This document shows positions 1 through 62,131 of a stretch of 62,131 nt of DNA, in pieces. Location: NCBI GenBank assembly GCA_903951425.1, contig CAJBBX010000009.1:1-62131 (forward strand), given 5' to 3'. A program made the position numbers and the translations under genes. The stretch comes from an uncultured Chthonomonas sp. GTDB taxonomy: Bacteria > Armatimonadota > Chthonomonadetes > Chthonomonadales > CAJBBX01. Within the stretch, counting starts at the first letter, position 1. Each line of letters begins with the position of its first letter. The notes under the pieces were generated by a model. That model was not told where the DNA came from. It worked only from the letters and a program-made list of their open reading frames with translations, and searched no databases.

Positions 1-1
1 C

Positions 2-964
2 GGGTTCGTGATCTTCTGGGCCGTGGTGCAGGTGATGAGGGCAGGCTTCGAGGGGCCGGCCGTCTGGCGCGGGTTCATCATCACAGCCGTCTACGTGGTC
101 TTCATGGCGCTGAAGCAGAAGTACCTGCACCACATGTACCGCGTGCCGGGCCCGTTCGACCACTCCAACACGCTGCCCCTCTACATCAACCAGTTCCTGC
201 CGGTGGTTGTGATGCTGGGCCTCTGTGACCCGACCCTGACGCCTCGCGGGGCGGCCGCATCAGTGCTGGTGGCGTTGGGCCTGATCGCCGCATCTCAGGC
301 GACCTTCTCTCGGTTGGGTATGCTCCTCTCCATAGGCACCTTCATGGGGACCATTGCCTACGCCAACATCCGTCTGCCGGGCAGGCGGGTCCGGATCGCA
401 ACGGCCGCGGCCGTCATCCTGGTCTGCATCGGCGGGGCCCTGGCTGCCAAGAGCATCATGGAGAGGGTGAAGAGCGCGCCGGAGAGCAGCGAGGAGGCCC
501 GCAACGAGTTTAACATGGCAGCTACGCGGATGGCCGATGACCGCATGTTCGGCGTGGGCCCGAACAACTTCCCGGAGGTTCTCACGAAGCAGTCTCGGTA
601 CAGCGGGTTCGTCTCCGTAATGGAGGACGAAGAGCAGGCTGGCGTCTGCCACCACATCTACAATCTGACCGCGGCGGAGATGGGCTACGGGGCCAAGTAC
701 GTGTTCATAGTCATACTGCTCCGTTTCCTGGGTCTGGCCCTGATCCCGGCGTTGCGGCGACGTGGGCTGGAGGCAGGCTTGCTGTGCGCGTTTGCGTTGG
801 GCGCTGTGGCCCTGCACATCAGCGGCTTCTATGAGTGGGTGTTCCGGATCACACCGGTCACGTTCATGTACTCCATCTGCGCAGGCCTGGCGGTGGGCCT
901 CGTGGAGCAGCTGAGGAGCCGCGAAGCGGCCGCCCGCCCGGCGGCTATGGGGGTCCAGGCATGA
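2..964 (+). CDS. O-antigen ligase/Wzy-like polymerase, 5' end outside window
   Basis: Integral membrane protein with about seven or eight hydrophobic segments and a central soluble loop containing a GVGPNNFPE-like stretch and a conserved-looking CHHIYNLTAAEMGYGAKY segment. That pattern is typical of the Wzy_C/O-antigen ligase superfamily, which joins or transfers lipid-linked repeat units on the periplasmic side. The frame is open from base 2, and the first in-frame start (base 8) lies inside a membrane segment, so the N-terminus is missing. It overlaps the flippase gene by ATGA, so the two are translationally coupled. The family is likely; which role it has (polymerase or ligase) cannot be told from this part. 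Confidence 0.75.
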   Translation, partial: GFVIFWAVVQVMRAGFEGPAVWRGFIITAVYVVFMALKQKYLHHMYRVPGPFDHSNTLPLYINQFLPVVVMLGLCDPTLTPRGAAASVLVALGLIAASQATFSRLGMLLSIGTFMGTIAYANIRLPGRRVRIATAAAVILVCIGGALAAKSIMERVKSAPESSEEARNEFNMAATRMADDRMFGVGPNNFPEVLTKQSRYSGFVSVMEDEEQAGVCHHIYNLTAAEMGYGAKYVFIVILLRFLGLALIPALRRRGLEAGLLCAFALGAVALHISGFYEWVFRITPVTFMYSICAGLAVGLVEQLRSREAAARPAAMGVQA

Positions 965-2520
965 CCGAGCGCACCTCGCGCAGCGCGCAGTTCGCCCTGA
1001 ACGCCGGAGCCAGCTACCTGCGGTTCGGTGTGAACATGGTGATCATGCTGGCGCTGACGCCCTTCATGGTCGGCCGCCTGGGCGCGCAGGACTTCGGCCT
1101 CTGGTCGCTCGTCTTCGCCGTTCTGGGCTTCGTGGCGCTCATGGACTGCGGCTTCGCCACCAGCACGGTGAAGTACGTGGCCGAGTGCCGGGGCGCCGGC
1201 GACTTCGAGCGGCGCAACCGCATGGTCAGCACCCTGGCCATCGTCTATCTGGGCCTGGGACTGGTGGGCGCGCTCTGCATCGCCCTGCTGGCGGCGTTCT
1301 TCAACCGCGTCTTCGCCATTCCCGCCGAGCAGCACGCCCGCGCACTGGCGATCCTCTGGATCCTGGGTTTCCGCAACGTGATCCTGGCGCTGCCATTGGG
1401 CCTATTCCAGGGGGTCCTCTTCGGCGACCAGAAGATCTGGGTGGTCAACATCATCCAGATCGTCGGCAACGCGCTCTACGCCGTCCTGACGGTGCTGACC
1501 CTGAGCGCCGGCGGGGGCGTGGTGGCGCTGGCCTGGGCCAACCTGGCCGCCATGCTGGCCGAGTACGCGGCCTACGTCGTCCTGGCCTTCCTGCTCGTGC
1601 CCTGCCTCCGGGTGTCGCCGCGCCTGGCTGACCGCTCGCTACTGGGGGAGATGACCTCCTTCAGCCTCTCGCAGTTGGTGGTGAACGTGGCCGCTCTGGT
1701 GCGCCTGCGCACCGACCCGGTGATCCTGAAGCTCTTCCTGCCCCTTTCCGCCGTGGCGGCCTACACCGTGGCGCTGCGGATCGCCGAGGCGGTCTACCTC
1801 CTCACCAAGCAGGGCGTGAACGCGATGTCGCCGGTGGTCGCAATGCTCAAGGGCGAAGGCGACGAGCAGAAGATCCGCTTCGTACTCCTCAACGCCGCCA
1901 AGTTCGCCTTCGTGGGCGCATGCCTGCCCGCCGCGGCCGCGGCTTCCTTCTCTCGAGACCTGCTCACGCTCTGGGTAGGTCCGGCCTATGCCTGGGCGGC
2001 GCCGACCATGGCCCTGCTGGTCACCGCCATGTGGCTCTCGGTTCCCCAGATGGTCGCCGCCATCGTACTCGTCATGGGCGGGCACCACGCCTTCTCGGCG
2101 CGTGCGCAGGTGGTGGGGATGGTCCTGAACGTGGGCTTCAGCCTGCTTCTGGTGCGGCCGTTTGGCATGGCCGGCGTGGCGGCGGGTACTCTTCTAGCCA
2201 CGATCATCGGTGATCTGCTCTACGCAACCGGGTATGCCTGCCGAGTCCACTCCGTGACCGGCCCGCAGTATCTGCGCCGGGTGGTCGCGCCCGGAATGGC
2301 GGCGGCAGTCGTCCAGGTGGGCGTCTCGCTTGCGTTGCGGGCCGTCTGGCCTCCCCACCGGCTGTGGGAGGTGGCATTGCTGGCGTTGCCGGGCATGGGC
2401 GCTGCGCTGGCGGTGCTGTGGTTGGGTTTCACCGACCCGTCGGAGAAGAACCTCGTTCTTGCCCGCATGCTGCGCCGGCGGGGGGCCGTCGTCGAACCGC
2501 AGCCGGCCCCGGAGGGTTAA
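961..2520 (+). CDS. Polysaccharide flippase (Wzx/MATE-like)
   Basis: A 519-residue protein with about 12-14 hydrophobic helices and the N-terminal pattern of lipid-linked oligosaccharide flippases (FALNAGASYLRFGVNMVIML, then FMVGRLGAQDFGLWSL). It is expected to move undecaprenyl-linked repeat units across the inner membrane. The start at 961 overlaps the upstream stop codon by ATGA. A longer in-frame version beginning at 835 would run through the upstream gene and is unlikely. It sits between the polymerase-like gene and the chain-length protein, the usual order of Wzx/Wzy-dependent export loci. Confidence 0.88.
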   Translation: MTERTSRSAQFALNAGASYLRFGVNMVIMLALTPFMVGRLGAQDFGLWSLVFAVLGFVALMDCGFATSTVKYVAECRGAGDFERRNRMVSTLAIVYLGLGLVGALCIALLAAFFNRVFAIPAEQHARALAILWILGFRNVILALPLGLFQGVLFGDQKIWVVNIIQIVGNALYAVLTVLTLSAGGGVVALAWANLAAMLAEYAAYVVLAFLLVPCLRVSPRLADRSLLGEMTSFSLSQLVVNVAALVRLRTDPVILKLFLPLSAVAAYTVALRIAEAVYLLTKQGVNAMSPVVAMLKGEGDEQKIRFVLLNAAKFAFVGACLPAAAAASFSRDLLTLWVGPAYAWAAPTMALLVTAMWLSVPQMVAAIVLVMGGHHAFSARAQVVGMVLNVGFSLLLVRPFGMAGVAAGTLLATIIGDLLYATGYACRVHSVTGPQYLRRVVAPGMAAAVVQVGVSLALRAVWPPHRLWEVALLALPGMGAALAVLWLGFTDPSEKNLVLARMLRRRGAVVEPQPAPEG

Positions 2521-2529
2521 GGCCAGGCC

Positions 2530-4677
2530 ATGTCCAAGCCGCAAGAGACCGCACCTGCCGCCGGCCGTGGGCCCCGCATCGATCTGCGGGCCACGGCAGT
2601 GAGCGTCATCCTGAAGCTGCCCATCCTGGCCGTCTGCGCGGCGGGCGCGGGCATGGTCGCCATGTCGCTGAGCGCCCAGTTGGCATCCAGCACCTACCAG
2701 GCCGAGACGCTGATCCGCTTCCGCCCCAGCGCCGAGGTGAGCAAGGACGCCGACGAGAAGACCATCGTGATCACGCTCAAAGACACGGTGAAGACCCGCG
2801 CCAACGTTGAGGAGGTTCGCTCACGCCTCGGCTTCGGGTCGCCTATCGAGTTGATCGGCAAGGCCCTGAACGTGGAGGTCATCAAGAACACCACGCTCAT
2901 GCGGATCAGCGCCGAGTGGCGGACGGGCCGGGGCGCAGCGGAGATGGCCAACGCCATGCGCGAGGTCTTCATTGATCGCTACCGAAGCGGCGACCGGCGA
3001 GACGCGGCCAGGCGCATCGCCAGCTTGCAGCGGCAGTTGGCCGCCGTGAGGGCCGCCCTGAAGGCCGGTGACGCCCAGTTGGAGGCCTTCACGGCATCGA
3101 ACCGAATCATCGATATCGAGAAGCAGTCGCGCGCCTTGCTGGAGGAGTACAACAACTACGGTGTACTCCTGGAGCAGGCAGAGGCCGACCGCAAGACGGT
3201 AGAGCAGCAGTCGGCGCAGCTGGACAAGGTGGTCGCCGAGCTAAAGGAGCGGGTCTCCAAGGAGAGCAAGTCTATACGCGAGCTTGAAACGCTCAGCGAC
3301 ATCAAGATCCGCATCGAGCAACTGAAGGAGGCCATCGCCGACGACAAGAAGGTGCGGGTCGACGAAGCCGAGTTGCGCCTCCGTGCCCAGGAGATGGCGC
3401 GCTATAAGATGCTGCTCGACATCGGCGCAATCTCTGAGGCCGACTACGAGCGGGCCGCCACCGCCCACGAGAAGGCCAAGATCGCCGCTGTCGATACGGT
3501 CAGGGATCGCGGCTGGCGCGAGGAGCTTGAGAGACTCAAGAGCACCGTGATCCCGCAGTCCGGCGGCGACGCGCCCAGCATGCCCGTGCTGCGGGAGACG
3601 CTGATCCGAAGCCTCGACATCCAGTTGCAGAAGGTGGCCGTGGCGGAGCGCGTACGTTCGCTGGCGGCGGCGCGGGGGCGGGTGCAACTGCTGCTGGACC
3701 GCATCCCCGCTCAGCAGAGGCAATTTGATGCCCTGTCGCGCAATATTGCCGCGCACGAGGTGGAGCGCAAGGAGCTTGAGGACCGGCTCTCCCAGGCGCG
3801 ACGCGTTGAAGATCTGGTGGGCATGGACTTCTGGACGGTGACCGAGGCCGACGTGCCCAAGCGCCCCGTGAAGTCCAACAAGATGATGTTGGCGGCGGGC
3901 ATCCTGATGGTCGGCCTCCTGGTCGGCCTGCTTCTCGTGGGCGGCCTGGAGGCGATGGACCGTACCGTGCGCTCCGCCGCCGAGGCGCGCCTACACACCG
4001 ACCTGGAGCCGTTGGGCTCCGTGCCCGCCTGCAGGTTGCCCGCCTCGGAGCCCTGGATGCCGCCGCAGCCGGTGGCCGACCGGTATAGCATGGCCGCGAG
4101 GCGGCTCCGGCAGGCCGTCCCGCAGGAGGGCGCCCGCATCCTGCTGGCAGGGCCCACGGCCGGCGTCGGCGCCACCACGGCGGTGCAGAACCTGGCCGTC
4201 AGCCTGGCACGGCAGGACGAGCGAGTGCTTGTCATCGACGCCCGGTCGGAGTCGATGCCGGGCATGGCCCTCTGGGCCGGTGACGCGCCCGAAGCGGGCT
4301 TGGCCATGGCGCTGGCGTCCGAAGGCGCACTGCCCGGCTCCATCATCCAGACCGGCATCGAGGGCGTCTCGCTCCTTACCCGCGGCGGACATGGCATGGA
4401 GCCGGATTCGCTGGCCTCAGAACGCATGGCGCGCCTGCTCGGCGAGGCGTCTGCGGCGTACACTGTGATCCTCGTGCTGGCGAGCCCGGTGCAGGAGGGC
4501 GTCGAGGCCGAGCTTCTGGCCCATAATATGGATGCCTCGGTGCTGGTGCTGCGCAGCCGGTTCACGCGCCGAGCCGATGCCCGGCACGCCGCCGACCGCC
4601 TCGCGGCCGCGGCGAGGCCTGTTGCCGGAGCCCTGCTGAACCGTGTGGGCCGGCTATACATGACGCGCGATGTGTGA
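2530..4677 (+). CDS. Wzz-type chain-length determinant fused to a degenerate BY-kinase domain
   Basis: A 715-residue protein. It has an N-terminal membrane helix (about residues 26-48), a long periplasmic coiled-coil region (about 150-440), a second membrane helix (about 450-475) preceded by the Wzz-type PKRPVKSNK motif, and a cytoplasmic MinD/BY-kinase-like domain. The Walker A region reads GPTAGVGATT at residues 541-550, so the invariant P-loop lysine is alanine (A548). Walker A' is present as VLVIDARSE. The C-terminus has only one tyrosine (LYMTRDV) and not the usual Tyr cluster. The chain-length role is well supported by architecture and neighbours. Kinase activity is doubtful. Confidence 0.85.
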   Translation: MSKPQETAPAAGRGPRIDLRATAVSVILKLPILAVCAAGAGMVAMSLSAQLASSTYQAETLIRFRPSAEVSKDADEKTIVITLKDTVKTRANVEEVRSRLGFGSPIELIGKALNVEVIKNTTLMRISAEWRTGRGAAEMANAMREVFIDRYRSGDRRDAARRIASLQRQLAAVRAALKAGDAQLEAFTASNRIIDIEKQSRALLEEYNNYGVLLEQAEADRKTVEQQSAQLDKVVAELKERVSKESKSIRELETLSDIKIRIEQLKEAIADDKKVRVDEAELRLRAQEMARYKMLLDIGAISEADYERAATAHEKAKIAAVDTVRDRGWREELERLKSTVIPQSGGDAPSMPVLRETLIRSLDIQLQKVAVAERVRSLAAARGRVQLLLDRIPAQQRQFDALSRNIAAHEVERKELEDRLSQARRVEDLVGMDFWTVTEADVPKRPVKSNKMMLAAGILMVGLLVGLLLVGGLEAMDRTVRSAAEARLHTDLEPLGSVPACRLPASEPWMPPQPVADRYSMAARRLRQAVPQEGARILLAGPTAGVGATTAVQNLAVSLARQDERVLVIDARSESMPGMALWAGDAPEAGLAMALASEGALPGSIIQTGIEGVSLLTRGGHGMEPDSLASERMARLLGEASAAYTVILVLASPVQEGVEAELLAHNMDASVLVLRSRFTRRADARHAADRLAAAARPVAGALLNRVGRLYMTRDV

Positions 4678-4692
4678 CGGGAGAGCAGTCGA

Positions 4693-5940
4693 ATGAGAGT
4701 GGCCCAGGTCCCGCGCAGGTTCGTGCGGGAGGAGTGGGGCGGCACCGAGACCGTCGTCCTAGAGACCAGCAAGCGGCTGCTGGGCATGGGGCATGACACC
4801 TTCATCGCCTGCCCGAACGCCCTGGCCTCCACCAATGAAGAGGAGATCGACGGCGTCCAGGTCCACCGCTACCCCTACTTCTACCCCTACCTGGGCCTGC
4901 GGGCCGAAGCCCGACAGCAGCTGGACAAGAAGGGCGGCAACCTCTTCTCCTTCCAGCTCATGCGCGCCCTGAAGGAGTGGCCTGGTCTCGACGTCATCCA
5001 CCTGCATACCCAGAAGCGGCTGGGAGGCATCGGCCGCCACGTGGCCCTGAAGCGGGGCATCCCGTATGTAGTCTCGCTGCACGGCGGCGTCTATGACGTG
5101 CCCCGAGGCGAGGCGGCCACCTGGACCGAGCCGAGCCGCGGCGCCCTGGAGTGGGGGCGCGTCCTGGGGATGTGGGTGGGCAGCAACCGTGTGATGGAGG
5201 ACGCCTCGGCTATCCTCTGCGTGGGCGCCGGTGAGCAGAAGGCCGTGCAGGCGCGCTACCCGCACAAGAACGTTCTGCTGCTGCCCAACGGCGTCAACTC
5301 GGAGCGGTTTGCTGTAGGCGACGGAGCGGGGTTCCGCGCAAGGCGAGGCATTCCGGCCGAGGCCACCGTCATCCTCACCGTGGGGCGCATCGACGTGCAA
5401 AAGAACCAGATGCTCCTGCTGCGCCTGCTCCCCGAGATCCGCCGCTTGGATCCCACGGCGCACCTGGTGCTCATCGGCCATGTGACCAACGCCTCGTACC
5501 GGCAGGAGATCGAGGCCTATGCCCAGCGGCAGGGCCTCACCGGCCACCTGACGCTCATACCCGGCCTGGATACGGCCAGCCACGAGTTGGTGAACGCCTA
5601 CCACGCAGCCGACCTCTTCGCCCTGCCCTCGGTCCACGAGCCCTTCGGCATCGTGGTGCTGGAGGCATGGGCCGCCGGCCTGCCCGTGGTCGCCAGCCGG
5701 GTGGGCGGCATTCCCTCCTTTGTGGTGGAGGGCGCCGACGGGCTGCTCTTCGACCCCGATGACGAGGCCCAGGTGTTGGCCGCATTCGCCCGAGCGCTCT
5801 CGGATCGGCCCCTGCGCGCCGCCATGGCCGCCCGAGGCAAGGCGAGGGCTGCGGCGGAGTACGGCTGGGATGTTGTGACCCGCAAGCTCGTGGGCATCTA
5901 CGAAGACGCCATCGCGCAACGCCCGCGACGCGGAACCTGA
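4693..5940 (+). CDS. Family 4 glycosyltransferase (GT-B)
   Basis: A 415-residue GT-B glycosyltransferase. The N-terminal acceptor half opens RVAQVPRRFVREEWGGTETVV. The C-terminal donor half has the GT4 signature HEPFGIVVLEAWAAGLPVVA, where the EPFG...E region binds the nucleotide-sugar phosphates, followed by SRVGGIPSFV. It probably adds one sugar of the exopolysaccharide repeat unit at the cytoplasmic membrane face. A purine-rich GGGAGAGC lies just before the start at 4693, which follows the Wzz-like gene by 15 bases. The sugar and linkage cannot be read from sequence. Confidence 0.9.
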   Translation: MRVAQVPRRFVREEWGGTETVVLETSKRLLGMGHDTFIACPNALASTNEEEIDGVQVHRYPYFYPYLGLRAEARQQLDKKGGNLFSFQLMRALKEWPGLDVIHLHTQKRLGGIGRHVALKRGIPYVVSLHGGVYDVPRGEAATWTEPSRGALEWGRVLGMWVGSNRVMEDASAILCVGAGEQKAVQARYPHKNVLLLPNGVNSERFAVGDGAGFRARRGIPAEATVILTVGRIDVQKNQMLLLRLLPEIRRLDPTAHLVLIGHVTNASYRQEIEAYAQRQGLTGHLTLIPGLDTASHELVNAYHAADLFALPSVHEPFGIVVLEAWAAGLPVVASRVGGIPSFVVEGADGLLFDPDDEAQVLAAFARALSDRPLRAAMAARGKARAAAEYGWDVVTRKLVGIYEDAIAQRPRRGT

Positions 5941-5968
5941 CGGTAGCGTCGGAACAAGGAACTCCCCC

Positions 5969-7129
5969 ATGCGCCTGCTCTGGGTCAATGAGATCGCCGG
6001 TCTGACGGGTGGCTGTGAGCGCTATGTGCGCGACACGGCCGTCCTGTTCCGCGAGTTCGGCGTCCACTCCACGCTGATGTACTCGGTTGCGGCCGACCAT
6101 GACCCGGCATTCACCAAGGCCTTCGACGCCGCCTTCCCCATGGTGGACATCCCGAGCCAGCTCGTCGCGCTCAAACCCGACGTGGTCTACATTCACCGGC
6201 TGAGCGGCATCGCACCGGTTCGCGCCTTCGAGCAGGGGCCGGCGCCGGTGGCGCGCTTCTTCCACGACCACCGCCTCTTCTGCACCCGCGAGCACAAGTA
6301 TACGGCCCGTGGGCGCCGCACCTGCACCCGCACCGTGGGGCCGGGCTGCCTGGCCTGCCACGGCGGCCTGGTGAAGGATGGCGGCCTGCGCTTCGTGGGG
6401 CCGTGGAGCGTGCTGCGCGAACAGGCGGCCAACAAGGGTCTGGCAGCCTTCGTGGTCGGCTCCAGCTACATGGCGGGCCACATCGCCGCGCACGGGTTCG
6501 ACAAGGCCCGCACGCATGTCCTTCCGCTCTACACGACGGAGCCGCTTCCTCCGGCCGATCCACCGGCGCCGCAGCCGGACCTGGCCCTCTTCGTGGGTCA
6601 GTTGGGCGCCATGGCCAAGGGGTTCGACACGCTGCTGGACGCGCTGGCCCTCTGTCGGAAGCCCGTTCGGCTCCTGGTGCACGGAACCGGGAAGTTCGAG
6701 GAGACCTACCGCGCCCAGGCCGCGGCGCTGGGACTGGGCGGCCGCGTCGACTTCGCCGGGAAGGCGGACGACGCAGGCCTGGCCCGAGCCTACGCCAGGG
6801 CTGGGTTCGTGGTCTTCCCGAGCCGCGGACCGGAGACCTTCGGACTGGTGGGTCCCGAGGCCATGAGCCGCTCGACGGCCGTCATCGCGACCATGGTAGG
6901 CGGAACGGGCGAGTGGCTTACCCCGGACCGGAACGGCGTCGCCGTTCCGCCCAACGACCCGGCGGCGCTGGCGCAGGCCATGGACAGGCTCGCAGGCGAG
7001 CCCGAGCTGGCCGCCCGGCTCGGCGCCGCGGGCCGCAAAGAGTGGGAGCAGCGGTTCCGACCGGACCGGCATGTACGCGACCTGCTGGCGCTGCTGCGCG
7101 GCCTGGCGGGCAAAGGAGACGGGCAATGA
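5969..7129 (+). CDS. Family 4 glycosyltransferase (GT-B)
   Basis: A 386-residue GT-B glycosyltransferase. The N-terminus is MRLLWVNEIAGLTGGCERYVRD, a glycine-rich loop followed by the acceptor domain. The C-terminal donor site is GPETFGLVGPEAMSRSTAVIAT, which departs slightly from the usual E-x7-E pattern. A cysteine-rich stretch (RRTCTRTVGPGCLACHGG, about residues 113-130) resembles the small cysteine cluster found in some exopolysaccharide GT4 enzymes. An AAGGAAC ribosome site precedes the start. The last codons overlap the next gene by ATGA. Confidence 0.87.
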   Translation: MRLLWVNEIAGLTGGCERYVRDTAVLFREFGVHSTLMYSVAADHDPAFTKAFDAAFPMVDIPSQLVALKPDVVYIHRLSGIAPVRAFEQGPAPVARFFHDHRLFCTREHKYTARGRRTCTRTVGPGCLACHGGLVKDGGLRFVGPWSVLREQAANKGLAAFVVGSSYMAGHIAAHGFDKARTHVLPLYTTEPLPPADPPAPQPDLALFVGQLGAMAKGFDTLLDALALCRKPVRLLVHGTGKFEETYRAQAAALGLGGRVDFAGKADDAGLARAYARAGFVVFPSRGPETFGLVGPEAMSRSTAVIATMVGGTGEWLTPDRNGVAVPPNDPAALAQAMDRLAGEPELAARLGAAGRKEWEQRFRPDRHVRDLLALLRGLAGKGDGQ

Positions 7130-8346
7130 ACGAGCGGTGGGGCCGGTTCACGCGGTACGGTAGCCCCGAGGTCGAGGAGCGGATCACCGCGTTGGTGACC
7201 GAGGCGGCCGAGGCCTGTTCGGCGGCGCTTGACCCTGCGACCTATCGCGCGGTTGTGCTCATCGGCGGCTACGGCCGGGGCGAGGGCGGCGTGGAGGCCA
7301 CTCCTGGCGGCGAGCGGCCGCACAACAACCTCGACTTCCTGCTTATCGCCCGCTCCGGCGCAGGCGACCCGCAGGCGCTGAAGCGCAAAGCTGACGAGGC
7401 CCTGAAGCCCCTGTCGGAGGCGCACGGCATCGGCCTGGACGCCGGAGTAGTGACCGACGGCGCGCTGGCCGTATCTCCATGCCTTGTCATGTGGCACGAC
7501 ATGCGCTTCGGCCACAAGACGCTGCTGGGCGACGCCGACTATGTGCCCTCCCTCACGCGGTTCACGCCGGGCGCTATCGTGGCCTACGACGTACGGAACC
7601 TGCTGGTGAACCGGGGTACGCTGCTCGTCATCAACGACTACCTCCTGCAGCGCCGTGCGCCCACCGACGCCGACCGGCGCGTCATGGTGAAGCATGCCGT
7701 AAAGGCCATCATCGGCTACGGAGACGCGCTCCTCTTCTTCCGGCGGGCCTACCACTGGAGCTACGCCGAGAAGCAGCGGCGCATGCAGACCCGGACCGAC
7801 GTGGCGCCCGACTTTCGCGCCCTCTACGATGAGGCCGTGGAGTTCCGCTTCCGGCCGAACTACGCCGCCTACCTCTCCCGCGACCCCGTCGCCTGGATGC
7901 GCGAGCTACGCCGGGCGCTGGCCCCGGTGCATCTGGAGTGCGAGGCGCTGCGGCTGGGAGCCGAGGGGCTGACATGGGCCACGTACCCCCGCCGCGCACT
8001 GGCCCACGAGGCGTTCGATCGCGTCGACACGCTACGCCAGATCGCCCGAAAGGTTGTTAACGTCCTGAAGCGCGAGACGCCGGTGCAGGGCCTCCCGTTC
8101 GACGCCGCCCTGGGCGCGCTGACGGCCGGTATGGCCGGCGCCATGCCCATCCTCTTCCCCGTCATCGCGTATGACCTGGAAGATGGGGCCTACCGGTCCA
8201 CTGCCTGGAGCATGCTCTCGGCCGCATCCACCGCCGCCGACGACCTGCGCGCAGCCTACCTTGGCGCGTGGGGGCGCTACGGCGACGTGAACTTCGGGCT
8301 GGCCCTGGAGCGGCTGGGCCTCGCCATGGAAGGCCCCTCCGCATGA
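7126..8346 (+). CDS. Nucleotidyltransferase-fold protein of the exopolysaccharide locus
   Basis: A 406-residue protein of unknown specific role. Near residues 47-70 it has IGGYGRGEGG followed after a loop by NNLDFLLI. This resembles the Pol-beta/MNT nucleotidyltransferase signature (Gly-Gly, then Asp-x-Asp), but the first Asp of the metal pair is Asn (N68-L69-D70). The C-terminal half is mostly helical and not recognised. The start at 7126 overlaps the upstream gene by ATGA; the in-frame open stretch upstream of it is antigenically meaningless read-through of the previous gene in another frame. It could transfer a nucleotide or phospho-group, or be an inactive relative. Only the fold assignment is proposed. 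Confidence 0.6.
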   Translation: MNERWGRFTRYGSPEVEERITALVTEAAEACSAALDPATYRAVVLIGGYGRGEGGVEATPGGERPHNNLDFLLIARSGAGDPQALKRKADEALKPLSEAHGIGLDAGVVTDGALAVSPCLVMWHDMRFGHKTLLGDADYVPSLTRFTPGAIVAYDVRNLLVNRGTLLVINDYLLQRRAPTDADRRVMVKHAVKAIIGYGDALLFFRRAYHWSYAEKQRRMQTRTDVAPDFRALYDEAVEFRFRPNYAAYLSRDPVAWMRELRRALAPVHLECEALRLGAEGLTWATYPRRALAHEAFDRVDTLRQIARKVVNVLKRETPVQGLPFDAALGALTAGMAGAMPILFPVIAYDLEDGAYRSTAWSMLSAASTAADDLRAAYLGAWGRYGDVNFGLALERLGLAMEGPSA

Positions 8347-9182
8347 TCTGCCTGACCGGCGACATCCACCACAGCAGCCTCCGCACCGGCAACCAGCAGC
8401 ACTGCGACATCACCGAGATCCAGGTGGCGTGCCGTTACCTCAAGCTGCTGGAGGAGGCCGGCGTCAAGGCCACCTTCTTCATGTCAGGCAAGTGCTTCGC
8501 CGAAGAGTGGGAGGACCTGAAGCCGCTGACCAAGAGCCCGCTGGTGGAGATCGGCGGGCACAACTGGGACTGCTTCCAGAACACGCTCTTCCACCGGGTC
8601 TGCAACAAGGCGCTGGGCAGCTACAACGGTCCGCTCTGGTTCCAGCGGTGGGATGCGCGGCGGACTGCCGCCATTATTAAGCAGAAGACGGGACGCACCG
8701 CCTGCGTCTGGCGCAACCACATGTACATGCATGGCCGCCATACCGAGCGCGCACTGGCCGGCGCAGATATGCGCGTCTGCTCCGACGGCGTTAAGCGGGA
8801 CTGCTGCGGCCCGATCGCACACCCCGCGGGCATCTATAACTACCCGCTCAATATCATCCCGGACCACGAGCACCTCTACCATGCGGAGCGCACCCGCGAG
8901 TGGGTGGCATGGTGGCAGAAGCGATACAACTGGTCCGACGACTTCGGCCCGGACTCCTACGAGGTGGAGGAGTGGACTGATATCGTGCTGGACGGCCTGC
9001 GGGAGAATGAGCAGAAGGGCGCGGTCTCCAATATGATCATCCACCCCATCACGCTCTACCTGTGCGACAAGCTGGCCTCGTTCCAGCGGATCCTGGAGTT
9101 CCTGCGGAGCCATGAGACCGTGCATATGAGCCGGATCATCGATGACGCGGACCGTGCGCGGACGCAGGGGGCACGCGCATGA
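8343..9182 (+). CDS. Polysaccharide deacetylase-like (NodB fold)
   Basis: A 279-residue protein beginning MICLTGDIHHSS, which aligns with NodB motif 1, where the Asp pair binds metal and acts as base. It continues with GVKATFFMSGKCFAEEW, the typical strand-helix of CE4 enzymes, then EIGGHNWDCF in place of the usual HSxxH, and WRNHMYMHG in the position of the RxPxG motif. The motifs are therefore variant, and metal ligands must be partly different from NodB. The start at 8343 overlaps the previous stop by ATGA. Likely role: deacetylation of an N- or O-acetyl sugar during polymer assembly. A related amidohydrolase use is possible. Confidence 0.7.
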   Translation: MICLTGDIHHSSLRTGNQQHCDITEIQVACRYLKLLEEAGVKATFFMSGKCFAEEWEDLKPLTKSPLVEIGGHNWDCFQNTLFHRVCNKALGSYNGPLWFQRWDARRTAAIIKQKTGRTACVWRNHMYMHGRHTERALAGADMRVCSDGVKRDCCGPIAHPAGIYNYPLNIIPDHEHLYHAERTREWVAWWQKRYNWSDDFGPDSYEVEEWTDIVLDGLRENEQKGAVSNMIIHPITLYLCDKLASFQRILEFLRSHETVHMSRIIDDADRARTQGARA

Positions 9183-10096
9183 GCGCCCCGCGCGTCACCG
9201 TCATCATGCGGGCGAAGAACTCGGATTGGGTGATCGCCCAGGCGCTCTCCGGGCTTTTCTCGCAGGACTACCGCGACTTCGAGCTGCTGGTGGTCGATTC
9301 CGGCTCTACGGATCGTACGCTGGAGATCGTGCGGCAGTATCCCTGCCGGCTCGTCGAGATCCCCGCAGGCAACTACTACCCCGGCGCGGTGCTGAACGAC
9401 GCCATCGCGTCCGTCGCCACGGAGCTGGTGGTCCTGCAGAACTCCGATGTGGTGCCGCTGAACCCGAGCGCGTTGGGAAACCTGGTGGCGGCGTTCGATG
9501 ACCCCGCCGTGGTGGCCGCCTACGCCCGGCAGCTGCCCCGGCCGGAGGCCGACACCTGGGTGCGCCGCGACTATGCGATCAGCTTTCCGCCCTCGGGACC
9601 CGGTCCGGAGTGGATCACGCTGTCGTTCCCGCTTGCGGGGATGCGCAGGTCGGCCTGGGAGCGGCGCAGTTTCTACACCGACGCCTGGGGCTCCGAGGAC
9701 ACAGAGTGGGGCCACTGGGCCGCGGGTGAAGGCCTCGTGGTTCGCTATGTGCCGGAGTCTGTCGTGATGCACTCGCACAACTACACCCTGACGCAGCTCA
9801 CCGGCCGACGCTTCATCGAGGGCGAGGCCGACGCCTTTATCTACGGCGGGCGCGACACGTCGGCAACGGCCCTGCGCCGCGCCCTGGCGGCTACGGTGCG
9901 GGATATCGGACCGCACGTGGCCGCAGGCGACTGGCGCGGCCTGCTGGAGACCCCGGCGCGGCGCTGGGTCTACTCCTGGGCGTACCACCGCGGGCACGTC
10001 CACGGCGAGGCGCGCATCGCGTCAGGCAGCAAGGATGTGACCACCGGCCAGCGCATGGTTCTGGATCGGCATGAGTCCGTGCGAGGCCCCAAATGA
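9179..10096 (+). CDS. Family 2 glycosyltransferase (GT-A)
   Basis: A 305-residue GT-A glycosyltransferase. VTVIMRAKNSDWVIAQAL and FELLVVDSGSTDRTLEI form the nucleotide-binding half, and VVLQNSDVVPLN supplies the metal-binding D-x-D-like region. The acceptor part has DAWGSEDTEWGHWA, where ED-xxW is the usual catalytic base motif of GT2 enzymes. It is cytoplasmic or membrane-peripheral. It overlaps both neighbours by ATGA, so it is firmly inside the exopolysaccharide operon. Confidence 0.9.
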   Translation: MSAPRVTVIMRAKNSDWVIAQALSGLFSQDYRDFELLVVDSGSTDRTLEIVRQYPCRLVEIPAGNYYPGAVLNDAIASVATELVVLQNSDVVPLNPSALGNLVAAFDDPAVVAAYARQLPRPEADTWVRRDYAISFPPSGPGPEWITLSFPLAGMRRSAWERRSFYTDAWGSEDTEWGHWAAGEGLVVRYVPESVVMHSHNYTLTQLTGRRFIEGEADAFIYGGRDTSATALRRALAATVRDIGPHVAAGDWRGLLETPARRWVYSWAYHRGHVHGEARIASGSKDVTTGQRMVLDRHESVRGPK

Positions 10097-11241
10097 AGAT
10101 AGGCATCAGCACCTGCGGCGCCGACGGCGGCAAGTCGGGCATCAGCCGGTACACCATAAGCCTCATCCGCGAGTTTGCTGCCATGGAGACCGGGCACGAG
10201 TTCGAGGTGATGGCCTACGCCGATGAGTTGGATATCTTCGTGCCCGGCGGCTCGAAGATCGGAGCCGTCTCGCTGGCGCCGGAGCTTCGGGGCATCCGGC
10301 CCAACCTGCTCTGGCACGTGGCGGCGCTGGGCCGGCTCTGCGCCCGGCGCGGCTACGACGTGCTATTCCTGCCTGCCGGCAATCGGCGCCTGCCCTGGTT
10401 GTGCCCCTGTCCCACCGTGGGCACCATCCACGACTTCAGCATCCTCCACGTGCCCGGCAAGTACGACGCCGTACGTGACCTCTACATCCGGCGCGCCCTG
10501 CCGGCGCTCTGCCGGCGGCTGACACGGGCCATCACCGTCAGCGAGTGCAGCAAGCTCGACGTGGTAGCGCACGCCCGCGTGCCGGAGGATCGCATCGTCG
10601 TCATCCCGGAGGCTGCCGATGCCGAGGTCTACACGCCCGGCGACCGGGTAGCGGCCCAGGCCGCTGTGGCCGCACATTTCGGGCTGACCGGGCCCTACCT
10701 GCTCTACATCAGCCGCATCGAGCATCCCGGAAAGAACCATGTTCGGCTCATCCAGGCCTTCGCCCAGCTCAAGGCCGCAGGCGCCCTGCCCAGTCACACG
10801 CTTGCGCTCGCCGGTAGCGACTGGTCCGGAGCCGAGGCTGTGCATAGCGCGGCTGAGGCCTCGGGTTGCGCCGGGAGCATCCGTTTCCTGGGCTTTGTGC
10901 CCGACGCCGCCGTGCCGGACCTCTACCGAGGGGCCGATCTCTTCGTCTTTCCGTCGCTCTATGAAGGTTTTGGGCTGCCGCTTCTAGAATCCATGGGGTG
11001 CGGCACTCCCGTGGCCTGCTCCAGGGCCTCTTCGCTGCCCGAGGTGGGCGGCGACGCTGTGGTGATGTTTGATCCCGAAGACACTGCCGGCATGGCGGCG
11101 GCGATCCGCGGCGTGGCCGAGAGCCCCGCGCGGCAGGCCGAACTCCGCGCTGCGGGGCTTCATCGGGCCGGGCAGTTCAGTTGGAAGCGAGCCGCTACCG
11201 CTACGCTCGCTGTGCTGGAAGACGCCGCAGGGCGACGGTAA
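10093..11241 (+). CDS. Family 4 glycosyltransferase (GT-B)
   Basis: A 382-residue GT4 enzyme. The N-terminal segment KIGISTCGADGGKSGISRYT carries the glycine-rich loop, and the donor site SLYEGFGLPLLESMGCGTPV has the E-x7-E signature. RAITVSECSKLDVV and SLPEVGGDAVVMFDPED are typical of mannosyl/rhamnosyl-transferases of O-antigen loci. It overlaps the preceding gene by ATGA. About 64 bases separate it from the next gene, the first clear gap in this operon. Confidence 0.9.
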   Translation: MKIGISTCGADGGKSGISRYTISLIREFAAMETGHEFEVMAYADELDIFVPGGSKIGAVSLAPELRGIRPNLLWHVAALGRLCARRGYDVLFLPAGNRRLPWLCPCPTVGTIHDFSILHVPGKYDAVRDLYIRRALPALCRRLTRAITVSECSKLDVVAHARVPEDRIVVIPEAADAEVYTPGDRVAAQAAVAAHFGLTGPYLLYISRIEHPGKNHVRLIQAFAQLKAAGALPSHTLALAGSDWSGAEAVHSAAEASGCAGSIRFLGFVPDAAVPDLYRGADLFVFPSLYEGFGLPLLESMGCGTPVACSRASSLPEVGGDAVVMFDPEDTAGMAAAIRGVAESPARQAELRAAGLHRAGQFSWKRAATATLAVLEDAAGRR

Positions 11242-11305
11242 TGCAGCGGTAACGCTGTGCCGCGATACTGCAGCGATTCCGGTAAGGGCAAAGGCGGTGC
11301 AGGAC

Positions 11306-12076
11306 ATGACTACAATGGCACAAGAGATCAAGAACCTCCCGTCGGTGGAGCAATCCCGGTCGGAGATGGTGGACGACCTGAGCCGCCGCTACGACAACCC
11401 GGTCTGGCGCCGCAGGCTGCAGGATTTTCGGGCCAAGAGCCGGATGGCCGCCTTCCGCAACACGGTGCTCTTTGCCGAGACGTTGAAGCGCGCCATCGAC
11501 ATCGTCGGCTCGGCTCTCGCGCTGCTGCTGTTGTCGCCGATCTTCGGCATCGTGGCCCTCTGCATCTGGCTCACCGACCGCGGTCCGGTGCTCTTCTGGC
11601 AGACCCGCGTGGGCCGGCACGGGACGCACTTCCGCTTCCCCAAGTTCCGCTCCATGGTGACCAATGCCGAAGCGCTGAAGGACAAGCTGATCGAGCAGAA
11701 CGACCACGGCGCCGACGCGGTGACCTTCAAGATGAAGAACGACCCGCGCATCACCTGGATCGGCCGGATCATCCGCAAACTGAGCATCGACGAGCTGCCC
11801 CAGTTCTGGTGCGTCTTCACCGGCCAGATGTCGCTGGTGGGGCCCCGCCCGCCGGTACCCCGCGAGGTGGCCCTCTACACGCTGGGCGACCGGCGGCGCC
11901 TGGAGATCAAGCCCGGCCTCACGTGTATCTGGCAGGTCGAGGGGCGTGGCGACATTCCCTTCCCCGAGCAGGTGCAGCTGGACGTGCGCTACATCGAGAG
12001 CCAGAGCTTCCTGTTGGACCTGAAGCTGCTGGTGATGACGGTCCCGGCTGTTCTCATGGGCAAAGGCGCCTACTGA
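11306..12076 (+). CDS. Polyprenyl-phosphate sugar-1-phosphate transferase (monotopic PGT)
   Basis: A 256-residue enzyme of the bacterial sugar transferase family (PglC/WbaP/WcaJ type). It starts a repeat unit by moving a sugar-1-phosphate to undecaprenyl phosphate at the cytoplasmic membrane face. Visible features are KRAIDIVGSALALLLLSPIF (re-entrant hydrophobic helix), FRFPKFRSM, the catalytic Asp-Glu pair in SIDELPQ (D162-E163), and GQMSLVGPRPPVPREV. The start at 11306 removes an upstream open stretch that only shadows the previous gene; 11315 is an alternative. This is the intact PGT of the locus, in contrast to the next gene. Confidence 0.9.
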   Translation: MTTMAQEIKNLPSVEQSRSEMVDDLSRRYDNPVWRRRLQDFRAKSRMAAFRNTVLFAETLKRAIDIVGSALALLLLSPIFGIVALCIWLTDRGPVLFWQTRVGRHGTHFRFPKFRSMVTNAEALKDKLIEQNDHGADAVTFKMKNDPRITWIGRIIRKLSIDELPQFWCVFTGQMSLVGPRPPVPREVALYTLGDRRRLEIKPGLTCIWQVEGRGDIPFPEQVQLDVRYIESQSFLLDLKLLVMTVPAVLMGKGAY

Positions 12077-12077
12077 G

Positions 12078-13451
12078 ATGAGCCGGGAGCCAGGCCAGTC
12101 CGGAGGAGAGGTCGACCCTCTCCTCCGTTTTGGCGATCCTAAGGACCGTGTGCGACGCTCCGCCCGCAGGGCTTGGAGCGTTTTCGCGCATCGTGTAGCC
12201 GGTCAGTGCGAAACATGGCTGAAGCGTGGCTTCGACATCCTGCTGGCGACTGCGCAACTCCTCGTGCTGTGGCCCCTGCTGCTGCTGCTCCGGCTTGTGT
12301 ACGGCCCCATGCGGCGGTATCCCCAGTTGGGCCGTTGGTGTGAGCCGTTCGATGAGTTCGCCTTCGCTATTCCGGTGGTCGGGCCCCACCGCATCGTCCG
12401 TGCCCTTCGGCTGCATCGCCTTCCCGCCCTGTTCAACATCCTGCGCGGTGATATGTCCTTTGTGGGTCCACGCCCCGTCAATGTCGGTCCCGCGGTGCGC
12501 GACAGGCTCTACCGGCGCACCTGCTCGGCCCGTCCCGGCCTGGTGTGCCTCCACTGGATCCGCAGCCGCTCCAACATCGACTTCGAGGGCGAGGCGGCCT
12601 CGGACGCCGAGTACGAGTCGGGTGCAGGACTGCGAACCGACGTCGGCATCGCGCTTCGAGCCGTTCCGGTCCTCGTCTACGGTTCCGAAGATACCGAGGT
12701 CCCGGAGACCGTGAGCCTTCTGGGCATCCGCATCGACAACTACACCATGGCCGACGCCATCGACCGGCTTATGGCCGACATGGCCGGGACGACGCCCACG
12801 CACGTCTGCTTTGTCAACGCCGACTGCGCAAATATCTCTGCCGTGAATGCCCACTATCGCGGCGTCCTTGCCCGCGCCGCCGTCGTCCTGGCAGACGGCA
12901 TCGGCATGAAGATCGCCGGCAAGCTCAAGCGGCAGCCCATCCGCCAGAATGTGAACGGCACGGACCTCTTCCCGCGGCTCTGCGCCGAGATGGAGGCCGC
13001 CGGCCGCTCGGTCTATCTGCTGGGCGGCAAGCCGGGCGTGGCCGACGGCGTCCGCGATTGGATCGAGGCCCATCACCCTGGCCTGCGAGTGGCCGGAGTG
13101 CAACACGGCTACTTCCCGCCCGAGCAGGAGCCGGAGGTGATCGCCGCCATCCGTAGCGTGCAGCCCTCGCTGCTGCTGGTCGCCATGGGTGCGCCGCGGC
13201 AGGATGAGTGGGTCGCGGAGCACCTGGCCGAGGCTGGCGCCCGTGTGGGCATGGGGGTGGGCGGCCTGTTTGACTTCTTCTCGGGCCGCGTGAGCCGCGC
13301 TCCGCAATGGGTGCGCGACGTCGGTTTCGAGTGGGCTTTCCGGTTGCTACAGGAACCGGGCCGCCTCTGGAAGCGTTACGTGATCGGGAACGTGGTGTTC
13401 CTATGGAGAATCGCTTGGTATCGGCCTGACGCCGATGCCGGCAGGGGGTAG
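12078..13451 (+). CDS. Fusion: inactive sugar-transferase (PGT) domain plus WecG/TagA/CpsF glycosyltransferase
   Basis: A 457-residue two-domain protein. Residues about 50-210 resemble a bacterial sugar transferase: KRGFDILLATAQLLVLWPLL is the hydrophobic helix, and LFNILRGDMSFVGPRPVNV is the family C-terminal motif. The region around KFRSM is lost, and the catalytic Asp-Glu of DELPQ is His-Arg (LHRLPA, residues 112-117). Residues about 215-450 are a GT26 enzyme: HVCFVNADCANI, VVLADGIGMKIAG, VNGTDLFPRL, VYLLGGKPG and LLVAMGAPRQDEW. The GT26 half should add the second sugar to the lipid carrier. The dead PGT half may serve as a membrane anchor. One base separates it from the active PGT gene. 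Confidence 0.85.
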   Translation: MSREPGQSGGEVDPLLRFGDPKDRVRRSARRAWSVFAHRVAGQCETWLKRGFDILLATAQLLVLWPLLLLLRLVYGPMRRYPQLGRWCEPFDEFAFAIPVVGPHRIVRALRLHRLPALFNILRGDMSFVGPRPVNVGPAVRDRLYRRTCSARPGLVCLHWIRSRSNIDFEGEAASDAEYESGAGLRTDVGIALRAVPVLVYGSEDTEVPETVSLLGIRIDNYTMADAIDRLMADMAGTTPTHVCFVNADCANISAVNAHYRGVLARAAVVLADGIGMKIAGKLKRQPIRQNVNGTDLFPRLCAEMEAAGRSVYLLGGKPGVADGVRDWIEAHHPGLRVAGVQHGYFPPEQEPEVIAAIRSVQPSLLLVAMGAPRQDEWVAEHLAEAGARVGMGVGGLFDFFSGRVSRAPQWVRDVGFEWAFRLLQEPGRLWKRYVIGNVVFLWRIAWYRPDADAGRG

Positions 13452-13458
13452 AGCAAGT

Positions 13459-14370
13459 ATGCGAGCCGTGGTCGTCGTGCCGAGTCGCCCGTCGCTCTTT
13501 CCTGGCGCCCAGGAGACAGCCTCAGACCTCCTGCTTCCGCTGGGCGATAGGCCCTTTGCGCAGCATGTGGTCGAGCGGCTTGTCAGCCTCGGCGCGACCA
13601 GCCTCACCTTCATCTCCGAGCCGCTGGGGCGCCGTTGGAGTGACCTGCTGGGCGATGGAGCCCGCTGGGGATGCCGGTTCAAGTTCGTTGTGGCAGCGCC
13701 GGCTGAGACCTACGCATCGGTAGCGCGGGAGGCCGGCGAGCCGGGCGAGGTGGTATGGCTGGCCCACGCCGATGAGGCCCCCGGCGTCGCGGCCGACGAC
13801 GTGGCCGGCGAGACGGCGGGCATCTTGCTCCGAGCCGACGGCGACGATTGGACCGGCTGGGCCATCGTCACATCCGGCTCGCTTGCTAGCCTGACGGGCT
13901 GCCCCGACCGCGAGGCTGCCGCGGCCACGCTGGATGCCCGGTGCCGGCGGGTCCGGTGCGGAACGTCGCTTTCCTTTGCCGATTACACGGCCTTCCTCGC
14001 CTCCCAGTTCTCCGTGCTGCAGGGCGATGCGGTCGCCGCGCCGCTGACGGGACGCGAGGTGCGGCCGGGCATACGCATGGGCCGAGGCGCCATCGCGCAT
14101 CCTAGTGTTGAGTTCGTTGCTCCCGTCTTCATTGGTGACAACGTGCGGATCGGCGCGGAGAGCCGCATCGGACCCAACGCCGTCATCGGGCGCGGCTGCG
14201 TGGTGGAGAAGAAGTGCTCAGTGGCCGACGCCATGATAGCGGACGGCACGTATGTCGGCGAGGGCCTTGAGCTAAACCATGTGCTGGTAGCCGGCTCCAC
14301 GATCCTCAACGTGGAGCTGGGCGCGGCCCTGGTGATCCCGGACAAGTTCATCCTCAGCTCCGTGCGATAG
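13459..14370 (+). CDS. Sugar nucleotidyltransferase relative with hexapeptide C-terminus, probably inactive
   Basis: A 303-residue protein with GlmU/ManC-like layout. The N-terminal part (LLLPLGDRPFAQHVVERLVSLGATSLTFI) follows the NTP-transferase pattern, but the preceding G-x-G-T-x-R loop and the lysine before LLP are missing (SRPSLFPGAQETASD). Catalysis of nucleotide-sugar formation is therefore doubtful. The C-terminal part (FIGDNVRIGAESRIGPNAVIGRG and on) is a left-handed beta-helix of hexapeptide repeats, which often trimerises. The start at 13459 is 7 bases after the previous stop. It may act as an acyltransferase-like or scaffolding protein. It closes the exopolysaccharide operon. Confidence 0.65.
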   Translation: MRAVVVVPSRPSLFPGAQETASDLLLPLGDRPFAQHVVERLVSLGATSLTFISEPLGRRWSDLLGDGARWGCRFKFVVAAPAETYASVAREAGEPGEVVWLAHADEAPGVAADDVAGETAGILLRADGDDWTGWAIVTSGSLASLTGCPDREAAAATLDARCRRVRCGTSLSFADYTAFLASQFSVLQGDAVAAPLTGREVRPGIRMGRGAIAHPSVEFVAPVFIGDNVRIGAESRIGPNAVIGRGCVVEKKCSVADAMIADGTYVGEGLELNHVLVAGSTILNVELGAALVIPDKFILSSVR

Positions 14371-14441
14371 GCTGGCGGCAGCCGCGTGCGCGGCTCGCGG
14401 TAGGTATGCTGTGGGCACTTCACGCTCGGGTGGGTGGCCCT

Positions 14442-15860
14442 ATGATCCTCGCCTTGGTCGCGCTGGGTGTGGCCGCGCCGGCCCGCCCCATCCCGGTTCG
14501 GCGCCTCTTCGTTGACGCCTCGCTGATTGAGCGCTCGTCAGGAATCTCGTTGCGCCTCCACCCGCCGCGCAAGACGGGTGAGAAGGCGCTCCAGGCGGAC
14601 CGGCCCTGGGAGAACGCCACCCTAAACTGGTTCACCGTGCTCAAGGACCGGGGCGTGGTGGACCGCCGCGCCCGGTTCCGCATGTGGTATGAGTGCTACG
14701 ACGTGTCGGGCTGGCCCACGGCTGATGACACGTCGTTCTGCTATGCCGAATCCCGCGATGGCGTCCACTGGACGAAGCCCGAACTGGGCCTCACCGAGTA
14801 CCAGGGGGGGCGCGGCAACAACATCCTCTTCCGGCAGGTCGGCTCCGGTGCGTCGCGGTCGCGGGTTCACGGCTCCTGCGTCTGGATCGACCCGGCAGCC
14901 CCGCCCGCCGAGCGCTACAAGGCCGTCTCGCAGGGCATCTGGCAGGATCGGCAACCGCCGCACCAGGTGGCAGGCATGGTCTCGCCGGACGGCATCCACT
15001 GGACACGACTGCCCGAGCCCATCTGCGCCGCCTTCGCCGACAGCCAGTTCACCGCATTCCGCGACGCCACGCAGGGCAAGTTCGTCCTCTTCGGCCGCGC
15101 GGCAGGCAACGTGGGCCGGTCGGAGAGCGCCGACTTCGGCCCCTTTCCGCCGCTTCAGCCCGTGCTGGCCGTCGACGGCTCCGACCCGCCCAGCAGCAAC
15201 CTCTACAACTCGGCGATCAGCCGCTACGCGGGGCTCTATCTCGCCTTCCCCAGCCTCTATGACCGGCGGCCGGGCATCGATGCGATCGACATCCGCCTAG
15301 CGGTCAGCGGCGACGGCGTGCAGTGGGCGCGGCCGGACCGCGACCGTCCCTTCATCCCGCTTGGCCCGTCGGGCGCGTGGGACAGCGGCTCGCTCTACAT
15401 CGGGCAGGGCCTCATCGAGGAGGGCGACGAGGTCTGGCTCTACTACTCCGGCTCGCCCCTGAAGCACCAGGAGGCCGAACTGGAGAACCTCGTGGCCTGC
15501 AAACAGCCGCGCGCCTACAGCCGCGTGACGCTGAAGCGCGACCGCTTCGCTTCGGCCTCGGCCGGTAGCGGGGGCGGCCGGCTGGAGACCCAGACGCTCA
15601 CGGCCGGCGGCGGTGCGCTGACCCTCAACGCGGCGATCCGCCCGGGCGGCTCGGTCCGGGTGGCGCTTCTGGGCGCCGATGGGAAGCCGCTGAAGGGGCG
15701 CGGCCTGGCCGACTGCGTCCCGCTGACGGGCGACGGCCTGAGGCTACCCGTGCGGTGGCGCGGAAAGGCGGGGCCGGCGGCGCCCGCCGGGGCTGCAGTG
15801 CGGTTGAACATGGAACTCAGAGACGCGGACCTGTTCGCCCTGACGCTGGGCGGGCGGTGA
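14442..15860 (+). CDS. Secreted five-bladed beta-propeller protein (GH32/GH43-like)
   Basis: A 472-residue protein from the start at 14442, which gives a signal peptide ([16 protein letters not shown]); an in-frame ATG at 14406 is the alternative. The repeated pattern of short blades ([76 protein letters not shown]) is characteristic of the beta-fructosidase/arabinanase-like propeller superfamily. The C-terminal quarter is a beta-rich domain. No catalytic triad is confidently assigned, so it may bind or cleave glycans. It lies 71 bases after the exopolysaccharide operon on the same strand. Confidence 0.6.
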
Positions 15861-15882
15861 CGCGAACAGGAAAGGAAAACGC

Positions 15883-17286
15883 ATGACGACACGCGGAGCT
15901 CTGACGGGCGCACTGGGCGCGGCGGCCGCGCTGGGGCTATCGGTGGCCTCGGCCGCGCCGCCCGCGCCGATCCTCAAGGTGAGCGAGAACCACCGGTACC
16001 TGGTGACGACGCACGGGGAGCCCTTCTTCTGGCTGGGCGACACGGCCTGGGAGCTCTTCCACCGCCTCAACCGCGAGGAGGCGGCCAGGTACCTGCAGAA
16101 CCGCGCCGCCCTGCGCTACACGGTGGTGCAGGCGGTTGCGCTGGCGGAACTCGACGGCACCGGCGCGCCCAATGCCTACGGCCACCTGCCGTTGGTCGAT
16201 CGCGACCCGACGCGGCCGGTAGAGGAGTACTTCCGCAACGTCGACTGGGTCGTCGCGAAGTCCAACGAGTTGGGCATCGTCGTTGCGATGCTCCCCACCT
16301 GGGGCAGCCTTTGGCACGACGGCAAGCCTATCTTCAACCGCGCCAACGCCGAGGCCTACGGCGAGTGGCTTGGCCGCCGCTACCGTAGCGCATCGCTGGT
16401 CTGGGTCCTCGGCGGCGACCGGCCGGTGGAGACGCCGGAGCAGCTTGAGATCATCCGTGCCATGGCGCGCGGCCTCCGGAGGGGCGACGGCGGCGCGCAC
16501 CTGATGACCTTCCACCCGCCTGGGGCCAACGGCTCCTCCACCTGGCTCCACGATGAGCCGTGGCTCGACTTCAACATGCGCCAGAACGGCCATGTGCTGG
16601 AGTACACGGGGCGCTACGAGAAGACCCGCGCCGACTACGACCGGCTACCCGTGAAGCCCGTCATCGACGGCGAGCCGATCTACGAAGACCACCCGGTCGA
16701 CTTCAGCGCCGGCCGCCGGGGCCACTCGGTCTCCGCCGACGTGCGCCGGCCGCTCTACTGGGACATCTTCGACGGCGCCTTCGGGCATACCTACGGGCAC
16801 CACTCGGTCTGGCAGATGTGGGCCCCCGAGCGCCCGCCGATCAACAACCCGCTGATGCCCTGGTATGACGCGATCCTCCAGCCCGGCGCCGCCCAGATGC
16901 AGCATGGCCGCGCGCTGATGGAGTCGCGGCCCTTCCTCACCCGGGTCCCGGCCGACGACGTGCTGGTGGAGGGCGCCGTGCGCAGCGCCATGCCCGGGGC
17001 AGGGGTCTACCACTTCGCCGCCACGCGGGATACGGAGCGGACCTACTCAATGGTCTACGCGCCGGTGGGCAGGCCCTTCACAGTGCGGCTTGAGGCCCTG
17101 AAGGCGGCCCGCATCAAGGCCTGGTGGTTCAACCCGCGCACCGGCAAGGCGACCCAGGCGGGCACGTTCGCGGCCAAGGGCGAGAAGCGGTTCCACACGC
17201 CCACGCCCGGCGAGCTGCTGGACTGGGTGCTGGTGCTGGACGACGCGGCGAAGGGGTATGCCGCGCCCGGCGTCAGGAGGAGGTGA
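15883..17286 (+). CDS. Secreted DUF4038/GH140-like glycoside hydrolase
   Basis: A 467-residue protein with signal peptide (residues 1-25), a TIM-barrel domain and a C-terminal beta domain of the collagen-binding-2 type. The start of the barrel is family-typical ([20 protein letters not shown]). Candidate catalytic acids are D179 in WVLGGDRP and E264 in VIDGEPIYE, which fit the Asp/Glu pair known for GH140 apiosidase. Bases 15868-15880 hold an AGGAAAGG ribosome site. Apiosidase activity is an inference from the family; other glycosidase specificities are possible. Confidence 0.78.
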
Positions 17287-17313
17287 GGGGGTGACGGGCG
17301 GCCTCCTGCGGCC

Positions 17314-18468
17314 CTACGTCCGTGGCGAGTTGGATTGCCCCTTGCGCTCCTGTGCGGCCAGCCTGAGGCATAGGAGCGTAAGGGGAGCCAGCAGCAGGGC
17401 GTTGATCTGCAGTGCGGCGGGGAGCCCGACGGCGCTACCGATGGCGCCGGTCCACCAGGGCGGTATCGACGCGCCGGCCGTCATGCCCACGGAGAGCGTG
17501 CCGGTGACCGTTCCCGCCAGCCCCGGATAGAGGCGCGTGGCGTAGGCGAGGCCCGTGGGGTAGAGGCCCGACTGGAAGAGCCCCGCCAGCAGCACGCCCA
17601 CCGCGACCCAGGCCGGGCTGCCGCCGAACACGGCCAGCGGGTAGGTGAGTGAGGCGCCCACGGCGCAGATGACCAGCGTCCGGCCGTAGGTCCATTGCTC
17701 GGCCCAGCGCGCGCAGGCGAAGCGGCCGGTGGCCAGCCCGACATAGAAGATCGAGATCAGCGCCGAGCCGAACTCGGGCCGGGCGCCGGAGCGGTGCAGG
17801 CTCTCCTTGATCCAGCCCAGCAGTGACCACGAGACGCCGTTGTAGATGAACCCGACCGCGAAGATCATGGCGAACTGCTGGTTGCGGAGCAGGTCCCACT
17901 GGAGCCGGCGCGACGCCATGGGTGCAGGCGCTCGAACCGGGCAACGGACGCATAGCGTCGCCAGCCCGAAGGCCAGCCAGACCAGGGCCGCGCCCAACAC
18001 CACGGGGCGCCACTCCATGCCCGGCCCAAGCGCCAGCCGGATCAGGAAGGGCGACACCATGGCTCCCAGCGAGAATGTGCCGTGGAGGCCGTTCATTGCG
18101 GCCCCGCGTCGGGTCGCGTTCAGGTCGAGCACGAGGGCGTTGACGCTGTTGGAGAGCGCCCCCTGCCCCAGCCCCAGCAGCAAGAAGGCCCCCACAAACA
18201 GGGGCCAGCTCTGCGTGTGCCAGAGCGCCAGCAGCGCCGCGCCGGAGACCAGCGCCCCGGCGCAGAGGAAGGGCTTGCGGCCCAGCCGGTCGGAGCCCGC
18301 GCCCGCCCCGAGCCCGCCCAGCACGCTACCGACGGCGTTGGCGGGGAAGATGAGCCCCGCCGTGACGAGGCTCAGGCCGAACCCGCGGATGATGCCGGGC
18401 ATGACCGACGGGAAGAGCGTCGCCAGCGTGCCGATAAGGAAGTACGAGCCAAACGTCAGCCAGGCCAT
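17314..18468 (-). CDS. MFS transporter
   Basis: A 384-residue protein of about 12 membrane helices with the pattern of the major facilitator superfamily. The loop 2-3 motif is visible as GAGSDRLGRKPFL (about residues 57-69), and a similar but weaker sequence occurs in the second half. It is the last gene of a minus-strand run GH29 - acetyltransferase - GH101-like - MFS, so it may import sugars released by these enzymes. I chose ATG at 18468; TTG at 18474 is an alternative two codons upstream. Confidence 0.82.
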   Translation of the reverse strand: MAWLTFGSYFLIGTLATLFPSVMPGIIRGFGLSLVTAGLIFPANAVGSVLGGLGAGAGSDRLGRKPFLCAGALVSGAALLALWHTQSWPLFVGAFLLLGLGQGALSNSVNALVLDLNATRRGAAMNGLHGTFSLGAMVSPFLIRLALGPGMEWRPVVLGAALVWLAFGLATLCVRCPVRAPAPMASRRLQWDLLRNQQFAMIFAVGFIYNGVSWSLLGWIKESLHRSGARPEFGSALISIFYVGLATGRFACARWAEQWTYGRTLVICAVGASLTYPLAVFGGSPAWVAVGVLLAGLFQSGLYPTGLAYATRLYPGLAGTVTGTLSVGMTAGASIPPWWTGAIGSAVGLPAALQINALLLAPLTLLCLRLAAQERKGQSNSPRT

Positions 18469-18513
18469 GGACAATCCATGCCGGAAGGATACCTGCGGCC
18501 GTGGCTCCGCGCG

Positions 18514-20274
18514 CTACCTGGCCCCGGCCGGCACGATGGCCACCGCGCCCTCCGGCGCCAGGGTCAAGCACACCTGCCCATCGCGCACCGGGACGCCCCT
18601 CCGGACGGGGGCTTGACCCTCCAGCGTGATCGGCTGCACATCGACCGCGGCCACGCCCGCCCACTCATCGGGGAGCCGCCATGTGCGCTCGGCGTAGCCC
18701 TTGCGGCTGTAGGCGATGATCTCGCGCTGCTTCCAGACGGCCGGCACGAAGAGGTCGTCGTCGTCGCGCAGGATGAAGTCGCCCTTGCGGATGATCCTGC
18801 GGCCGCTCTCCACGCCTGCGGTCACGCCGCCGCTGTAGTGGAGCGTCTCGCCGTCCAGCCGCTCCCGCTCCAGACGGCTCAGGTAGGCCCAAGGGAGGGT
18901 GGCGCGGGAGAACATGCCCAGGAAGCCGGGTAGCCGCTGCAGGTCCTCCTTGAAGATCTCCTCACCATGCATGCTGGAGCCGAAGCGGAAGTCGCCGTCG
19001 CTGCCCCGGTCGGTGCGGCCGCGCGCCATGAGCCGCTCAGGGATCAGCATCTGGTACCCAGGATCGCCGGGGTACCACCAGCTCATCGACTGGAGGCCGG
19101 TGAACCCCTCGCCGGGCGGGTGCGCCCAGAATATGCCCTCGCCGGTCACGTCGAGGCCCTGCTCGCGCCAGTAGTGGAAGATTTTGCGCTGGGTCTCTAC
19201 GTACCGGTCGGGCGTCAGTCCACCGTTCTCCGGCTTGGCGTGCCAGGGGCTGACCGGGTCACCGCTACGGAAGCGGTCGTATTCGGCCCGCTGGGCGATG
19301 AAGACGTCCACGTGGATCGTATGACCTGCGGCCAGTTCCGGGACCCTCTTGATGAGCAGGTCGATCCGCCGCTGGGCCAGGCCGGCTTCCCACTCGCGCG
19401 GGTAGACGACGTTGTACATCTCCTCGCCCTGCATCTGGATGCCGGCCACCAGCAGGCGACCGTCTGCCTCGCGGGCGAAGAGGTCGCGGGCCGCGTACTC
19501 CTCGAACAGGGGGCTCTGGCGGTAGGCGTCCAGCATGTTCAGGTGGAGGCTCACGGTGGTGTGGTAGCGCCGGGCGGCGCGGATGAGCCAGCGGAGGCTC
19601 TCCAGCGCGGTGGCGTCCTCGGTGCGCTTGAGCCTGGGGTTCACCTCGTCCCACGAGGGGTAGCCGTGATCGTGGCCGCCCTTCTGCCAGCCCACGAGGT
19701 AGATGATCTTGGGCATGCCGCGTGTCAGCCTGTCGGTCTTGCGGATCACCTCCAGCGCCTGCTCGAAGGTGCATAGCACGTCGTTCGGCTTCTGGAACAT
19801 GGGATCGGATACCAGGCGCTCCACCGGCTTGCCCTCCATCCCCATGAAGAGCTTCAGGACCAGCGTCTGGTGGTAGTCGCGATAGAAGGGCCGCACGACC
19901 AGGCGGGCCGAGGCGCGGAAGGTCCTGCCGCTGCGGGCCACCTCGGCCTCGACCTCGGCGACGCCGCCCTCGAGCGGCGCCACGCGTCCCCGGACCAGGC
20001 GCGCCACGGCGACTCCGCCGCTGGCTGCCACGGTGCGCACCTGGAGCTTCGCATCGGACAGCGGCAGGCGCCGCGATATGCCGTCGGCATACTGGGCAGT
20101 GAGCGTCAGGGCTGCCGTTCGGCCGGGCTCGCGGACCGGGTTCAGCGTGGTCCGGTCGAGGGTCAGTGTGATGCCCGTCATGGTTGCCGCCTCCCGTCCG
20201 AGGACTTGATGTCGCCCGCCGCCCATCGCAAGGAGCGCCAGCCCGGCGGCCGGCGCCCAGACCCAGATTGCCAT
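18514..20274 (-). CDS. GH101-like endo-alpha-N-acetylgalactosaminidase relative, secreted
   Basis: A 586-residue protein with an N-terminal signal-like segment (VWAPAAGLALLAMGGG), an Ig-like domain (about residues 35-130) and a TIM-barrel. The stretch LVGWQKGGHDHGYPSWDEVN (residues 193-212) closely matches the substrate-site motif of GH101 enzymes, and D323 (HVDVF) and E379 (TGEGIFW) are plausible catalytic residues. It is shorter than classic GH101 proteins, which carry many extra domains. It is downstream of the acetyltransferase and upstream of the MFS gene. An alpha-linked N-acetylgalactosamine substrate is an inference. Confidence 0.65.
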   Translation of the reverse strand: MAIWVWAPAAGLALLAMGGGRHQVLGREAATMTGITLTLDRTTLNPVREPGRTAALTLTAQYADGISRRLPLSDAKLQVRTVAASGGVAVARLVRGRVAPLEGGVAEVEAEVARSGRTFRASARLVVRPFYRDYHQTLVLKLFMGMEGKPVERLVSDPMFQKPNDVLCTFEQALEVIRKTDRLTRGMPKIIYLVGWQKGGHDHGYPSWDEVNPRLKRTEDATALESLRWLIRAARRYHTTVSLHLNMLDAYRQSPLFEEYAARDLFAREADGRLLVAGIQMQGEEMYNVVYPREWEAGLAQRRIDLLIKRVPELAAGHTIHVDVFIAQRAEYDRFRSGDPVSPWHAKPENGGLTPDRYVETQRKIFHYWREQGLDVTGEGIFWAHPPGEGFTGLQSMSWWYPGDPGYQMLIPERLMARGRTDRGSDGDFRFGSSMHGEEIFKEDLQRLPGFLGMFSRATLPWAYLSRLERERLDGETLHYSGGVTAGVESGRRIIRKGDFILRDDDDLFVPAVWKQREIIAYSRKGYAERTWRLPDEWAGVAAVDVQPITLEGQAPVRRGVPVRDGQVCLTLAPEGAVAIVPAGAR

Positions 20275-20306
20275 GATGCGTTCTCTCCTCGTGGCTCGGT
20301 GCAGGC

Positions 20307-21041
20307 TCAGAAGAGCCAGAGGTGGTCGAGGTCCTCGCCGTGGCGCCCCTCGGTGCGGCGCTCGCGAACGACCTTGGCGGGAACGCCTACGGCCACCATG
20401 CCGGCGGGTACATCATGCGAGACGATGGAGCCCGAGCCGACGATGGCCTCCTCGCCGATGGTCACGCCCGGCAGGATCGTGGCGCCCGCGTAGACCTTGG
20501 CTCGGCTGCCGATGGTGACGGGCTGGTAGGTCCGCTCCATGTGCGAGGCCTCGGAGTGGCCGTGGGTGAAGATGCGGACGTCCTCGGCCAGCGCCACGTC
20601 GTCGCCGATGGCGATGCCACCCTTGCTGTCCAGGAACACGCCGCGGTTGAAGAAGACGTTTTGCCCCACCGTGATGAACTGGCCGAAGTTGAACCGCACC
20701 TGCTCCTCGCAGATGAAGGCCGGGCCGCACTGCTGGAAGAGCTTGGCCGCGATGAGCCTGCGGAACGGGATGGAGAAGTTCACCGTGATCGAGGCCGGGC
20801 CGCGGTCGAAGAGGTCCCACAGCGCGTGGAGGTACCGTTGCTCGTCGGTGAAGCCCGGTTCGCGCCCCTTGGGGAGCGTCTCGCTGTAGAGCCGCAGGTG
20901 GTCCAACGCCTCGTCGCTGGGGATCGGCGCCTCGCAGAGCCGGAGGACGCGGCGCATGGAGGCCCCATCCAGGCCAAGGCCGATCAGCTGTGCGGCTTCG
21001 TCGAGGCGCGCCCGAAACGGACGTGTGGAGGTCTCACTCAT
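20307..21041 (-). CDS. Hexapeptide-repeat O-acetyltransferase (maltose/galactoside acetyltransferase type)
   Basis: A 244-residue left-handed beta-helix acetyltransferase. GQFITVGQNVFFNRGVFLDS, GGIAIGDDVALAEDVRIFTH, then KVYAGATILPGVTIGEEAIV and VPAGMVAVGVPAKVVRER are family-typical. The catalytic histidine is likely in FTHGHS. It probably acetylates a sugar hydroxyl with acetyl-CoA in the cytoplasm. The start at 21041 overlaps the GH29 stop codon by ATGA; the longer in-frame extension to 21206 lies inside the GH29 gene. An N-terminal helical domain of about 90 residues precedes the helix. Confidence 0.85.
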   Translation of the reverse strand: MSETSTRPFRARLDEAAQLIGLGLDGASMRRVLRLCEAPIPSDEALDHLRLYSETLPKGREPGFTDEQRYLHALWDLFDRGPASITVNFSIPFRRLIAAKLFQQCGPAFICEEQVRFNFGQFITVGQNVFFNRGVFLDSKGGIAIGDDVALAEDVRIFTHGHSEASHMERTYQPVTIGSRAKVYAGATILPGVTIGEEAIVGSGSIVSHDVPAGMVAVGVPAKVVRERRTEGRHGEDLDHLWLF

Positions 21042-22384
21042 GGCTTCACCTTCGGCGCCGCATCGACGCAGTAGACCGCCAGCCGGCGCAGCGAAGGCTC
21101 GGCCACGGAGCGGAGGCAGCGCCAGCGAACCCGGCTCACCTCGGTCGGCGCGAACCGGTCGATCTTCTTGTGGCCGATCGCCTCGCCGCGGCATAGCTCG
21201 CGCCACTGCCCGCCCACGAGCCCTTCAATGACATACTCGCGGACCCGCTCGCCCTGCGTGATCGTCTCCATGGTGATCACATGATCGATGCGTGTGCGTT
21301 TGCGCATCGGCAGCTCCACCGCGGCGCCGCTGCCCGAGGTCTGGGCCAGGCATCGGCCGAAGCGGCGGCGGATCTCGTCGCCGAACTCCTTGTAGCGGCG
21401 CATATCGGCCTCGGGGATCAGCCCGTCCGGCCCCGGGTTGGCGTTCAGCAGCAGGTTGCAGTTGTGGCCCACGGAGCGGTAGTAGCGATCCATGAGCTGA
21501 TCCACGCTGAAGAGGCGGCCCTCGGTGTTTGGCTCCCACATCCATGTGCCAGCACGGACCGGCACGTCGCACTCGCCCGGCAGCCAGCGGACGCCGTCGG
21601 GGTCGCCGGGACCGGCGTAGTCGCGCTCGGCGGGCACGGTGGCCCAGCAGGGGTAGGGCGCCACGCCGTCCTCGTTGCCGATCCAGCGGATCGTGGCCGC
21701 CGGTCCCTGGAAGACGGTGGCATTGGGCTGCCGCTTCCGCAGGATGGAGAGCATGTCTGGGCCGCCCTTGTCGGGGTCCAGCACGCCGCCGTCGAACCAG
21801 ATCTCGGCGAGCTTGCCGTAGCGGCCCCAGAGCTCGTTCAGCATCCCCTCGCAGATGCGGGCGTAGCGCGCCTGCTCGTCGGGCGTGCCGCCGCGGCCCC
21901 GGTTCACCAGGCCGGGGTTGTCGACCTCCAGGTAGCCGTTGCAGCCCATGTGGGCGTAGATGCCGGGCTTGATGCCGAACTTGCGGCACGAGCGTACGAA
22001 GTCGCGCACGATATCGCCCTGGCCGTTCTGGAACGGCGACTGATTCATGCCGAAGGGGTAGAGGTCGCTCTGCCAGAGCATGAAGCCGCTCCCGTGCTTG
22101 GCGGTGAGCACGGCGTACTTGGCGCCCATGGCGCGGGCGGCCTCCAGCCACTGGTCCGTGTTCAGCTTGGTGGGGTTGAAGAGCTCCGGTCCTGGGCGCG
22201 TCTCATACTGCCGGTGGTCCCAGCCGGGCTTGAAGACGTTCATGTCGTAGTGGATAAACATGCCCAGCTCCATCTCCTGCCAGGCGGCCTGGACGGGCGT
22301 GGGCTTGGGCAGGGCCTGGTCGGCGTGGGCGGTCATCGCGGCCATGAGGAGCATGGCTCCGGGCAAGGCAAGGCGCAGCGGCAT
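21038..22384 (-). CDS. Alpha-L-fucosidase (GH29), secreted
   Basis: A 448-residue enzyme with signal peptide (residues 1-21). GH29 features are MELGMFIHYDMNVF, YAVLTAKHGSGFMLW, and the nucleophile region EIWFDGG (D198). The C-terminal part (after about residue 340) is a beta-rich galactose-binding-like domain. It should remove terminal alpha-linked fucose from glycans outside the cytoplasm. An AGGAGGT ribosome site lies 8 bases before the start. It is the first gene of the minus-strand run that ends with the MFS transporter. Confidence 0.88.
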   Translation of the reverse strand: MPLRLALPGAMLLMAAMTAHADQALPKPTPVQAAWQEMELGMFIHYDMNVFKPGWDHRQYETRPGPELFNPTKLNTDQWLEAARAMGAKYAVLTAKHGSGFMLWQSDLYPFGMNQSPFQNGQGDIVRDFVRSCRKFGIKPGIYAHMGCNGYLEVDNPGLVNRGRGGTPDEQARYARICEGMLNELWGRYGKLAEIWFDGGVLDPDKGGPDMLSILRKRQPNATVFQGPAATIRWIGNEDGVAPYPCWATVPAERDYAGPGDPDGVRWLPGECDVPVRAGTWMWEPNTEGRLFSVDQLMDRYYRSVGHNCNLLLNANPGPDGLIPEADMRRYKEFGDEIRRRFGRCLAQTSGSGAAVELPMRKRTRIDHVITMETITQGERVREYVIEGLVGGQWRELCRGEAIGHKKIDRFAPTEVSRVRWRCLRSVAEPSLRRLAVYCVDAAPKVKP

Positions 22385-22479
22385 GGGATGGACCTCCTGC
22401 TCGGCATGGGTGGCTGTACCTCTCCGGTACTCTATGCATGGAAGCGGCGCCCGGCATGGGCGTCAACCGGGAGATAGAT

Positions 22480-24189
22480 ATGACATCCGGCAGCGAAATC
22501 CTCCGAGATGCGGCGGCATTGGCCGGTTGCGTCCTATGTATGGCAAGCGCCGGAGCGGCCGAGGGCGGAGCCTCGCGGCGCATCTGGCCCATGGGACCGC
22601 CGCCCGCGGCCGTGGTGGATGTGGTGGACGTCTCCGCGCAGACCCCCGCCATGCGCCTGACGCTGACCATGCTGCAGGGGCTGGCCAACCGCGGCCCCCG
22701 CTCGGCGGTCTACCTGTTGCACCCGGGGCCGTCCGACGCGTTCTGGCTCGAGCACCTGAAGCGCAAGGGCTACGTGCGCGCGTCGAAGACGCTGGCCCCG
22801 GCCGATATGACCGGGCGCTACGGCCGCTGCTACCGTAAGGTCTTCATCTACGACCCCGCCCTCACGGGGAGCATGAACGCCGCCGTCATGCTCGGATCGC
22901 TGGAGGCCGGCCTCGCCTGCGCGCCGGACGACGCCCAGCGGCTGGCGGGCGGCAGGCCCATCGTGGACCTGCGCGGCCGATGGCGCACCAACGCCGAGGC
23001 GTTGGAATGGGCGCGCGGCCGTCTGCTCCCGCGCATGAGCAAGCGTCTCCTCGCCTCCATGAACCCGCAGGCGGCCGAGATCTCGCACTACGACTACCTG
23101 GTGGCCAACCGCGTCTTCACCTTCTGGATCACCGGCGAGGAGAAGAGCGACGGCGCCGCTCGCGACCACAGGGCCGAGCGCGCCGTGGTGGAGAAGGTGC
23201 TGCAGGCCTCGCGCCCCAACATTCCGGTAGCGGGCTTCTGGTTCACCGGCGCCGACCCCGGCATCAACGAGTACACCGGCGTGGGGATGGCTGGGGAGAC
23301 GGGTCAGTACACGCTCGTGACGAGCCTCTGCGGCAACATCACGCTGCTCAGCGGCGTGAAGGTGGATTGGCCCGCCGCGGTGCGACGTTACCAGGCGCGC
23401 CTGGCAGAGCGGACGGCCCCGGCGTTGGACCGGTCGAAGGTCTACATCTGCTTCGAGTTCACCGAGTCCGGCGACTCGCCCTTCTACCTGCAGCACGTGC
23501 AGTGGAAGCAGTGGCAAGACCCCCAGCGCGGCAATCTCCCCTTCAACTGGAACGTAGGCCCCGCCGTGCTGGACCTTGCCCCGGCCATCATGGAGCGCTT
23601 CTACGACGACGCCACGCCGAACGACTTCTTCTTCGTCGCCCTCTCCGGCGCGGGTTACAACCACCCCTACCGCAACCTCTTCGCGAAGGTGAAGGAGCCC
23701 GGGCGCGCCTGGAGCGAGTACCTGCGGCAGACGCGCGACTACATGCGGAGGATGGGACTGCGAGACCTGCAACTCTACACCGACTCGTGGAAGCCCTTCG
23801 ACCGGAAGAAGCTGGACCCGGTCACGCTCCGGTTCATCGAGGGCATCCCGGAGGTCCGCTCGGTCGAACTGGGCATGGGCCGCGACGGCGAGCTGACCGG
23901 CGACAACGGCAACTACCGTGTGGGGAGCCGATCCGTGCTGGTCTCACACTGCCTGACGCGGTGGGATACCGGCTTCGGCTCGCGCACCAAGGAGCAGAAC
24001 ATCGACTGGCTTGTGAACGACGTCCGGGCCCATGCGCCCACCGCCCGCCCCGGCTTCATGCACGCCATGGCGCTGAGCTGGGCGTACAATCCCACCGAGT
24101 ACGTAGAGGTCATGCGGCGCCTGGGCCCGGAGTACGTGCCGGTCACCCTGGCCGAATACGTCCGCCTGTTCAACGAAGCGAACCCGTAG
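22480..24189 (+). CDS. Secreted GxGYxYP-domain protein (putative glycoside hydrolase)
   Basis: A 569-residue protein. I chose ATG at 22480 because GGGAGA lies a few bases upstream and the result starts with a signal-like segment (AALAGCVLCMASAGAA). ATG at 22438 is a possible longer start. LSGAGYNHPYRNLF matches the GxGYxYP family signature with His in place of the second Tyr. The N-terminal part (RLTLTMLQGLANRGPRSAVYLL) matches the companion N-terminal domain. The family is found beside glycosidases and is suspected to act on carbohydrates, but no reaction is established. It is divergent from the GH29 operon. Confidence 0.72.
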   Translation: MTSGSEILRDAAALAGCVLCMASAGAAEGGASRRIWPMGPPPAAVVDVVDVSAQTPAMRLTLTMLQGLANRGPRSAVYLLHPGPSDAFWLEHLKRKGYVRASKTLAPADMTGRYGRCYRKVFIYDPALTGSMNAAVMLGSLEAGLACAPDDAQRLAGGRPIVDLRGRWRTNAEALEWARGRLLPRMSKRLLASMNPQAAEISHYDYLVANRVFTFWITGEEKSDGAARDHRAERAVVEKVLQASRPNIPVAGFWFTGADPGINEYTGVGMAGETGQYTLVTSLCGNITLLSGVKVDWPAAVRRYQARLAERTAPALDRSKVYICFEFTESGDSPFYLQHVQWKQWQDPQRGNLPFNWNVGPAVLDLAPAIMERFYDDATPNDFFFVALSGAGYNHPYRNLFAKVKEPGRAWSEYLRQTRDYMRRMGLRDLQLYTDSWKPFDRKKLDPVTLRFIEGIPEVRSVELGMGRDGELTGDNGNYRVGSRSVLVSHCLTRWDTGFGSRTKEQNIDWLVNDVRAHAPTARPGFMHAMALSWAYNPTEYVEVMRRLGPEYVPVTLAEYVRLFNEANP

Positions 24190-24219
24190 GGGCGGCCACG
24201 GGGGGCCGCCCCGCGGCGG

Positions 24220-24531
24220 CTACAGGGCCTGCGGGGCATGGGGGCCGACGCGGTGGGCATCGGTGGCGGCGCAGAGCACGCGCCACTCGAACCGCGCCCG
24301 TCGGGCGGACCGGGCGATGGCCTCGGACGATCGTCGAACACCCGCCGCGCTGAGCGCCAGGAGCATGACGAACGGCGGAGCGAAGAGCAGAGCCACGCAG
24401 ACGGCCGCGCAGACCGCGGAGGCCGCCAGGGCGGTCGCCCATCCCGCGGCGGCCACCACGGACCGAGCCACGGGGACGAATGCCGAGATCGGCGTCACGG
24501 CCCAGGCTGCCAGATGGAATCGCTGATGCAT
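24220..24531 (-). CDS. Small two-helix membrane protein, unknown
   Basis: A 103-residue protein with two hydrophobic stretches (about residues 6-30 and 33-60) and a basic, arginine-rich C-terminus (RRSSEAIARSARRARFEW). I placed the start at 24531 because GAGGAGGT lies 6 bases upstream on the minus strand, an excellent ribosome site, so this is probably a real gene. The family is not recognised. It is convergent with the GxGYxYP gene; the next gene upstream on the same strand, sdhB, is 306 bases away. Confidence 0.5.
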   Translation of the reverse strand: MHQRFHLAAWAVTPISAFVPVARSVVAAAGWATALAASAVCAAVCVALLFAPPFVMLLALSAAGVRRSSEAIARSARRARFEWRVLCAATDAHRVGPHAPQAL

Positions 24532-24687
24532 CGTACACCTCCTCGGGCGCCGGGCCTGTCCCATGGTCGGGAACGACCGGTCCCTGCACCCTTCACAACC
24601 CTACAGACGACCCGGTTATGAAGGAGATATGAGGGCGGTGAGGCGTAGCGAAAGGCGAGTGGCGAATCGTAAGGCCGTGGCCGTGCT

Positions 24688-24737
24688 CCTTCCCCTTGCG
24701 CGATGCAGTCGCGGAGGGGGAAGGCCGGGATGGGGGT
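24688..24737 (-). repeat. Hairpin repeat family 1, copy A
   Basis: An 8-bp stem, CCTTCCCC at 24688-24695 and GGGGAAGG at 24717-24724, followed by GGGATGGGGGT. Read on the minus strand it begins ACCCCCATCCCGG and matches copies B and C, which are read on the plus strand. Loop sequence differs between copies, while the arms and the flanking C-rich block are kept. Confidence 0.65.
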
Positions 24738-24784
24738 AGCTGTTGGGCTATTGGGATGTAACAGTCATTGCGATAACGGCAAGG

Positions 24785-24826
24785 ACCCCCACCCCAGCCC
24801 TCCCCCTGCTTCGCAAGAGGAGGGAG
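24785..24826 (+). repeat. Hairpin repeat family 1, copy B
   Basis: Begins ACCCCCACCCCAGCCC, with arms CCCTCC (24798-24803) and GGAGGG (24819-24824). It is related to copy A in opposite orientation. The stem is less regular than in copies A and C. It lies directly downstream of sdhB on that gene's strand and might act as a terminator, although there is no U tract. Confidence 0.55.
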
Positions 24827-24837
24827 CGAAGCGCCGC

Positions 24838-25605
24838 CTACACGCTGCTGAGCGGCTCGGGCTTCTCGAAGAGGCTACCGGAGAGGTAGTCCCGATTGAG
24901 CCTTGCGATGAAGTCGATGCTGATGCCCTTGGGGCAGGCCGCCTCGCACTCGCCGTGATTGGAGCAACCGCCGAAGCCGAGTTCGTTCATCTTGGCGACC
25001 ATGCGCAGGGCGCGCTGGCGCCGCTCGGGCTGGCCCTGGGGCAGGAGGCCGAGGTGGGAGACCTTGGCGGCCGTGAAGAGCATGGCCGAGGCGTTGGGGC
25101 ACGCGGCAATGCAGGCGCCGCAGCCGATACAGGCCGCGGCATCCATGGATCGATCCGCCACCGGCTTGGCGATGAGCATGGCGTTGGCTTCGGGTGCGCT
25201 GCCCGTGCGGGCCGAGATGAAGCCGCCGGCCTGCACGATGGCATCCAGCGCCGACCGGTCGATGATCAGGTCCTTGAGCACAGGGAGCGCCCGCGCCCGG
25301 AATGGCTCCACCACCACCGTCTCGCCGTCCTTGAAGTGGCGCATGAAGAGCTGGCACGCCGTGGTGAGCTTCTGCGGCCCGTGGGCTACGCCGCTGACCA
25401 TGAAGCCGCAAGCGCCGCAGATGCCCTCGCGGCAGTCGCTGTCGAAGGCCACCGGCCGCTCGCCCTTCAGGGTCAGGCGCTCGTTCAGCACGTCGAGCAT
25501 CTCGAGGAACGACATATCCTCGGCCACATCGTCCACGGGATAGGCGACGAACTTGCCCTTGTCCCGGGGGCCATCCTGCCGCCAGATGCGAAGTGTCAGT
25601 TTCAT
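24838..25605 (-). CDS. sdhB: Succinate dehydrogenase/fumarate reductase iron-sulfur subunit
   Basis: A 255-residue subunit that passes electrons between flavoprotein and membrane quinone. It has all three clusters: [2Fe-2S] ligands C58, C63, C66 and C84 (DCREGICGACG), [4Fe-4S] C159, C162, C165 (CIGCGAC) with C169, and the third cluster C214, C220, C224 (CSNHGECEAACP). The order sdhC-sdhA-sdhB with a single cytochrome b subunit is the non-classical type B arrangement. The direction (succinate oxidation or fumarate reduction) cannot be told. Confidence 0.94.
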   Translation of the reverse strand: MKLTLRIWRQDGPRDKGKFVAYPVDDVAEDMSFLEMLDVLNERLTLKGERPVAFDSDCREGICGACGFMVSGVAHGPQKLTTACQLFMRHFKDGETVVVEPFRARALPVLKDLIIDRSALDAIVQAGGFISARTGSAPEANAMLIAKPVADRSMDAAACIGCGACIAACPNASAMLFTAAKVSHLGLLPQGQPERRQRALRMVAKMNELGFGGCSNHGECEAACPKGISIDFIARLNRDYLSGSLFEKPEPLSSV

Positions 25606-25624
25606 AGGATCCGCTCCGTGGCCG

Positions 25625-27541
<1,917 letters not shown>

Positions 27542-27566
27542 GGCGTCATCCTCCCAGTCGCCGCCG

Positions 27567-28223
27567 TCATCGAACCCATCCCGCAAGCACGGCTACCGGG
27601 ATCGAGATGTAGCCCGCCACGATGGCCGCGGCCACCGCCGGACCCACCATGCGCCGCCACGGCTTGTAGCCCGGCCCGCTGAGGCCCAGCGTGTGCGCCA
27701 TGCTCCAGGCGCCGTGGAAGAGGTGCGCGCCGAGCAGCAGCATGGCCGCGATGTAGACGGCGGAGATGGCCGGCTGCTGGAACGAGAGGACCACGTTTCG
27801 GTAGACGTCGTGCGGGCTGTAGCCAGGCCCCGTCCGCAGGAACGTGAACATCATGAGGTGGTAGATCACGTAGAGCAGCACCGTGGACCCCGTGTAGATC
27901 ATGGTCCGCGCCGCGAAGCTGGTCTCAAGGGAGCGCTTCGTGGCGTATCCCTGCGGCCGCGCCTGCTGATTGGCCACGGTGACCATGAGGCTGGAGTAGA
28001 TGTGCAGCAGGAAGCAGGCCATCACTCCCGCCCGCATGATCCAGATGACCTCGCCCGTGCTCTTCAGGAAGGCCGCGTAGCCGTTAAGGTGCTCGGGGCC
28101 GAAGAATATCTGGACGTTCCCCAGCAGGTGGCCTATCAGGAAGAGGAAGAGCGCGGCGCCTGTGATGGCCATGGCGCCCTTCTTACCCAGCAACGTGCGG
28201 TACGACGCAAGCACCGCCAACAT
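27567..28223 (-). CDS. sdhC: Succinate dehydrogenase cytochrome b subunit (type B)
   Basis: A 218-residue membrane anchor with five hydrophobic helices and candidate haem ligands among several helix histidines ([36 protein letters not shown]). It binds haem b and quinone and fixes the SdhAB heads to the membrane. The start at 28223 is preceded by GGAGGA; longer versions up to 28289 lack such a site. It is first in the operon, with a possible promoter just upstream. Confidence 0.93.
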
Positions 28224-28272
28224 GTCTTCCTCCATTCCCGACCGGCCGGGCTTCTGCGCCCGTGATTGCCAG

Positions 28273-28278
28273 ACTATA
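28273..28278 (-). promoter_or_regulatory. Possible -10 box of the sdhCAB promoter
   Basis: TATAGT on the minus strand, about 50 bases before the sdhC start. No good -35 box is seen 17 bases upstream (TTCGCC), so this is a weak call based on position and the -10 match only. Confidence 0.3.
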
Positions 28279-28480
28279 GCACCTGCCACGCAGCCGGCGA
28301 AAGGCCACAGTGGGCCATACGGGTAGACGGCCCCTCCGGATTCCCGCCGCCGGCCTCGGACGCCACTCCGTTTGCACGGCTACGGCGGCGTTCGTTCGGT
28401 ACACTACACGCAATCTGAGCGCCTGGCGGACCGGATTCGCCGAGGACGCAGAACCCAAATCACGTCAGAGGGAGTGCGAC

Positions 28481-29719
28481 ATGCCCGGAGTGCAGGATAT
28501 CGCCATCATACGGGAGCTGGCCCGGCAGGTGGCCGAGGTCGCGGCTCTGCCCGTGCAGGAGGAGAAGCGCCGCCTCTGGCGGAAGCTGAACGGCCTCAAG
28601 CCCGAGCGGCCCATGGTGATGATCGACCAGGTCTGCTGGAACGAGATGAACGTCGATGACGCCCTCACGCTCCAGTGCGAGGATGCCGAGTGCCGTGGCT
28701 ATGAGTGGGCCCTGCGGAGCACCCTCTTCCAGTGGCGCAACTTCCCGGTGGACATGGTGGTGGAGCCCTTCATCCGGGTGCCCAAGGCGATCGCCAACAC
28801 CGGCTTCGGCATCCGCGTGCAGGAGGACATCGCTGTCGGCGATCCTACGAACTCAGTGGTGGGCCACATGTTCACCAACCAGTTCGAGACCGAGGAGGAC
28901 CTGCAGAAGATCCAGATGCCTCAGGTCAGCCACATCCAGTCCGAGACCGACCGCCGCCTGGCCGTGGCCCACGAGCTGTTCGACGGGATCATCGACATCC
29001 GGGCCGAGGGCGCCGACCTGAACCTCTCGCTCTGGGACCCCATCAGCACCTGGATGGGAGTGCAGGGAGCCCTCTACAAGATCGCCGACGAGCCGGACTA
29101 CATGCACCGCCTGGTGGGCCGCATGACCGACGGCTACAGCGCCATGCTGGACCAGCTCGAGGAGCAGGGCCTCCTTTGCGGGCCGCAGAGCCTCATCCAC
29201 TGCACCGGCGCCTGGACCGACGACCTGCCGGCTTGCGGCTATGACCCGGCCAAGCCCCGCTGCGCCGACCTCTGGGGCATGGGCCTCGCCCAGATGTTCT
29301 CCACCGTCTCGCCGAAGATGTTCAAGGAGTACGAGGTCGACTACGCGAGCAAGCTCTTCAGCCGCTTCGGGCTCACCTACTACGGCTGCTGCGACCCGCT
29401 GGACGGCAAGATGCGCGAGGTCCGCATGATCCCGCACGTCCGCAAGGTCTCCATGAGCCCGTGGGCCAACCAGGAGAAGGGCGCCGCGAACATCGCCGGC
29501 GACTTCGTCTTCAGCCGCAAGCCCAACCCCGCCTTCCTGGCGTGGGACAACTACGCGCTGGACGCCGTCCGCGAGGACCTGGTGACCACGCGCGAAGTCT
29601 GCAAGCGGAACGGATGCCCGCTGGAGTTCATCCTGAAGGACATCAGCACCGTCCGCTACGAGCCGCAGCGCTTGTTCGACTGGGCCCGCGTGGCCATGGA
29701 GGTCGCCGAGGGAGGGTAG
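28481..29719 (+). CDS. Uroporphyrinogen decarboxylase-superfamily protein
   Basis: A 412-residue protein of the UroD/corrinoid methyltransferase superfamily (WDPISTWMGVQGALYKIADEPDYMHRLV and LFSRFGLTYYGCCDPLDGKM regions). True UroD has about 350 residues and different substrate-site arginines, so haem synthesis is unlikely. The IHCTG and YGCCDP segments could form a zinc site such as in MtaA-type methyltransferases, but the His-x-Cys spacing is not exact. A GAGGGA ribosome site precedes 28481. Members of this group are often near sugar-degradation genes; the substrate is unknown. Confidence 0.7.
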   Translation: MPGVQDIAIIRELARQVAEVAALPVQEEKRRLWRKLNGLKPERPMVMIDQVCWNEMNVDDALTLQCEDAECRGYEWALRSTLFQWRNFPVDMVVEPFIRVPKAIANTGFGIRVQEDIAVGDPTNSVVGHMFTNQFETEEDLQKIQMPQVSHIQSETDRRLAVAHELFDGIIDIRAEGADLNLSLWDPISTWMGVQGALYKIADEPDYMHRLVGRMTDGYSAMLDQLEEQGLLCGPQSLIHCTGAWTDDLPACGYDPAKPRCADLWGMGLAQMFSTVSPKMFKEYEVDYASKLFSRFGLTYYGCCDPLDGKMREVRMIPHVRKVSMSPWANQEKGAANIAGDFVFSRKPNPAFLAWDNYALDAVREDLVTTREVCKRNGCPLEFILKDISTVRYEPQRLFDWARVAMEVAEGG

Positions 29720-29732
29720 CCGGCTACCCTCC
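29711..29732. terminator. Perfect 22-bp palindrome spanning a stop codon
   Basis: Two 11-base arms, GGAGGGTAGCC and GGCTACCCTCC, with no spacer. The TAG stop of the UroD-like gene lies inside the left arm. It could act as a factor-assisted terminator or an mRNA 3'-end stabiliser. There is no T run after it. Confidence 0.45.
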
Positions 29733-29824
29733 TCGAGCGCCGCGTCGAGACGGCCTGCGCCGGGTCCGCCCGGCGGTTGGATGCAATCCGGCACATGGCG
29801 CAAGCCCTTCCAAGGAGGCGATTC

Positions 29825-30370
29825 ATGTCCAGAGCAGCATTGTGTTTTTCGCTCGTGCTGGCCGTAGCCCTGGCCGGCTGTAGCAAGCCCGAGAAGACCG
29901 TTAAGGTGAACACGCCTGACAGCACCGTGACGGCAACCGAAGACGGCGGCAAGGTGGAGGTCACCGGCAAGGACGGTTCGATCTCCCGCACAAGTTCCGA
30001 GGACAGCAAGACCGTCTTCGAGGGCACCGATGCGTCGGGCAAGGCGGTGAAGGCCGAGGGCGGCAAGAACGTCGACATGTCCGGCCTCGGCGTGCCGCAA
30101 TACCCCGGCGCCACGCTGAAGGATGAGGGCAGCCAGGCCAAGGTAGAGACCTCGACCGGCGCCACCCACGGCATCGCGCTCGTCACGCCCGATCCGCCGC
30201 AGAAGGTGGTCGATTGGTACAAGGGACAGTTGACGGACGCCACCAGCATGAACATGCCCGAGGGGGCCATGGTCATGGGCAAGAGTAAGGACGGGCAGCA
30301 GGTGACCGTCACCGCCTCCTTGGAGGCCGGCAAGACGACCATCGGCATCGTCACCCTGAAGGGGCAGTAG
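29825..30370 (+). CDS. Small lipoprotein, unknown function
   Basis: A 181-residue exported lipoprotein: signal peptide with lipobox LAGC (cysteine at about residue 19), then a threonine- and lysine-rich linker (KVNTPDSTVTATEDGG) and a compact domain from about residue 90 (GVPQYPGATLKDEG ... VTVTASLEAGKTTIGIVTLKG). The segment LVTPDPPQKVVDWYKGQL is a pattern I have seen in small periplasmic proteins of unknown role. An AAGGAGG ribosome site 8 bases before 29825 decides the start. Confidence 0.75.
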   Translation: MSRAALCFSLVLAVALAGCSKPEKTVKVNTPDSTVTATEDGGKVEVTGKDGSISRTSSEDSKTVFEGTDASGKAVKAEGGKNVDMSGLGVPQYPGATLKDEGSQAKVETSTGATHGIALVTPDPPQKVVDWYKGQLTDATSMNMPEGAMVMGKSKDGQQVTVTASLEAGKTTIGIVTLKGQ

Positions 30371-30384
30371 CCTCGGCCCGGCGT

Positions 30385-31068
30385 CTACGCCGAGTAGATC
30401 GCCGCAAGGCCGGCCGCCACCACCAGCGCACCCAGTGCGCGCCGTACCACCGTTCCGCGCCGCGCCTGCTGGGCCCAGCCCAGCAGGCGTTCGGCTCTCT
30501 CGAACGAGCTGCCGACCGCCACCACGGCGCCGCCGTACCCCAGCCCGAAGGCCGCCACCATGGCCGCGCCCGCCCACGGCCTGCCCGGGGCCGCCTCGGC
30601 CGCCGCCGCGAGGACGGGCGCGAGGAAGGCCGCGGAGCAGGGCGCCAGCGCCACGCCGTAGATCAGCCCCAGTGCCAATGCGCCCGCAGGGCCACGTAGC
30701 CTGCCCGGCGCACGCCCGGTGGCCAGGCGCACCGGGATCACGTCGAGCAGGACGAGCCCGGCCCCCAGCAGGACGATGCCGCCCGTCCATCGGGTCCATG
30801 GCCCCTCCAGCCGGCCGGCCCAGCTCGCGACGACGCCCAGGCAGGCCACGGAGACCAGGAGGCCCAGGGCGTACGCGCCGGAGGTGAGTAGCGCCCGGCT
30901 CGGACCACGCTCCCCTCCGCCGGCCAGCGCCGCCATGAGCAGCGGCATACCCGCCAGGCTGCAGGGGCTCAGCACGATGCTCAGCGCGCCCCATGCCACG
31001 GCCGCCAGCAGCGCGGCCGGCAGGGCGCCCCGGCCCAGGTGGCTCAGGCCGTCGAACAGCGCGTCCAC
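30385..31068 (-). CDS. CcdA/DsbD-type thiol-disulfide transmembrane protein
   Basis: A 227-residue, six-helix membrane protein. The two family cysteines are in LSPCSLAGMP and LAPCSAAFLAP, which form the redox pair that carries reducing equivalents from cytoplasmic thioredoxin to periplasmic partners. It is the third gene of a run with a glutaredoxin-like protein and an exported thioredoxin, 2 bases after the latter. The combination strongly suggests an electron-transfer chain for extracytoplasmic disulfide reduction. Confidence 0.85.
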   Translation of the reverse strand: MDALFDGLSHLGRGALPAALLAAVAWGALSIVLSPCSLAGMPLLMAALAGGGERGPSRALLTSGAYALGLLVSVACLGVVASWAGRLEGPWTRWTGGIVLLGAGLVLLDVIPVRLATGRAPGRLRGPAGALALGLIYGVALAPCSAAFLAPVLAAAAEAAPGRPWAGAAMVAAFGLGYGGAVVAVGSSFERAERLLGWAQQARRGTVVRRALGALVVAAGLAAIYSA

Positions 31069-31070
31069 GG

Positions 31071-31469
31071 CTACAGCTCCACGCCCAGCTTGCGGAAGAC
31101 CTGCACGATGCGGTCGCCGGGCACAAAGCCCTCCATGCGCCGGAGCTCGCGGCCCCTGGCGTCATAGAAGAGGATCGTGGGGCTCGTCTTCACGCCCAGG
31201 CGTCGGGCCTCCTCTGGGCGGTCCCACGAGTCGATGTGCTCCACAGCCAGCCGCCCGGCGTAGTCGCGCCGGAGCCGGGCTAGCACGCCGACCATGGCCT
31301 TGCATGGCGCGCAGGAGTCGGCGCCCACCTCCACCAGCCGGGGCAGGCCGGCCGCGATCGGGGTCGGCGACCGCTGAGGGTTTGGCCGGAGGCTTCGGGC
31401 GGCTAGGGTCAGCGCCAGGGCCACGGCCACCACGCCGCCTGCCGCCATGCGGTAGGTGCGCGTGGTCAC
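31071..31469 (-). CDS. Membrane-anchored thioredoxin-like protein
   Basis: A 132-residue protein: one N-terminal membrane helix (about residues 8-25) and a thioredoxin domain with active site DSCAPCK and the cis-proline region KTSPTILFYD. It should act outside the cytoplasmic membrane. The start is GTG at 31469, chosen because it overlaps the upstream stop as GTGA; ATG at 31448 is a weaker alternative with no ribosome site. Confidence 0.82.
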   Translation of the reverse strand: MTTRTYRMAAGGVVAVALALTLAARSLRPNPQRSPTPIAAGLPRLVEVGADSCAPCKAMVGVLARLRRDYAGRLAVEHIDSWDRPEEARRLGVKTSPTILFYDARGRELRRMEGFVPGDRIVQVFRKLGVEL

Positions 31470-31714
31470 GGGTTCGCCGCTCCGGGGGCGAGGATGCGCT
31501 TGAGCTGTGCCACCGTCAGCAGTGCGCCCATTACTTTGACGTCGCCGTCGATCGCAAGCGCGGGGATGGCGGCCACGCCACGCTCGGCCAGTTCGCGGAG
31601 GCCCTGCACGCGGCCCACCTCGGCGCTCAGGCCCAACTCGGCGACGGCGGCCATGACACGCTCGTGCAGGGCGTCGCACCGCTCGCATCCCGGACCCAGA
31701 ATATCGATCCTCAT
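31466..31714 (-). CDS. Glutaredoxin-like small thioredoxin (TM0996/MTH895 type)
   Basis: An 82-residue protein with MRIDILGPGCERCDALHERV, whose GCxxC pair is the redox site, and GVAAIPALAIDGDVKVMG. This matches the redox-active disulfide protein 2 family. It is the first gene of the thiol-redox run. Longer in-frame starts up to 31831 add a basic tail unlike the family, so I use ATG at 31714. Confidence 0.8.
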   Translation of the reverse strand: MRIDILGPGCERCDALHERVMAAVAELGLSAEVGRVQGLRELAERGVAAIPALAIDGDVKVMGALLTVAQLKRILAPGAANP

Positions 31715-31824
31715 GGCTTTCCGGTTCCCCTTCCCTTGCGCCAGTCTACCCCTTGGAGAGGCGGCCGGCCGGCGCGATAGAACGCACCGCGCCCGCAGCG
31801 CGTCTATGGAGAGGCGCTGCGCCA

Positions 31825-31854
31825 TTGACACTCACCGGAAGGGAAGCCCATAAT
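31825..31854 (+). promoter_or_regulatory. Promoter of the PBP1A gene, predicted leaderless
   Basis: TTGACA (31825-31830), an 18-base spacer, then CATAAT (31849-31854). The ATG of the PBP1A gene is at 31860, only 5 bases after the -10 box. Transcription would therefore begin at or next to the A of the start codon, and the mRNA would have no ribosome site. Confidence 0.6.
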
Positions 31855-31859
31855 CGGCC

Positions 31860-34208
31860 ATGCCCACGAAGTCCAGAAATCGGCGTCCGGGCGTAGCCTC
31901 GGCTTTGGCCGCCCGCCATGCGGCCTCCCGGCGCCGCGTCAAGACCTTTTTCGGCATCCTGCTGCTGCTCGTCCTCGCGCCCGTGGCCATCGCCATCGTC
32001 TCGGGGATCATCATCTACGTGCGTGAGTCCCGGTCGTTGCCGTCAGTCTCCGAGATCAGCAATCTGGATGTGGCCGGCGCCACCAAGCTCTACTACGCAG
32101 ATCCCGACGAGCAGGGCAAGCCTCGCGTACTCGCCGTGCTCGCCGCGGCGAACCGGGCGCCGGTCCGGCTTAAGGCCATCTCAGAGCATCTCCAGAACGG
32201 CACCATCGCCATTGAGGACCGCCGATTCTTCGAGCACAGCGGGGTCGACTACTACGGCATTGCCCGCGCCATCTTCCGCAACTTCGCCGGCCGGACGCTA
32301 CGGGGAGAGGGAGCCAGTACCATCACGCAGCAGCTGGCCCGCAACGTGGCCGAGCTGGGCCTCACGCGGGAGAAGCGCTTCATGCGCAAGATCCGCGAGG
32401 CGATCCTGGCCAAGCGCATCGAGGAGACCTACACCAAGCCCGAGATCCTCGAGCTCTACCTGAACCTCGTCTACTATGGCAACGGGGCCTACGGCGCCGA
32501 GGCCGCCGCGCGGGCCTACTTCGGCAAGAGCGCCAACAAGCTCACCATCTCCGAGGCCGCCTTCCTTGCCGGTGCGCCGCAATGGCCGTCGCGCTACGGC
32601 TCCGACCGCGACGCAGGAAAGCGCCGCCGCGACACGGTGCTGGACCACATGGTCTCAGAGGGCAAGATCACCGTCGCCCAGTGCGCCGAGGCCAAGCTCG
32701 AGCCCCTGCGCTTGCGCAGGACCTCGCGCAAGGGCAACACCGTCAACGGGGCGCCGCACTTCGTGAACTGGGTGGTGGCTGCCCTCCTGCGCAAGTACGG
32801 CCAGGACCGAACGTACAGCGGCCTGCAGGTCACCACCACGCTCGATTCGCGCATGCAGGCCGAGGCCGAGGCAGCGCTGGACGAGACCCTCTCGCACAAC
32901 CGCTCGCTGGCCAACCAGGGTTGCCTGGTGAGCTTGGACAACCGCACCGGCTTCGTGAAGGCCATGGTAGGGGGCGCCGACTTCAGCGAGAACCAGACCA
33001 ACAACGTGACGCAGGGAAGGCGGCAGCCGGGCTCCAGCTTCAAGCCGATCATCTACGTGGCCGCGTTCAACGAGGGCATCTGCACCCTTCGCAGCACCTA
33101 CCGCGACGACCCGAACTTCGCCTGGAAGGGCCGCGACAAGTGGATCCCGCGCAACTACACGCGCCGCTACTCCTACAGCAGCATGACCGTCGCCACGGCC
33201 ATCCGCCGCTCGGTGAACACCGTGGCCGTGAAGGTGCTGGCGGACCTGACGCCGCAGAAGGCCATAGAGTACGCACGCCTGCTGGGCATCACCTCGCCGC
33301 TGGACCCCTACATGCCCCTGGCGCTGGGAGCCTCGGCGGTGCGGCCGCTGGAGATGTGCTCGGCCTACAGCGTCTTCGCCAACCTGGGCAAGCGCGCCGT
33401 TCCCCGCGGCATCGTGCGCGTGCTGGACCGGAACGGCGATATCCTCGAGGATGAAGAGCCCGTCCTGGAGGACACGAACCTCCGGTCCGAGGCCGTCGAG
33501 CAGATCGACGAGGGCCTCCGCGGCGTCGTCACCAGCGGCACGGGCCGCCTTGCCGGAGCGGTGCCCGAGGCTCGGGGCAAGACGGGCACCACCAGCGGCA
33601 ACCGCGACGCCTGGTTCGACGGCTACACCAAGGAGCTGAGCACCGTCGTCTGGGTCGCCAGCGAGCATCGCACAAAGAAAGGCTTCACCTACAAGGAGAT
33701 GCCCAGGGCCTCGGGCGCGCGCCTCTGCGTGCCGGTCTGGCGCCGGTTCATGCTCCTCGCTTCGCCCTTACAGAGACAGATCAACGAGGCCATCGACCGC
33801 GGCGAGGAGCCTGGCGCCGTCAAGCCCGAGCAGCCCACGCGCAGGCGCCGCACCGCGCCCGAAGCCGTGGAGCCCGGTGTCGGCGAGCCGCAGGAGGGCG
33901 ACGCCGTGCCCGCGCCGGGCGCCGACGACCCGCTGGCGGACGATACCATGGCCGTCGAGCCTGCGCCGTCCACATCGCAGCCTCCCGCACCGACACCGGT
34001 CGTGGAGCCGCCGCCGGCGGTGCAACCTACGGGCCGGATCGGCGGCGAGCCCCGCGCGCCGGAGGCGCCTCGCGAGGTCACCTACCGCGCCTGCGCCGAC
34101 ACGGGCCTGCGGGCCACGCGCTACTGCCCCATCACCGTGGAGCGCCGCGCGCGCGCCTCGGCCGTGCCACGCAACTGCACCACCCACGCAGGCGAGCCCG
34201 ATGGCTAG
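31860..34208 (+). CDS. Penicillin-binding protein 1A (bifunctional peptidoglycan synthase)
   Basis: A 782-residue class A PBP. Membrane helix about residues 28-52. The glycosyltransferase domain (GT51) has catalytic E119 in EDRRFFEHSGVDYYG, and GEGASTITQQLARN (150-161). The transpeptidase domain has SxxK (S392-K395), SxN (S451-N453) and KTGTT (from K574). A proline-rich tail (about 660-755) follows and ends in a short cysteine-containing segment (TYRACADTGLRATRYCPIT). It polymerises and cross-links peptidoglycan. PBP2 follows on the same strand. The start has no ribosome site but a near-consensus promoter abuts it. Confidence 0.95.
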   Translation: MPTKSRNRRPGVASALAARHAASRRRVKTFFGILLLLVLAPVAIAIVSGIIIYVRESRSLPSVSEISNLDVAGATKLYYADPDEQGKPRVLAVLAAANRAPVRLKAISEHLQNGTIAIEDRRFFEHSGVDYYGIARAIFRNFAGRTLRGEGASTITQQLARNVAELGLTREKRFMRKIREAILAKRIEETYTKPEILELYLNLVYYGNGAYGAEAAARAYFGKSANKLTISEAAFLAGAPQWPSRYGSDRDAGKRRRDTVLDHMVSEGKITVAQCAEAKLEPLRLRRTSRKGNTVNGAPHFVNWVVAALLRKYGQDRTYSGLQVTTTLDSRMQAEAEAALDETLSHNRSLANQGCLVSLDNRTGFVKAMVGGADFSENQTNNVTQGRRQPGSSFKPIIYVAAFNEGICTLRSTYRDDPNFAWKGRDKWIPRNYTRRYSYSSMTVATAIRRSVNTVAVKVLADLTPQKAIEYARLLGITSPLDPYMPLALGASAVRPLEMCSAYSVFANLGKRAVPRGIVRVLDRNGDILEDEEPVLEDTNLRSEAVEQIDEGLRGVVTSGTGRLAGAVPEARGKTGTTSGNRDAWFDGYTKELSTVVWVASEHRTKKGFTYKEMPRASGARLCVPVWRRFMLLASPLQRQINEAIDRGEEPGAVKPEQPTRRRRTAPEAVEPGVGEPQEGDAVPAPGADDPLADDTMAVEPAPSTSQPPAPTPVVEPPPAVQPTGRIGGEPRAPEAPREVTYRACADTGLRATRYCPITVERRARASAVPRNCTTHAGEPDG

Positions 34209-34266
34209 TCCATCGAGCCTCGAGTAACGAAACGCCGTGTCCCTCATCCAGGAGCCGGGCCCGCCC

Positions 34267-36078
34267 ATGGACACACGCCGCGTGCGCTTCGCCGCGTACG
34301 TTGTGCTGGTGGCCGTGCTATGCCTGACGGCCCGGCTCTGGTACCTGCAGATCGTCATGGGGCCGGAGCTTCGGGCACGCTCAGAGCGTAACCGGAGCCG
34401 CACCATCCGCCGGCAGCCTCCCCGAGGCGTCATCGAGGACCGCACGGGCGCCATACTGGCAACCAACCGCACCCGTGTCATAGTGCATGTGGTGCCGGCT
34501 GTCCTGGCCAAGAGCGCATCGGAGTTCTCGCTGTTGGCGCGCCTTCTGGGCATCACCGACGAGGAACTACTCAACACCATCGCCGACCGTAAGCGCAACG
34601 ACCTCGACCCCGTAGCGGTCGGCCGAGATGTCACCATGGACCGCGCCACCGCCATCGAGGAGCGGCTGACCGAGCTTCCCGGCGTCACCATCGGCCCGGA
34701 GCCGGTGCGCCACTATCCCGACGGGAAGCTCTTCGGCCACCTGCTGGGCCATCTGGGCCAGGTGGACGACCGCGATGAGAAGGACAAGGCCGTTCTGGGA
34801 TACCAGCGTGGGGACATCTGCGGGAAGCTGGGCGTGGAGGGCAGCAGCTTGGACGGCGCCCTGCGCGGCGTCGACGGGGCCACCGTGGTGGAGGTAGACG
34901 CCACGGGCCGCGCACACCGCGTTCTGTCGAGCCATGCTCCGGTCCCCGGCGCTACCATTCGACTCACCGTGGACCGCGCCGTGCAGCGTGCGGCGTACGA
35001 GGGACTGGCCGCATGGGCGCAAAAGGGGAAGCCCGGCGCGGCAGTGGCCCTCGACCCGAGCGACGGCTCCGTCATCGCCCTGGCGTCCGTACCCGGCTAC
35101 GACCCAAACGACTTTGTACTCGGCATCTCCAGCAAGACCTGGAACGGCTTGCAGGAGGACAAGCGGAACCCGCTCATCAACCGCGCCGTGGCGGGGGCGT
35201 CGGCTCCGGGCTCGACCTTCAAACCCATCACCTCCTCCGCCGGGCTTGAAACGGGGCTCATGAACCCCTACGAGCGCATCGTTTGCACGGGTGCGATCCG
35301 CCTCGGTAGGTGGACCAAGCGGTGCCACAAGCACGCGGGCCACGGCTCCGTGGACCTCACGGCGGCCATGGCCGAGTCGTGCGATGTCTACTACTACCGC
35401 ATGGGCCAGCGCATGGGGCCCGACACCATGGCCCGCTTCGCCGTGAAGTACGGCCTTGGCAGCCGCACGGGCGTCGACCTGCCCCGCGTGGAGCAGGCCG
35501 GCCTGGTGCCAACTATCGCCTGGAAGGAGAAGAGCCCGCGGCGAGGCCCGTGGGTGGGCGGCGATACGGTGGACTACGCCATCGGCCAGTCATTCCTCGC
35601 CGTGACGCCGATCCAGATGGCCTCAATGACCGCCGCCCTGGCCAATGGCGGCACGCTCTACCGCCCGCGCCTGACCGAGTCGATCACCACCTACGAGGCC
35701 AACGGCCAGGCCACCACCCGCAAGCAACCCGCGGCGGTGAACGGCAAGGTAGGCGTCTCGCAGGCGACGCTCGACCGCGTGGTCCAGGGCATGCACGCGG
35801 CGGCGTCGCCGGGCGGCACGGCCTACCGCTGCTCCGTGCCCGGCATCGAGATGGCGGCCAAGACCGGCACCGCGCAGAAGCGCAGGCGCGGCAAGATGAT
35901 CAACAACGCCTGGTTCATCGCCTTCGCGCCGCTGGAGAACCCGAAGATCGCCGTCTGCGTGACGGTGGACGAGGGCGGCCACGGCGGCGCGGTGGCCGGG
36001 CCCATCGCCCGAGCCATGATCGCCGCCTACCTGAAGATCAAGCCGACGGCGCCGGCCCCGGTGGACGCCGGAGACTGA
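34267..36078 (+). CDS. mrdA: Penicillin-binding protein 2 (transpeptidase)
   Basis: A 603-residue class B PBP. Membrane helix about residues 9-27, then the dimerisation-domain motif RQPPRGVIEDRTGAILATN. The transpeptidase active site has SxxK (STFK, 316-319), SxN replaced by S371-C-D373 as is usual in PBP2, and KTGTA (from K532). It cross-links side-wall peptidoglycan in the elongasome. I use ATG at 34267; GTG at 34237 would add 10 residues. The rod-shape partners rodA/mreC/mreD are not in the window. Confidence 0.92.
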   Translation: MDTRRVRFAAYVVLVAVLCLTARLWYLQIVMGPELRARSERNRSRTIRRQPPRGVIEDRTGAILATNRTRVIVHVVPAVLAKSASEFSLLARLLGITDEELLNTIADRKRNDLDPVAVGRDVTMDRATAIEERLTELPGVTIGPEPVRHYPDGKLFGHLLGHLGQVDDRDEKDKAVLGYQRGDICGKLGVEGSSLDGALRGVDGATVVEVDATGRAHRVLSSHAPVPGATIRLTVDRAVQRAAYEGLAAWAQKGKPGAAVALDPSDGSVIALASVPGYDPNDFVLGISSKTWNGLQEDKRNPLINRAVAGASAPGSTFKPITSSAGLETGLMNPYERIVCTGAIRLGRWTKRCHKHAGHGSVDLTAAMAESCDVYYYRMGQRMGPDTMARFAVKYGLGSRTGVDLPRVEQAGLVPTIAWKEKSPRRGPWVGGDTVDYAIGQSFLAVTPIQMASMTAALANGGTLYRPRLTESITTYEANGQATTRKQPAAVNGKVGVSQATLDRVVQGMHAAASPGGTAYRCSVPGIEMAAKTGTAQKRRRGKMINNAWFIAFAPLENPKIAVCVTVDEGGHGGAVAGPIARAMIAAYLKIKPTAPAPVDAGD

Positions 36079-36133
36079 CGCCGCCGCAGGCCAGGTCCGC
36101 AAGCTACTCCGAGGGGCGCCGAACCCGACGCTG

Positions 36134-36373
36134 GTGGGAGTGCGGACGTTGCGGCTCACGCCGGAAGGTCTCGACACGGAGTACGCCGCAGGCAGCAGCC
36201 GCACGAAGTGGTCGGCCGTCGAGCGGGAGGAGACGACCGCCGGCTACGTGTTGATCTACCTGGGCGCCAACATGGCGCACATCGTTCCTCGCGGCGCCTT
36301 CCCCGACGATGCCGCCGTCGCCAAGTTCGCGTCCGAGATCGAGCAGCGGCGCACGGCAGCGACGCCCCTCTGA
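36134..36373 (+). CDS. YcxB-like C-terminal domain fragment
   Basis: A 79-residue open frame from GTG 36134 with RLTPEGLDTEYAAGSSRTKW and IVPRGAFPDDAAVAKFASEI, which resemble the C-terminal half of YcxB-like proteins. The family normally has two membrane helices first; they are absent here. It begins 55 bases after PBP2. It may be a remnant of a longer gene or a genuine short form. Confidence 0.45.
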   Translation: MGVRTLRLTPEGLDTEYAAGSSRTKWSAVEREETTAGYVLIYLGANMAHIVPRGAFPDDAAVAKFASEIEQRRTAATPL

Positions 36374-36380
36374 GCGCACA

Positions 36381-36434
36381 AGCCCAGCCGTCGGTTGAGT
36401 AGGCCCGCGCAGCCGGAGCGCGGGCCATATTGAA
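36381..36434 (-). repeat. Dispersed repeat module 1, copy 1
   Basis: 54 bases, 46 identical to 56440-56493 in opposite orientation. It ends CTACTCAACCGACGGCTGGG in both copies. It contains a perfect 9-bp hairpin (GGCCCGCGC and GCGCGGGCC). Confidence 0.75.
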
Positions 36435-36500
36435 ACCACGGCGCACATCCGCCACAGCGGACTCGGGCACGGAGACCCGAGCCACCAAGGCGGCGCAGCG

Positions 36501-36560
36501 CGGCCGTGGGTCTCGGTACGCCTGTCCGCCTGGCGGCGAACAGGCGCTCGACGGACGGCC
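36501..36560 (-). repeat. Dispersed repeat module 2, copy 1
   Basis: 60 bases, about 53 identical to 56534-56592 (one gap). The core hairpin has 11 bp around GCCA, and sequence changes between the copies keep every pair as Watson-Crick or G-U. Confidence 0.75.
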
Positions 36561-36677
36561 TCGGGCTGGTCAGTAGTGGTAGGCGCAGCTCGCGGCCGCC
36601 CTTGACGGCCACGGACCAAGGCGCTCCTGCGCCACGTCTGGGTATCCAACTCCGTCCACGAAAGGGCTCACCCACCC

Positions 36678-37569
36678 ATGGACATGCGCCAGATGCTGCA
36701 GCAGATACTCCAGCGCTACGGGACCTCGGTCATCGAGGAGCCGGGCCGCTTTGCCACGATGTTGAACGATATGCGCATTGGCGAGGGCAAGCGCCAGGCC
36801 AACCTGCTGCTGCTGGCGCTGCGCGATGGCGTGCCGGATCGCCTGCTCTCCGCCGGGCAGGGCGTGCCGACGGCGCCGCTCGTGGGGCAACTCGCCAGGT
36901 GTCTGGTCGATGACGTGGGCCTGACGGATGAACTGGCACTCTGGGCCGTAGAGAGCTGGGCGCTGGCGTTCGGGCCGCGTTTCGAGCGGCAGGCCGCGCC
37001 CGCGCCGGTTGCCAGACCATCCCCGCCGCCCGCCTCTGTGGTCGCGCCTGCGGCAGGCGATCCTCGGTCGCGGCTCCTCGCCTCGATCGGCTGGGTCGAC
37101 GTTCCCGCCGGACCGTTCCTCTACGGTGAGGCGAAGGAGCGCCGAACGCTGCCCGAGTTCCGCATCATGCAGACGCCCGTGACGGTGGCGATGTACCGCG
37201 CCTACTGCGCCGCCGGCGGCGTCGCCATGCCGCCCGCGGCACGGATGGCCGCGAGTACCCGTGGGGAGCGGCTGGGACCCGAAGCGCTGCGTCTGCTCCG
37301 TGAGCCCCGCCAAGGCCGTCTCTGTCGCCCTGGTGGGCAGCATCCCGTCTGGCGCAAGCCCCTACGGTTGCCTCGACATGGCCGGCAACGTCCTTGAGTG
37401 GTGCAGTGGGTGGTACGACGGTGGGTGCAAGTTCCCTCAGGTTCGTGGCGGCGCGTGGGACCACCGCATTGCCGTCAACTTCCACGCGCGCCGCCGCTTC
37501 TGGTTCAGCCCTAACTCCAAGTTCAGCAGTCGGGGCTTCCGCTGCGTCCTGCCCGAGGGTTCCTCGTAG
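36678..37569 (+). pseudogene. Broken formylglycine-generating-enzyme (SUMF1)-like gene
   Basis: The first frame (36678-about 37230) holds a helical N-terminal domain and the start of a sulfatase-modifying-factor domain (GWVDVPAGPFLYGE ... RIMQTPVTVAMYRAYCAAGGVAMP). It then breaks. The family segment AARGTDGREYPWG continues in a second frame (37229-37266), and GSGWDPKRC ... SPYGCLDMAGNVLEWCSGWY ... SSRGFRCVL in a third (to 37569). The part between, normally holding PVVNVSW and RLPTEAEWE, is gone. A lost G in the run near 37262-37266 explains the second shift. The gene is therefore inactivated by an internal deletion plus a single-base loss. Confidence 0.85.
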
Positions 37570-37583
37570 GCGTCTTGCGCTGT

Positions 37584-37628
37584 ACCCTCCCCGCCCTTCC
37601 CCCTACCGCCGGCACGGCAAGGGGAAGG
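37584..37628 (+). repeat. Hairpin repeat family 1, copy C
   Basis: Arms CCTTCCCC (37595-37602) and GGGGAAGG (37621-37628), preceded by ACCCTCCCCGC. It has the same arms as copy A. It sits between the convergent pseudogene and the SDR gene and may act as a bidirectional terminator. Confidence 0.65.
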
Positions 37629-37659
37629 CGCGGTGCGGCGCTGACGCTACTCCAACGTC

Positions 37660-38454
37660 TTACCGCATCTCCTGGCCGCCGGTGACGTTGAGGGCCTGGC
37701 CGGTCATGTAGGACGACTCGTCGGAGCAGAGGAAGACGACCACGTTGCTCACGTCCTCATAGGTGCAGCCGCGGCCCAGCGGCACCTGGCTCTCGTACTT
37801 CTTGCGGACCTCGTCCGGGGTCAGGCCCTGGGTCTTGGCGTATTGCTCGTATAGGCTCTGCTGCCAGAGCGTGCCGTCAAGCAGGTTGCCGGGGCAGATG
37901 GCGTTGACCCGGACGCCGTGCGGGGCCAGGTCCAGCGCCAACGACTGGGTCAGGCCTATGCCGCCGAACTTGCTGGCCGCATAGGCGCTGTTGCGAAACG
38001 AGCCCTTCTTGCCCGACTTGCTGTTGATCTGGACGATGGTCCCCTTGCCGTTGGGGGCCATGACGCGGGCGGCGGCCTGTGCGCAGACGAAGTAGCCGTT
38101 CAGGTTGACGTCGATCACCTTCTTCCAGGCGCCGGCGTCGAACTCCAGCACGTCCTTGGCGATCAGGACGCCCGCGTTGGCCACCAGGATATCCAGCCCG
38201 CCGAAGGCATCCACCGTGGCCTTCACCATGGCCTCCGCGCCCACGGGGTCGGTCACGTCCACCGTCACGCCGATGGCGCCGCAACCGGTCTCCCCCGCGA
38301 TGGCCGCAGCCGTCTCGGCGGCCTTGGGGCCGTTCATGTCCGCGATGGTGATGCCCTTGCAGCCCTCGGCCGCCAGACGCCGGGCGATGCCCTCGCCCAA
38401 TCCCTGCGCGGCGCCGGTAACGATGGCGACGCGCCCCTCAAGACGCTTGCTCAA
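37660..38454 (-). CDS. Short-chain dehydrogenase, SrlD-like (sorbitol-6-phosphate dehydrogenase type)
   Basis: A 264-residue SDR. The nucleotide-binding loop is TGAAQGLGEG (about residues 14-23), and the catalytic Tyr/Lys are in NSAYAASKFGG. QINSKSGKKGSFRNS and the C-terminus (VPLGRGCTYEDVSNVVVF ... YMTGQALNVTGGQ) are very like sorbitol-6-phosphate 2-dehydrogenase and the SDR half of the bifunctional RhaEW/YuxG proteins. It is last in the operon aldolase - zinc dehydrogenase - SDR, so it probably oxidises or reduces an aldehyde/ketose intermediate. Confidence 0.85.
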   Translation of the reverse strand: MSKRLEGRVAIVTGAAQGLGEGIARRLAAEGCKGITIADMNGPKAAETAAAIAGETGCGAIGVTVDVTDPVGAEAMVKATVDAFGGLDILVANAGVLIAKDVLEFDAGAWKKVIDVNLNGYFVCAQAAARVMAPNGKGTIVQINSKSGKKGSFRNSAYAASKFGGIGLTQSLALDLAPHGVRVNAICPGNLLDGTLWQQSLYEQYAKTQGLTPDEVRKKYESQVPLGRGCTYEDVSNVVVFLCSDESSYMTGQALNVTGGQEMR

Positions 38455-38474
38455 TGCCTCTCCTCCTCCAGGTC

Positions 38475-40190
38475 CTACTCAGCTGCTACCGTGAGCGCGA
38501 ACAGCTCTTCCTCCGCCGCCTTGGTCCAGAACTTGCCGTCCTGCATCTTCGCGTAGACGGTGGGGTACGCCTCCTGCAGCTCGGCCAGGGACATGAGCGG
38601 CATCTCTTCGATGAGCGGGAAGACCAGTGTCTTGCCGGGGAAGCGGCCGTTCTTAACGCCGAGCAGGCCCTCCTGCGCGGTCTTCATGCCGCCGATGGCC
38701 GCCAGCGAGGCGTTGGTGTTCAGCTCCTTCGCCTCGACCATGGCGAGGGTCTGGCGCATGTCGGCGATGGAGGAGCCGCTGCTGCCGATGAAGCGTACGC
38801 CGCGGTTGCGGATGGCGTCGGCGTCGAGCTGGGCCATGGTACCGCGGGCGACACCGGCGAAGACGTTGCACCAGGCGTTGTCGCCCAGGTAGTCGATGGA
38901 GTGCTCGATGAGCGCGGGCACGGGCACCAGCGAGATGATGTCATCGAAGCCCTTGCCGCCGGTGAGCCGCTTCAGCTCGAGGTTGAACTCCTCGGGGCTC
39001 ATGCCCTTGGGGTTGATGGTGACCAGGCGAACGCCGCGCTTCTGGGCCTCGCCGGAGAGCCGATCGACGAGGGTGGCCAGGCGACCGTCGTCGATGTCCG
39101 TGCCCACGATGAGCGACGGCGGGTTGGCGTGCATGACGGCCCGCTGCACGTGCATCTGGCCCATGGGACCGGCGGCCCCGATGAACCAGGCCATGCCGCC
39201 CGCCAGCAGGTCGGCGCCGCGGGGCTCGGCGTAGGCCGCGGCGGCCTCGAGGCTTGCGGTGCCCATGTAGTGGTGCCAGTTGTAGTGGATGCGGCCGATG
39301 TCGATGGTGAGCTTGCGGGCCACGGCGTGCGGGCCCACGAAGTTCAGCATGCCGTGGTTGGCCAGCGTGGATGCGGCGCCCTCGATGGCCTCCGGCTCGG
39401 GCGCGCCGAGCACGAGGATGTCGTCGAAGCCCGCGTCGCCGGTCTCGGCGGCCTTCAGCGCGGCCCAGTCGTCCACCGAGGCGACGGCCTTGCAGGGCGC
39501 GCCGTCGGCCAGGGGCAGGGCAGCCGCGTAGTCGCCTACCACCACCGCGGAGCCCGCGGGGCCTTCGGGCGCGGCTCCGTCCCAGACCTCGCCGCCCGCG
39601 CCCGGTCCGGCCAGCACGAGCAGGCGCCCGCCGGCCTTGATCCCGGCGCGGTGGCCCTGGTTGTAGGCGCCCACAACGCAGGCCCACGGCTCCACCAGGG
39701 CGGTCTCGGCGTAGCAGGTCTCGTCGCTGATGGGCAGGAGGTAGCAGCCCTCGTCGCCGTCGATCATCGACTGCGGGATGATGCTGTACTGGCTCAGGCC
39801 GCCGCTGATGGCGTAACCGTAGGCCATGGAGACGCCCTTGTAGAAGACGTCGGCCTGGACGATGAAGCGCTGCCCCACGCTGAACTTGCCGGTCAGGTCT
39901 GCGCCCACCTGCACCACGGTGATGGCGACCTCGTGGCCCAGCGTGGCCGGGTCGACGCTCAGGTCGCGGCCCACCATGCGCGGGTGGCCTGCGCCCAGGG
40001 CGATGACCTTGGTGTCGGAGAAGCAGAGGCCGTTGGCGTCCTGCCGCACCAGCAGCTCGTACGGACCGGGCTGCGGCACATCGACTTCTTCGACCTTCAG
40101 GCTGTCATACCCGTCGCCGTAGAAGTGCCACTTCAGCATTCGCTGGGGCACGGGCTGCGTTCCGGCGCGGTAGGCATCGAGCTTGCTCAT
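38475..40190 (-). CDS. Zinc-dependent medium-chain dehydrogenase with duplicated nucleotide-binding domain
   Basis: A 571-residue protein, about 200 residues longer than usual. The GroES-like catalytic domain has C56 (LCFSDTKV), G85-H86-E87 and E168 (VEPWACVVGA), typical of sorbitol/threonine dehydrogenases. It is followed by two Rossmann-like units. The first has LVLAGPGAGG (191-200) and ends LANHGMLNFVG; the second has WFIGAAGPMG (335-344) and ends LGDNAWCNVFAG. It probably uses NAD(P) on a sugar, alditol or sugar phosphate. Only one of the two units can be the ordinary cofactor site. ATG at 40190 gives a normal start. Confidence 0.78.
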   Translation of the reverse strand: MSKLDAYRAGTQPVPQRMLKWHFYGDGYDSLKVEEVDVPQPGPYELLVRQDANGLCFSDTKVIALGAGHPRMVGRDLSVDPATLGHEVAITVVQVGADLTGKFSVGQRFIVQADVFYKGVSMAYGYAISGGLSQYSIIPQSMIDGDEGCYLLPISDETCYAETALVEPWACVVGAYNQGHRAGIKAGGRLLVLAGPGAGGEVWDGAAPEGPAGSAVVVGDYAAALPLADGAPCKAVASVDDWAALKAAETGDAGFDDILVLGAPEPEAIEGAASTLANHGMLNFVGPHAVARKLTIDIGRIHYNWHHYMGTASLEAAAAYAEPRGADLLAGGMAWFIGAAGPMGQMHVQRAVMHANPPSLIVGTDIDDGRLATLVDRLSGEAQKRGVRLVTINPKGMSPEEFNLELKRLTGGKGFDDIISLVPVPALIEHSIDYLGDNAWCNVFAGVARGTMAQLDADAIRNRGVRFIGSSGSSIADMRQTLAMVEAKELNTNASLAAIGGMKTAQEGLLGVKNGRFPGKTLVFPLIEEMPLMSLAELQEAYPTVYAKMQDGKFWTKAAEEELFALTVAAE

Positions 40191-40241
40191 CACTGGCTCC
40201 CTTATCGTTGGATGCGCCCGCACCGATGCGGGCGCAGGTGG

Positions 40242-41012
40242 TCACTTGTTGCCGATCAGGTTCTGGCGGTAGGCCTCGTCCGGGCGGGTATGGATGCGTG
40301 CCACGTTCTCCGGGGTGAAGAAGCGCGGGCCGCCCAGGGCGTAGGTGCCCAGCAGCACGCGGGCCGTCTTCACGTACATGGCGGTGGCGGTCTGCACGTC
40401 GCGGGCGGTTTTGCCTGTGGCGATGAGGCCGTGGTTCTCCATGAGGATCACCTTGGGCGCCATGTTGTAGGTGTCGATGAACGCCTCCACGCGGTCGCGC
40501 ACGGTCTTGGCCAGCACCACGCCGGGGTCGACGTACTCGACATAGCATACGGCAGGGCCGCAGCAGACGATCTCGTCAGGGAAGAGCCTGCCCGAGACGG
40601 CCTCGCGCGAGTTGGCTGAGCAGAGGATCGAGTTCACGGCGGTGGGGTGCGTATGGCCCACGAAGCCGATGCTCGGCAGCGAGAGCAGGTACGCATGGAG
40701 GAAGGTCTCCACCGAGGGGCGGGGCCGCTCGCCGGTGCAGCCGATGCGCGCATCGAGCAAGACGCGTCCGACTTCGGCGTCGTCGATGTCGGGACCCTCC
40801 AGCGTCGCCAGGATCTTCTGGGTGGAGACCAGGACGAAGCTCTCCTCGTCGGCCGCGCCCATCTCCTTGCCGGACTGCTTTACCAGGAAGCAGGTCTCAT
40901 CGACGCGGGCGGACGTGTTGCCCTCGCCCAGGATGGCGAGGTCGCGCGCCGGGTCGCCGAGATGGCGCGACAGGGCGACGAGTTCAGGCATGACGGCAGA
41001 GACGTCGGGCAT
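40242..41012 (-). CDS. Class II aldolase/adducin-family protein
   Basis: A 256-residue aldolase relative. GEGNTSARV, IGFVGHTHPTAVN (zinc-binding HxH) and ILMENHGLIATGKT (third His) give the zinc site used for splitting sugar phosphates such as rhamnulose-1-phosphate or fuculose-1-phosphate. The start at 41012 follows TTGGAGG by 6 bases. It is the first gene of the three-gene operon. In RhaEW-type proteins such a domain is fused to an SDR like the last gene of this operon; here they are separate. Confidence 0.85.
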   Translation of the reverse strand: MPDVSAVMPELVALSRHLGDPARDLAILGEGNTSARVDETCFLVKQSGKEMGAADEESFVLVSTQKILATLEGPDIDDAEVGRVLLDARIGCTGERPRPSVETFLHAYLLSLPSIGFVGHTHPTAVNSILCSANSREAVSGRLFPDEIVCCGPAVCYVEYVDPGVVLAKTVRDRVEAFIDTYNMAPKVILMENHGLIATGKTARDVQTATAMYVKTARVLLGTYALGGPRFFTPENVARIHTRPDEAYRQNLIGNK

Positions 41013-41031
41013 GGAGGGCCTCCAATGTGCT

Positions 41032-41124
41032 GGGGTTGTGCCCTGATTCTGGCACACACCTGCAACCCCGGAGGCCCCAGCGCCAAAGGCGCGGCCTGTG
41101 TTAGCCCAGGGCGTTGCCCCGGGC
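41032..41124. other. Three successive hairpins upstream of the aldolase operon
   Basis: A hairpin with arms GGGGTTG (41032-41038) and CAACCCC (41063-41069); a perfect GCGCC-AAA-GGCGC (41080-41092); and GCCCAGGGC/GCCCCGGGC (41104-41124, one mismatch). They lie between two minus-strand genes and could end the upstream transcript or form the aldolase leader. The last two resemble short palindromic repeats I have seen elsewhere in GC-rich genomes. Confidence 0.4.
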
Positions 41125-41138
41125 CCATGCGCGCAACA

Positions 41139-42224
41139 TCAGAGCGAGATCGCCGAGAGGTCGATCGTGATGGCGCGCCCACCGGGGACGGCGCCCGTGA
41201 ATGTGACGGACTTGAGCTTCACGTCCTTGGGCACAGTGTAGATATAGCGGAACTTGACCTCGGAGCCCTTCTCGGGGCTGTACTCGGTCTCGCGGTCCGA
41301 CGTGGGGTGCATCATGAGCTTCTCTTCGCTGCTGGTTCCATCCTCGAACCGAAGCAGGGCGCCCCACGAATCCCACCGGACGATCTCGCACTTCTCGTGG
41401 CCTTCGTTCCGAAGGCGCATGGAGAGCGCGACGAACTGGTAGTCCTCGGGAGCGGGCTCGCCGCCCTTGGTGCCGGTGTAGAGCGACGCGCCCTCCAACG
41501 CGAGGCTCAGGGCCTCGCGGCAGGACTGGTCGCGAGCCGGGATCTGGAAGACTTCACCAACCTTGGCGGAGTACTCGGTCTTGGCCTTGAAGCCCTTGGG
41601 CTCCGACGGGTCGGCGAAGGCGGCCGCCAGCGGCGCCAGCTTGCCCTTCAGCGGGTAGCGCAGGACCTGGTCGTCGGGCGAGATGACCATCAGCTTCTCG
41701 ATGTCGGCGTCGGCGGCCATGGGGATCACGACGTAGGCCGCCAGCTTCTGGCCGGGCTTGAGGCTGATGCTGAAGGTCTCGCCGGTCTCGGGCCGCGCGA
41801 TCTCCTTGATGTACTCGGTGTTGGCGCCCTTCTCGTCCACAACCGTGAAGCGGAACGTGTCGAAGCGGGCCAGGACCTCCTGGCTCTGCGGGTTGTGGAG
41901 GGTGAACGTGCAGACCACGAGCTTCTCGGCGGCCAGCGGCATGCAGTACTCGTTGCCCAGCCGCACGCGGTCGCCGCGGTACTCCACTTTGGTCATGGAG
42001 ATGTTCATCGGCGACGACTTGCCCAGGGTGTACTCGGTCCCCAGCGTCACCTCGCTGCCTGACATCTGCTTGGTGCCCAGCGTGTAGGGCGGCTTGTTCT
42101 GGGTAGGCTTGGGCTTCGCGGCGGCAGGTTTCGGCTTCGGCTTGACGGGCTTCTTCTGAGCGAACGCCGGCAGGACGGCCGTCGCCGACACCGCCAACAG
42201 GACCGCGATTATTGATCTACGCAT
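41139..42224 (-). CDS. Exported protein with two beta-sandwich domains, unknown
   Basis: A 361-residue secreted protein: signal peptide (residues 1-22, ending AFA), a Lys/Pro/Ala-rich linker (KKPVKPKPKPAAAKPKP), then two beta-rich domains that look like tandem Ig/DUF4352-type folds (LVVCTFTLHNPQSQEV ... and FVALSMRLRNEGHEKCEIV ...). An AAGGAGGG ribosome site lies 6 bases before the start at 42224. It follows the ebo-type cluster by 112 bases on the same strand; a link is possible but not shown. Confidence 0.7.
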   Translation of the reverse strand: MRRSIIAVLLAVSATAVLPAFAQKKPVKPKPKPAAAKPKPTQNKPPYTLGTKQMSGSEVTLGTEYTLGKSSPMNISMTKVEYRGDRVRLGNEYCMPLAAEKLVVCTFTLHNPQSQEVLARFDTFRFTVVDEKGANTEYIKEIARPETGETFSISLKPGQKLAAYVVIPMAADADIEKLMVISPDDQVLRYPLKGKLAPLAAAFADPSEPKGFKAKTEYSAKVGEVFQIPARDQSCREALSLALEGASLYTGTKGGEPAPEDYQFVALSMRLRNEGHEKCEIVRWDSWGALLRFEDGTSSEEKLMMHPTSDRETEYSPEKGSEVKFRYIYTVPKDVKLKSVTFTGAVPGGRAITIDLSAISL

Positions 42225-42336
42225 CCAACCCTCCTTCTGTGTTGTGGAAGGCCGGCATGGGCCGGCATCCCGCATGTACGCCGATGACGTGGCCGTGGAC
42301 TCCCATGGGGCGTCCGCCGGGCGGCCATGCCCGGGA

Positions 42337-43737
42337 TCAAGCGAGGTGCCGGAGAATCAGTCCAAAGACGTCAGTAGAATCTACTTCGCCAGCCGCCGGC
42401 AGGTCCGCGCTTCGTGTGGCGAAGAGCGGCCGGCCGCCCGGCGCAGCCACGGGCCGTCCGTGGCTTCCCCGGACCAGTGAGGCGTCCAGGGGCGTCAGGG
42501 TCATCAGGGTGCGGAAGCCCAGCTTCTTCTTGAGGAGCGTGGCGCCCGCTTTGATCCCGGGGAAGCGGATCGCGGGATCGAAATAGAGCTCTGCCGGGTC
42601 ATATCCCGGCTTGCGGTGGATATCCACCGTACGCGCGAAATCAGGCGCCCGCGCGTCGTCCAACCAGTAGTAGTACGCAAACCAGGCGTCAGGCGCGGCC
42701 ACGGCGACCAGCTCACCTGTTCGCGGGTGGTTCAGGCCGGCCTTGCGTATGCCGTCGGCATCCAGCACCTGCTCCACGCCGGGCGCCTGCTCGACGATGC
42801 GCCGCACGGTCGGCAGGTCGGCTGGGTCGCGCACGTAGGTATGCGCCACCTGGTGGTCGGCCACGGCGAAGGCCCGGCTGGCGCCCGCGTCCAGCAACTC
42901 CAGGCCCAGCTCCTCGCGAATGGCGATGAGGCCCGCCTCGCGCAGATGCCGGTTCAGATGGACGGGCCGCGTTACGTCGGTGATGCCGTACTCGGAGAGG
43001 ACGACCACCTGCGCACCGCGGCCCTCGTAGAAGGCAATCAACTCGCCGCAGATCGCGTCCACCTGTGCCAGGTCGCGGGCCACGGCGGCGGTGTCGGAGG
43101 GGCCGTTACGCTGCAGCACGTAGTCCATGTGCGGCAGGTAGACCAGCGTCAGCGTGGGTCCGGAGGCCTCTTCCACCCGCATGGCAGCGTCGGCGATCCA
43201 GCGTGTGGAGCGAAGGGTCGTCCGCGGTCCCCAGAACTCGAAGAGCGGGAACGTGCCCAGTTCGGTGTTCAGGTCGGCCCGAAGCTCCGGAGGCCAGGTG
43301 TAGACGTCGGGCAGCTTTCGTCCGTCGGCGGGGTACATGGGCCTCGGAGTCACGGCGATGTCGGCCGAGGAGTGCATGTTGAACCACCAGAAGAGGTTGG
43401 CGCAGGTGAAGGCGGGGTCCATCTCGCGCGCCTTCTCCCAGAGCTTGGGAGCCTGCACCAGCCTGTTCGACTGCCGCCAGAAGCGCACCTCGCACTCGTC
43501 CCGGAAGCACCATCCGTTGGCCACGACGCCGTGCTGGGCGGGCGTAACTCCGGTGAGGTAGTTGGACTGGGCGGTGCAGGTGACGGCCGGGAAGGCCTCG
43601 CTGATCGTGGCCGACGCCCCGCCGGCGACCCACCGCGAGAGCGCCGGTGCGGCAGGATCGCCATTGGGCCCGCACAAGCGCAGCAGGTCGGGCGTGAGCC
43701 CCACCACGTTCAGCACGACCGTCTTGCGCAGCGCCAC
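42337..43737 (-). CDS. eboF: Ebo-cluster alkaline phosphatase-family protein (EboF-like)
   Basis: A 466-residue type I phosphodiesterase/nucleotide pyrophosphatase-fold protein. KTVVLNVVGLTPDLLR is typical of EboF, and the nucleophile threonine is in FPAVTCTAQSNYLTG. Further metal-site segments are HMDYVLQRNG and VLSEYGITDV, then DHQVAHTYV. It probably hydrolyses a phosphate ester of the ebo product or of its lipid carrier. The start GTG at 43737 lies 5 bases after the EboE stop. It is last in the cluster. Confidence 0.8.
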   Translation of the reverse strand: MALRKTVVLNVVGLTPDLLRLCGPNGDPAAPALSRWVAGGASATISEAFPAVTCTAQSNYLTGVTPAQHGVVANGWCFRDECEVRFWRQSNRLVQAPKLWEKAREMDPAFTCANLFWWFNMHSSADIAVTPRPMYPADGRKLPDVYTWPPELRADLNTELGTFPLFEFWGPRTTLRSTRWIADAAMRVEEASGPTLTLVYLPHMDYVLQRNGPSDTAAVARDLAQVDAICGELIAFYEGRGAQVVVLSEYGITDVTRPVHLNRHLREAGLIAIREELGLELLDAGASRAFAVADHQVAHTYVRDPADLPTVRRIVEQAPGVEQVLDADGIRKAGLNHPRTGELVAVAAPDAWFAYYYWLDDARAPDFARTVDIHRKPGYDPAELYFDPAIRFPGIKAGATLLKKKLGFRTLMTLTPLDASLVRGSHGRPVAAPGGRPLFATRSADLPAAGEVDSTDVFGLILRHLA

Positions 43738-43742
43738 GCGGC

Positions 43743-44972
43743 CTAGGCTCCGGCTCCGGCAGCTTGCAGCGCCGCCAGCGTCCACTCGTACTCGGACGCG
43801 ATGGAGCGGAGGAGCCCGCGCTTCAGCTCAGGCGGCAGCACGTCCCAGGTATAGGTCTCGATCTCCAGGTGCGACGTGATGCCGTCGCGCAGGGCCGCTT
43901 GCAGCGCCCCAGGGATATCGTCCCGGGTCGACTGCAGCTTGCCGAAGCCCGGAGCGAAGAGCGGCACATGGAAGTGGACGCGCCACTCGACCGCGTCGGG
44001 ATCGTGGATGTCCTCCAGCGCGGGACCCAGGTCGGCATGGTGCACGATGGCGCCGTCGGCATGGCGCTCCGCCACCTGGTGCAGGTAGGTCGACTCGACG
44101 AAGGCCGCCAGCCGCTTGCCCACGCTCTCCCGGGCCACGGGGTCGGTGGGCAGCACCACGCGCAGGGCGGCCGAAACCTGGATGCGGCCGATGGAGGCGC
44201 CTACGCGCTCCAGTTCGCTCCGTACGCGGCTGAACTCCTCGTACTGCACGGAGAAGTGGCAGGTGTCGTAGCAGAGCCGCACGTGCCGCTGGAGCAGCCG
44301 CTGGGCCTCGGGCAGAGGCACGCCCAGGGCCTCGGCCAGCATGGGACCGCCCTGAGGCAAAAGCTCGTCCTCGAAGAAGGCCACGAACTCGGGACCATCC
44401 TCGATCAGGCCGTCCGGCTCGGGCTCGATGTCCAGGTGGATCAGCCGCCCGGTGTCGCGCTCCACGGCGGCCATGGTCTCGGCGACCTGCACCACGTTGG
44501 CCAGCATGGCGGCTCGGTCGGGCTTCTCTTCGCCCGTGAACCAGCGCTTGTAGGAGAGCGGCGAGGTGGAGATGCCGCCGTCACCGCCCTCGGGCATCAG
44601 TTCCGCCAGGATGGTCACCAGCCGCAGCGTGTACTCCGTGCGCTCATCCGTGGCCCAGTCCGGCGCGAAGACCTGGTCCTTCACCGTGGCGTGGTGGAAC
44701 GAGCCGAACGGGAAGCCGTTGATCAGGGCCGCATAGAGCCCTTCGGCCGCCAGGAACTCCGCCGCCTCGGCCAGGGCGTCGCCCTCCAGCAGCTCCTGCG
44801 CCGCCTGGTCGGAGAGCCGCAGGCCGATGCCGAAGGGCGCCTCGGGCGAAAGCGCTGCCTTAAGCGGCACGGCGTAGGTGCGCAGGCCCTGCAGCACCTC
44901 CGCCCAGCCCTCGCCGGGGTGAATGTTGGTGCAGTAGGTCAGATCGAGCGGGGCGGCGGCCGGAACCTGCAT
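43743..44972 (-). CDS. eboE: Ebo-cluster TIM-barrel protein (EboE-like)
   Basis: A 409-residue xylose-isomerase-like TIM barrel. LDLTYCTNIHPGEGW, SFHHATVKDQVFAPDW, RLIHLDIEPEPDGL and RLCYDTCHFSVQYEEF provide likely metal ligands, and HLEIETYTWDVLP closes the barrel. This matches the metabolite traffic protein EboE. The exact chemistry is not known for the family. It lies 12 bases after EboB. Confidence 0.85.
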   Translation of the reverse strand: MQVPAAAPLDLTYCTNIHPGEGWAEVLQGLRTYAVPLKAALSPEAPFGIGLRLSDQAAQELLEGDALAEAAEFLAAEGLYAALINGFPFGSFHHATVKDQVFAPDWATDERTEYTLRLVTILAELMPEGGDGGISTSPLSYKRWFTGEEKPDRAAMLANVVQVAETMAAVERDTGRLIHLDIEPEPDGLIEDGPEFVAFFEDELLPQGGPMLAEALGVPLPEAQRLLQRHVRLCYDTCHFSVQYEEFSRVRSELERVGASIGRIQVSAALRVVLPTDPVARESVGKRLAAFVESTYLHQVAERHADGAIVHHADLGPALEDIHDPDAVEWRVHFHVPLFAPGFGKLQSTRDDIPGALQAALRDGITSHLEIETYTWDVLPPELKRGLLRSIASEYEWTLAALQAAGAGA

Positions 44973-44984
44973 GGTGTTGACTCC

Positions 44985-45806
44985 TCAGACGGCGTGGGCG
45001 GATACGGGCGGCTTGAACTTGGGGCACTGCCCCAGGAAGGTGATTGGGTTGTCCCAGACGATCTTCCGAGCCAGGGCGTCGGCATGGCCGCGCCGTCGCA
45101 TCTCCATGACAAACTGCGGCACCGCAGCGGGAACGCTGTGGCCCCAGTCGCAGGCCGAGTCGACGTAGACGCGGTCGGCGCCGTGCATCTCGATGATGTC
45201 CACCGCACGGGCGACTGAAACCTTGGTCTGCGGGTAGAGCGTCAGGCCGGTCCAGAAGCCGTTGTCCAGGATCATCTCGATGGTGTGCTCTTCGGCGTGG
45301 TCGATGCTCACCCGAGCCGGGTCCATGTTCGGGAACGACTGGAGCGCCTGGATGATGGCCCGGGTGCCCTTGTGCTTGTCCTCGAGGTGCGGCGTGTGGA
45401 TCAGGATCATCTGGTTGTGTTCCAGCGCCAGCGCCACATGGTCCTTGAATGTCTCGATCTCGTTCCGCGTCACGCGGTTCAGGCCGATCTCGCCGATGCC
45501 CAGCACGTTGGCGTGGTCGAGGTACTTGGGGATGCGCTGTACCACGGCCCGCGCCAGGTCTCGCTCCTCGCCCTCTTTGGGGTTGAGGCAGAGCCAGGTG
45601 TAGTGCTGGATCCCGAACCGGGCCGCGCGCTTCGGCTCGAACTCGGTGAGCTGGCGGAAGTAGTCGTCGAACCCGTCCGCGGTGCTACGGTCCCAGCCGG
45701 CCCAGAACGCCGGCTCGGTGATGGCCGCGCAGCCCATGAGCGCCATCTGCGTGTAGTCGTCGGTGGTGCGCGACACCATGTGGGCGTGCATCTCGATGTA
45801 GTCCAT
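44985..45806 (-). CDS. eboB: Ebo-cluster TatD-like hydrolase (EboB-like)
   Basis: A 273-residue metal-dependent hydrolase. [14 protein letters not shown] (HxH), [34 protein letters not shown] and [12 protein letters not shown] supply the usual metal ligands of the amidohydrolase/TatD fold. This is the EboB-type subgroup rather than a DNase TatD. It lies 5 bases after the small protein gene. Confidence 0.85.
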
Positions 45807-45811
45807 GGCGA

Positions 45812-46123
45812 CTACGCTCCCTTCTCCGAGGCCGGGTCCCAGGCGCCTCGGGCGGCCTTCTGGTCCAGCTTGGGCTTCGGCTCCACGGTGGGATCGCTGA
45901 AGATCATCTGGATGCGCTGGGCGCGGCCGGCGCCGGGCTCAGCCAGCACGGCGATGGCCCGCACTAGGGCCTCCATGCGGTAGTCCGACCGCCAGTCGCC
46001 GCCGGACCTGTCCAGCCGATCCAGGAAGGCGGCCACGTCCAGGACGCGGTGGCGGTTCTCGATGAAGTACTCGTCGACGGCCTCGCGGGCCGGGAGGGGC
46101 TTGGGTCGACTCGTTCCGCTCAT
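45812..46123 (-). CDS. Small protein of the ebo-type cluster, position of EboA
   Basis: A 103-residue soluble protein ([54 protein letters not shown]). It stands where EboA is expected in some clusters but is less than half the usual EboA length. I cannot confirm homology. Tight spacing with both neighbours (19 and 5 bases) argues that it belongs to the same system. Confidence 0.65.
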
Positions 46124-46142
46124 GCAGGCCTCCTTGTCAGCC

Positions 46143-47303
46143 TCAATCGGGTCTCCGGCTCGACCGCTCCCGCAGCAGGGCCACCGCCCGGTCCATGGCG
46201 CCGAGATCCACGTCGTGCACTTCGACCGCCATGCCGATGCCGCGGAGCATGAGGAGCGTCAGGCGGCCGCCAAGGTGCTCCTGGAACTCCGTCAGGCCGG
46301 CGGGCAGGCTTCCGCCCGACTCCATCTCCGGTACGTGTGTGGCAAAGCCGAGGGTCTCCAGCAGGCCCGCCACGCGCTCGAAGGCGGCTGCGGGAAGCAG
46401 GCCGATGAGCATGGCGTAGGCGCAGTCTAGGGCGATCCCGATGGCCACTGCTTCGCCGTGCCGCAGCGAATATCCTGTGAGGGCTTCCAACTTGTGCGCC
46501 GACCAGTGGCCGAAGTCCAGCGGGCGGGAGGAGCCCATCTCGAAAGGGTCGCCTCCCTGGCCGATGTGCTCGATGTGGAGGCGCGCGCACCGGTGGATGA
46601 GGCGGTGCATGGGATCCGGCTCGCGGGCGGCCAGCGCCTCGGCGTCGCGCTCGATCTGCTCGAAGAAGGCGCCATCTTTGATGAGGGCGACCTTCACGGC
46701 TTCCGAGATGCCGGAGCGCCAGTCGCGGTCGTCCAGCGTGGCGAGGAAGTCGAAGTCGTTGATCACAGCCCAGGGAGTGGCGAAGGTGCCCAGGTAGTTC
46801 TTCTTCCCGAAGGCGTTGATGCCGTTCTTTACGCCCACGCCGCTGTCGTTCTGCGATAGCACCGTGGTTGGGACGCGCACGTGCCGAACCCCGCGGTGGG
46901 CCGTGGCCGCGGCGTAGCCCACGGCGTCCAGCGCAGCGCCGCCGCCCACGGCGACCACGAAGGAGTGGCGGCAGAGGCGGGCATCGTGGATCGCCTGCTG
47001 CAGCGACGCCACATGGGCGGGATCGTTCTTCACGGGCTCGCCGCCAGGGATGAGCAGCGGCGGGGCTGCCAGTTCCAGCGCACTGGCATGGCGGGCGCAG
47101 TACCTGCCGATGGCCGCGCAAAGGTCCGGGTGGGCTGCGGCGACGCTGGCATCCACCACGACGAGCGCTCGGGCGTGGTCGCCGTCGGCCGGAGCCAGGA
47201 CGTGCCGGAGGAGCGGGTTGCCCTCGCAGAACAGGCCTTCGGTGAAGTGAACGGCGTACTCAAACCGGATCGATAGGGACTGCTGAATGGGTTCCATGTT
47301 CAT
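46143..47303 (-). CDS. eboD: Ebo-cluster 3-dehydroquinate-synthase-like protein (EboD-like)
   Basis: A 386-residue sugar-phosphate cyclase-fold protein. VVAVGGGAALDAVGYAAAT, RVPTTVLSQNDSGVGVKNGIN and the metal-site segments (SGISEAVKVALIKDG, RPLDFGHWSAHKLE, RHGEAVAIGIALD) follow the DHQS family. It may cyclise a sugar phosphate into a cyclitol. The start at 47303 overlaps the EboC stop as ATGA, so the two are coupled. Confidence 0.85.
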   Translation of the reverse strand: MNMEPIQQSLSIRFEYAVHFTEGLFCEGNPLLRHVLAPADGDHARALVVVDASVAAAHPDLCAAIGRYCARHASALELAAPPLLIPGGEPVKNDPAHVASLQQAIHDARLCRHSFVVAVGGGAALDAVGYAAATAHRGVRHVRVPTTVLSQNDSGVGVKNGINAFGKKNYLGTFATPWAVINDFDFLATLDDRDWRSGISEAVKVALIKDGAFFEQIERDAEALAAREPDPMHRLIHRCARLHIEHIGQGGDPFEMGSSRPLDFGHWSAHKLEALTGYSLRHGEAVAIGIALDCAYAMLIGLLPAAAFERVAGLLETLGFATHVPEMESGGSLPAGLTEFQEHLGGRLTLLMLRGIGMAVEVHDVDLGAMDRAVALLRERSSRRPD

Positions 47304-48205
47304 GTCACCGAGAAGACGCGCGCCAAGGCACGGGCCAGAGGTGCGGCCGCAAGGATCGCCGCTCCAGTGTATACGCCGCCGAATCCCGCCGCGATAGCGG
47401 CGTCGAGGGCGATGAGCGAAAGCACACCGGCGCGCACCGCGGCCCCGGCCAACGCCGGAGACGGCGACGCGGCGCACCGCAGGTAGGCCGGCGCCACCAG
47501 GCAGAGGGGTAGCGCCGCGAAGAGGCCGCTCCAGAGGGCGGAACCCCCGAGGGCGAAGGCGAGGCACGGAAGGCCGACGATGGCCGCGCCGAGCAGGGCA
47601 AGCGCCGCGACGGCGGGCGTGCGGCGTGCGCCCTGGACCTCGCCCAAGCTCACCACCGTCACGGCCGCGATGTAGAGCGTGGGGACGATGGCCACCGGCC
47701 ACCGCTGTTGCAGCAGCAACGGCGACGCGCTCAGCCCCAGCAGGAGGTTCAGGCCCCTACACGAGGCCATTACCACGGGGCCGGCCACGGGGCGCCCCTT
47801 GGCCCAGGCGTCATAGAGGACGATGCATGCCGCCAGCGCCGACGCCACCAGTCCGCTCGTGGGCGACGCGGCCAGCGCCAGGGCCACGCCTGCGGCCAGG
47901 CATCCGAAGGCCAGCGTTGCCGCCCGCCGCCGGGTGATGCGCCCACTGGGGATGGGACGCTCGGGACGCTCGACCGCATCCAGTTCGGCGTCGCAGACGT
48001 CGTTGAGGGCCACGCCGCCGGCGTAGAGCAGGACGCCCGCCGGAGCGAGTAGCGCCAGACTGCCCCAATCGGGCAACGCGGCTACGGCGAAGCCCGCCAC
48101 CACGTCGGCCGCGGCGGTCATCAGGTTCGGGGGCCGTAACAGCCGGAGCCACGCTGGAGGTGTCGGGCGCGAACGGGCGCCGGGCGCGAAAGAGGGTGTT
48201 TCCAT
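47300..48205 (-). CDS. eboC: Ebo-cluster UbiA-type prenyltransferase (EboC-like)
   Basis: A 301-residue membrane protein with about eight or nine helices. The first aspartate-rich motif is NDVCDAELD (68-76), followed by ERPERPIPSG. The second motif is near YDAWAKGRP. It probably joins a polyprenyl diphosphate to the product of EboD. I used ATG at 48205; the open frame continues far upstream but only as a shadow of the GH172 gene on the other strand. It is the first gene of the cluster. Confidence 0.83.
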   Translation of the reverse strand: METPSFAPGARSRPTPPAWLRLLRPPNLMTAAADVVAGFAVAALPDWGSLALLAPAGVLLYAGGVALNDVCDAELDAVERPERPIPSGRITRRRAATLAFGCLAAGVALALAASPTSGLVASALAACIVLYDAWAKGRPVAGPVVMASCRGLNLLLGLSASPLLLQQRWPVAIVPTLYIAAVTVVSLGEVQGARRTPAVAALALLGAAIVGLPCLAFALGGSALWSGLFAALPLCLVAPAYLRCAASPSPALAGAAVRAGVLSLIALDAAIAAGFGGVYTGAAILAAAPLARALARVFSVT

Positions 48206-48307
48206 GGGCGGCGTGAGTGTACCTGCTGCCCTGAGCAGGAGCGAGGCGCCTTGGTATCGAAACATGAGGTCGGCGCGGCGAACGCGCACCCTTTGGAGGC
48301 TTGCCCT

Positions 48308-49399
48308 ATGTCTATCGGATGCACCACGCTCAAGTCGCTCGTTCGGCCCAGGGACGCCCGTACCTGCCGCATCTCCAGCTACGACAAGACCGGCGGGAAT
48401 GCCGACGCCTGGCCCATCCCCGTGGGCGAGACCGCCACGCTGGCCGAGATCCCCGGCGCCGGCTGCATTACCCACATCTGGTTCACCATCGCCTCGCCCG
48501 ACCGCTACTACCTGCGCCACCTCATCCTGCGCATCTACTGGGACGGCGAGGAGGCGCCCTCGGTCGAGTGCCCGGTGGGCGACTTCTTCAACATCGGGCA
48601 TGGGCTGGCGGCCTCCAACGCGGCCATCCCGCTGGCCACCGTCGCCCCGGACGACCAGGAGTGCAAGCTGGGCGGCAACATGGCCATGAACTGCTACTGG
48701 CAGATGCCCTTCGCCGCCGGAGCCCGCGTCACCATCACCAACGAGGGCACGGAACCCGTTGGCTCGTTCTACTTCTACATCGACCATGAGCGCTTCGATG
48801 CGCTGGACCCCGAAGTGCTCCGCTTCCACGCCCAGTGGCGCCGCGAGAACCCCACCGTGGGAACCGAGGGCGACCTCTCGGCCCAGGGCGTCAACTACTG
48901 GACTCGCCTGGCCAAGCCGAACCTCGACGGCAAGGAGAACTACGTCATCCTCGAAGCCCAGGGCGCAGGCCACTTCGTGGGATGCAACGTCAGCGTCGAC
49001 AACATCGACCCGACGCCCGACGGCCTCACCTGGTGGGGCGAGGGCGACGACATGTTCAACATCGACGGCGAAGAGATGCCCTCCATGACCGGCACCGGCT
49101 CCGAGGACTACTTCTGCCACGCCTGGGGAATGCACCCCAAGGGCTACCCCTACGCGGGCACCTCGGTACACGAGCACAACGCCAAGTTCCCCGGCCGCCA
49201 CAAGTGCACCAGCTACCGGTTCCACATCGAGGACCCGGTCCACTTCAAGCAGTCGCTGCGGGTCTCCATCGAGCACGGCCACGCCAACCTGCAGAACAAC
49301 GACTACAGCTCGGTGGCCTACTGGTACCAGACGGAGCCGCACGCGCCCTTCCCGGAGCTGCCCGACGCCATCGCGCGCCGGCCGCGCCCCGACCGATAG
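48308..49399 (+). CDS. GH172 glycosidase (DUF2961)
   Basis: A 363-residue protein of the DUF2961/GH172 family. ISSYDKTGGNADAWPIPVGE, GCITHIWFTI and LILRIYWDGEEAPSVECPVGDFF are typical, and TGTGSEDYFCHAW contains the conserved glutamate thought to take part in catalysis. Characterised members act on fructo- or arabinofuranosyl linkages. No signal peptide is seen. A GGAGG ribosome site precedes 48308 by 9 bases. It is divergent from the ebo-type cluster. Confidence 0.88.
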   Translation: MSIGCTTLKSLVRPRDARTCRISSYDKTGGNADAWPIPVGETATLAEIPGAGCITHIWFTIASPDRYYLRHLILRIYWDGEEAPSVECPVGDFFNIGHGLAASNAAIPLATVAPDDQECKLGGNMAMNCYWQMPFAAGARVTITNEGTEPVGSFYFYIDHERFDALDPEVLRFHAQWRRENPTVGTEGDLSAQGVNYWTRLAKPNLDGKENYVILEAQGAGHFVGCNVSVDNIDPTPDGLTWWGEGDDMFNIDGEEMPSMTGTGSEDYFCHAWGMHPKGYPYAGTSVHEHNAKFPGRHKCTSYRFHIEDPVHFKQSLRVSIEHGHANLQNNDYSSVAYWYQTEPHAPFPELPDAIARRPRPDR

Positions 49400-49457
49400 G
49401 CCGATGACCCGGCGGGCGTCGCACCCCGACGCCCGCCTCCGCCTCCAGGAGGCCGCC

Positions 49458-50396
49458 ATGAGCCCGATCCTTCTCGCAACCCTCTGCCTCGCCTGCGCCG
49501 CAGCCGCAACCCCGGCCAGGCAGAAGGCGCTCGTCTTCACCTCGTTCCGGGGCAATGGGGAGGACGGCCTCCACCTGGCGTTCAGCCGCGACGGCCTCGC
49601 GTGGGAGGCGCTCAACGGCGACCGGCCCCTGCTGGCGCCCACGGCCGGAGGTAAGCTCATGCGCGACCCGCAGATCGCCCGAGGCCCCGACGGCACGTAC
49701 CATATGGTGTGGACTACAGCGTGGGAGAAGCAGGGCGTGGGTTACGCCTCCTCCAGGGACCTGATCCACTGGTCCGAGCAGCGCCTGATCCCCGTGATGG
49801 ACGCCGAGCCGGGATGCCGAAACGTCTGGGCCCCGGAGCTGGTCTACGACCCCGGTGCGAAGCGCTGGCTCATCTACTGGTCCAGCACTATCCCGGGCCG
49901 CTTCCCGGAGACGGAGAAGGCCGGCGACGACGGCTACAACCACCGCATCTACGGCTGCGAGACGGCCGACTTCGCCACGTTCACTCCCACGCGGCTCCTC
50001 TTCGATCCCGGCTTCAACTGCATCGACGCCACTATCGTCCGCGACGGCAGGCGGTGGCTCATGTTCCTCAAGGACGAGACCCGCAACCCGCTCGCCAAGC
50101 GCCTCCACTGGACCAGCGCGCCCCGCGCGGCAGGCCCCTACAGCCGAACCCTCTCGCCCGCCATCACCGGCGACTACTGGGCCGAGGGTCCCACGGCCAT
50201 GAAGCTCGACGGCCGGTGGCGCGTCTACTTCGACCGGTACATGGACGGCCGGTACGGCATGGTCTCCTCGAACGACCTGAAGCAGTGGCAGGAGGCCCCC
50301 GCCGAGACCGTCCGCTTCCCCGCAGGCATGCGCCACGGAAGCATCCTGGAGGTGCCCGAAGCCGTGCTGCAGGGGCTACTCGGGCTGGCGAAGTAG
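49458..50396 (+). CDS. GH43-like secreted glycosidase
   Basis: A 312-residue five-bladed propeller with signal peptide (MSPILLATLCLACAAAATPA). MRDPQIARGPDGTYHMVWT gives the catalytic base Asp, ATIVRDGRRW the pKa-modulating Asp, and YWAEGPTAMKLDG the acid Glu, as in GH43/GH32-clan enzymes. An AGGAGG site lies 6 bases before 49458. It follows the GH172 gene and may act on the same arabinan/xylan-type glycan. Confidence 0.8.
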   Translation: MSPILLATLCLACAAAATPARQKALVFTSFRGNGEDGLHLAFSRDGLAWEALNGDRPLLAPTAGGKLMRDPQIARGPDGTYHMVWTTAWEKQGVGYASSRDLIHWSEQRLIPVMDAEPGCRNVWAPELVYDPGAKRWLIYWSSTIPGRFPETEKAGDDGYNHRIYGCETADFATFTPTRLLFDPGFNCIDATIVRDGRRWLMFLKDETRNPLAKRLHWTSAPRAAGPYSRTLSPAITGDYWAEGPTAMKLDGRWRVYFDRYMDGRYGMVSSNDLKQWQEAPAETVRFPAGMRHGSILEVPEAVLQGLLGLAK

Positions 50397-50499
50397 GGGA
50401 CGGCGGCAGGCCTTGGCCGTCACACGTCGGCGGCCGTTGCCGCTGCCGTCATCCTGACGCGGTCTTTCCGCCGAAGGACCCCCCGTAAGCCGCCCGCCG

Positions 50500-51540
50500 C
50501 TAGAAGAAGCGCTTGACCAGGCCGAGGATGCCCTGCTTCCACGGGACGCGGTGGCTCACGCCGCTCTTGTTCTCGAACTCCGCCTTGTGGGCGATGTACC
50601 ACTCGTAGTTGCGGATCAGCGCGGACTGGTTGGAGTGCTTCGGCTGCCAGCCCAGCACGCGCTGAGCCTTCTCGATGGAGACGAACGAGTCTTTGGCCGC
50701 CGTCTCATAGACCCACTTGTAGAGCGGCGAGAGGTGCAGCGCCTCCAGCAGCCGCAGCGTGGCGATGACCGGCCCGGCCGGCGTACCCTTGATCTTCTTC
50801 CCGAAGCCCGCCTTGTCCAGCACCGCCTGGTAGTCCTCCTTCATCGTGGCGAACTCGGCCGCGCCGATGTTGAAGGTGTCGTTCACGGTCTCGGCGGGCA
50901 GCGTCAGGCAGAGCCAGATCGCCTGGCAGAGGTCCTCCACGTCGAGCAGCTGGTACCGGTTCGCGCCGGAGCCGATCACCGGGAAGCCGTGGCCGCTCTG
51001 CGCCCAGTCGTAGAAGAGCGCGAAGACGCCCAGCCGCTCCGGCCCCACGAAGGACTTGGGGCGGACGACGGGCACGCAGAGGCCCTTCTCGCGCATCTTG
51101 ACGCACTCGCCCTCGGCCTCGACCTTGGCGATGCCGTAGGGGCCCACGCCCACCATCTGGTCATCCTCCACCAGCGGATGGTGGTCCGGGATGCCATAGA
51201 CGGCGGTAGAGGAGATCATTACTACCCGCGGGATACCCAGCTCGTGGGCGATCTCCAGCACGTTGCGGGTCCCCACCACATCGGTGGTATGGATGTCGTC
51301 CGGCGGGTAGAGGGGCAGCGCGGCGGCGGTATGCACCACCAGTCCGCAGCCCTGCATGGCCTGCTTCAGGGCGCGCCGGTCGCGGATATCGCCCTTCACC
51401 TCGGTCACGCGGCCGCGCTCGGGGTAGTCGAACGGCGCCAGGTCGTAGCTGACGACGCCGCACCCTTCGGCCAGCAGCCGCCGAACCAGGTTGATGCCAA
51501 GAAAACCGGCCCCGCCGGTGACGAAGACGTTGGAAGCCAT
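50500..51540 (-). CDS. NAD-dependent epimerase/dehydratase
   Basis: A 346-residue extended SDR. FVTGGAGFLGINLVRRLL is the NAD-binding loop. SSTAVYG, then PYGIAKVEAEGEC gives the Tyr-x3-Lys pair. VRPKSFVGPERLG and LLDVEDLCQAI are family-typical. It probably acts on a nucleotide sugar (epimerase, dehydratase or reductase). GGGAGGG precedes the start at 51540, and a TATCAT box lies about 25 bases upstream. It is not near the exopolysaccharide locus. Confidence 0.85.
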   Translation of the reverse strand: MASNVFVTGGAGFLGINLVRRLLAEGCGVVSYDLAPFDYPERGRVTEVKGDIRDRRALKQAMQGCGLVVHTAAALPLYPPDDIHTTDVVGTRNVLEIAHELGIPRVVMISSTAVYGIPDHHPLVEDDQMVGVGPYGIAKVEAEGECVKMREKGLCVPVVRPKSFVGPERLGVFALFYDWAQSGHGFPVIGSGANRYQLLDVEDLCQAIWLCLTLPAETVNDTFNIGAAEFATMKEDYQAVLDKAGFGKKIKGTPAGPVIATLRLLEALHLSPLYKWVYETAAKDSFVSIEKAQRVLGWQPKHSNQSALIRNYEWYIAHKAEFENKSGVSHRVPWKQGILGLVKRFF

Positions 51541-51630
51541 GCACGATCCCTCCCTGCGATGCCCGATGATAGCACACGGGCGGAGGGGCGGGCGGGGGAG
51601 CCGGCAAGCCACGGCTCATAGCCCCGCACA

Positions 51631-53088
51631 TCACCGCAGCGCCGGAAGCCGCACCGTGGCCGCGACGTAGGGCTTCAGGTCGCGCGCGTTGCCGCCCTGG
51701 ATGACGCCTACATAGAACTCGACGCCGCGCCGGCGGGCGGCCTGTGCCTGCTCGATCGTGGGGCTGCCCGTGTAGCCGTCGGTGAGGATGACGGCCTTGC
51801 GCGGCGTCTTCGCCGGAGGCAGGGCCAGCAGGTGGTCGTAGACGCACCGGATGTCGGTGCCGCCGGTGGTCCGAATCCGGCCCGCGAGCAGGTCCTGCCG
51901 CGTCACCTCGGCCACCATGGTGCTGAAGAGCCGGACCTCGATGTCGCCGTTGCGCACCAGCGGACGGAGGGCGCTCAGGAGCCAGGGCAGATCCCCGAAC
52001 ATCGATCCGCTCACGTCCAGGTAGACGAAGGCCGAGGTGCGGGGCATCAGGCGGCAGGCCGGCCGCGCCACGGCGTCGGTGTACAGCAGCGGGTCGGCTC
52101 CCCAGAGCTCGCCCCTGGCCGCGGCGGTGCGGTCGCCGGCATTGGGCTCGAAGGTGACGCGCTCGAGTGCCCGCGGCTGCACCTGCCACGAGAGTGCGCC
52201 GCCGCGCCGCCCGGCGACGATGCCGGCGCGGCGCAGCAGGGCGCGCAACCCCTGCAGGAACGAGGCCCGACGCGGCATCGGCTTGCCGAAGAGGAGTTCC
52301 TGCAGTTCGTCCCTGCCCAGCCCGGCCGCGCGGCCAAGCGCGGCGTTGGGCCACCCGGCCACCGTCCGGCCGAGCACAGCGGTGACGACCGGGTCGCGGA
52401 CGGCGGCGTCATCGGCCGGGCCGGACCCGCCGGGCCCGGTGTGGTCGCCCAGCAGCAGCGGCTCAAGGGCTTCGCCGCCCAGGGGGTCGGCTTCGGGCTC
52501 AGCGTCGAAGAGGGCGCGTACGTCGTCGTACGTCACCATGGAGGGTGTGTCGCCGGCCGCGGGGCCACTGCCATAGAGCAGTTCCATGACGGCCTGCTCC
52601 TGCGGCCCGGCGTCGTCGGCCGGTACGCAACGGGACTGATGCCAGCCCACCGGTGGCCGCAGGAGGCGTTCCGGGAAGGTTTCGGCGCAGTAGAGGCTGG
52701 TGAGAAGCTCCGTGTAGACCGCCTCGTCGAACTGACGGCAGAGGAGCGAGTTGATGACGGCGTCGAGGACGATGTTGTCCACGTCCGTCGCCCTGGGCCA
52801 GAGGCGCGTGTGGCCCAGGATGACGTGGTACAGCTCATGCATGATGAGCATGAAGAGCCGCTCGTTCGTCGCGCAGTGCTCCTCGATGAAGTCCGGGTTC
52901 ACCAGCAGGCGCGACTGGACTCCGGTCTCCACTGCGGCGGTGGCGCAGCGGTCATCCACGACGATGTCCACCAGTGAGAGCAGCGTATGCATCTCGTAGC
53001 GGGCGGCCGGCAGGACCGACATGATGCGCCAGCGCATCTTGACCGCCCTGGCTGCGTCGTCCTTCTCCCTGTCAAGCGAGTAGCTCAC
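51631..53088 (-). CDS. Metallopeptidase-like plus vWA protein, partner of a MoxR ATPase
   Basis: A 485-residue protein of the DUF2201 type. The N-terminal zincin-like domain has HELYHVILGH (84-93, HExxH plus a third His). The C-terminal von Willebrand A domain has a complete MIDAS: DVSGSM (358-363), T411 in GGTD and D437 in LTDG. Such proteins are commonly encoded with MoxR ATPases and are thought to be remodelled or delivered by them. I chose GTG at 53088 because it overlaps the previous stop as GTGA; GTG at 53097 is possible. A GAGCCG/CGGCTC hairpin (51598-51617) follows the gene. Confidence 0.82.
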   Translation of the reverse strand: MSYSLDREKDDAARAVKMRWRIMSVLPAARYEMHTLLSLVDIVVDDRCATAAVETGVQSRLLVNPDFIEEHCATNERLFMLIMHELYHVILGHTRLWPRATDVDNIVLDAVINSLLCRQFDEAVYTELLTSLYCAETFPERLLRPPVGWHQSRCVPADDAGPQEQAVMELLYGSGPAAGDTPSMVTYDDVRALFDAEPEADPLGGEALEPLLLGDHTGPGGSGPADDAAVRDPVVTAVLGRTVAGWPNAALGRAAGLGRDELQELLFGKPMPRRASFLQGLRALLRRAGIVAGRRGGALSWQVQPRALERVTFEPNAGDRTAAARGELWGADPLLYTDAVARPACRLMPRTSAFVYLDVSGSMFGDLPWLLSALRPLVRNGDIEVRLFSTMVAEVTRQDLLAGRIRTTGGTDIRCVYDHLLALPPAKTPRKAVILTDGYTGSPTIEQAQAARRRGVEFYVGVIQGGNARDLKPYVAATVRLPALR

Positions 53089-53666
53089 TGGTCGCACCCG
53101 GACGGCACGACGACGGGTTTGCTCCTGACCCGTACGCGACTGTCAATCCGGATCGGTTGGGGTAACGGTGCGAGGTTCAGTTGCTCCCGTAGCGCCTCGC
53201 TTGCCGGAGACGAGTCGCCAATTGGCTCGGCGATGGCGACGCCGCACGAGAAGAGCTGGTCCCAAGTGACCACTGGAGGGCGATCACGCAAGATGACCGA
53301 ACCGACACGACGCGACAGCGCCGCAACGGTTAGGGCCAGGTCCGTGCTGACGACGAGCGCTCCCTGCCTGCAGGGGGCGGTGATGCCGAAGCAGGCATGC
53401 ACGGCGTCAAGCCGGTTCGCGGCCTCCTCGATGGCCTGACGCGTGCAACCGACCGAGGCAGCTACGTTGAGGAAACGAGTGATGTCGCGCCCGAACGCCT
53501 TGTCGGCCACTTCCACGAGCCGCTCGCCCGGCTCCAAGATCGTTGCACGACCGATGAGCCCGGCCGCCACGCACGCCGCCCGCACCGAGAGCCACATGAC
53601 CGACCCGTGGACGGGCTCGATATCGAAGGGACGTGGTGCGGGATCACTCCCATAGCGCCATAGCAT
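53085..53666 (-). CDS. Unknown protein between MoxR and vWA genes
   Basis: A 193-residue protein not recognised. It is alpha/beta in appearance (HGSVMWLSVRAACVAAGLIG, GALVVSTDLALTVAALSRRV) with three scattered cysteines and a basic, proline-containing C-terminus. The start at 53666 has a strong GGAGGT site 8 bases upstream. It is separated from the MoxR gene by one base and overlaps the vWA gene, so it is probably a dedicated third component. No catalytic motif is evident. Confidence 0.7.
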   Translation of the reverse strand: MLWRYGSDPAPRPFDIEPVHGSVMWLSVRAACVAAGLIGRATILEPGERLVEVADKAFGRDITRFLNVAASVGCTRQAIEEAANRLDAVHACFGITAPCRQGALVVSTDLALTVAALSRRVGSVILRDRPPVVTWDQLFSCGVAIAEPIGDSSPASEALREQLNLAPLPQPIRIDSRVRVRSKPVVVPSGCDQ

Positions 53667-53667
53667 A

Positions 53668-55218
53668 TTACCTTACCTCCATATAGTGGTACGCCTTATT
53701 GAATCTCATATGCGCCCAGAGTTCATAGAACTCATTCCTCACAGACACTGGAGTACGATTTTTGTATGCGTCTGGCCTATTACACAGTAAACGGATGAGA
53801 TTGCACGCATATACAGAGCAGACCTCCGTGCCCGGCTGGGCCGCGGCGACAACCGCATCCGCAACGTCCATGGCTTGCCGGTACACGGACCGCGGCACGC
53901 CGGGGCAGGGGACGCGAGCCGTATAGGTACCAGCGGTGACCACCGGCGCCACCATCTGCGCCAAGGCGTCCCATGCCATAGCGTGGAGCTTCCGGTCACG
54001 GCGACACGCTTCGTAGATGGCCACAGCGGCTAGGAGCTTGCGCGTGTCATCGGCCGCGCCTGCCAGCCCGTCCATGATGAGCTTGGAGAGGGCGTCGTCG
54101 TCCATCTCTTCGCGGCGGGCCACGGCCTCCAGGGCGCGCTCCAGCGGGTCCTGCACGGCGAGGATGGTGCGCCAGGGGTTCTTCTCATCCAGCTGGGCCC
54201 TGGCCCAGGCGTGGCGGTGGGCGCCCAGCAGCTGCACCGGGTCGACGGGCGCGCCCGCGGCCGACTGCGGCAGGCTGTGCTGCAGCGCCAGCATGGCGGA
54301 TCCGCTCCAGTCGACGAGGAGGGCCCTCTCGTCGTCGACGGCGATGCCCAGCAGCGCGATTCGGGCGGCGTGGACGGCCAGGATGTTGCGGTGGATCATG
54401 GTGGCGCGGCGGGTTGAGACGGCGATGCCCTTGCCGGCGAGCTGCTCGAGGAGGGTAATGACGTAGTCGGCCAGGTCGGGCGGGGCGGCGGCGCTGAGCG
54501 CGGCCAGGTGGCCTTCGGCACGGGCGACCAGCTCGCCGGGAGGGGTGGCGAAGGGGTGCCGGCCGGCGAACTGGTCGCGCAGGATGGCGCGCTGCTCGGC
54601 GCCGCTCAGGTCGGACCAGCCGGGCACCGTGATGAGGAAGCTGAAGCGGTCGGCCAGGGCCGGGTCCAGCATCTCGGCGCCCAGGTAGAGATCCGGCGAG
54701 TCGGCGGCCTGCTCGGCGGTGGGCGGCGGGTTCATGGCGGCCCAGCGGTAGCGGAGGCGCTCCAGCTCGATGCCCTGCACGCGCCGCTCGTGGACGATGG
54801 GGAAGAGCTTGTTCTGCAGCTCGGGCCGCGTGCGGTTCAGCTCGTCGATGAAGACCACCTCGGCGTCCCAGATGGCGGTGGCCGTGCCGATGTAGCGGAG
54901 CGATTTGCGGTCCTCGGTCGGCATGGGGATGCCCACGAGGTCGTCGTAGTTAATGAGGCTGGCGTTGTAGAAGCGGTAGTCCAGGTTGAGCGCCTGGGCC
55001 AGCCGCTCCAGCAGGAAGCTCTTGGCGGAGCCGTGGGGTCCCACGAGCAGCATGGGCTGGCCGGAGGCCAGCGCGGCCAGCAGCACGGGCTCCTTGGCGG
55101 CCCAGCCCTCCAGCCCCAGCGGCCGCGTGAGCAGCGACGGCAGCCGCGTGCCGTCCGTCACGAGGGGCAAGCGCTCGGGCCCTCTGGCCCGCTCCTTGCG
55201 CGATGGTCGCGTCTGCAA
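53668..55218 (-). CDS. MoxR-family AAA+ ATPase
   Basis: A 516-residue ATPase. Walker A is GPHGSAKS (60-67), Walker B VVFIDE (121-126), sensor region MNP (162-164) and DPALADRF near the arginine finger (185-192). RavA/MoxR proteins act as chaperones on vWA partners. I place the start at TTG 55218, because AAGGAGG lies about 7 bases before it and all upstream in-frame starts lie in the leader RNA. The last 55 codons (about 53668-53830) are unusually AT-rich. Confidence 0.85.
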   Translation of the reverse strand: MQTRPSRKERARGPERLPLVTDGTRLPSLLTRPLGLEGWAAKEPVLLAALASGQPMLLVGPHGSAKSFLLERLAQALNLDYRFYNASLINYDDLVGIPMPTEDRKSLRYIGTATAIWDAEVVFIDELNRTRPELQNKLFPIVHERRVQGIELERLRYRWAAMNPPPTAEQAADSPDLYLGAEMLDPALADRFSFLITVPGWSDLSGAEQRAILRDQFAGRHPFATPPGELVARAEGHLAALSAAAPPDLADYVITLLEQLAGKGIAVSTRRATMIHRNILAVHAARIALLGIAVDDERALLVDWSGSAMLALQHSLPQSAAGAPVDPVQLLGAHRHAWARAQLDEKNPWRTILAVQDPLERALEAVARREEMDDDALSKLIMDGLAGAADDTRKLLAAVAIYEACRRDRKLHAMAWDALAQMVAPVVTAGTYTARVPCPGVPRSVYRQAMDVADAVVAAAQPGTEVCSVYACNLIRLLCNRPDAYKNRTPVSVRNEFYELWAHMRFNKAYHYMEVR

Positions 55219-55326
55219 CTCGGTCCTCCTTTCGGGCCGGACCGGGGCGCTGAGGCCCCCGACGCCCGGCCTCGGTCGTGGCCCATGTGGGCCAGGTATC
55301 GAGGTCGAGCAGCAGGCTGCAAACGG

Positions 55327-55356
55327 AAAAAACCACCCGGCGCAAGGCCGCGGTGG
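55327..55356 (-). terminator. Intrinsic terminator in the MoxR operon leader
   Basis: On the minus strand, a stem of CCACC/GGTGG extended by GGC/GCC is followed directly by six U residues (55327-55332). It lies after the candidate aptamer and before the coding region, as expected for a transcriptional switch. Confidence 0.75.
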
Positions 55357-55416
55357 CTCTGGAGACGGATGGACACGCACTGCGTGTGGGACTATAGTTC
55401 GGAGGCTTGATCCTCC

Positions 55417-55503
55417 GCACATCGAGGGTTTCCCCTCAAGGCACCGTCGCCGTCTCCAGGCCGGTTGCCAGGCGCAGCGCGAACGCTGCACCATTCCTGA
55501 TGC
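55417..55503 (-). promoter_or_regulatory. Candidate S-box-like (SAM-I clan) riboswitch
   Basis: Read on the minus strand: P1 5' strand GCAUC (55499-55503), joining segment AGGAAU, P2 hairpin GGUGCAGCG-UUCG-CGCUGCGCC (55471-55492), conserved GGCAACC (55463-55469), P3, conserved GGUGCC (55440-55445), P4 hairpin with a GAAA loop (55422-55439), and P1 3' strand GAUGUGC (55417-55423). The order and the core nucleotides match SAM-I aptamers. P2 lacks the usual kink-turn and pseudoknot. UGGAGACGG in P3 (55450-55458) is perfectly complementary to CCGUCUCCA (55360-55368), just before the terminator. Confidence 0.6.
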
Positions 55504-55510
55504 TGGTAAT

Positions 55511-55540
55511 ATTGTACGGCAACGCGGCCCCTCTTGTCAA
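55511..55540 (-). promoter_or_regulatory. Sigma-70-type promoter of the MoxR operon
   Basis: On the minus strand, TTGACA (55535-55540), an 18-base spacer and TACAAT (55511-55516). Transcription should start near 55504-55507, just before the candidate riboswitch. Confidence 0.75.
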
Positions 55541-55577
55541 GCCCTCTTGGCGTCGGCCCGCGGCTCAGGAGGTCTTC

Positions 55578-56411
55578 ATGGAGTGGCTGGCTCTCACTGC
55601 TGCGCTGGCGGTCTGCGCGATCTCGACGGTCGTGGCCGAGGCCGCGCCGCAGCGGGCAGTGCGCATCGCGCTGCTCAGCGACACGCATGTCCGAACCAAC
55701 CCCACGGGCGACCACGCGGCCTACCGCGACCACCTGCTGCAGGCCATCGCCCAGGTGCGCGAGATGAAGCCCGACGTCACGCTCTTCGCCGGAGACCTGA
55801 CGGAGAACGGCTCGCCGGAGGACTTCCTCACCTTCAAGGCGCTGGCCGCGGGGCTGCGGAAGCCGGTGCTATGGGTCGCCGGGAACCACGACGTGGGCGG
55901 GAAGCGGCTGCCGGGCAAGGCCGAAGGCGTCACCGAAGAGAGCGTCGCTGCCTTCGAGGCGGCGCTTGGCCCCAGTTTCGGCGCCAGCACGGCCGGCGGG
56001 GCGCGGATCATCACCGTCAACGCGTCGCTGCTGGGCAGCGGCCTCCCATCCGAGGCGCGGCAGTGGGCCCTGCTGGAGCGGGAGACGGCCCGCAAGGGCG
56101 CCATGCCGAAGGTGATCCTCCTCCACAATCCCCTCTTCCTCAAGGAGCCCGGCGAGAAGGGCGGCGACTACTGGTGCGTCGAGCCGGAGCCCCGCAAGCG
56201 GCTACTGGAGCTGGCCCGGCGCGGCAGCGTACGTGCCATCCTGTCGGGGCATATCCATCGTCCGCTGGAGGCCGAGGCCGAGGGCATCGCCTGCATCACC
56301 ACGCCGCCGATCTCCTTCGGCCTTCCGCCCGGTGTCCAGCCGGAGGGCTGGACCTGGATAGAGATCGACCCGGCAGGCGGCGTCACCGCGCGGGTGGTGG
56401 AGATCCGGTAG
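55578..56411 (+). CDS. Exported calcineurin-like metallophosphoesterase
   Basis: A 277-residue enzyme with a signal peptide (about residues 1-22). The metal-binding motifs are all present: SDTHV (D-x-H), FAGDLTENG (GD), GNHDVGG (GNHD), LLHNPLF and SGHIH. It should hydrolyse phosphomono- or diesters outside the cytoplasm. CAGGAGG lies 6 bases before 55578. It is divergent from the MoxR operon. Confidence 0.85.
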   Translation: MEWLALTAALAVCAISTVVAEAAPQRAVRIALLSDTHVRTNPTGDHAAYRDHLLQAIAQVREMKPDVTLFAGDLTENGSPEDFLTFKALAAGLRKPVLWVAGNHDVGGKRLPGKAEGVTEESVAAFEAALGPSFGASTAGGARIITVNASLLGSGLPSEARQWALLERETARKGAMPKVILLHNPLFLKEPGEKGGDYWCVEPEPRKRLLELARRGSVRAILSGHIHRPLEAEAEGIACITTPPISFGLPPGVQPEGWTWIEIDPAGGVTARVVEIR

Positions 56412-56439
56412 GCCCGGCGAGGCTGGAGCGCGCCGATGG

Positions 56440-56493
56440 TTGCAATACGGTCCGCGCAACGGCGGCGCGGCCCTACTCAACCGACGGCTGGGG
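56440..56493 (+). repeat. Dispersed repeat module 1, copy 2
   Basis: 54 bases, 46 identical to the copy at 36381-36434 (opposite strand). The hairpin is kept with one mismatch (GGTCCGCGC and GCGCGGCCC). Confidence 0.75.
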
Positions 56494-56533
56494 TCGTGCG
56501 GTGTGATAGATAACAACCGCAGCGCAGCGCCCA

Positions 56534-56592
56534 GGACGTCGGTCGAGTGCCTGTCCGCCGCCAGGCGGGCAGGCGTATCGAGACCACGGCCG
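56534..56592 (+). repeat. Dispersed repeat module 2, copy 2
   Basis: 59 bases, related to 36501-36560 (opposite strand), with an 11-bp hairpin around GCCA. Here module 1 precedes module 2; at the other locus, read in the same direction, module 2 comes first. Confidence 0.75.
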
Positions 56593-56624
56593 CCCGAACC
56601 ACCGCACCGCCGTTACCCCCGGCC

Positions 56625-56660
56625 CTACGGCCCCTCCGACTGCTGCCGGAGGGGCCGTAG
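56625..56660. terminator. Bidirectional hairpin between convergent genes
   Basis: Two perfect 14-base arms (56625-56638 and 56647-56660) with an 8-base loop, placed between the plus-strand phosphoesterase and the minus-strand SBBP gene, 7 bases from the latter's stop. There is no T run on either side, so it is not a classic intrinsic terminator. Confidence 0.55.
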
Positions 56661-56666
56661 TCGAGG

Positions 56667-59600
56667 CTACGGGATGCAGTTAAAGCCGGCTGACGCTGTC
56701 CCGGGCAGGTAGGAGCCGTCGCCGGCGAAGGCGACGCCCAGGGTGTGTGCGCCCGTGGGGAAGGTGGGCGGGACCGCCCACGTGACGGTGGCCCAGCCGG
56801 TCGCGTCGGTGGCCGCCGAGCCGATGGGGCTGCCGTCCACGTCGAACGCCAGCGACTTGCCGACGAGGATGACGTAGTCGGGTAGCCTGCGCAGGTAGGC
56901 CTTCGGGGTGGCCGTCGTGCCCTGCTTCACGGTGCGGGCGTAGGGCCAGATGTAGACCGGCGCCCTGGTCACCGTAAGTTTGGCGGTGGTGAAGGAGGCC
57001 GTGTAGCCGGCGTCGCCGTCCCACTCGGCCCGGATTACCCGGTTGCCGGCGCCGCCTGCCTCAGGGATGGTGTAGAAGAGGGCCGCTCCGCCGGAGACGT
57101 TGGTCACCGCCGTGCCCACCGCCGTGCCGTCGATGCGGAACCGCAGGGTCTTGCCGGCCACGCCGGTGCTGTCCATGCGGTAGAGCCAGGCCTTGAGTAT
57201 GGTGTAGTTGGCGATGGCGCCGGTGCGATCCGGCGCGTACATCTTGGTTGCCAGCGTGTTGCAGGTGAGCGTGCCGGTGTCGAACGACGCGTTGTACCAG
57301 GTGTCGCCGGCGAAGTCGCCCCGGAGGGTGCGTGACGCCGAGCCGCTCGTCATGATCCAGTCGAGGTAGGCCATGCCGGAGGCGTCGGTGACGCCGCTAC
57401 CGATGGCCACGCCGTCCACGCTGAAGGTTACGGTCTTGCTGGCCAGCCAGCCGCTGTCGGTGAGCCGCCAGAGGAAGGCCTTGAGCCGGATCGTGTCGGT
57501 GATGGTGCCGGTGCGGTCGGGAACCCACATGCCGGTGTTGGCCATGGTGACACGGAGGACGTTGGAGCCCGAGCTGGCTCCGGCAGAGGCGTCACCGGCG
57601 AACGTGGCCGTGATGGTCCGCGAACCCGGCCCGGCGCCCTCGGCAATCACGTGGTTGACCGAGGCCCAGCCGGCGGCGTCGGTGTTGGCCGAGCCCACGG
57701 CCGTTCCGTCGACGTCGAACGCCAGTGGCTTGCCCGAGATGGGCGAGCCGTCGAAGCTGTAGGTGAGTTGCGCCTTGAGGGTCACGGTGGCCCCGATGGC
57801 GCCCGTGGCTGCAGCCACTATGGTGTCGGTGCCGCGGCCGATGGCGAGCCTTGTGACGAAGGCGTCGCTCACCCCGTTGAAGGTGATGTCGAACGCCGTG
57901 GCGGTCACCGGGAAGTTGGCTGAGTCGGTGTTGCCGCACAGGGTGGCGTTGGCATCGGCGTCGAGCCGTATGCCGTATCCAATCTCATGCGCGTCGCCGC
58001 CCAGGTATGTCGAGTAGATCGGCGCGTTGAGGAACGGCACCATGCGGGTGACGAAGGCGTCCATGGCGCCGCGCAGTACCGGCTGGAACGCCGTCACCGT
58101 CACCGGGAAGGCCTGCGAACCGGTCCAGCCGACCAGGTAGGGCTCATCCCAACTCACGTCGATGTCGTGCCCCTCATCCGGTCCAGGGCCGCCCAGGTAG
58201 GTCGAGGCCTGCAGGTCGGGCGGGCCGCCGTTGGCCGGAATGAACCGGAAGACGACCGCGTCTTTCGGTGGCGCCAGGACAGGCTGGAAGGCTCCCGGCC
58301 GGATGGGGAAGTTGCCCGAGTCCGTGAAGCCGGTGACGAACGCGTGGCCCTGCCCGCCCACGACGATGCCCAGGCACTGCTCGATCCCTTGCCCGCCGAT
58401 GTAGGAGGAGTAGACCATGTCGGCCCCTCCCTGGCCCAGCGGGTTGATGACGAGGACGAAGCCGTCGACCGTGCCGCCGAAGACGGGCTGGAAGGGCGCC
58501 TGCGATACGGGGAACGGGACCGACGACGTGGCGCCGCCGATGTACGCCATGTTGCGGTTCCAGAGGTCCATGCAGAAGCCGAAGTCGTCCGCCTCGCCAC
58601 CGATGAAGGTCGAGTAGCGCAGGTCGCCGGCGCCCAGGCCCATGGGCGTCAGCTTGGTGTAGAAGGCGTCATAGCCGCCGTTGTGGATCGGGTCGAAGGC
58701 GCCCAGGGTCGTGGGGTAGTCGCGGCTCTCGGTGAAGCCGTCGATGTGGATCGTCTGCTCGATGCCCCACCGGATCTCGCGCCCCTGGTCCTGCAGGCCT
58801 CCGCCTACATAGGTGGAGTAGGCCAGGCCTGCTCCGTTGGGCGTCAGCACCGTGACGAAGGCGTCTGTCGCCCCGTTGAAGACGGCATCGTAGCACCCCG
58901 GGGTCGTGGGGAAGCCCTTGTCATCGGTCCAGCCCGTCACGAGTGCGTGTCCGTTCACGCTCACGTCGATGCCGTGGCCCCACTCCTCGCCCGGCGAACC
59001 CAGGTAGGTGGAGTAGACGAGCCACCTCCCCTTCGGCTCCAGCTTGGTGACGAAGGCGTCGGTGGTGCCTCCGTTGTAGAGGCCCTGGAACGCGCCCGGC
59101 ACGGTGGGATAGTCGACCGAGTCCGTGGCGCCGGTGACGTAGGCGCAGCGGGCGTCATCGAGGCCGATGTCGAGCGCCGTATCCATGGACTTGCCGCCGA
59201 GGTAGGTCGAGTAGTCCAGCTGCGGGTCGATGACCAGCGTCCGAGACCTGTCGTACGGGCCGACTTGGAACCAGGCGCTCCGGCCGTCGGTGCGCCACGC
59301 GGCGGCAACCCGGCGGCGCGCTCCGGCCACCGTCTGGTACGCCACCGGCGCGGCCCAGTCCACCGTACGTCGGCCGAGACCCAGCGCCAGCCTGCCGTTC
59401 CGCACGCGCACCGACGAGGCGCCGTCGAAGGCGATCCTCACTCGGGCCGGATCGGCCCCGGCCGCCAGCATGAAGTCATACTCCAGCGCGCCCTGCTTGC
59501 CGTAGTAGAGCAGGTCGACGCCCGGGTAGACGCCCCGGAACCGGACCTGGCGGTAGTAGGGCACGCCGGTCACCCACCCGGCTGGGTCGGGCCCGCGAAG

Positions 59601-59969
59601 GTAGTTGGCGCGCCCGGGCAGCGGGCCCTCGGCGCGGCCGCCGGCGCCGGCGTCGGCCCCGAGCAGGCGCATGCGGAGCAGCGATGCCTCACCCTTGGCG
59701 ACGCCGGCGTCTGACCCGGGCATGGTGGTACGGGTGAGCCTGAGCATCGCCTGGTCGGGGCTCAGGAACAGCACTGCGCCGGGGCACTGCGTGATGAAGC
59801 TCGCGCGCGGGTCGGTCTGGCCAAGGTTGGGCTCGAAGTGGAGCGGCAGCCGTGAGACGGCGCTCAGCGCCTCCTGCCGCGTACGATGGGTCGCTGGCGT
59901 ATCGATGGCTCCCGCGCCTTGCGCCAGGAGCAACGCCAATGTGCCCGATATGACCCCGCATCGTCGCAT
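56667..59969 (-). CDS. Large secreted SBBP beta-propeller protein with Ig-like repeats
   Basis: A 1100-residue exoprotein: signal peptide (1-21), a DUF7948-like N-terminal domain (LPLHFEPNLGQTDPRASFIT ... GVYPGVDLLYYGKQGALEYDF), at least seven SBBP propeller repeats marked by YSTYLGG-like sequences, then four Ig-like repeats marked by FDVDGTAVGSANTDAAGWA-like sequences. It is a probable surface or matrix protein with adhesive or structural role. AAGGAGG precedes the start at 59969, and a promoter is visible upstream. Confidence 0.88.
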   Translation of the reverse strand: MRRCGVISGTLALLLAQGAGAIDTPATHRTRQEALSAVSRLPLHFEPNLGQTDPRASFITQCPGAVLFLSPDQAMLRLTRTTMPGSDAGVAKGEASLLRMRLLGADAGAGGRAEGPLPGRANYLRGPDPAGWVTGVPYYRQVRFRGVYPGVDLLYYGKQGALEYDFMLAAGADPARVRIAFDGASSVRVRNGRLALGLGRRTVDWAAPVAYQTVAGARRRVAAAWRTDGRSAWFQVGPYDRSRTLVIDPQLDYSTYLGGKSMDTALDIGLDDARCAYVTGATDSVDYPTVPGAFQGLYNGGTTDAFVTKLEPKGRWLVYSTYLGSPGEEWGHGIDVSVNGHALVTGWTDDKGFPTTPGCYDAVFNGATDAFVTVLTPNGAGLAYSTYVGGGLQDQGREIRWGIEQTIHIDGFTESRDYPTTLGAFDPIHNGGYDAFYTKLTPMGLGAGDLRYSTFIGGEADDFGFCMDLWNRNMAYIGGATSSVPFPVSQAPFQPVFGGTVDGFVLVINPLGQGGADMVYSSYIGGQGIEQCLGIVVGGQGHAFVTGFTDSGNFPIRPGAFQPVLAPPKDAVVFRFIPANGGPPDLQASTYLGGPGPDEGHDIDVSWDEPYLVGWTGSQAFPVTVTAFQPVLRGAMDAFVTRMVPFLNAPIYSTYLGGDAHEIGYGIRLDADANATLCGNTDSANFPVTATAFDITFNGVSDAFVTRLAIGRGTDTIVAAATGAIGATVTLKAQLTYSFDGSPISGKPLAFDVDGTAVGSANTDAAGWASVNHVIAEGAGPGSRTITATFAGDASAGASSGSNVLRVTMANTGMWVPDRTGTITDTIRLKAFLWRLTDSGWLASKTVTFSVDGVAIGSGVTDASGMAYLDWIMTSGSASRTLRGDFAGDTWYNASFDTGTLTCNTLATKMYAPDRTGAIANYTILKAWLYRMDSTGVAGKTLRFRIDGTAVGTAVTNVSGGAALFYTIPEAGGAGNRVIRAEWDGDAGYTASFTTAKLTVTRAPVYIWPYARTVKQGTTATPKAYLRRLPDYVILVGKSLAFDVDGSPIGSAATDATGWATVTWAVPPTFPTGAHTLGVAFAGDGSYLPGTASAGFNCIP

Positions 59970-60306
59970 GGCAAACCTCCTTGATGCGTAACGAGCGGCG
60001 GCTCATCCATTTCTTCAGCCGTCGCGGGGACACTTAAGGCGGATTGTATGACCGACTCCCGGCGGGCGCAAGGGGCTACCCGCGCACGGTTGCCTCGAAC
60101 GCCGATCGGTGCCGCCAAGCCCCTCGGCGTAGGCGCTCGAGCGCCTCGGCCGCCGCCACTTGCGCACCTGCGTGCTGTGTGGGCTATGATAGGATGGGTG
60201 CCGCACCTGTAGCGGGACCGTGCTTCGATGGGGTCCGAGGCCTGCGGCTGGTTGGCCGGCGCGGGGGCTGCTCGATCCCGCGTGACAGCAAGTGGTTTCA
60301 CTGGTT
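59970..60306. other. Divergent intergenic region between SBBP and histidine-kinase genes
   Basis: No gene seen. It contains a minus-strand promoter (60043-60071) for the SBBP gene and a leader with a small CGGCT/AGCCG hairpin. On the plus strand TATGAT (60185-60190) with TTGCGC 19 bases upstream is a weak promoter candidate for the kinase gene. Confidence 0.5.
60043..60071 (-). promoter_or_regulatory. Probable promoter of the SBBP gene
   Basis: On the minus strand, TTGCGC (60066-60071), a 17-base spacer and TACAAT (60043-60048), about 70 bases before the start codon. Confidence 0.5.
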
Positions 60307-61926
60307 ATGCTTAACGGCAACCACATCTGGTACCAGATTCTATGCCTGAGTAGCGCGGCGCTCAGCGTCGGGCTCATGAGGCGCATCCTCCAGCGCAGCG
60401 CGCCTGGAAACAAGCCGGCAGCCGCCTTCATGGGTTGCGCCGCCCTCTGGTCGCTCGGAGCCGCGGGCGAGTACGGCTGCACGAGCCAGGCTCAGGCCAA
60501 CATCTGGTATGCGGTAGCGGCTCCGGGCAAGGCGCTGGGCCCGCTTTTCCTCTTCCTCATGGTGTTGGAGTACCTCCGCTACCACACCCTCGTCACCCGC
60601 CGGGCAGTCGCGTACTTCGCCACTGTCCCGGTCCTCACGGTGCTGGCCCGCTGGACCGATCCGTGGTTGGGCCTGTACTACACACACACGCCTCCTCCCG
60701 GCGCGTTCCAGGCGGCGACGTACACTCCGCTGGGGTGGCTCATGCTCGGCTACTCGCTGGCCCTCGCCTTCGCGGGCCATACGCTCCTGCTGCTGCAAAT
60801 CGCGCTGGCGCCGCCGCGGCACCGACGGCAAATCTGGCTGTTCCTGATCGGCGCCCTGATGCCGGTGGCCGGGTCGGCTCTCTACATGCTGGACGTGGGG
60901 CCGTTCGCGGTGTACGACCTGACGCCTCCCTTGCTTAACGGCGCGGGCCTGATGCTGTCGCTGGGGATGGTGAAGCACCGTCTCTTCCGCATGACGCCCC
61001 TGCTGCACCAGATCGTGGCCGCATCGGTGAAGGACGGCATCCTGATCGTTGACGACTCGGGGGCCACCATCGAGTGCAACACCGCAGCCCGCCGCCTGCT
61101 GGACGGGCCGGATGCCGATCTCGTGGGAAAGCCCTGGCCCGCCTCGGCGCCGGACTGGTACCGGGAGGCCATGCCCGCGGCGCGTGCGGAGAGTTGGGAC
61201 GTGACCCACGACGGCGTGACGCTGCAGGTCACCACCACGCCATGCCCGGCGCCGCACACCGATGAGACCATCGTCACGCTGCGCGATGTGACCGCGGAAC
61301 GGGCCATGGCGGAGGAGAGGGCGCGGCGCGCCATGGCGCGTTACCTGCACGACGACATCGGCCAGTCGGTCTCCGCATGCCTGCTGCACCTTGCGGCGCT
61401 GCAGCGGCAGGGCGTGACCCCGGCGCAGGGCGACCGGCTGCAGGCGATGGCCGGGGTCCTGGAGCATGCGCTGAGCCGGTCGCGCGCGGTCACGATGGAG
61501 CTGACCCCGGCGCTGCACTGCGAGGAGGGGCTGGCGCCCATGCTGCGCTGGCTGGCGGCCAATATGCAGCGCGCGTTCGGCGTCGCCATACGGGTGGAGG
61601 CCGACGGCTCCGTGCCCGACCTGGACGTCGAAGGCTGCCGCAAGCTCTTCCGCATGGTCCGTGAGCTGCTTTTCAACGCGGTGAAGCACTCCCGGGCACG
61701 GGAAGTGGTGGTCACCGTGGCGGCCGAGGCGGGCCGGCGCCTGATCATAGTGACCGATGACGGCGTCGGCATCCACGCAGGGACCGCCGAGCCGTCGGGC
61801 ATGGGGCTGGCCACGATCCGGGTGGAACTGGCGGCGCGGGGAGGCGACCTGGTGATTGCGCCGTCGCCCGCGGGAGGGACATCCGCCTGCATCGTCTGGC
61901 CCCCAGACCGCCAACGCATGGAGTAA
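60307..61926 (+). CDS. Membrane histidine kinase, NarL/DesK type
   Basis: A 539-residue sensor kinase. The N-terminal half has seven hydrophobic helices of the 7TM histidine-kinase sensor type (about residues 5-225). A PAS domain follows (KDGILIVDDSGATIECNTAARRLL), then a HisKA_3 dimerisation domain with phospho-acceptor H348 in ARYLHDDIGQS, and an ATPase domain with NAVKHSRA, DDGVGIH and GMGLATIRVELAARGG. The signal is unknown. The response regulator follows after 3 bases. Confidence 0.9.
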   Translation: MLNGNHIWYQILCLSSAALSVGLMRRILQRSAPGNKPAAAFMGCAALWSLGAAGEYGCTSQAQANIWYAVAAPGKALGPLFLFLMVLEYLRYHTLVTRRAVAYFATVPVLTVLARWTDPWLGLYYTHTPPPGAFQAATYTPLGWLMLGYSLALAFAGHTLLLLQIALAPPRHRRQIWLFLIGALMPVAGSALYMLDVGPFAVYDLTPPLLNGAGLMLSLGMVKHRLFRMTPLLHQIVAASVKDGILIVDDSGATIECNTAARRLLDGPDADLVGKPWPASAPDWYREAMPAARAESWDVTHDGVTLQVTTTPCPAPHTDETIVTLRDVTAERAMAEERARRAMARYLHDDIGQSVSACLLHLAALQRQGVTPAQGDRLQAMAGVLEHALSRSRAVTMELTPALHCEEGLAPMLRWLAANMQRAFGVAIRVEADGSVPDLDVEGCRKLFRMVRELLFNAVKHSRAREVVVTVAAEAGRRLIIVTDDGVGIHAGTAEPSGMGLATIRVELAARGGDLVIAPSPAGGTSACIVWPPDRQRME

Positions 61927-61929
61927 GAC

Positions 61930-62131
61930 GTGGGCAACTCATTCTTCCTTGTAGATGACCATGACGTGCTGCGCGAAGGCTTGCGCGCCCTGCTGCAGGC
62001 CGAGGGACACACCATCGTCGGCGAGGCCGGCGATGGCGACGCGGCACTGGAGACCATCCCTGCGGCCCGGCCCGACGTGGCCATCATCGACGTGGGCCTC
62101 CCCGGCCTGAACGGGATCGAGGTGACCCGAG
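61930..62131 (+). CDS. NarL-family response regulator, 3' end outside window
   Basis: The N-terminal 67 residues of a receiver domain: FFLVDDHDVLREGLRALLQ supplies the acidic pocket, and VAIIDVGLPGLNGIEV the phospho-acceptor D54. It begins at GTG 61930. The C-terminal HTH is beyond the window, so the output domain is inferred only from the partner kinase type. Confidence 0.85.
   Translation, partial: MGNSFFLVDDHDVLREGLRALLQAEGHTIVGEAGDGDAALETIPAARPDVAIIDVGLPGLNGIEVTR

Follow-up and report, generated by a model that had tools for sequence, protein, structure and literature searches.

The window, by which we mean the whole 62,131-nucleotide stretch of DNA from an uncultured Chthonomonas sp. 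(contig CAJBBX010000009.1) that was analysed, carries on its minus strand a structured leader followed by three genes, encoding a MoxR-family AAA+ ATPase, a 193-aa protein and an HExxH metallopeptidase-like/VWA protein (Table 1). The moxR gene most likely starts at TTG 55218, behind an AGGAGG sequence (55230–55225); a longer open reading frame, from 55494, would run through the leader. The ATPase matched AAA_5 with 54.9 bits (cut-off, 22) and scored just under the cut-offs of the named MoxR models (bpMoxR, 25.2 versus 27; AAA_3, 24.7 versus 27). A PDB sequence search with this protein returned midasin only, and the same search with the VWA protein returned no match. In the latter, the Pfam VWA models scored below their cut-offs; residues 294–488 of the structural model, which is weak outside this domain (mean pLDDT, 64), matched VWA domains with a Z of about 12, and the MIDAS motif, DxSxS, was invariant in 19 relatives. 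Upstream of the genes, the promoter scan detected TTGACA (55540–55535) and TACAAT (55516–55511) with an 18-nt spacer, matching the consensus at 11 of 12 positions; shuffled sequence contained matches of this quality 0.0 times on average. The leader folded more stably than 200 of 200 shuffled versions (z = −5.3). Its terminator, a hairpin of −16.9 to −19.1 kcal/mol followed by U6 at 55332–55327, lies 109 nt upstream of the MoxR start and was missed by a simple terminator scan because the stem is bulged. A previous reading of this DNA, made from the sequence alone (hereafter, the sequence-only reading), had proposed a near-consensus promoter, an intrinsic terminator and a MoxR/vWA operon behind them, and all three were borne out.

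Table 1. Features of the leader and operon on the minus strand of the window
Feature	Position	Strand	Basis or remark
Sigma-70-type promoter, TTGACA-18-TACAAT	55511–55540	−	Promoter scan
SAM-I/IV aptamer (extent of RF01725 match)	55384–55508	−	Covariance-model match and covariation
P1, 5′ strand GCAUC, pairing with GAUGU at 55423–55419	55499–55503	−	Structure and covariation
P2, 9-bp hairpin without interruption, kink-turn or PK-1; UUCG loop	55471–55492	−	Double-sided changes, 9/9 pairs
P3 with GGCAACC...GGUGCC, predicted SAM pocket; loop UGGAGAC (55458–55452)	55440–55469	−	Model match and structure
P4 hairpin	55424–55437	−	GAGGG/CCCUC
P5 hairpin, 3′ of P1	55400–55417	−	Structure and covariation
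PK-2 3′ strand at the usual position, AGUCCC	55388–55393	−	One A–C mismatch with the P3 loop
Inserted hairpin, lineage-specific, separating P5 from the second P3-loop complement	55373–55387	−	Leader comparison
CCGUCUCCAGAGCC, P3-loop complement (displaced PK-2 partner) and predicted antiterminator 3′ strand	55355–55368	−	Runs into terminator 5′ arm
Intrinsic terminator, hairpin and U6	55327–55357	−	Folding and sequence
MoxR-family AAA+ ATPase (AAA_5), TTG start	53668–55218	−	AGGAGG upstream
193-aa protein of no known family, in the gene X position	53085–53666	−	No convincing similarity to X
HExxH metallopeptidase-like/VWA (DUF2201, CoxE-like) protein, intact MIDAS	51631–53097	−	Motif and fold

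The aptamer region aligned end to end with the Rfam covariance model of SAM-I/IV riboswitches, RF01725, at 40.4 bits (E = 3.5e-5 for the 501 bases scanned), which is 0.7 bits below the gathering cut-off of 41.1; when the whole 6.08-Mb genome was scanned, the E value of this match was 1.0e-4. The SAM-I model, RF00162, gave only 21.0 bits against a cut-off of 44.4. RNAs of the SAM-I/IV class (Weinberg 2010, PMC2864571; structure, Trausch 2014, as cited in PMC6890682) have a P2 that is not split into P2a and P2b, lack PK-1 and possess P4 (PMC6890682), and the variants mix features of both families without an internal loop in P2 (PMC2864571). P5 and PK-2 are a SAM-IV feature (PMC6890682) and were also found in the RF01725 model and in the leaders of relatives. 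The window leader shares with RF01725 P1, an unsplit P2, P3 with the GGCAACC/GGUGCC pocket, P4, P5 and PK-2, together with the lack of PK-1, and differs from it in the additional hairpin that separates P5 from the strong P3-loop complement, in the predicted second role of this complement as an antiterminator strand, and in its target, MoxR/VWA. With SAM-I (S-box) it has the ligand pocket, P4 and a transcription terminator in common, but P5 and PK-2 are present, and the kink-turn in P2 and the PK-1 that mark SAM-I were absent from both sequence and structure. It resembles SAM-IV (RF00634) in P5 and PK-2, but has P4 and an undivided P2, and lacks PK-1. Ligand contacts in SAM-I numbering fall at positions 6–8, 11–12, 44–47, 57–59 and 87 (PMC6890682), and the pocket nucleotides placed by motif alignment (AUC, GA, CAAC, UGC and A) were all present in the window.

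Most of what the sequence-only reading had described was recovered, namely P1, GGCAACC, P3, GGUGCC, P4 and a closing GAUG, a plain 9-bp P2 hairpin with a UUCG loop and neither kink-turn nor pseudoknot, and a perfect 9-bp complement of the P3 loop just before the terminator (55368–55360). Its classification needed revision: the "S-box-like riboswitch" is an RNA of the SAM clan, but the covariance models placed it in SAM-I/IV, at full length though slightly under the cut-off, and not in SAM-I. Since the combination of unsplit P2, P3, P4, P5 and P3-loop complement is the SAM-I/IV set, and an unsplit P2 without PK-1, together with P4, P5 and PK-2, defines this class, the "stripped P2" is class-typical and does not represent an aberrant S-box, and the extra pseudoknot likened to SAM-IV corresponds to PK-2. 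The usual position of PK-2 reads GUCUC in leaders C100 and G092.

Covariation was assessed in 30 related leaders, mostly from the same phylum, Armatimonadota. The structure of Table 1 was paired in 82% of cells, and its covariation score was 0.234, compared with 0.106 (sd, 0.007) for shuffled alignments, none of 500 scoring as high; sliding the structures by 1–3 columns gave scores of at most 0.102. Double-sided changes were detected at all nine pairs of P2, four of five pairs of P4 and five of six pairs of P5, and PK-2 was paired in 69% of cells across the relatives. Near-identical leaders were present in two sister genomes. A separate RNA model (R1), derived from a mixed MAFFT alignment, recovered only P3 and was dropped in favour of Rfam and whole-genome scans. 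The match is formally borderline by score, but we regard the class as settled by the covariation, the near-identical sister leader and the genome-wide context: the window leader is a SAM-I/IV riboswitch of the known class, predicted to bind SAM.

The 3′ part of the leader suggested a mode of switching. A 13-bp antiterminator was predicted, in which GGCCUGGAGACGG (55462–55450) pairs with CCGUCUCCAGAGCC. When the nascent RNA was folded at lengths of 149–167 nt using ViennaRNA, P3 was replaced in the free minimum by GGCCUGGAGACGG paired with CCGUCUCCAG(A)GCC, a pairing that occupies the base of the terminator 5′ arm; at 167 nt the antiterminator fold had an energy of −79.7 kcal/mol versus −66.6 kcal/mol for the aptamer-forced fold, both computed by ViennaRNA without ligand energy. 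The same topology was predicted for the C100 and C180 leaders of the window genome, the sister leaders and G184, which belongs to another family; it was not predicted in seven leaders (G032, G022, G092b, G225, G055, G186 and G134), and the expression platform therefore varies among relatives. As we infer SAM binding and the direction of switching, bound SAM would hold P1 and P3 in place, leaving the terminator free to form and the operon off. When SAM is absent, the P3 strand and loop, GGCCUGGAGACGG, would pair with CCGUCUCCAGAGCC, which extends into the terminator 5′ arm; CCGUCUCC is expected to favour this read-through by pairing with the P3 loop. The moxR, 193-aa and VWA genes would then be transcribed.

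In a survey of 291 Armatimonadota genomes, close relatives of the window MoxR (>180 bits) were found in G002, G041, G134, G174, G184 and G186, and a SAM-I/IV element was located just upstream of the gene in all six. A MoxR alignment was then compared with one genome per GTDB species, which gave 80 loci from many phyla; cultured carriers of the operon include Cnuella takakiae and Limnohabitans sp. 2KL-51. SAM-I/IV, SAM-I or SAM-II riboswitches lay just upstream in 50 of the 76 evaluable loci, and no SAM riboswitch was found in the other 26. The positive loci came from ten phyla (Armatimonadota, Acidobacteriota, Actinomycetota, Bacteroidota, Elusimicrobiota, Gemmatimonadota, Myxococcota, Nitrospirota, Pseudomonadota and Verrucomicrobiota); most carried SAM-I/IV, six SAM-I and two SAM-II, and one scored as both. 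This count comprises gathering-threshold matches and weaker ones that were located on the same contigs and inspected directly; L131, L132 and L092 were not counted, as their matches fell on a different contig, lay elsewhere than upstream of MoxR, or were 1.9 kb distant. At the Rfam gathering threshold, 33 SAM riboswitches were detected in 53 loci, every one of them 5′ of MoxR and on the same strand. The riboswitch types were interspersed on the MoxR tree, in which labels were assigned by hand and "none" includes four loci cut at a contig end as well as the viral contig L162, which carries SAM-I/IV; this distribution therefore indicates repeated recruitment or replacement. SAM control of a MoxR operon, which had been called unexpected, is indeed surprising as to its target, but it is not a one-off. 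Among open-access papers, we found none joining MoxR/VWA with SAM riboswitches, SAM synthetase or metK. The RNA itself belongs to an established class, and it is the context that goes beyond the sequence-only reading.

The usual gene order in these loci was MoxR, X, HExxH/VWA and a divergent SAM synthetase. The last of these, a MetK paralog, was present in 44 of the 53 loci with enough sequence, and canonical metK came first in seven more (Verrucomicrobiota and one Bacteroidia MAG). Gene X, which lies between MoxR and VWA and encodes a conserved protein of roughly 150 aa, belonged to no Pfam family and gave no fold match despite a confident model (for example, L098 1754–2191; pLDDT, 84.5); the 193-aa protein of the window showed no convincing similarity to X of the related operons. 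The MetK paralog (for example, L068 7380–8474 and L083 9218–10198) scored 166 bits on the MetK model TIGR01034, whose equivalog cut-off is 309. Residues were compared in 50 paralog sequences using E. coli numbering. Like MetK, the paralog retains the ATP, metal and triphosphate residues, with H14, D16, E42, D118, D163 and K165 invariant and K17, D238, R244, K245, K265 and D271 nearly so. It differs from MetK in that E55 was kept in none of the 50 sequences and Q98 in six, K269 was replaced by His in 41 of 46, and I302 by Pro in all 46 covering sequences. We take E55, Q98 and I302 to be the methionine side of SAM synthetase, and the conserved set presumably handles ATP and triphosphate. The substitutions suggest that its acceptor specificity has changed, or that the enzyme is regulated or inactive. 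Beside two of the operons (L066 8223–9416; L068, oriented 1–979) stood genes that resemble those for DNA cytosine methyltransferases, through chance or as part of a defence island. A known defence system was considered for the operon but found no support, PADLOC yielding only a weak mad8 match for the MoxR of one relative.

Riboswitches indicate the function of the genes they control. The same operon is preceded, across at least ten phyla, by SAM-sensing RNAs of two unrelated folds (the clan of SAM-I and SAM-I/IV, and SAM-II), and we therefore place in SAM homeostasis both a large subfamily of MoxR/VWA proteins and a family of divergent SAM synthetases. Published MoxR/VWA pairs serve particular enzymes by maturing or reactivating them: iron is inserted by NorQD, inhibited Rubisco is released by CbbQO, and RavA-ViaA acts on fumarate reductase. 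The module resembles NorQ/NorD, CbbQ/CbbO and RavA/ViaA in that a MoxR AAA+ protein adjoins a VWA protein with a MIDAS, but differs from them by its SAM synthetase or divergent paralog, small protein X, HExxH motif and SAM riboswitches. By analogy, we infer that MoxR and VWA would act together as a machine that remodels SAM synthetase, driven by ATP and produced when SAM runs low, which is the simplest reading of the operon and its regulation. For the module as a whole, in at least ten phyla, we hold somewhat short of even odds that the AAA+/VWA pair remodels or activates SAM synthetase, or else that the paralog yields an adenosyl product distinct from SAM. The prediction is either a machine dedicated to remodelling or a novel adenosyltransferase; if it holds, a MoxR/VWA system would for the first time be linked to SAM metabolism. 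For the window, our main reading, to which we give a probability of roughly 0.8, is that a SAM-I/IV switch, terminating transcription when SAM is plentiful, acts on a reduced member of this SAM-regulated module, whose MoxR/VWA proteins would remodel SAM synthetase.

The window operon is a reduced member of the widespread module. The MetK paralog is absent from the window genome and genus, where only canonical metK is present (in the window genome, behind a SAM-I riboswitch on C159), and the window MoxR forms a long branch on the MoxR tree; the function of the module may therefore have drifted here, and what the riboswitch controls may be a remnant that has drifted or is decaying. Taken further, the leader could be an inherited SAM-I/IV element left over after its MetK-paralog target was lost, with the MoxR, 193-aa and VWA genes merely lying behind it. 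The missing paralog and the mismatch at the usual PK-2 position would agree with such a history, as would the sister genome G001, which keeps the leader at 92% identity as far as 55301 but lacks everything between about 55300 and 51600, the MoxR cassette included, before the epimerase gene resumes at 97.6%. We nevertheless consider this unlikely, given that three genomes have preserved an intact promoter, pocket, helices and terminator and that in most phyla the first gene behind the riboswitch is MoxR, not MetK. In G001, the intact orphan leader (L033, G001:C12, 10021–10145) is followed by repeats that replace the MoxR-193aa-VWA cassette.

Our main reading of SAM-induced termination also has to be weighed against translational action or an ON switch. 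Some relatives have no obvious terminator, and in L107 the start codon lies inside P1; in the window, however, the MoxR start is preceded by a strong terminator, with whose 5′ arm the predicted antiterminator overlaps, making this alternative improbable. In L107 (5804–5924), the P1 3′ strand of the aptamer seems to contain the MoxR start codon region (AUCAUAG/CUAUGA), which suggests direct translational control at that locus. The ligand might likewise be SAH, or a SAM analogue produced by the divergent MetK, an unusual adenosyl product being conceivable given the altered methionine side of the paralog. This is distinctly improbable, because the pocket nucleotides are those of SAM-I, the paralog is absent from the window genome, and the presence of SAM-I, SAM-I/IV and the unrelated SAM-II before the operon points to SAM itself. 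That a GC-rich, unstructured leader resembles SAM-I/IV by chance can be dismissed despite the score below the curated cut-off, as it is contradicted by the covariation, the genome-wide E value of 1e-4 and the synteny conserved across phyla.

Several loci showed additional arrangements of SAM-sensing elements. Two SAM riboswitches, in tandem or flanking a short gene, preceded the operon in L104, L105, L116, L118, L122, L140, L149 and L066, those of L118 being two copies of SAM-II. In L161 (5649–5781), SAM-I (46.5 bits) and SAM-I/IV (45.8 bits) scored about equally, and this RNA is possibly an intermediate. The contig classed as viral (L162, IMG/VR UViG_3300033064_006711) carries its SAM-I/IV element at 366–471, together with MoxR and VWA.

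Further elements were observed in the window genome and its phylum. G000:C180 carries a composite leader (L010, 7940–6839, minus strand). A SAM-I/IV element with a terminator comes first, next are a SAM-I aptamer beside a start codon and an uncharacterised 223-aa gene, and a further SAM-I aptamer then precedes a gene for an SNF2-type helicase. G001 and G002 share the pairing of SAM-I/IV with SAM-I. The window-type leader occurs a second time in the window genome (L011, G000:C100, 3136–3261), before a short gene without a known family, and there the pocket U in GGUGCC is replaced by C (GGCGCC). Many other SAM-I/IV elements of Armatimonadota, including L021, L018, L017 and L016, likewise precede short genes without a known family and not methionine genes. 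Within the window itself, an Acido-Lenti-1 RNA was detected at 41079–41123 (minus strand) with 39.6 bits, above the gathering score.
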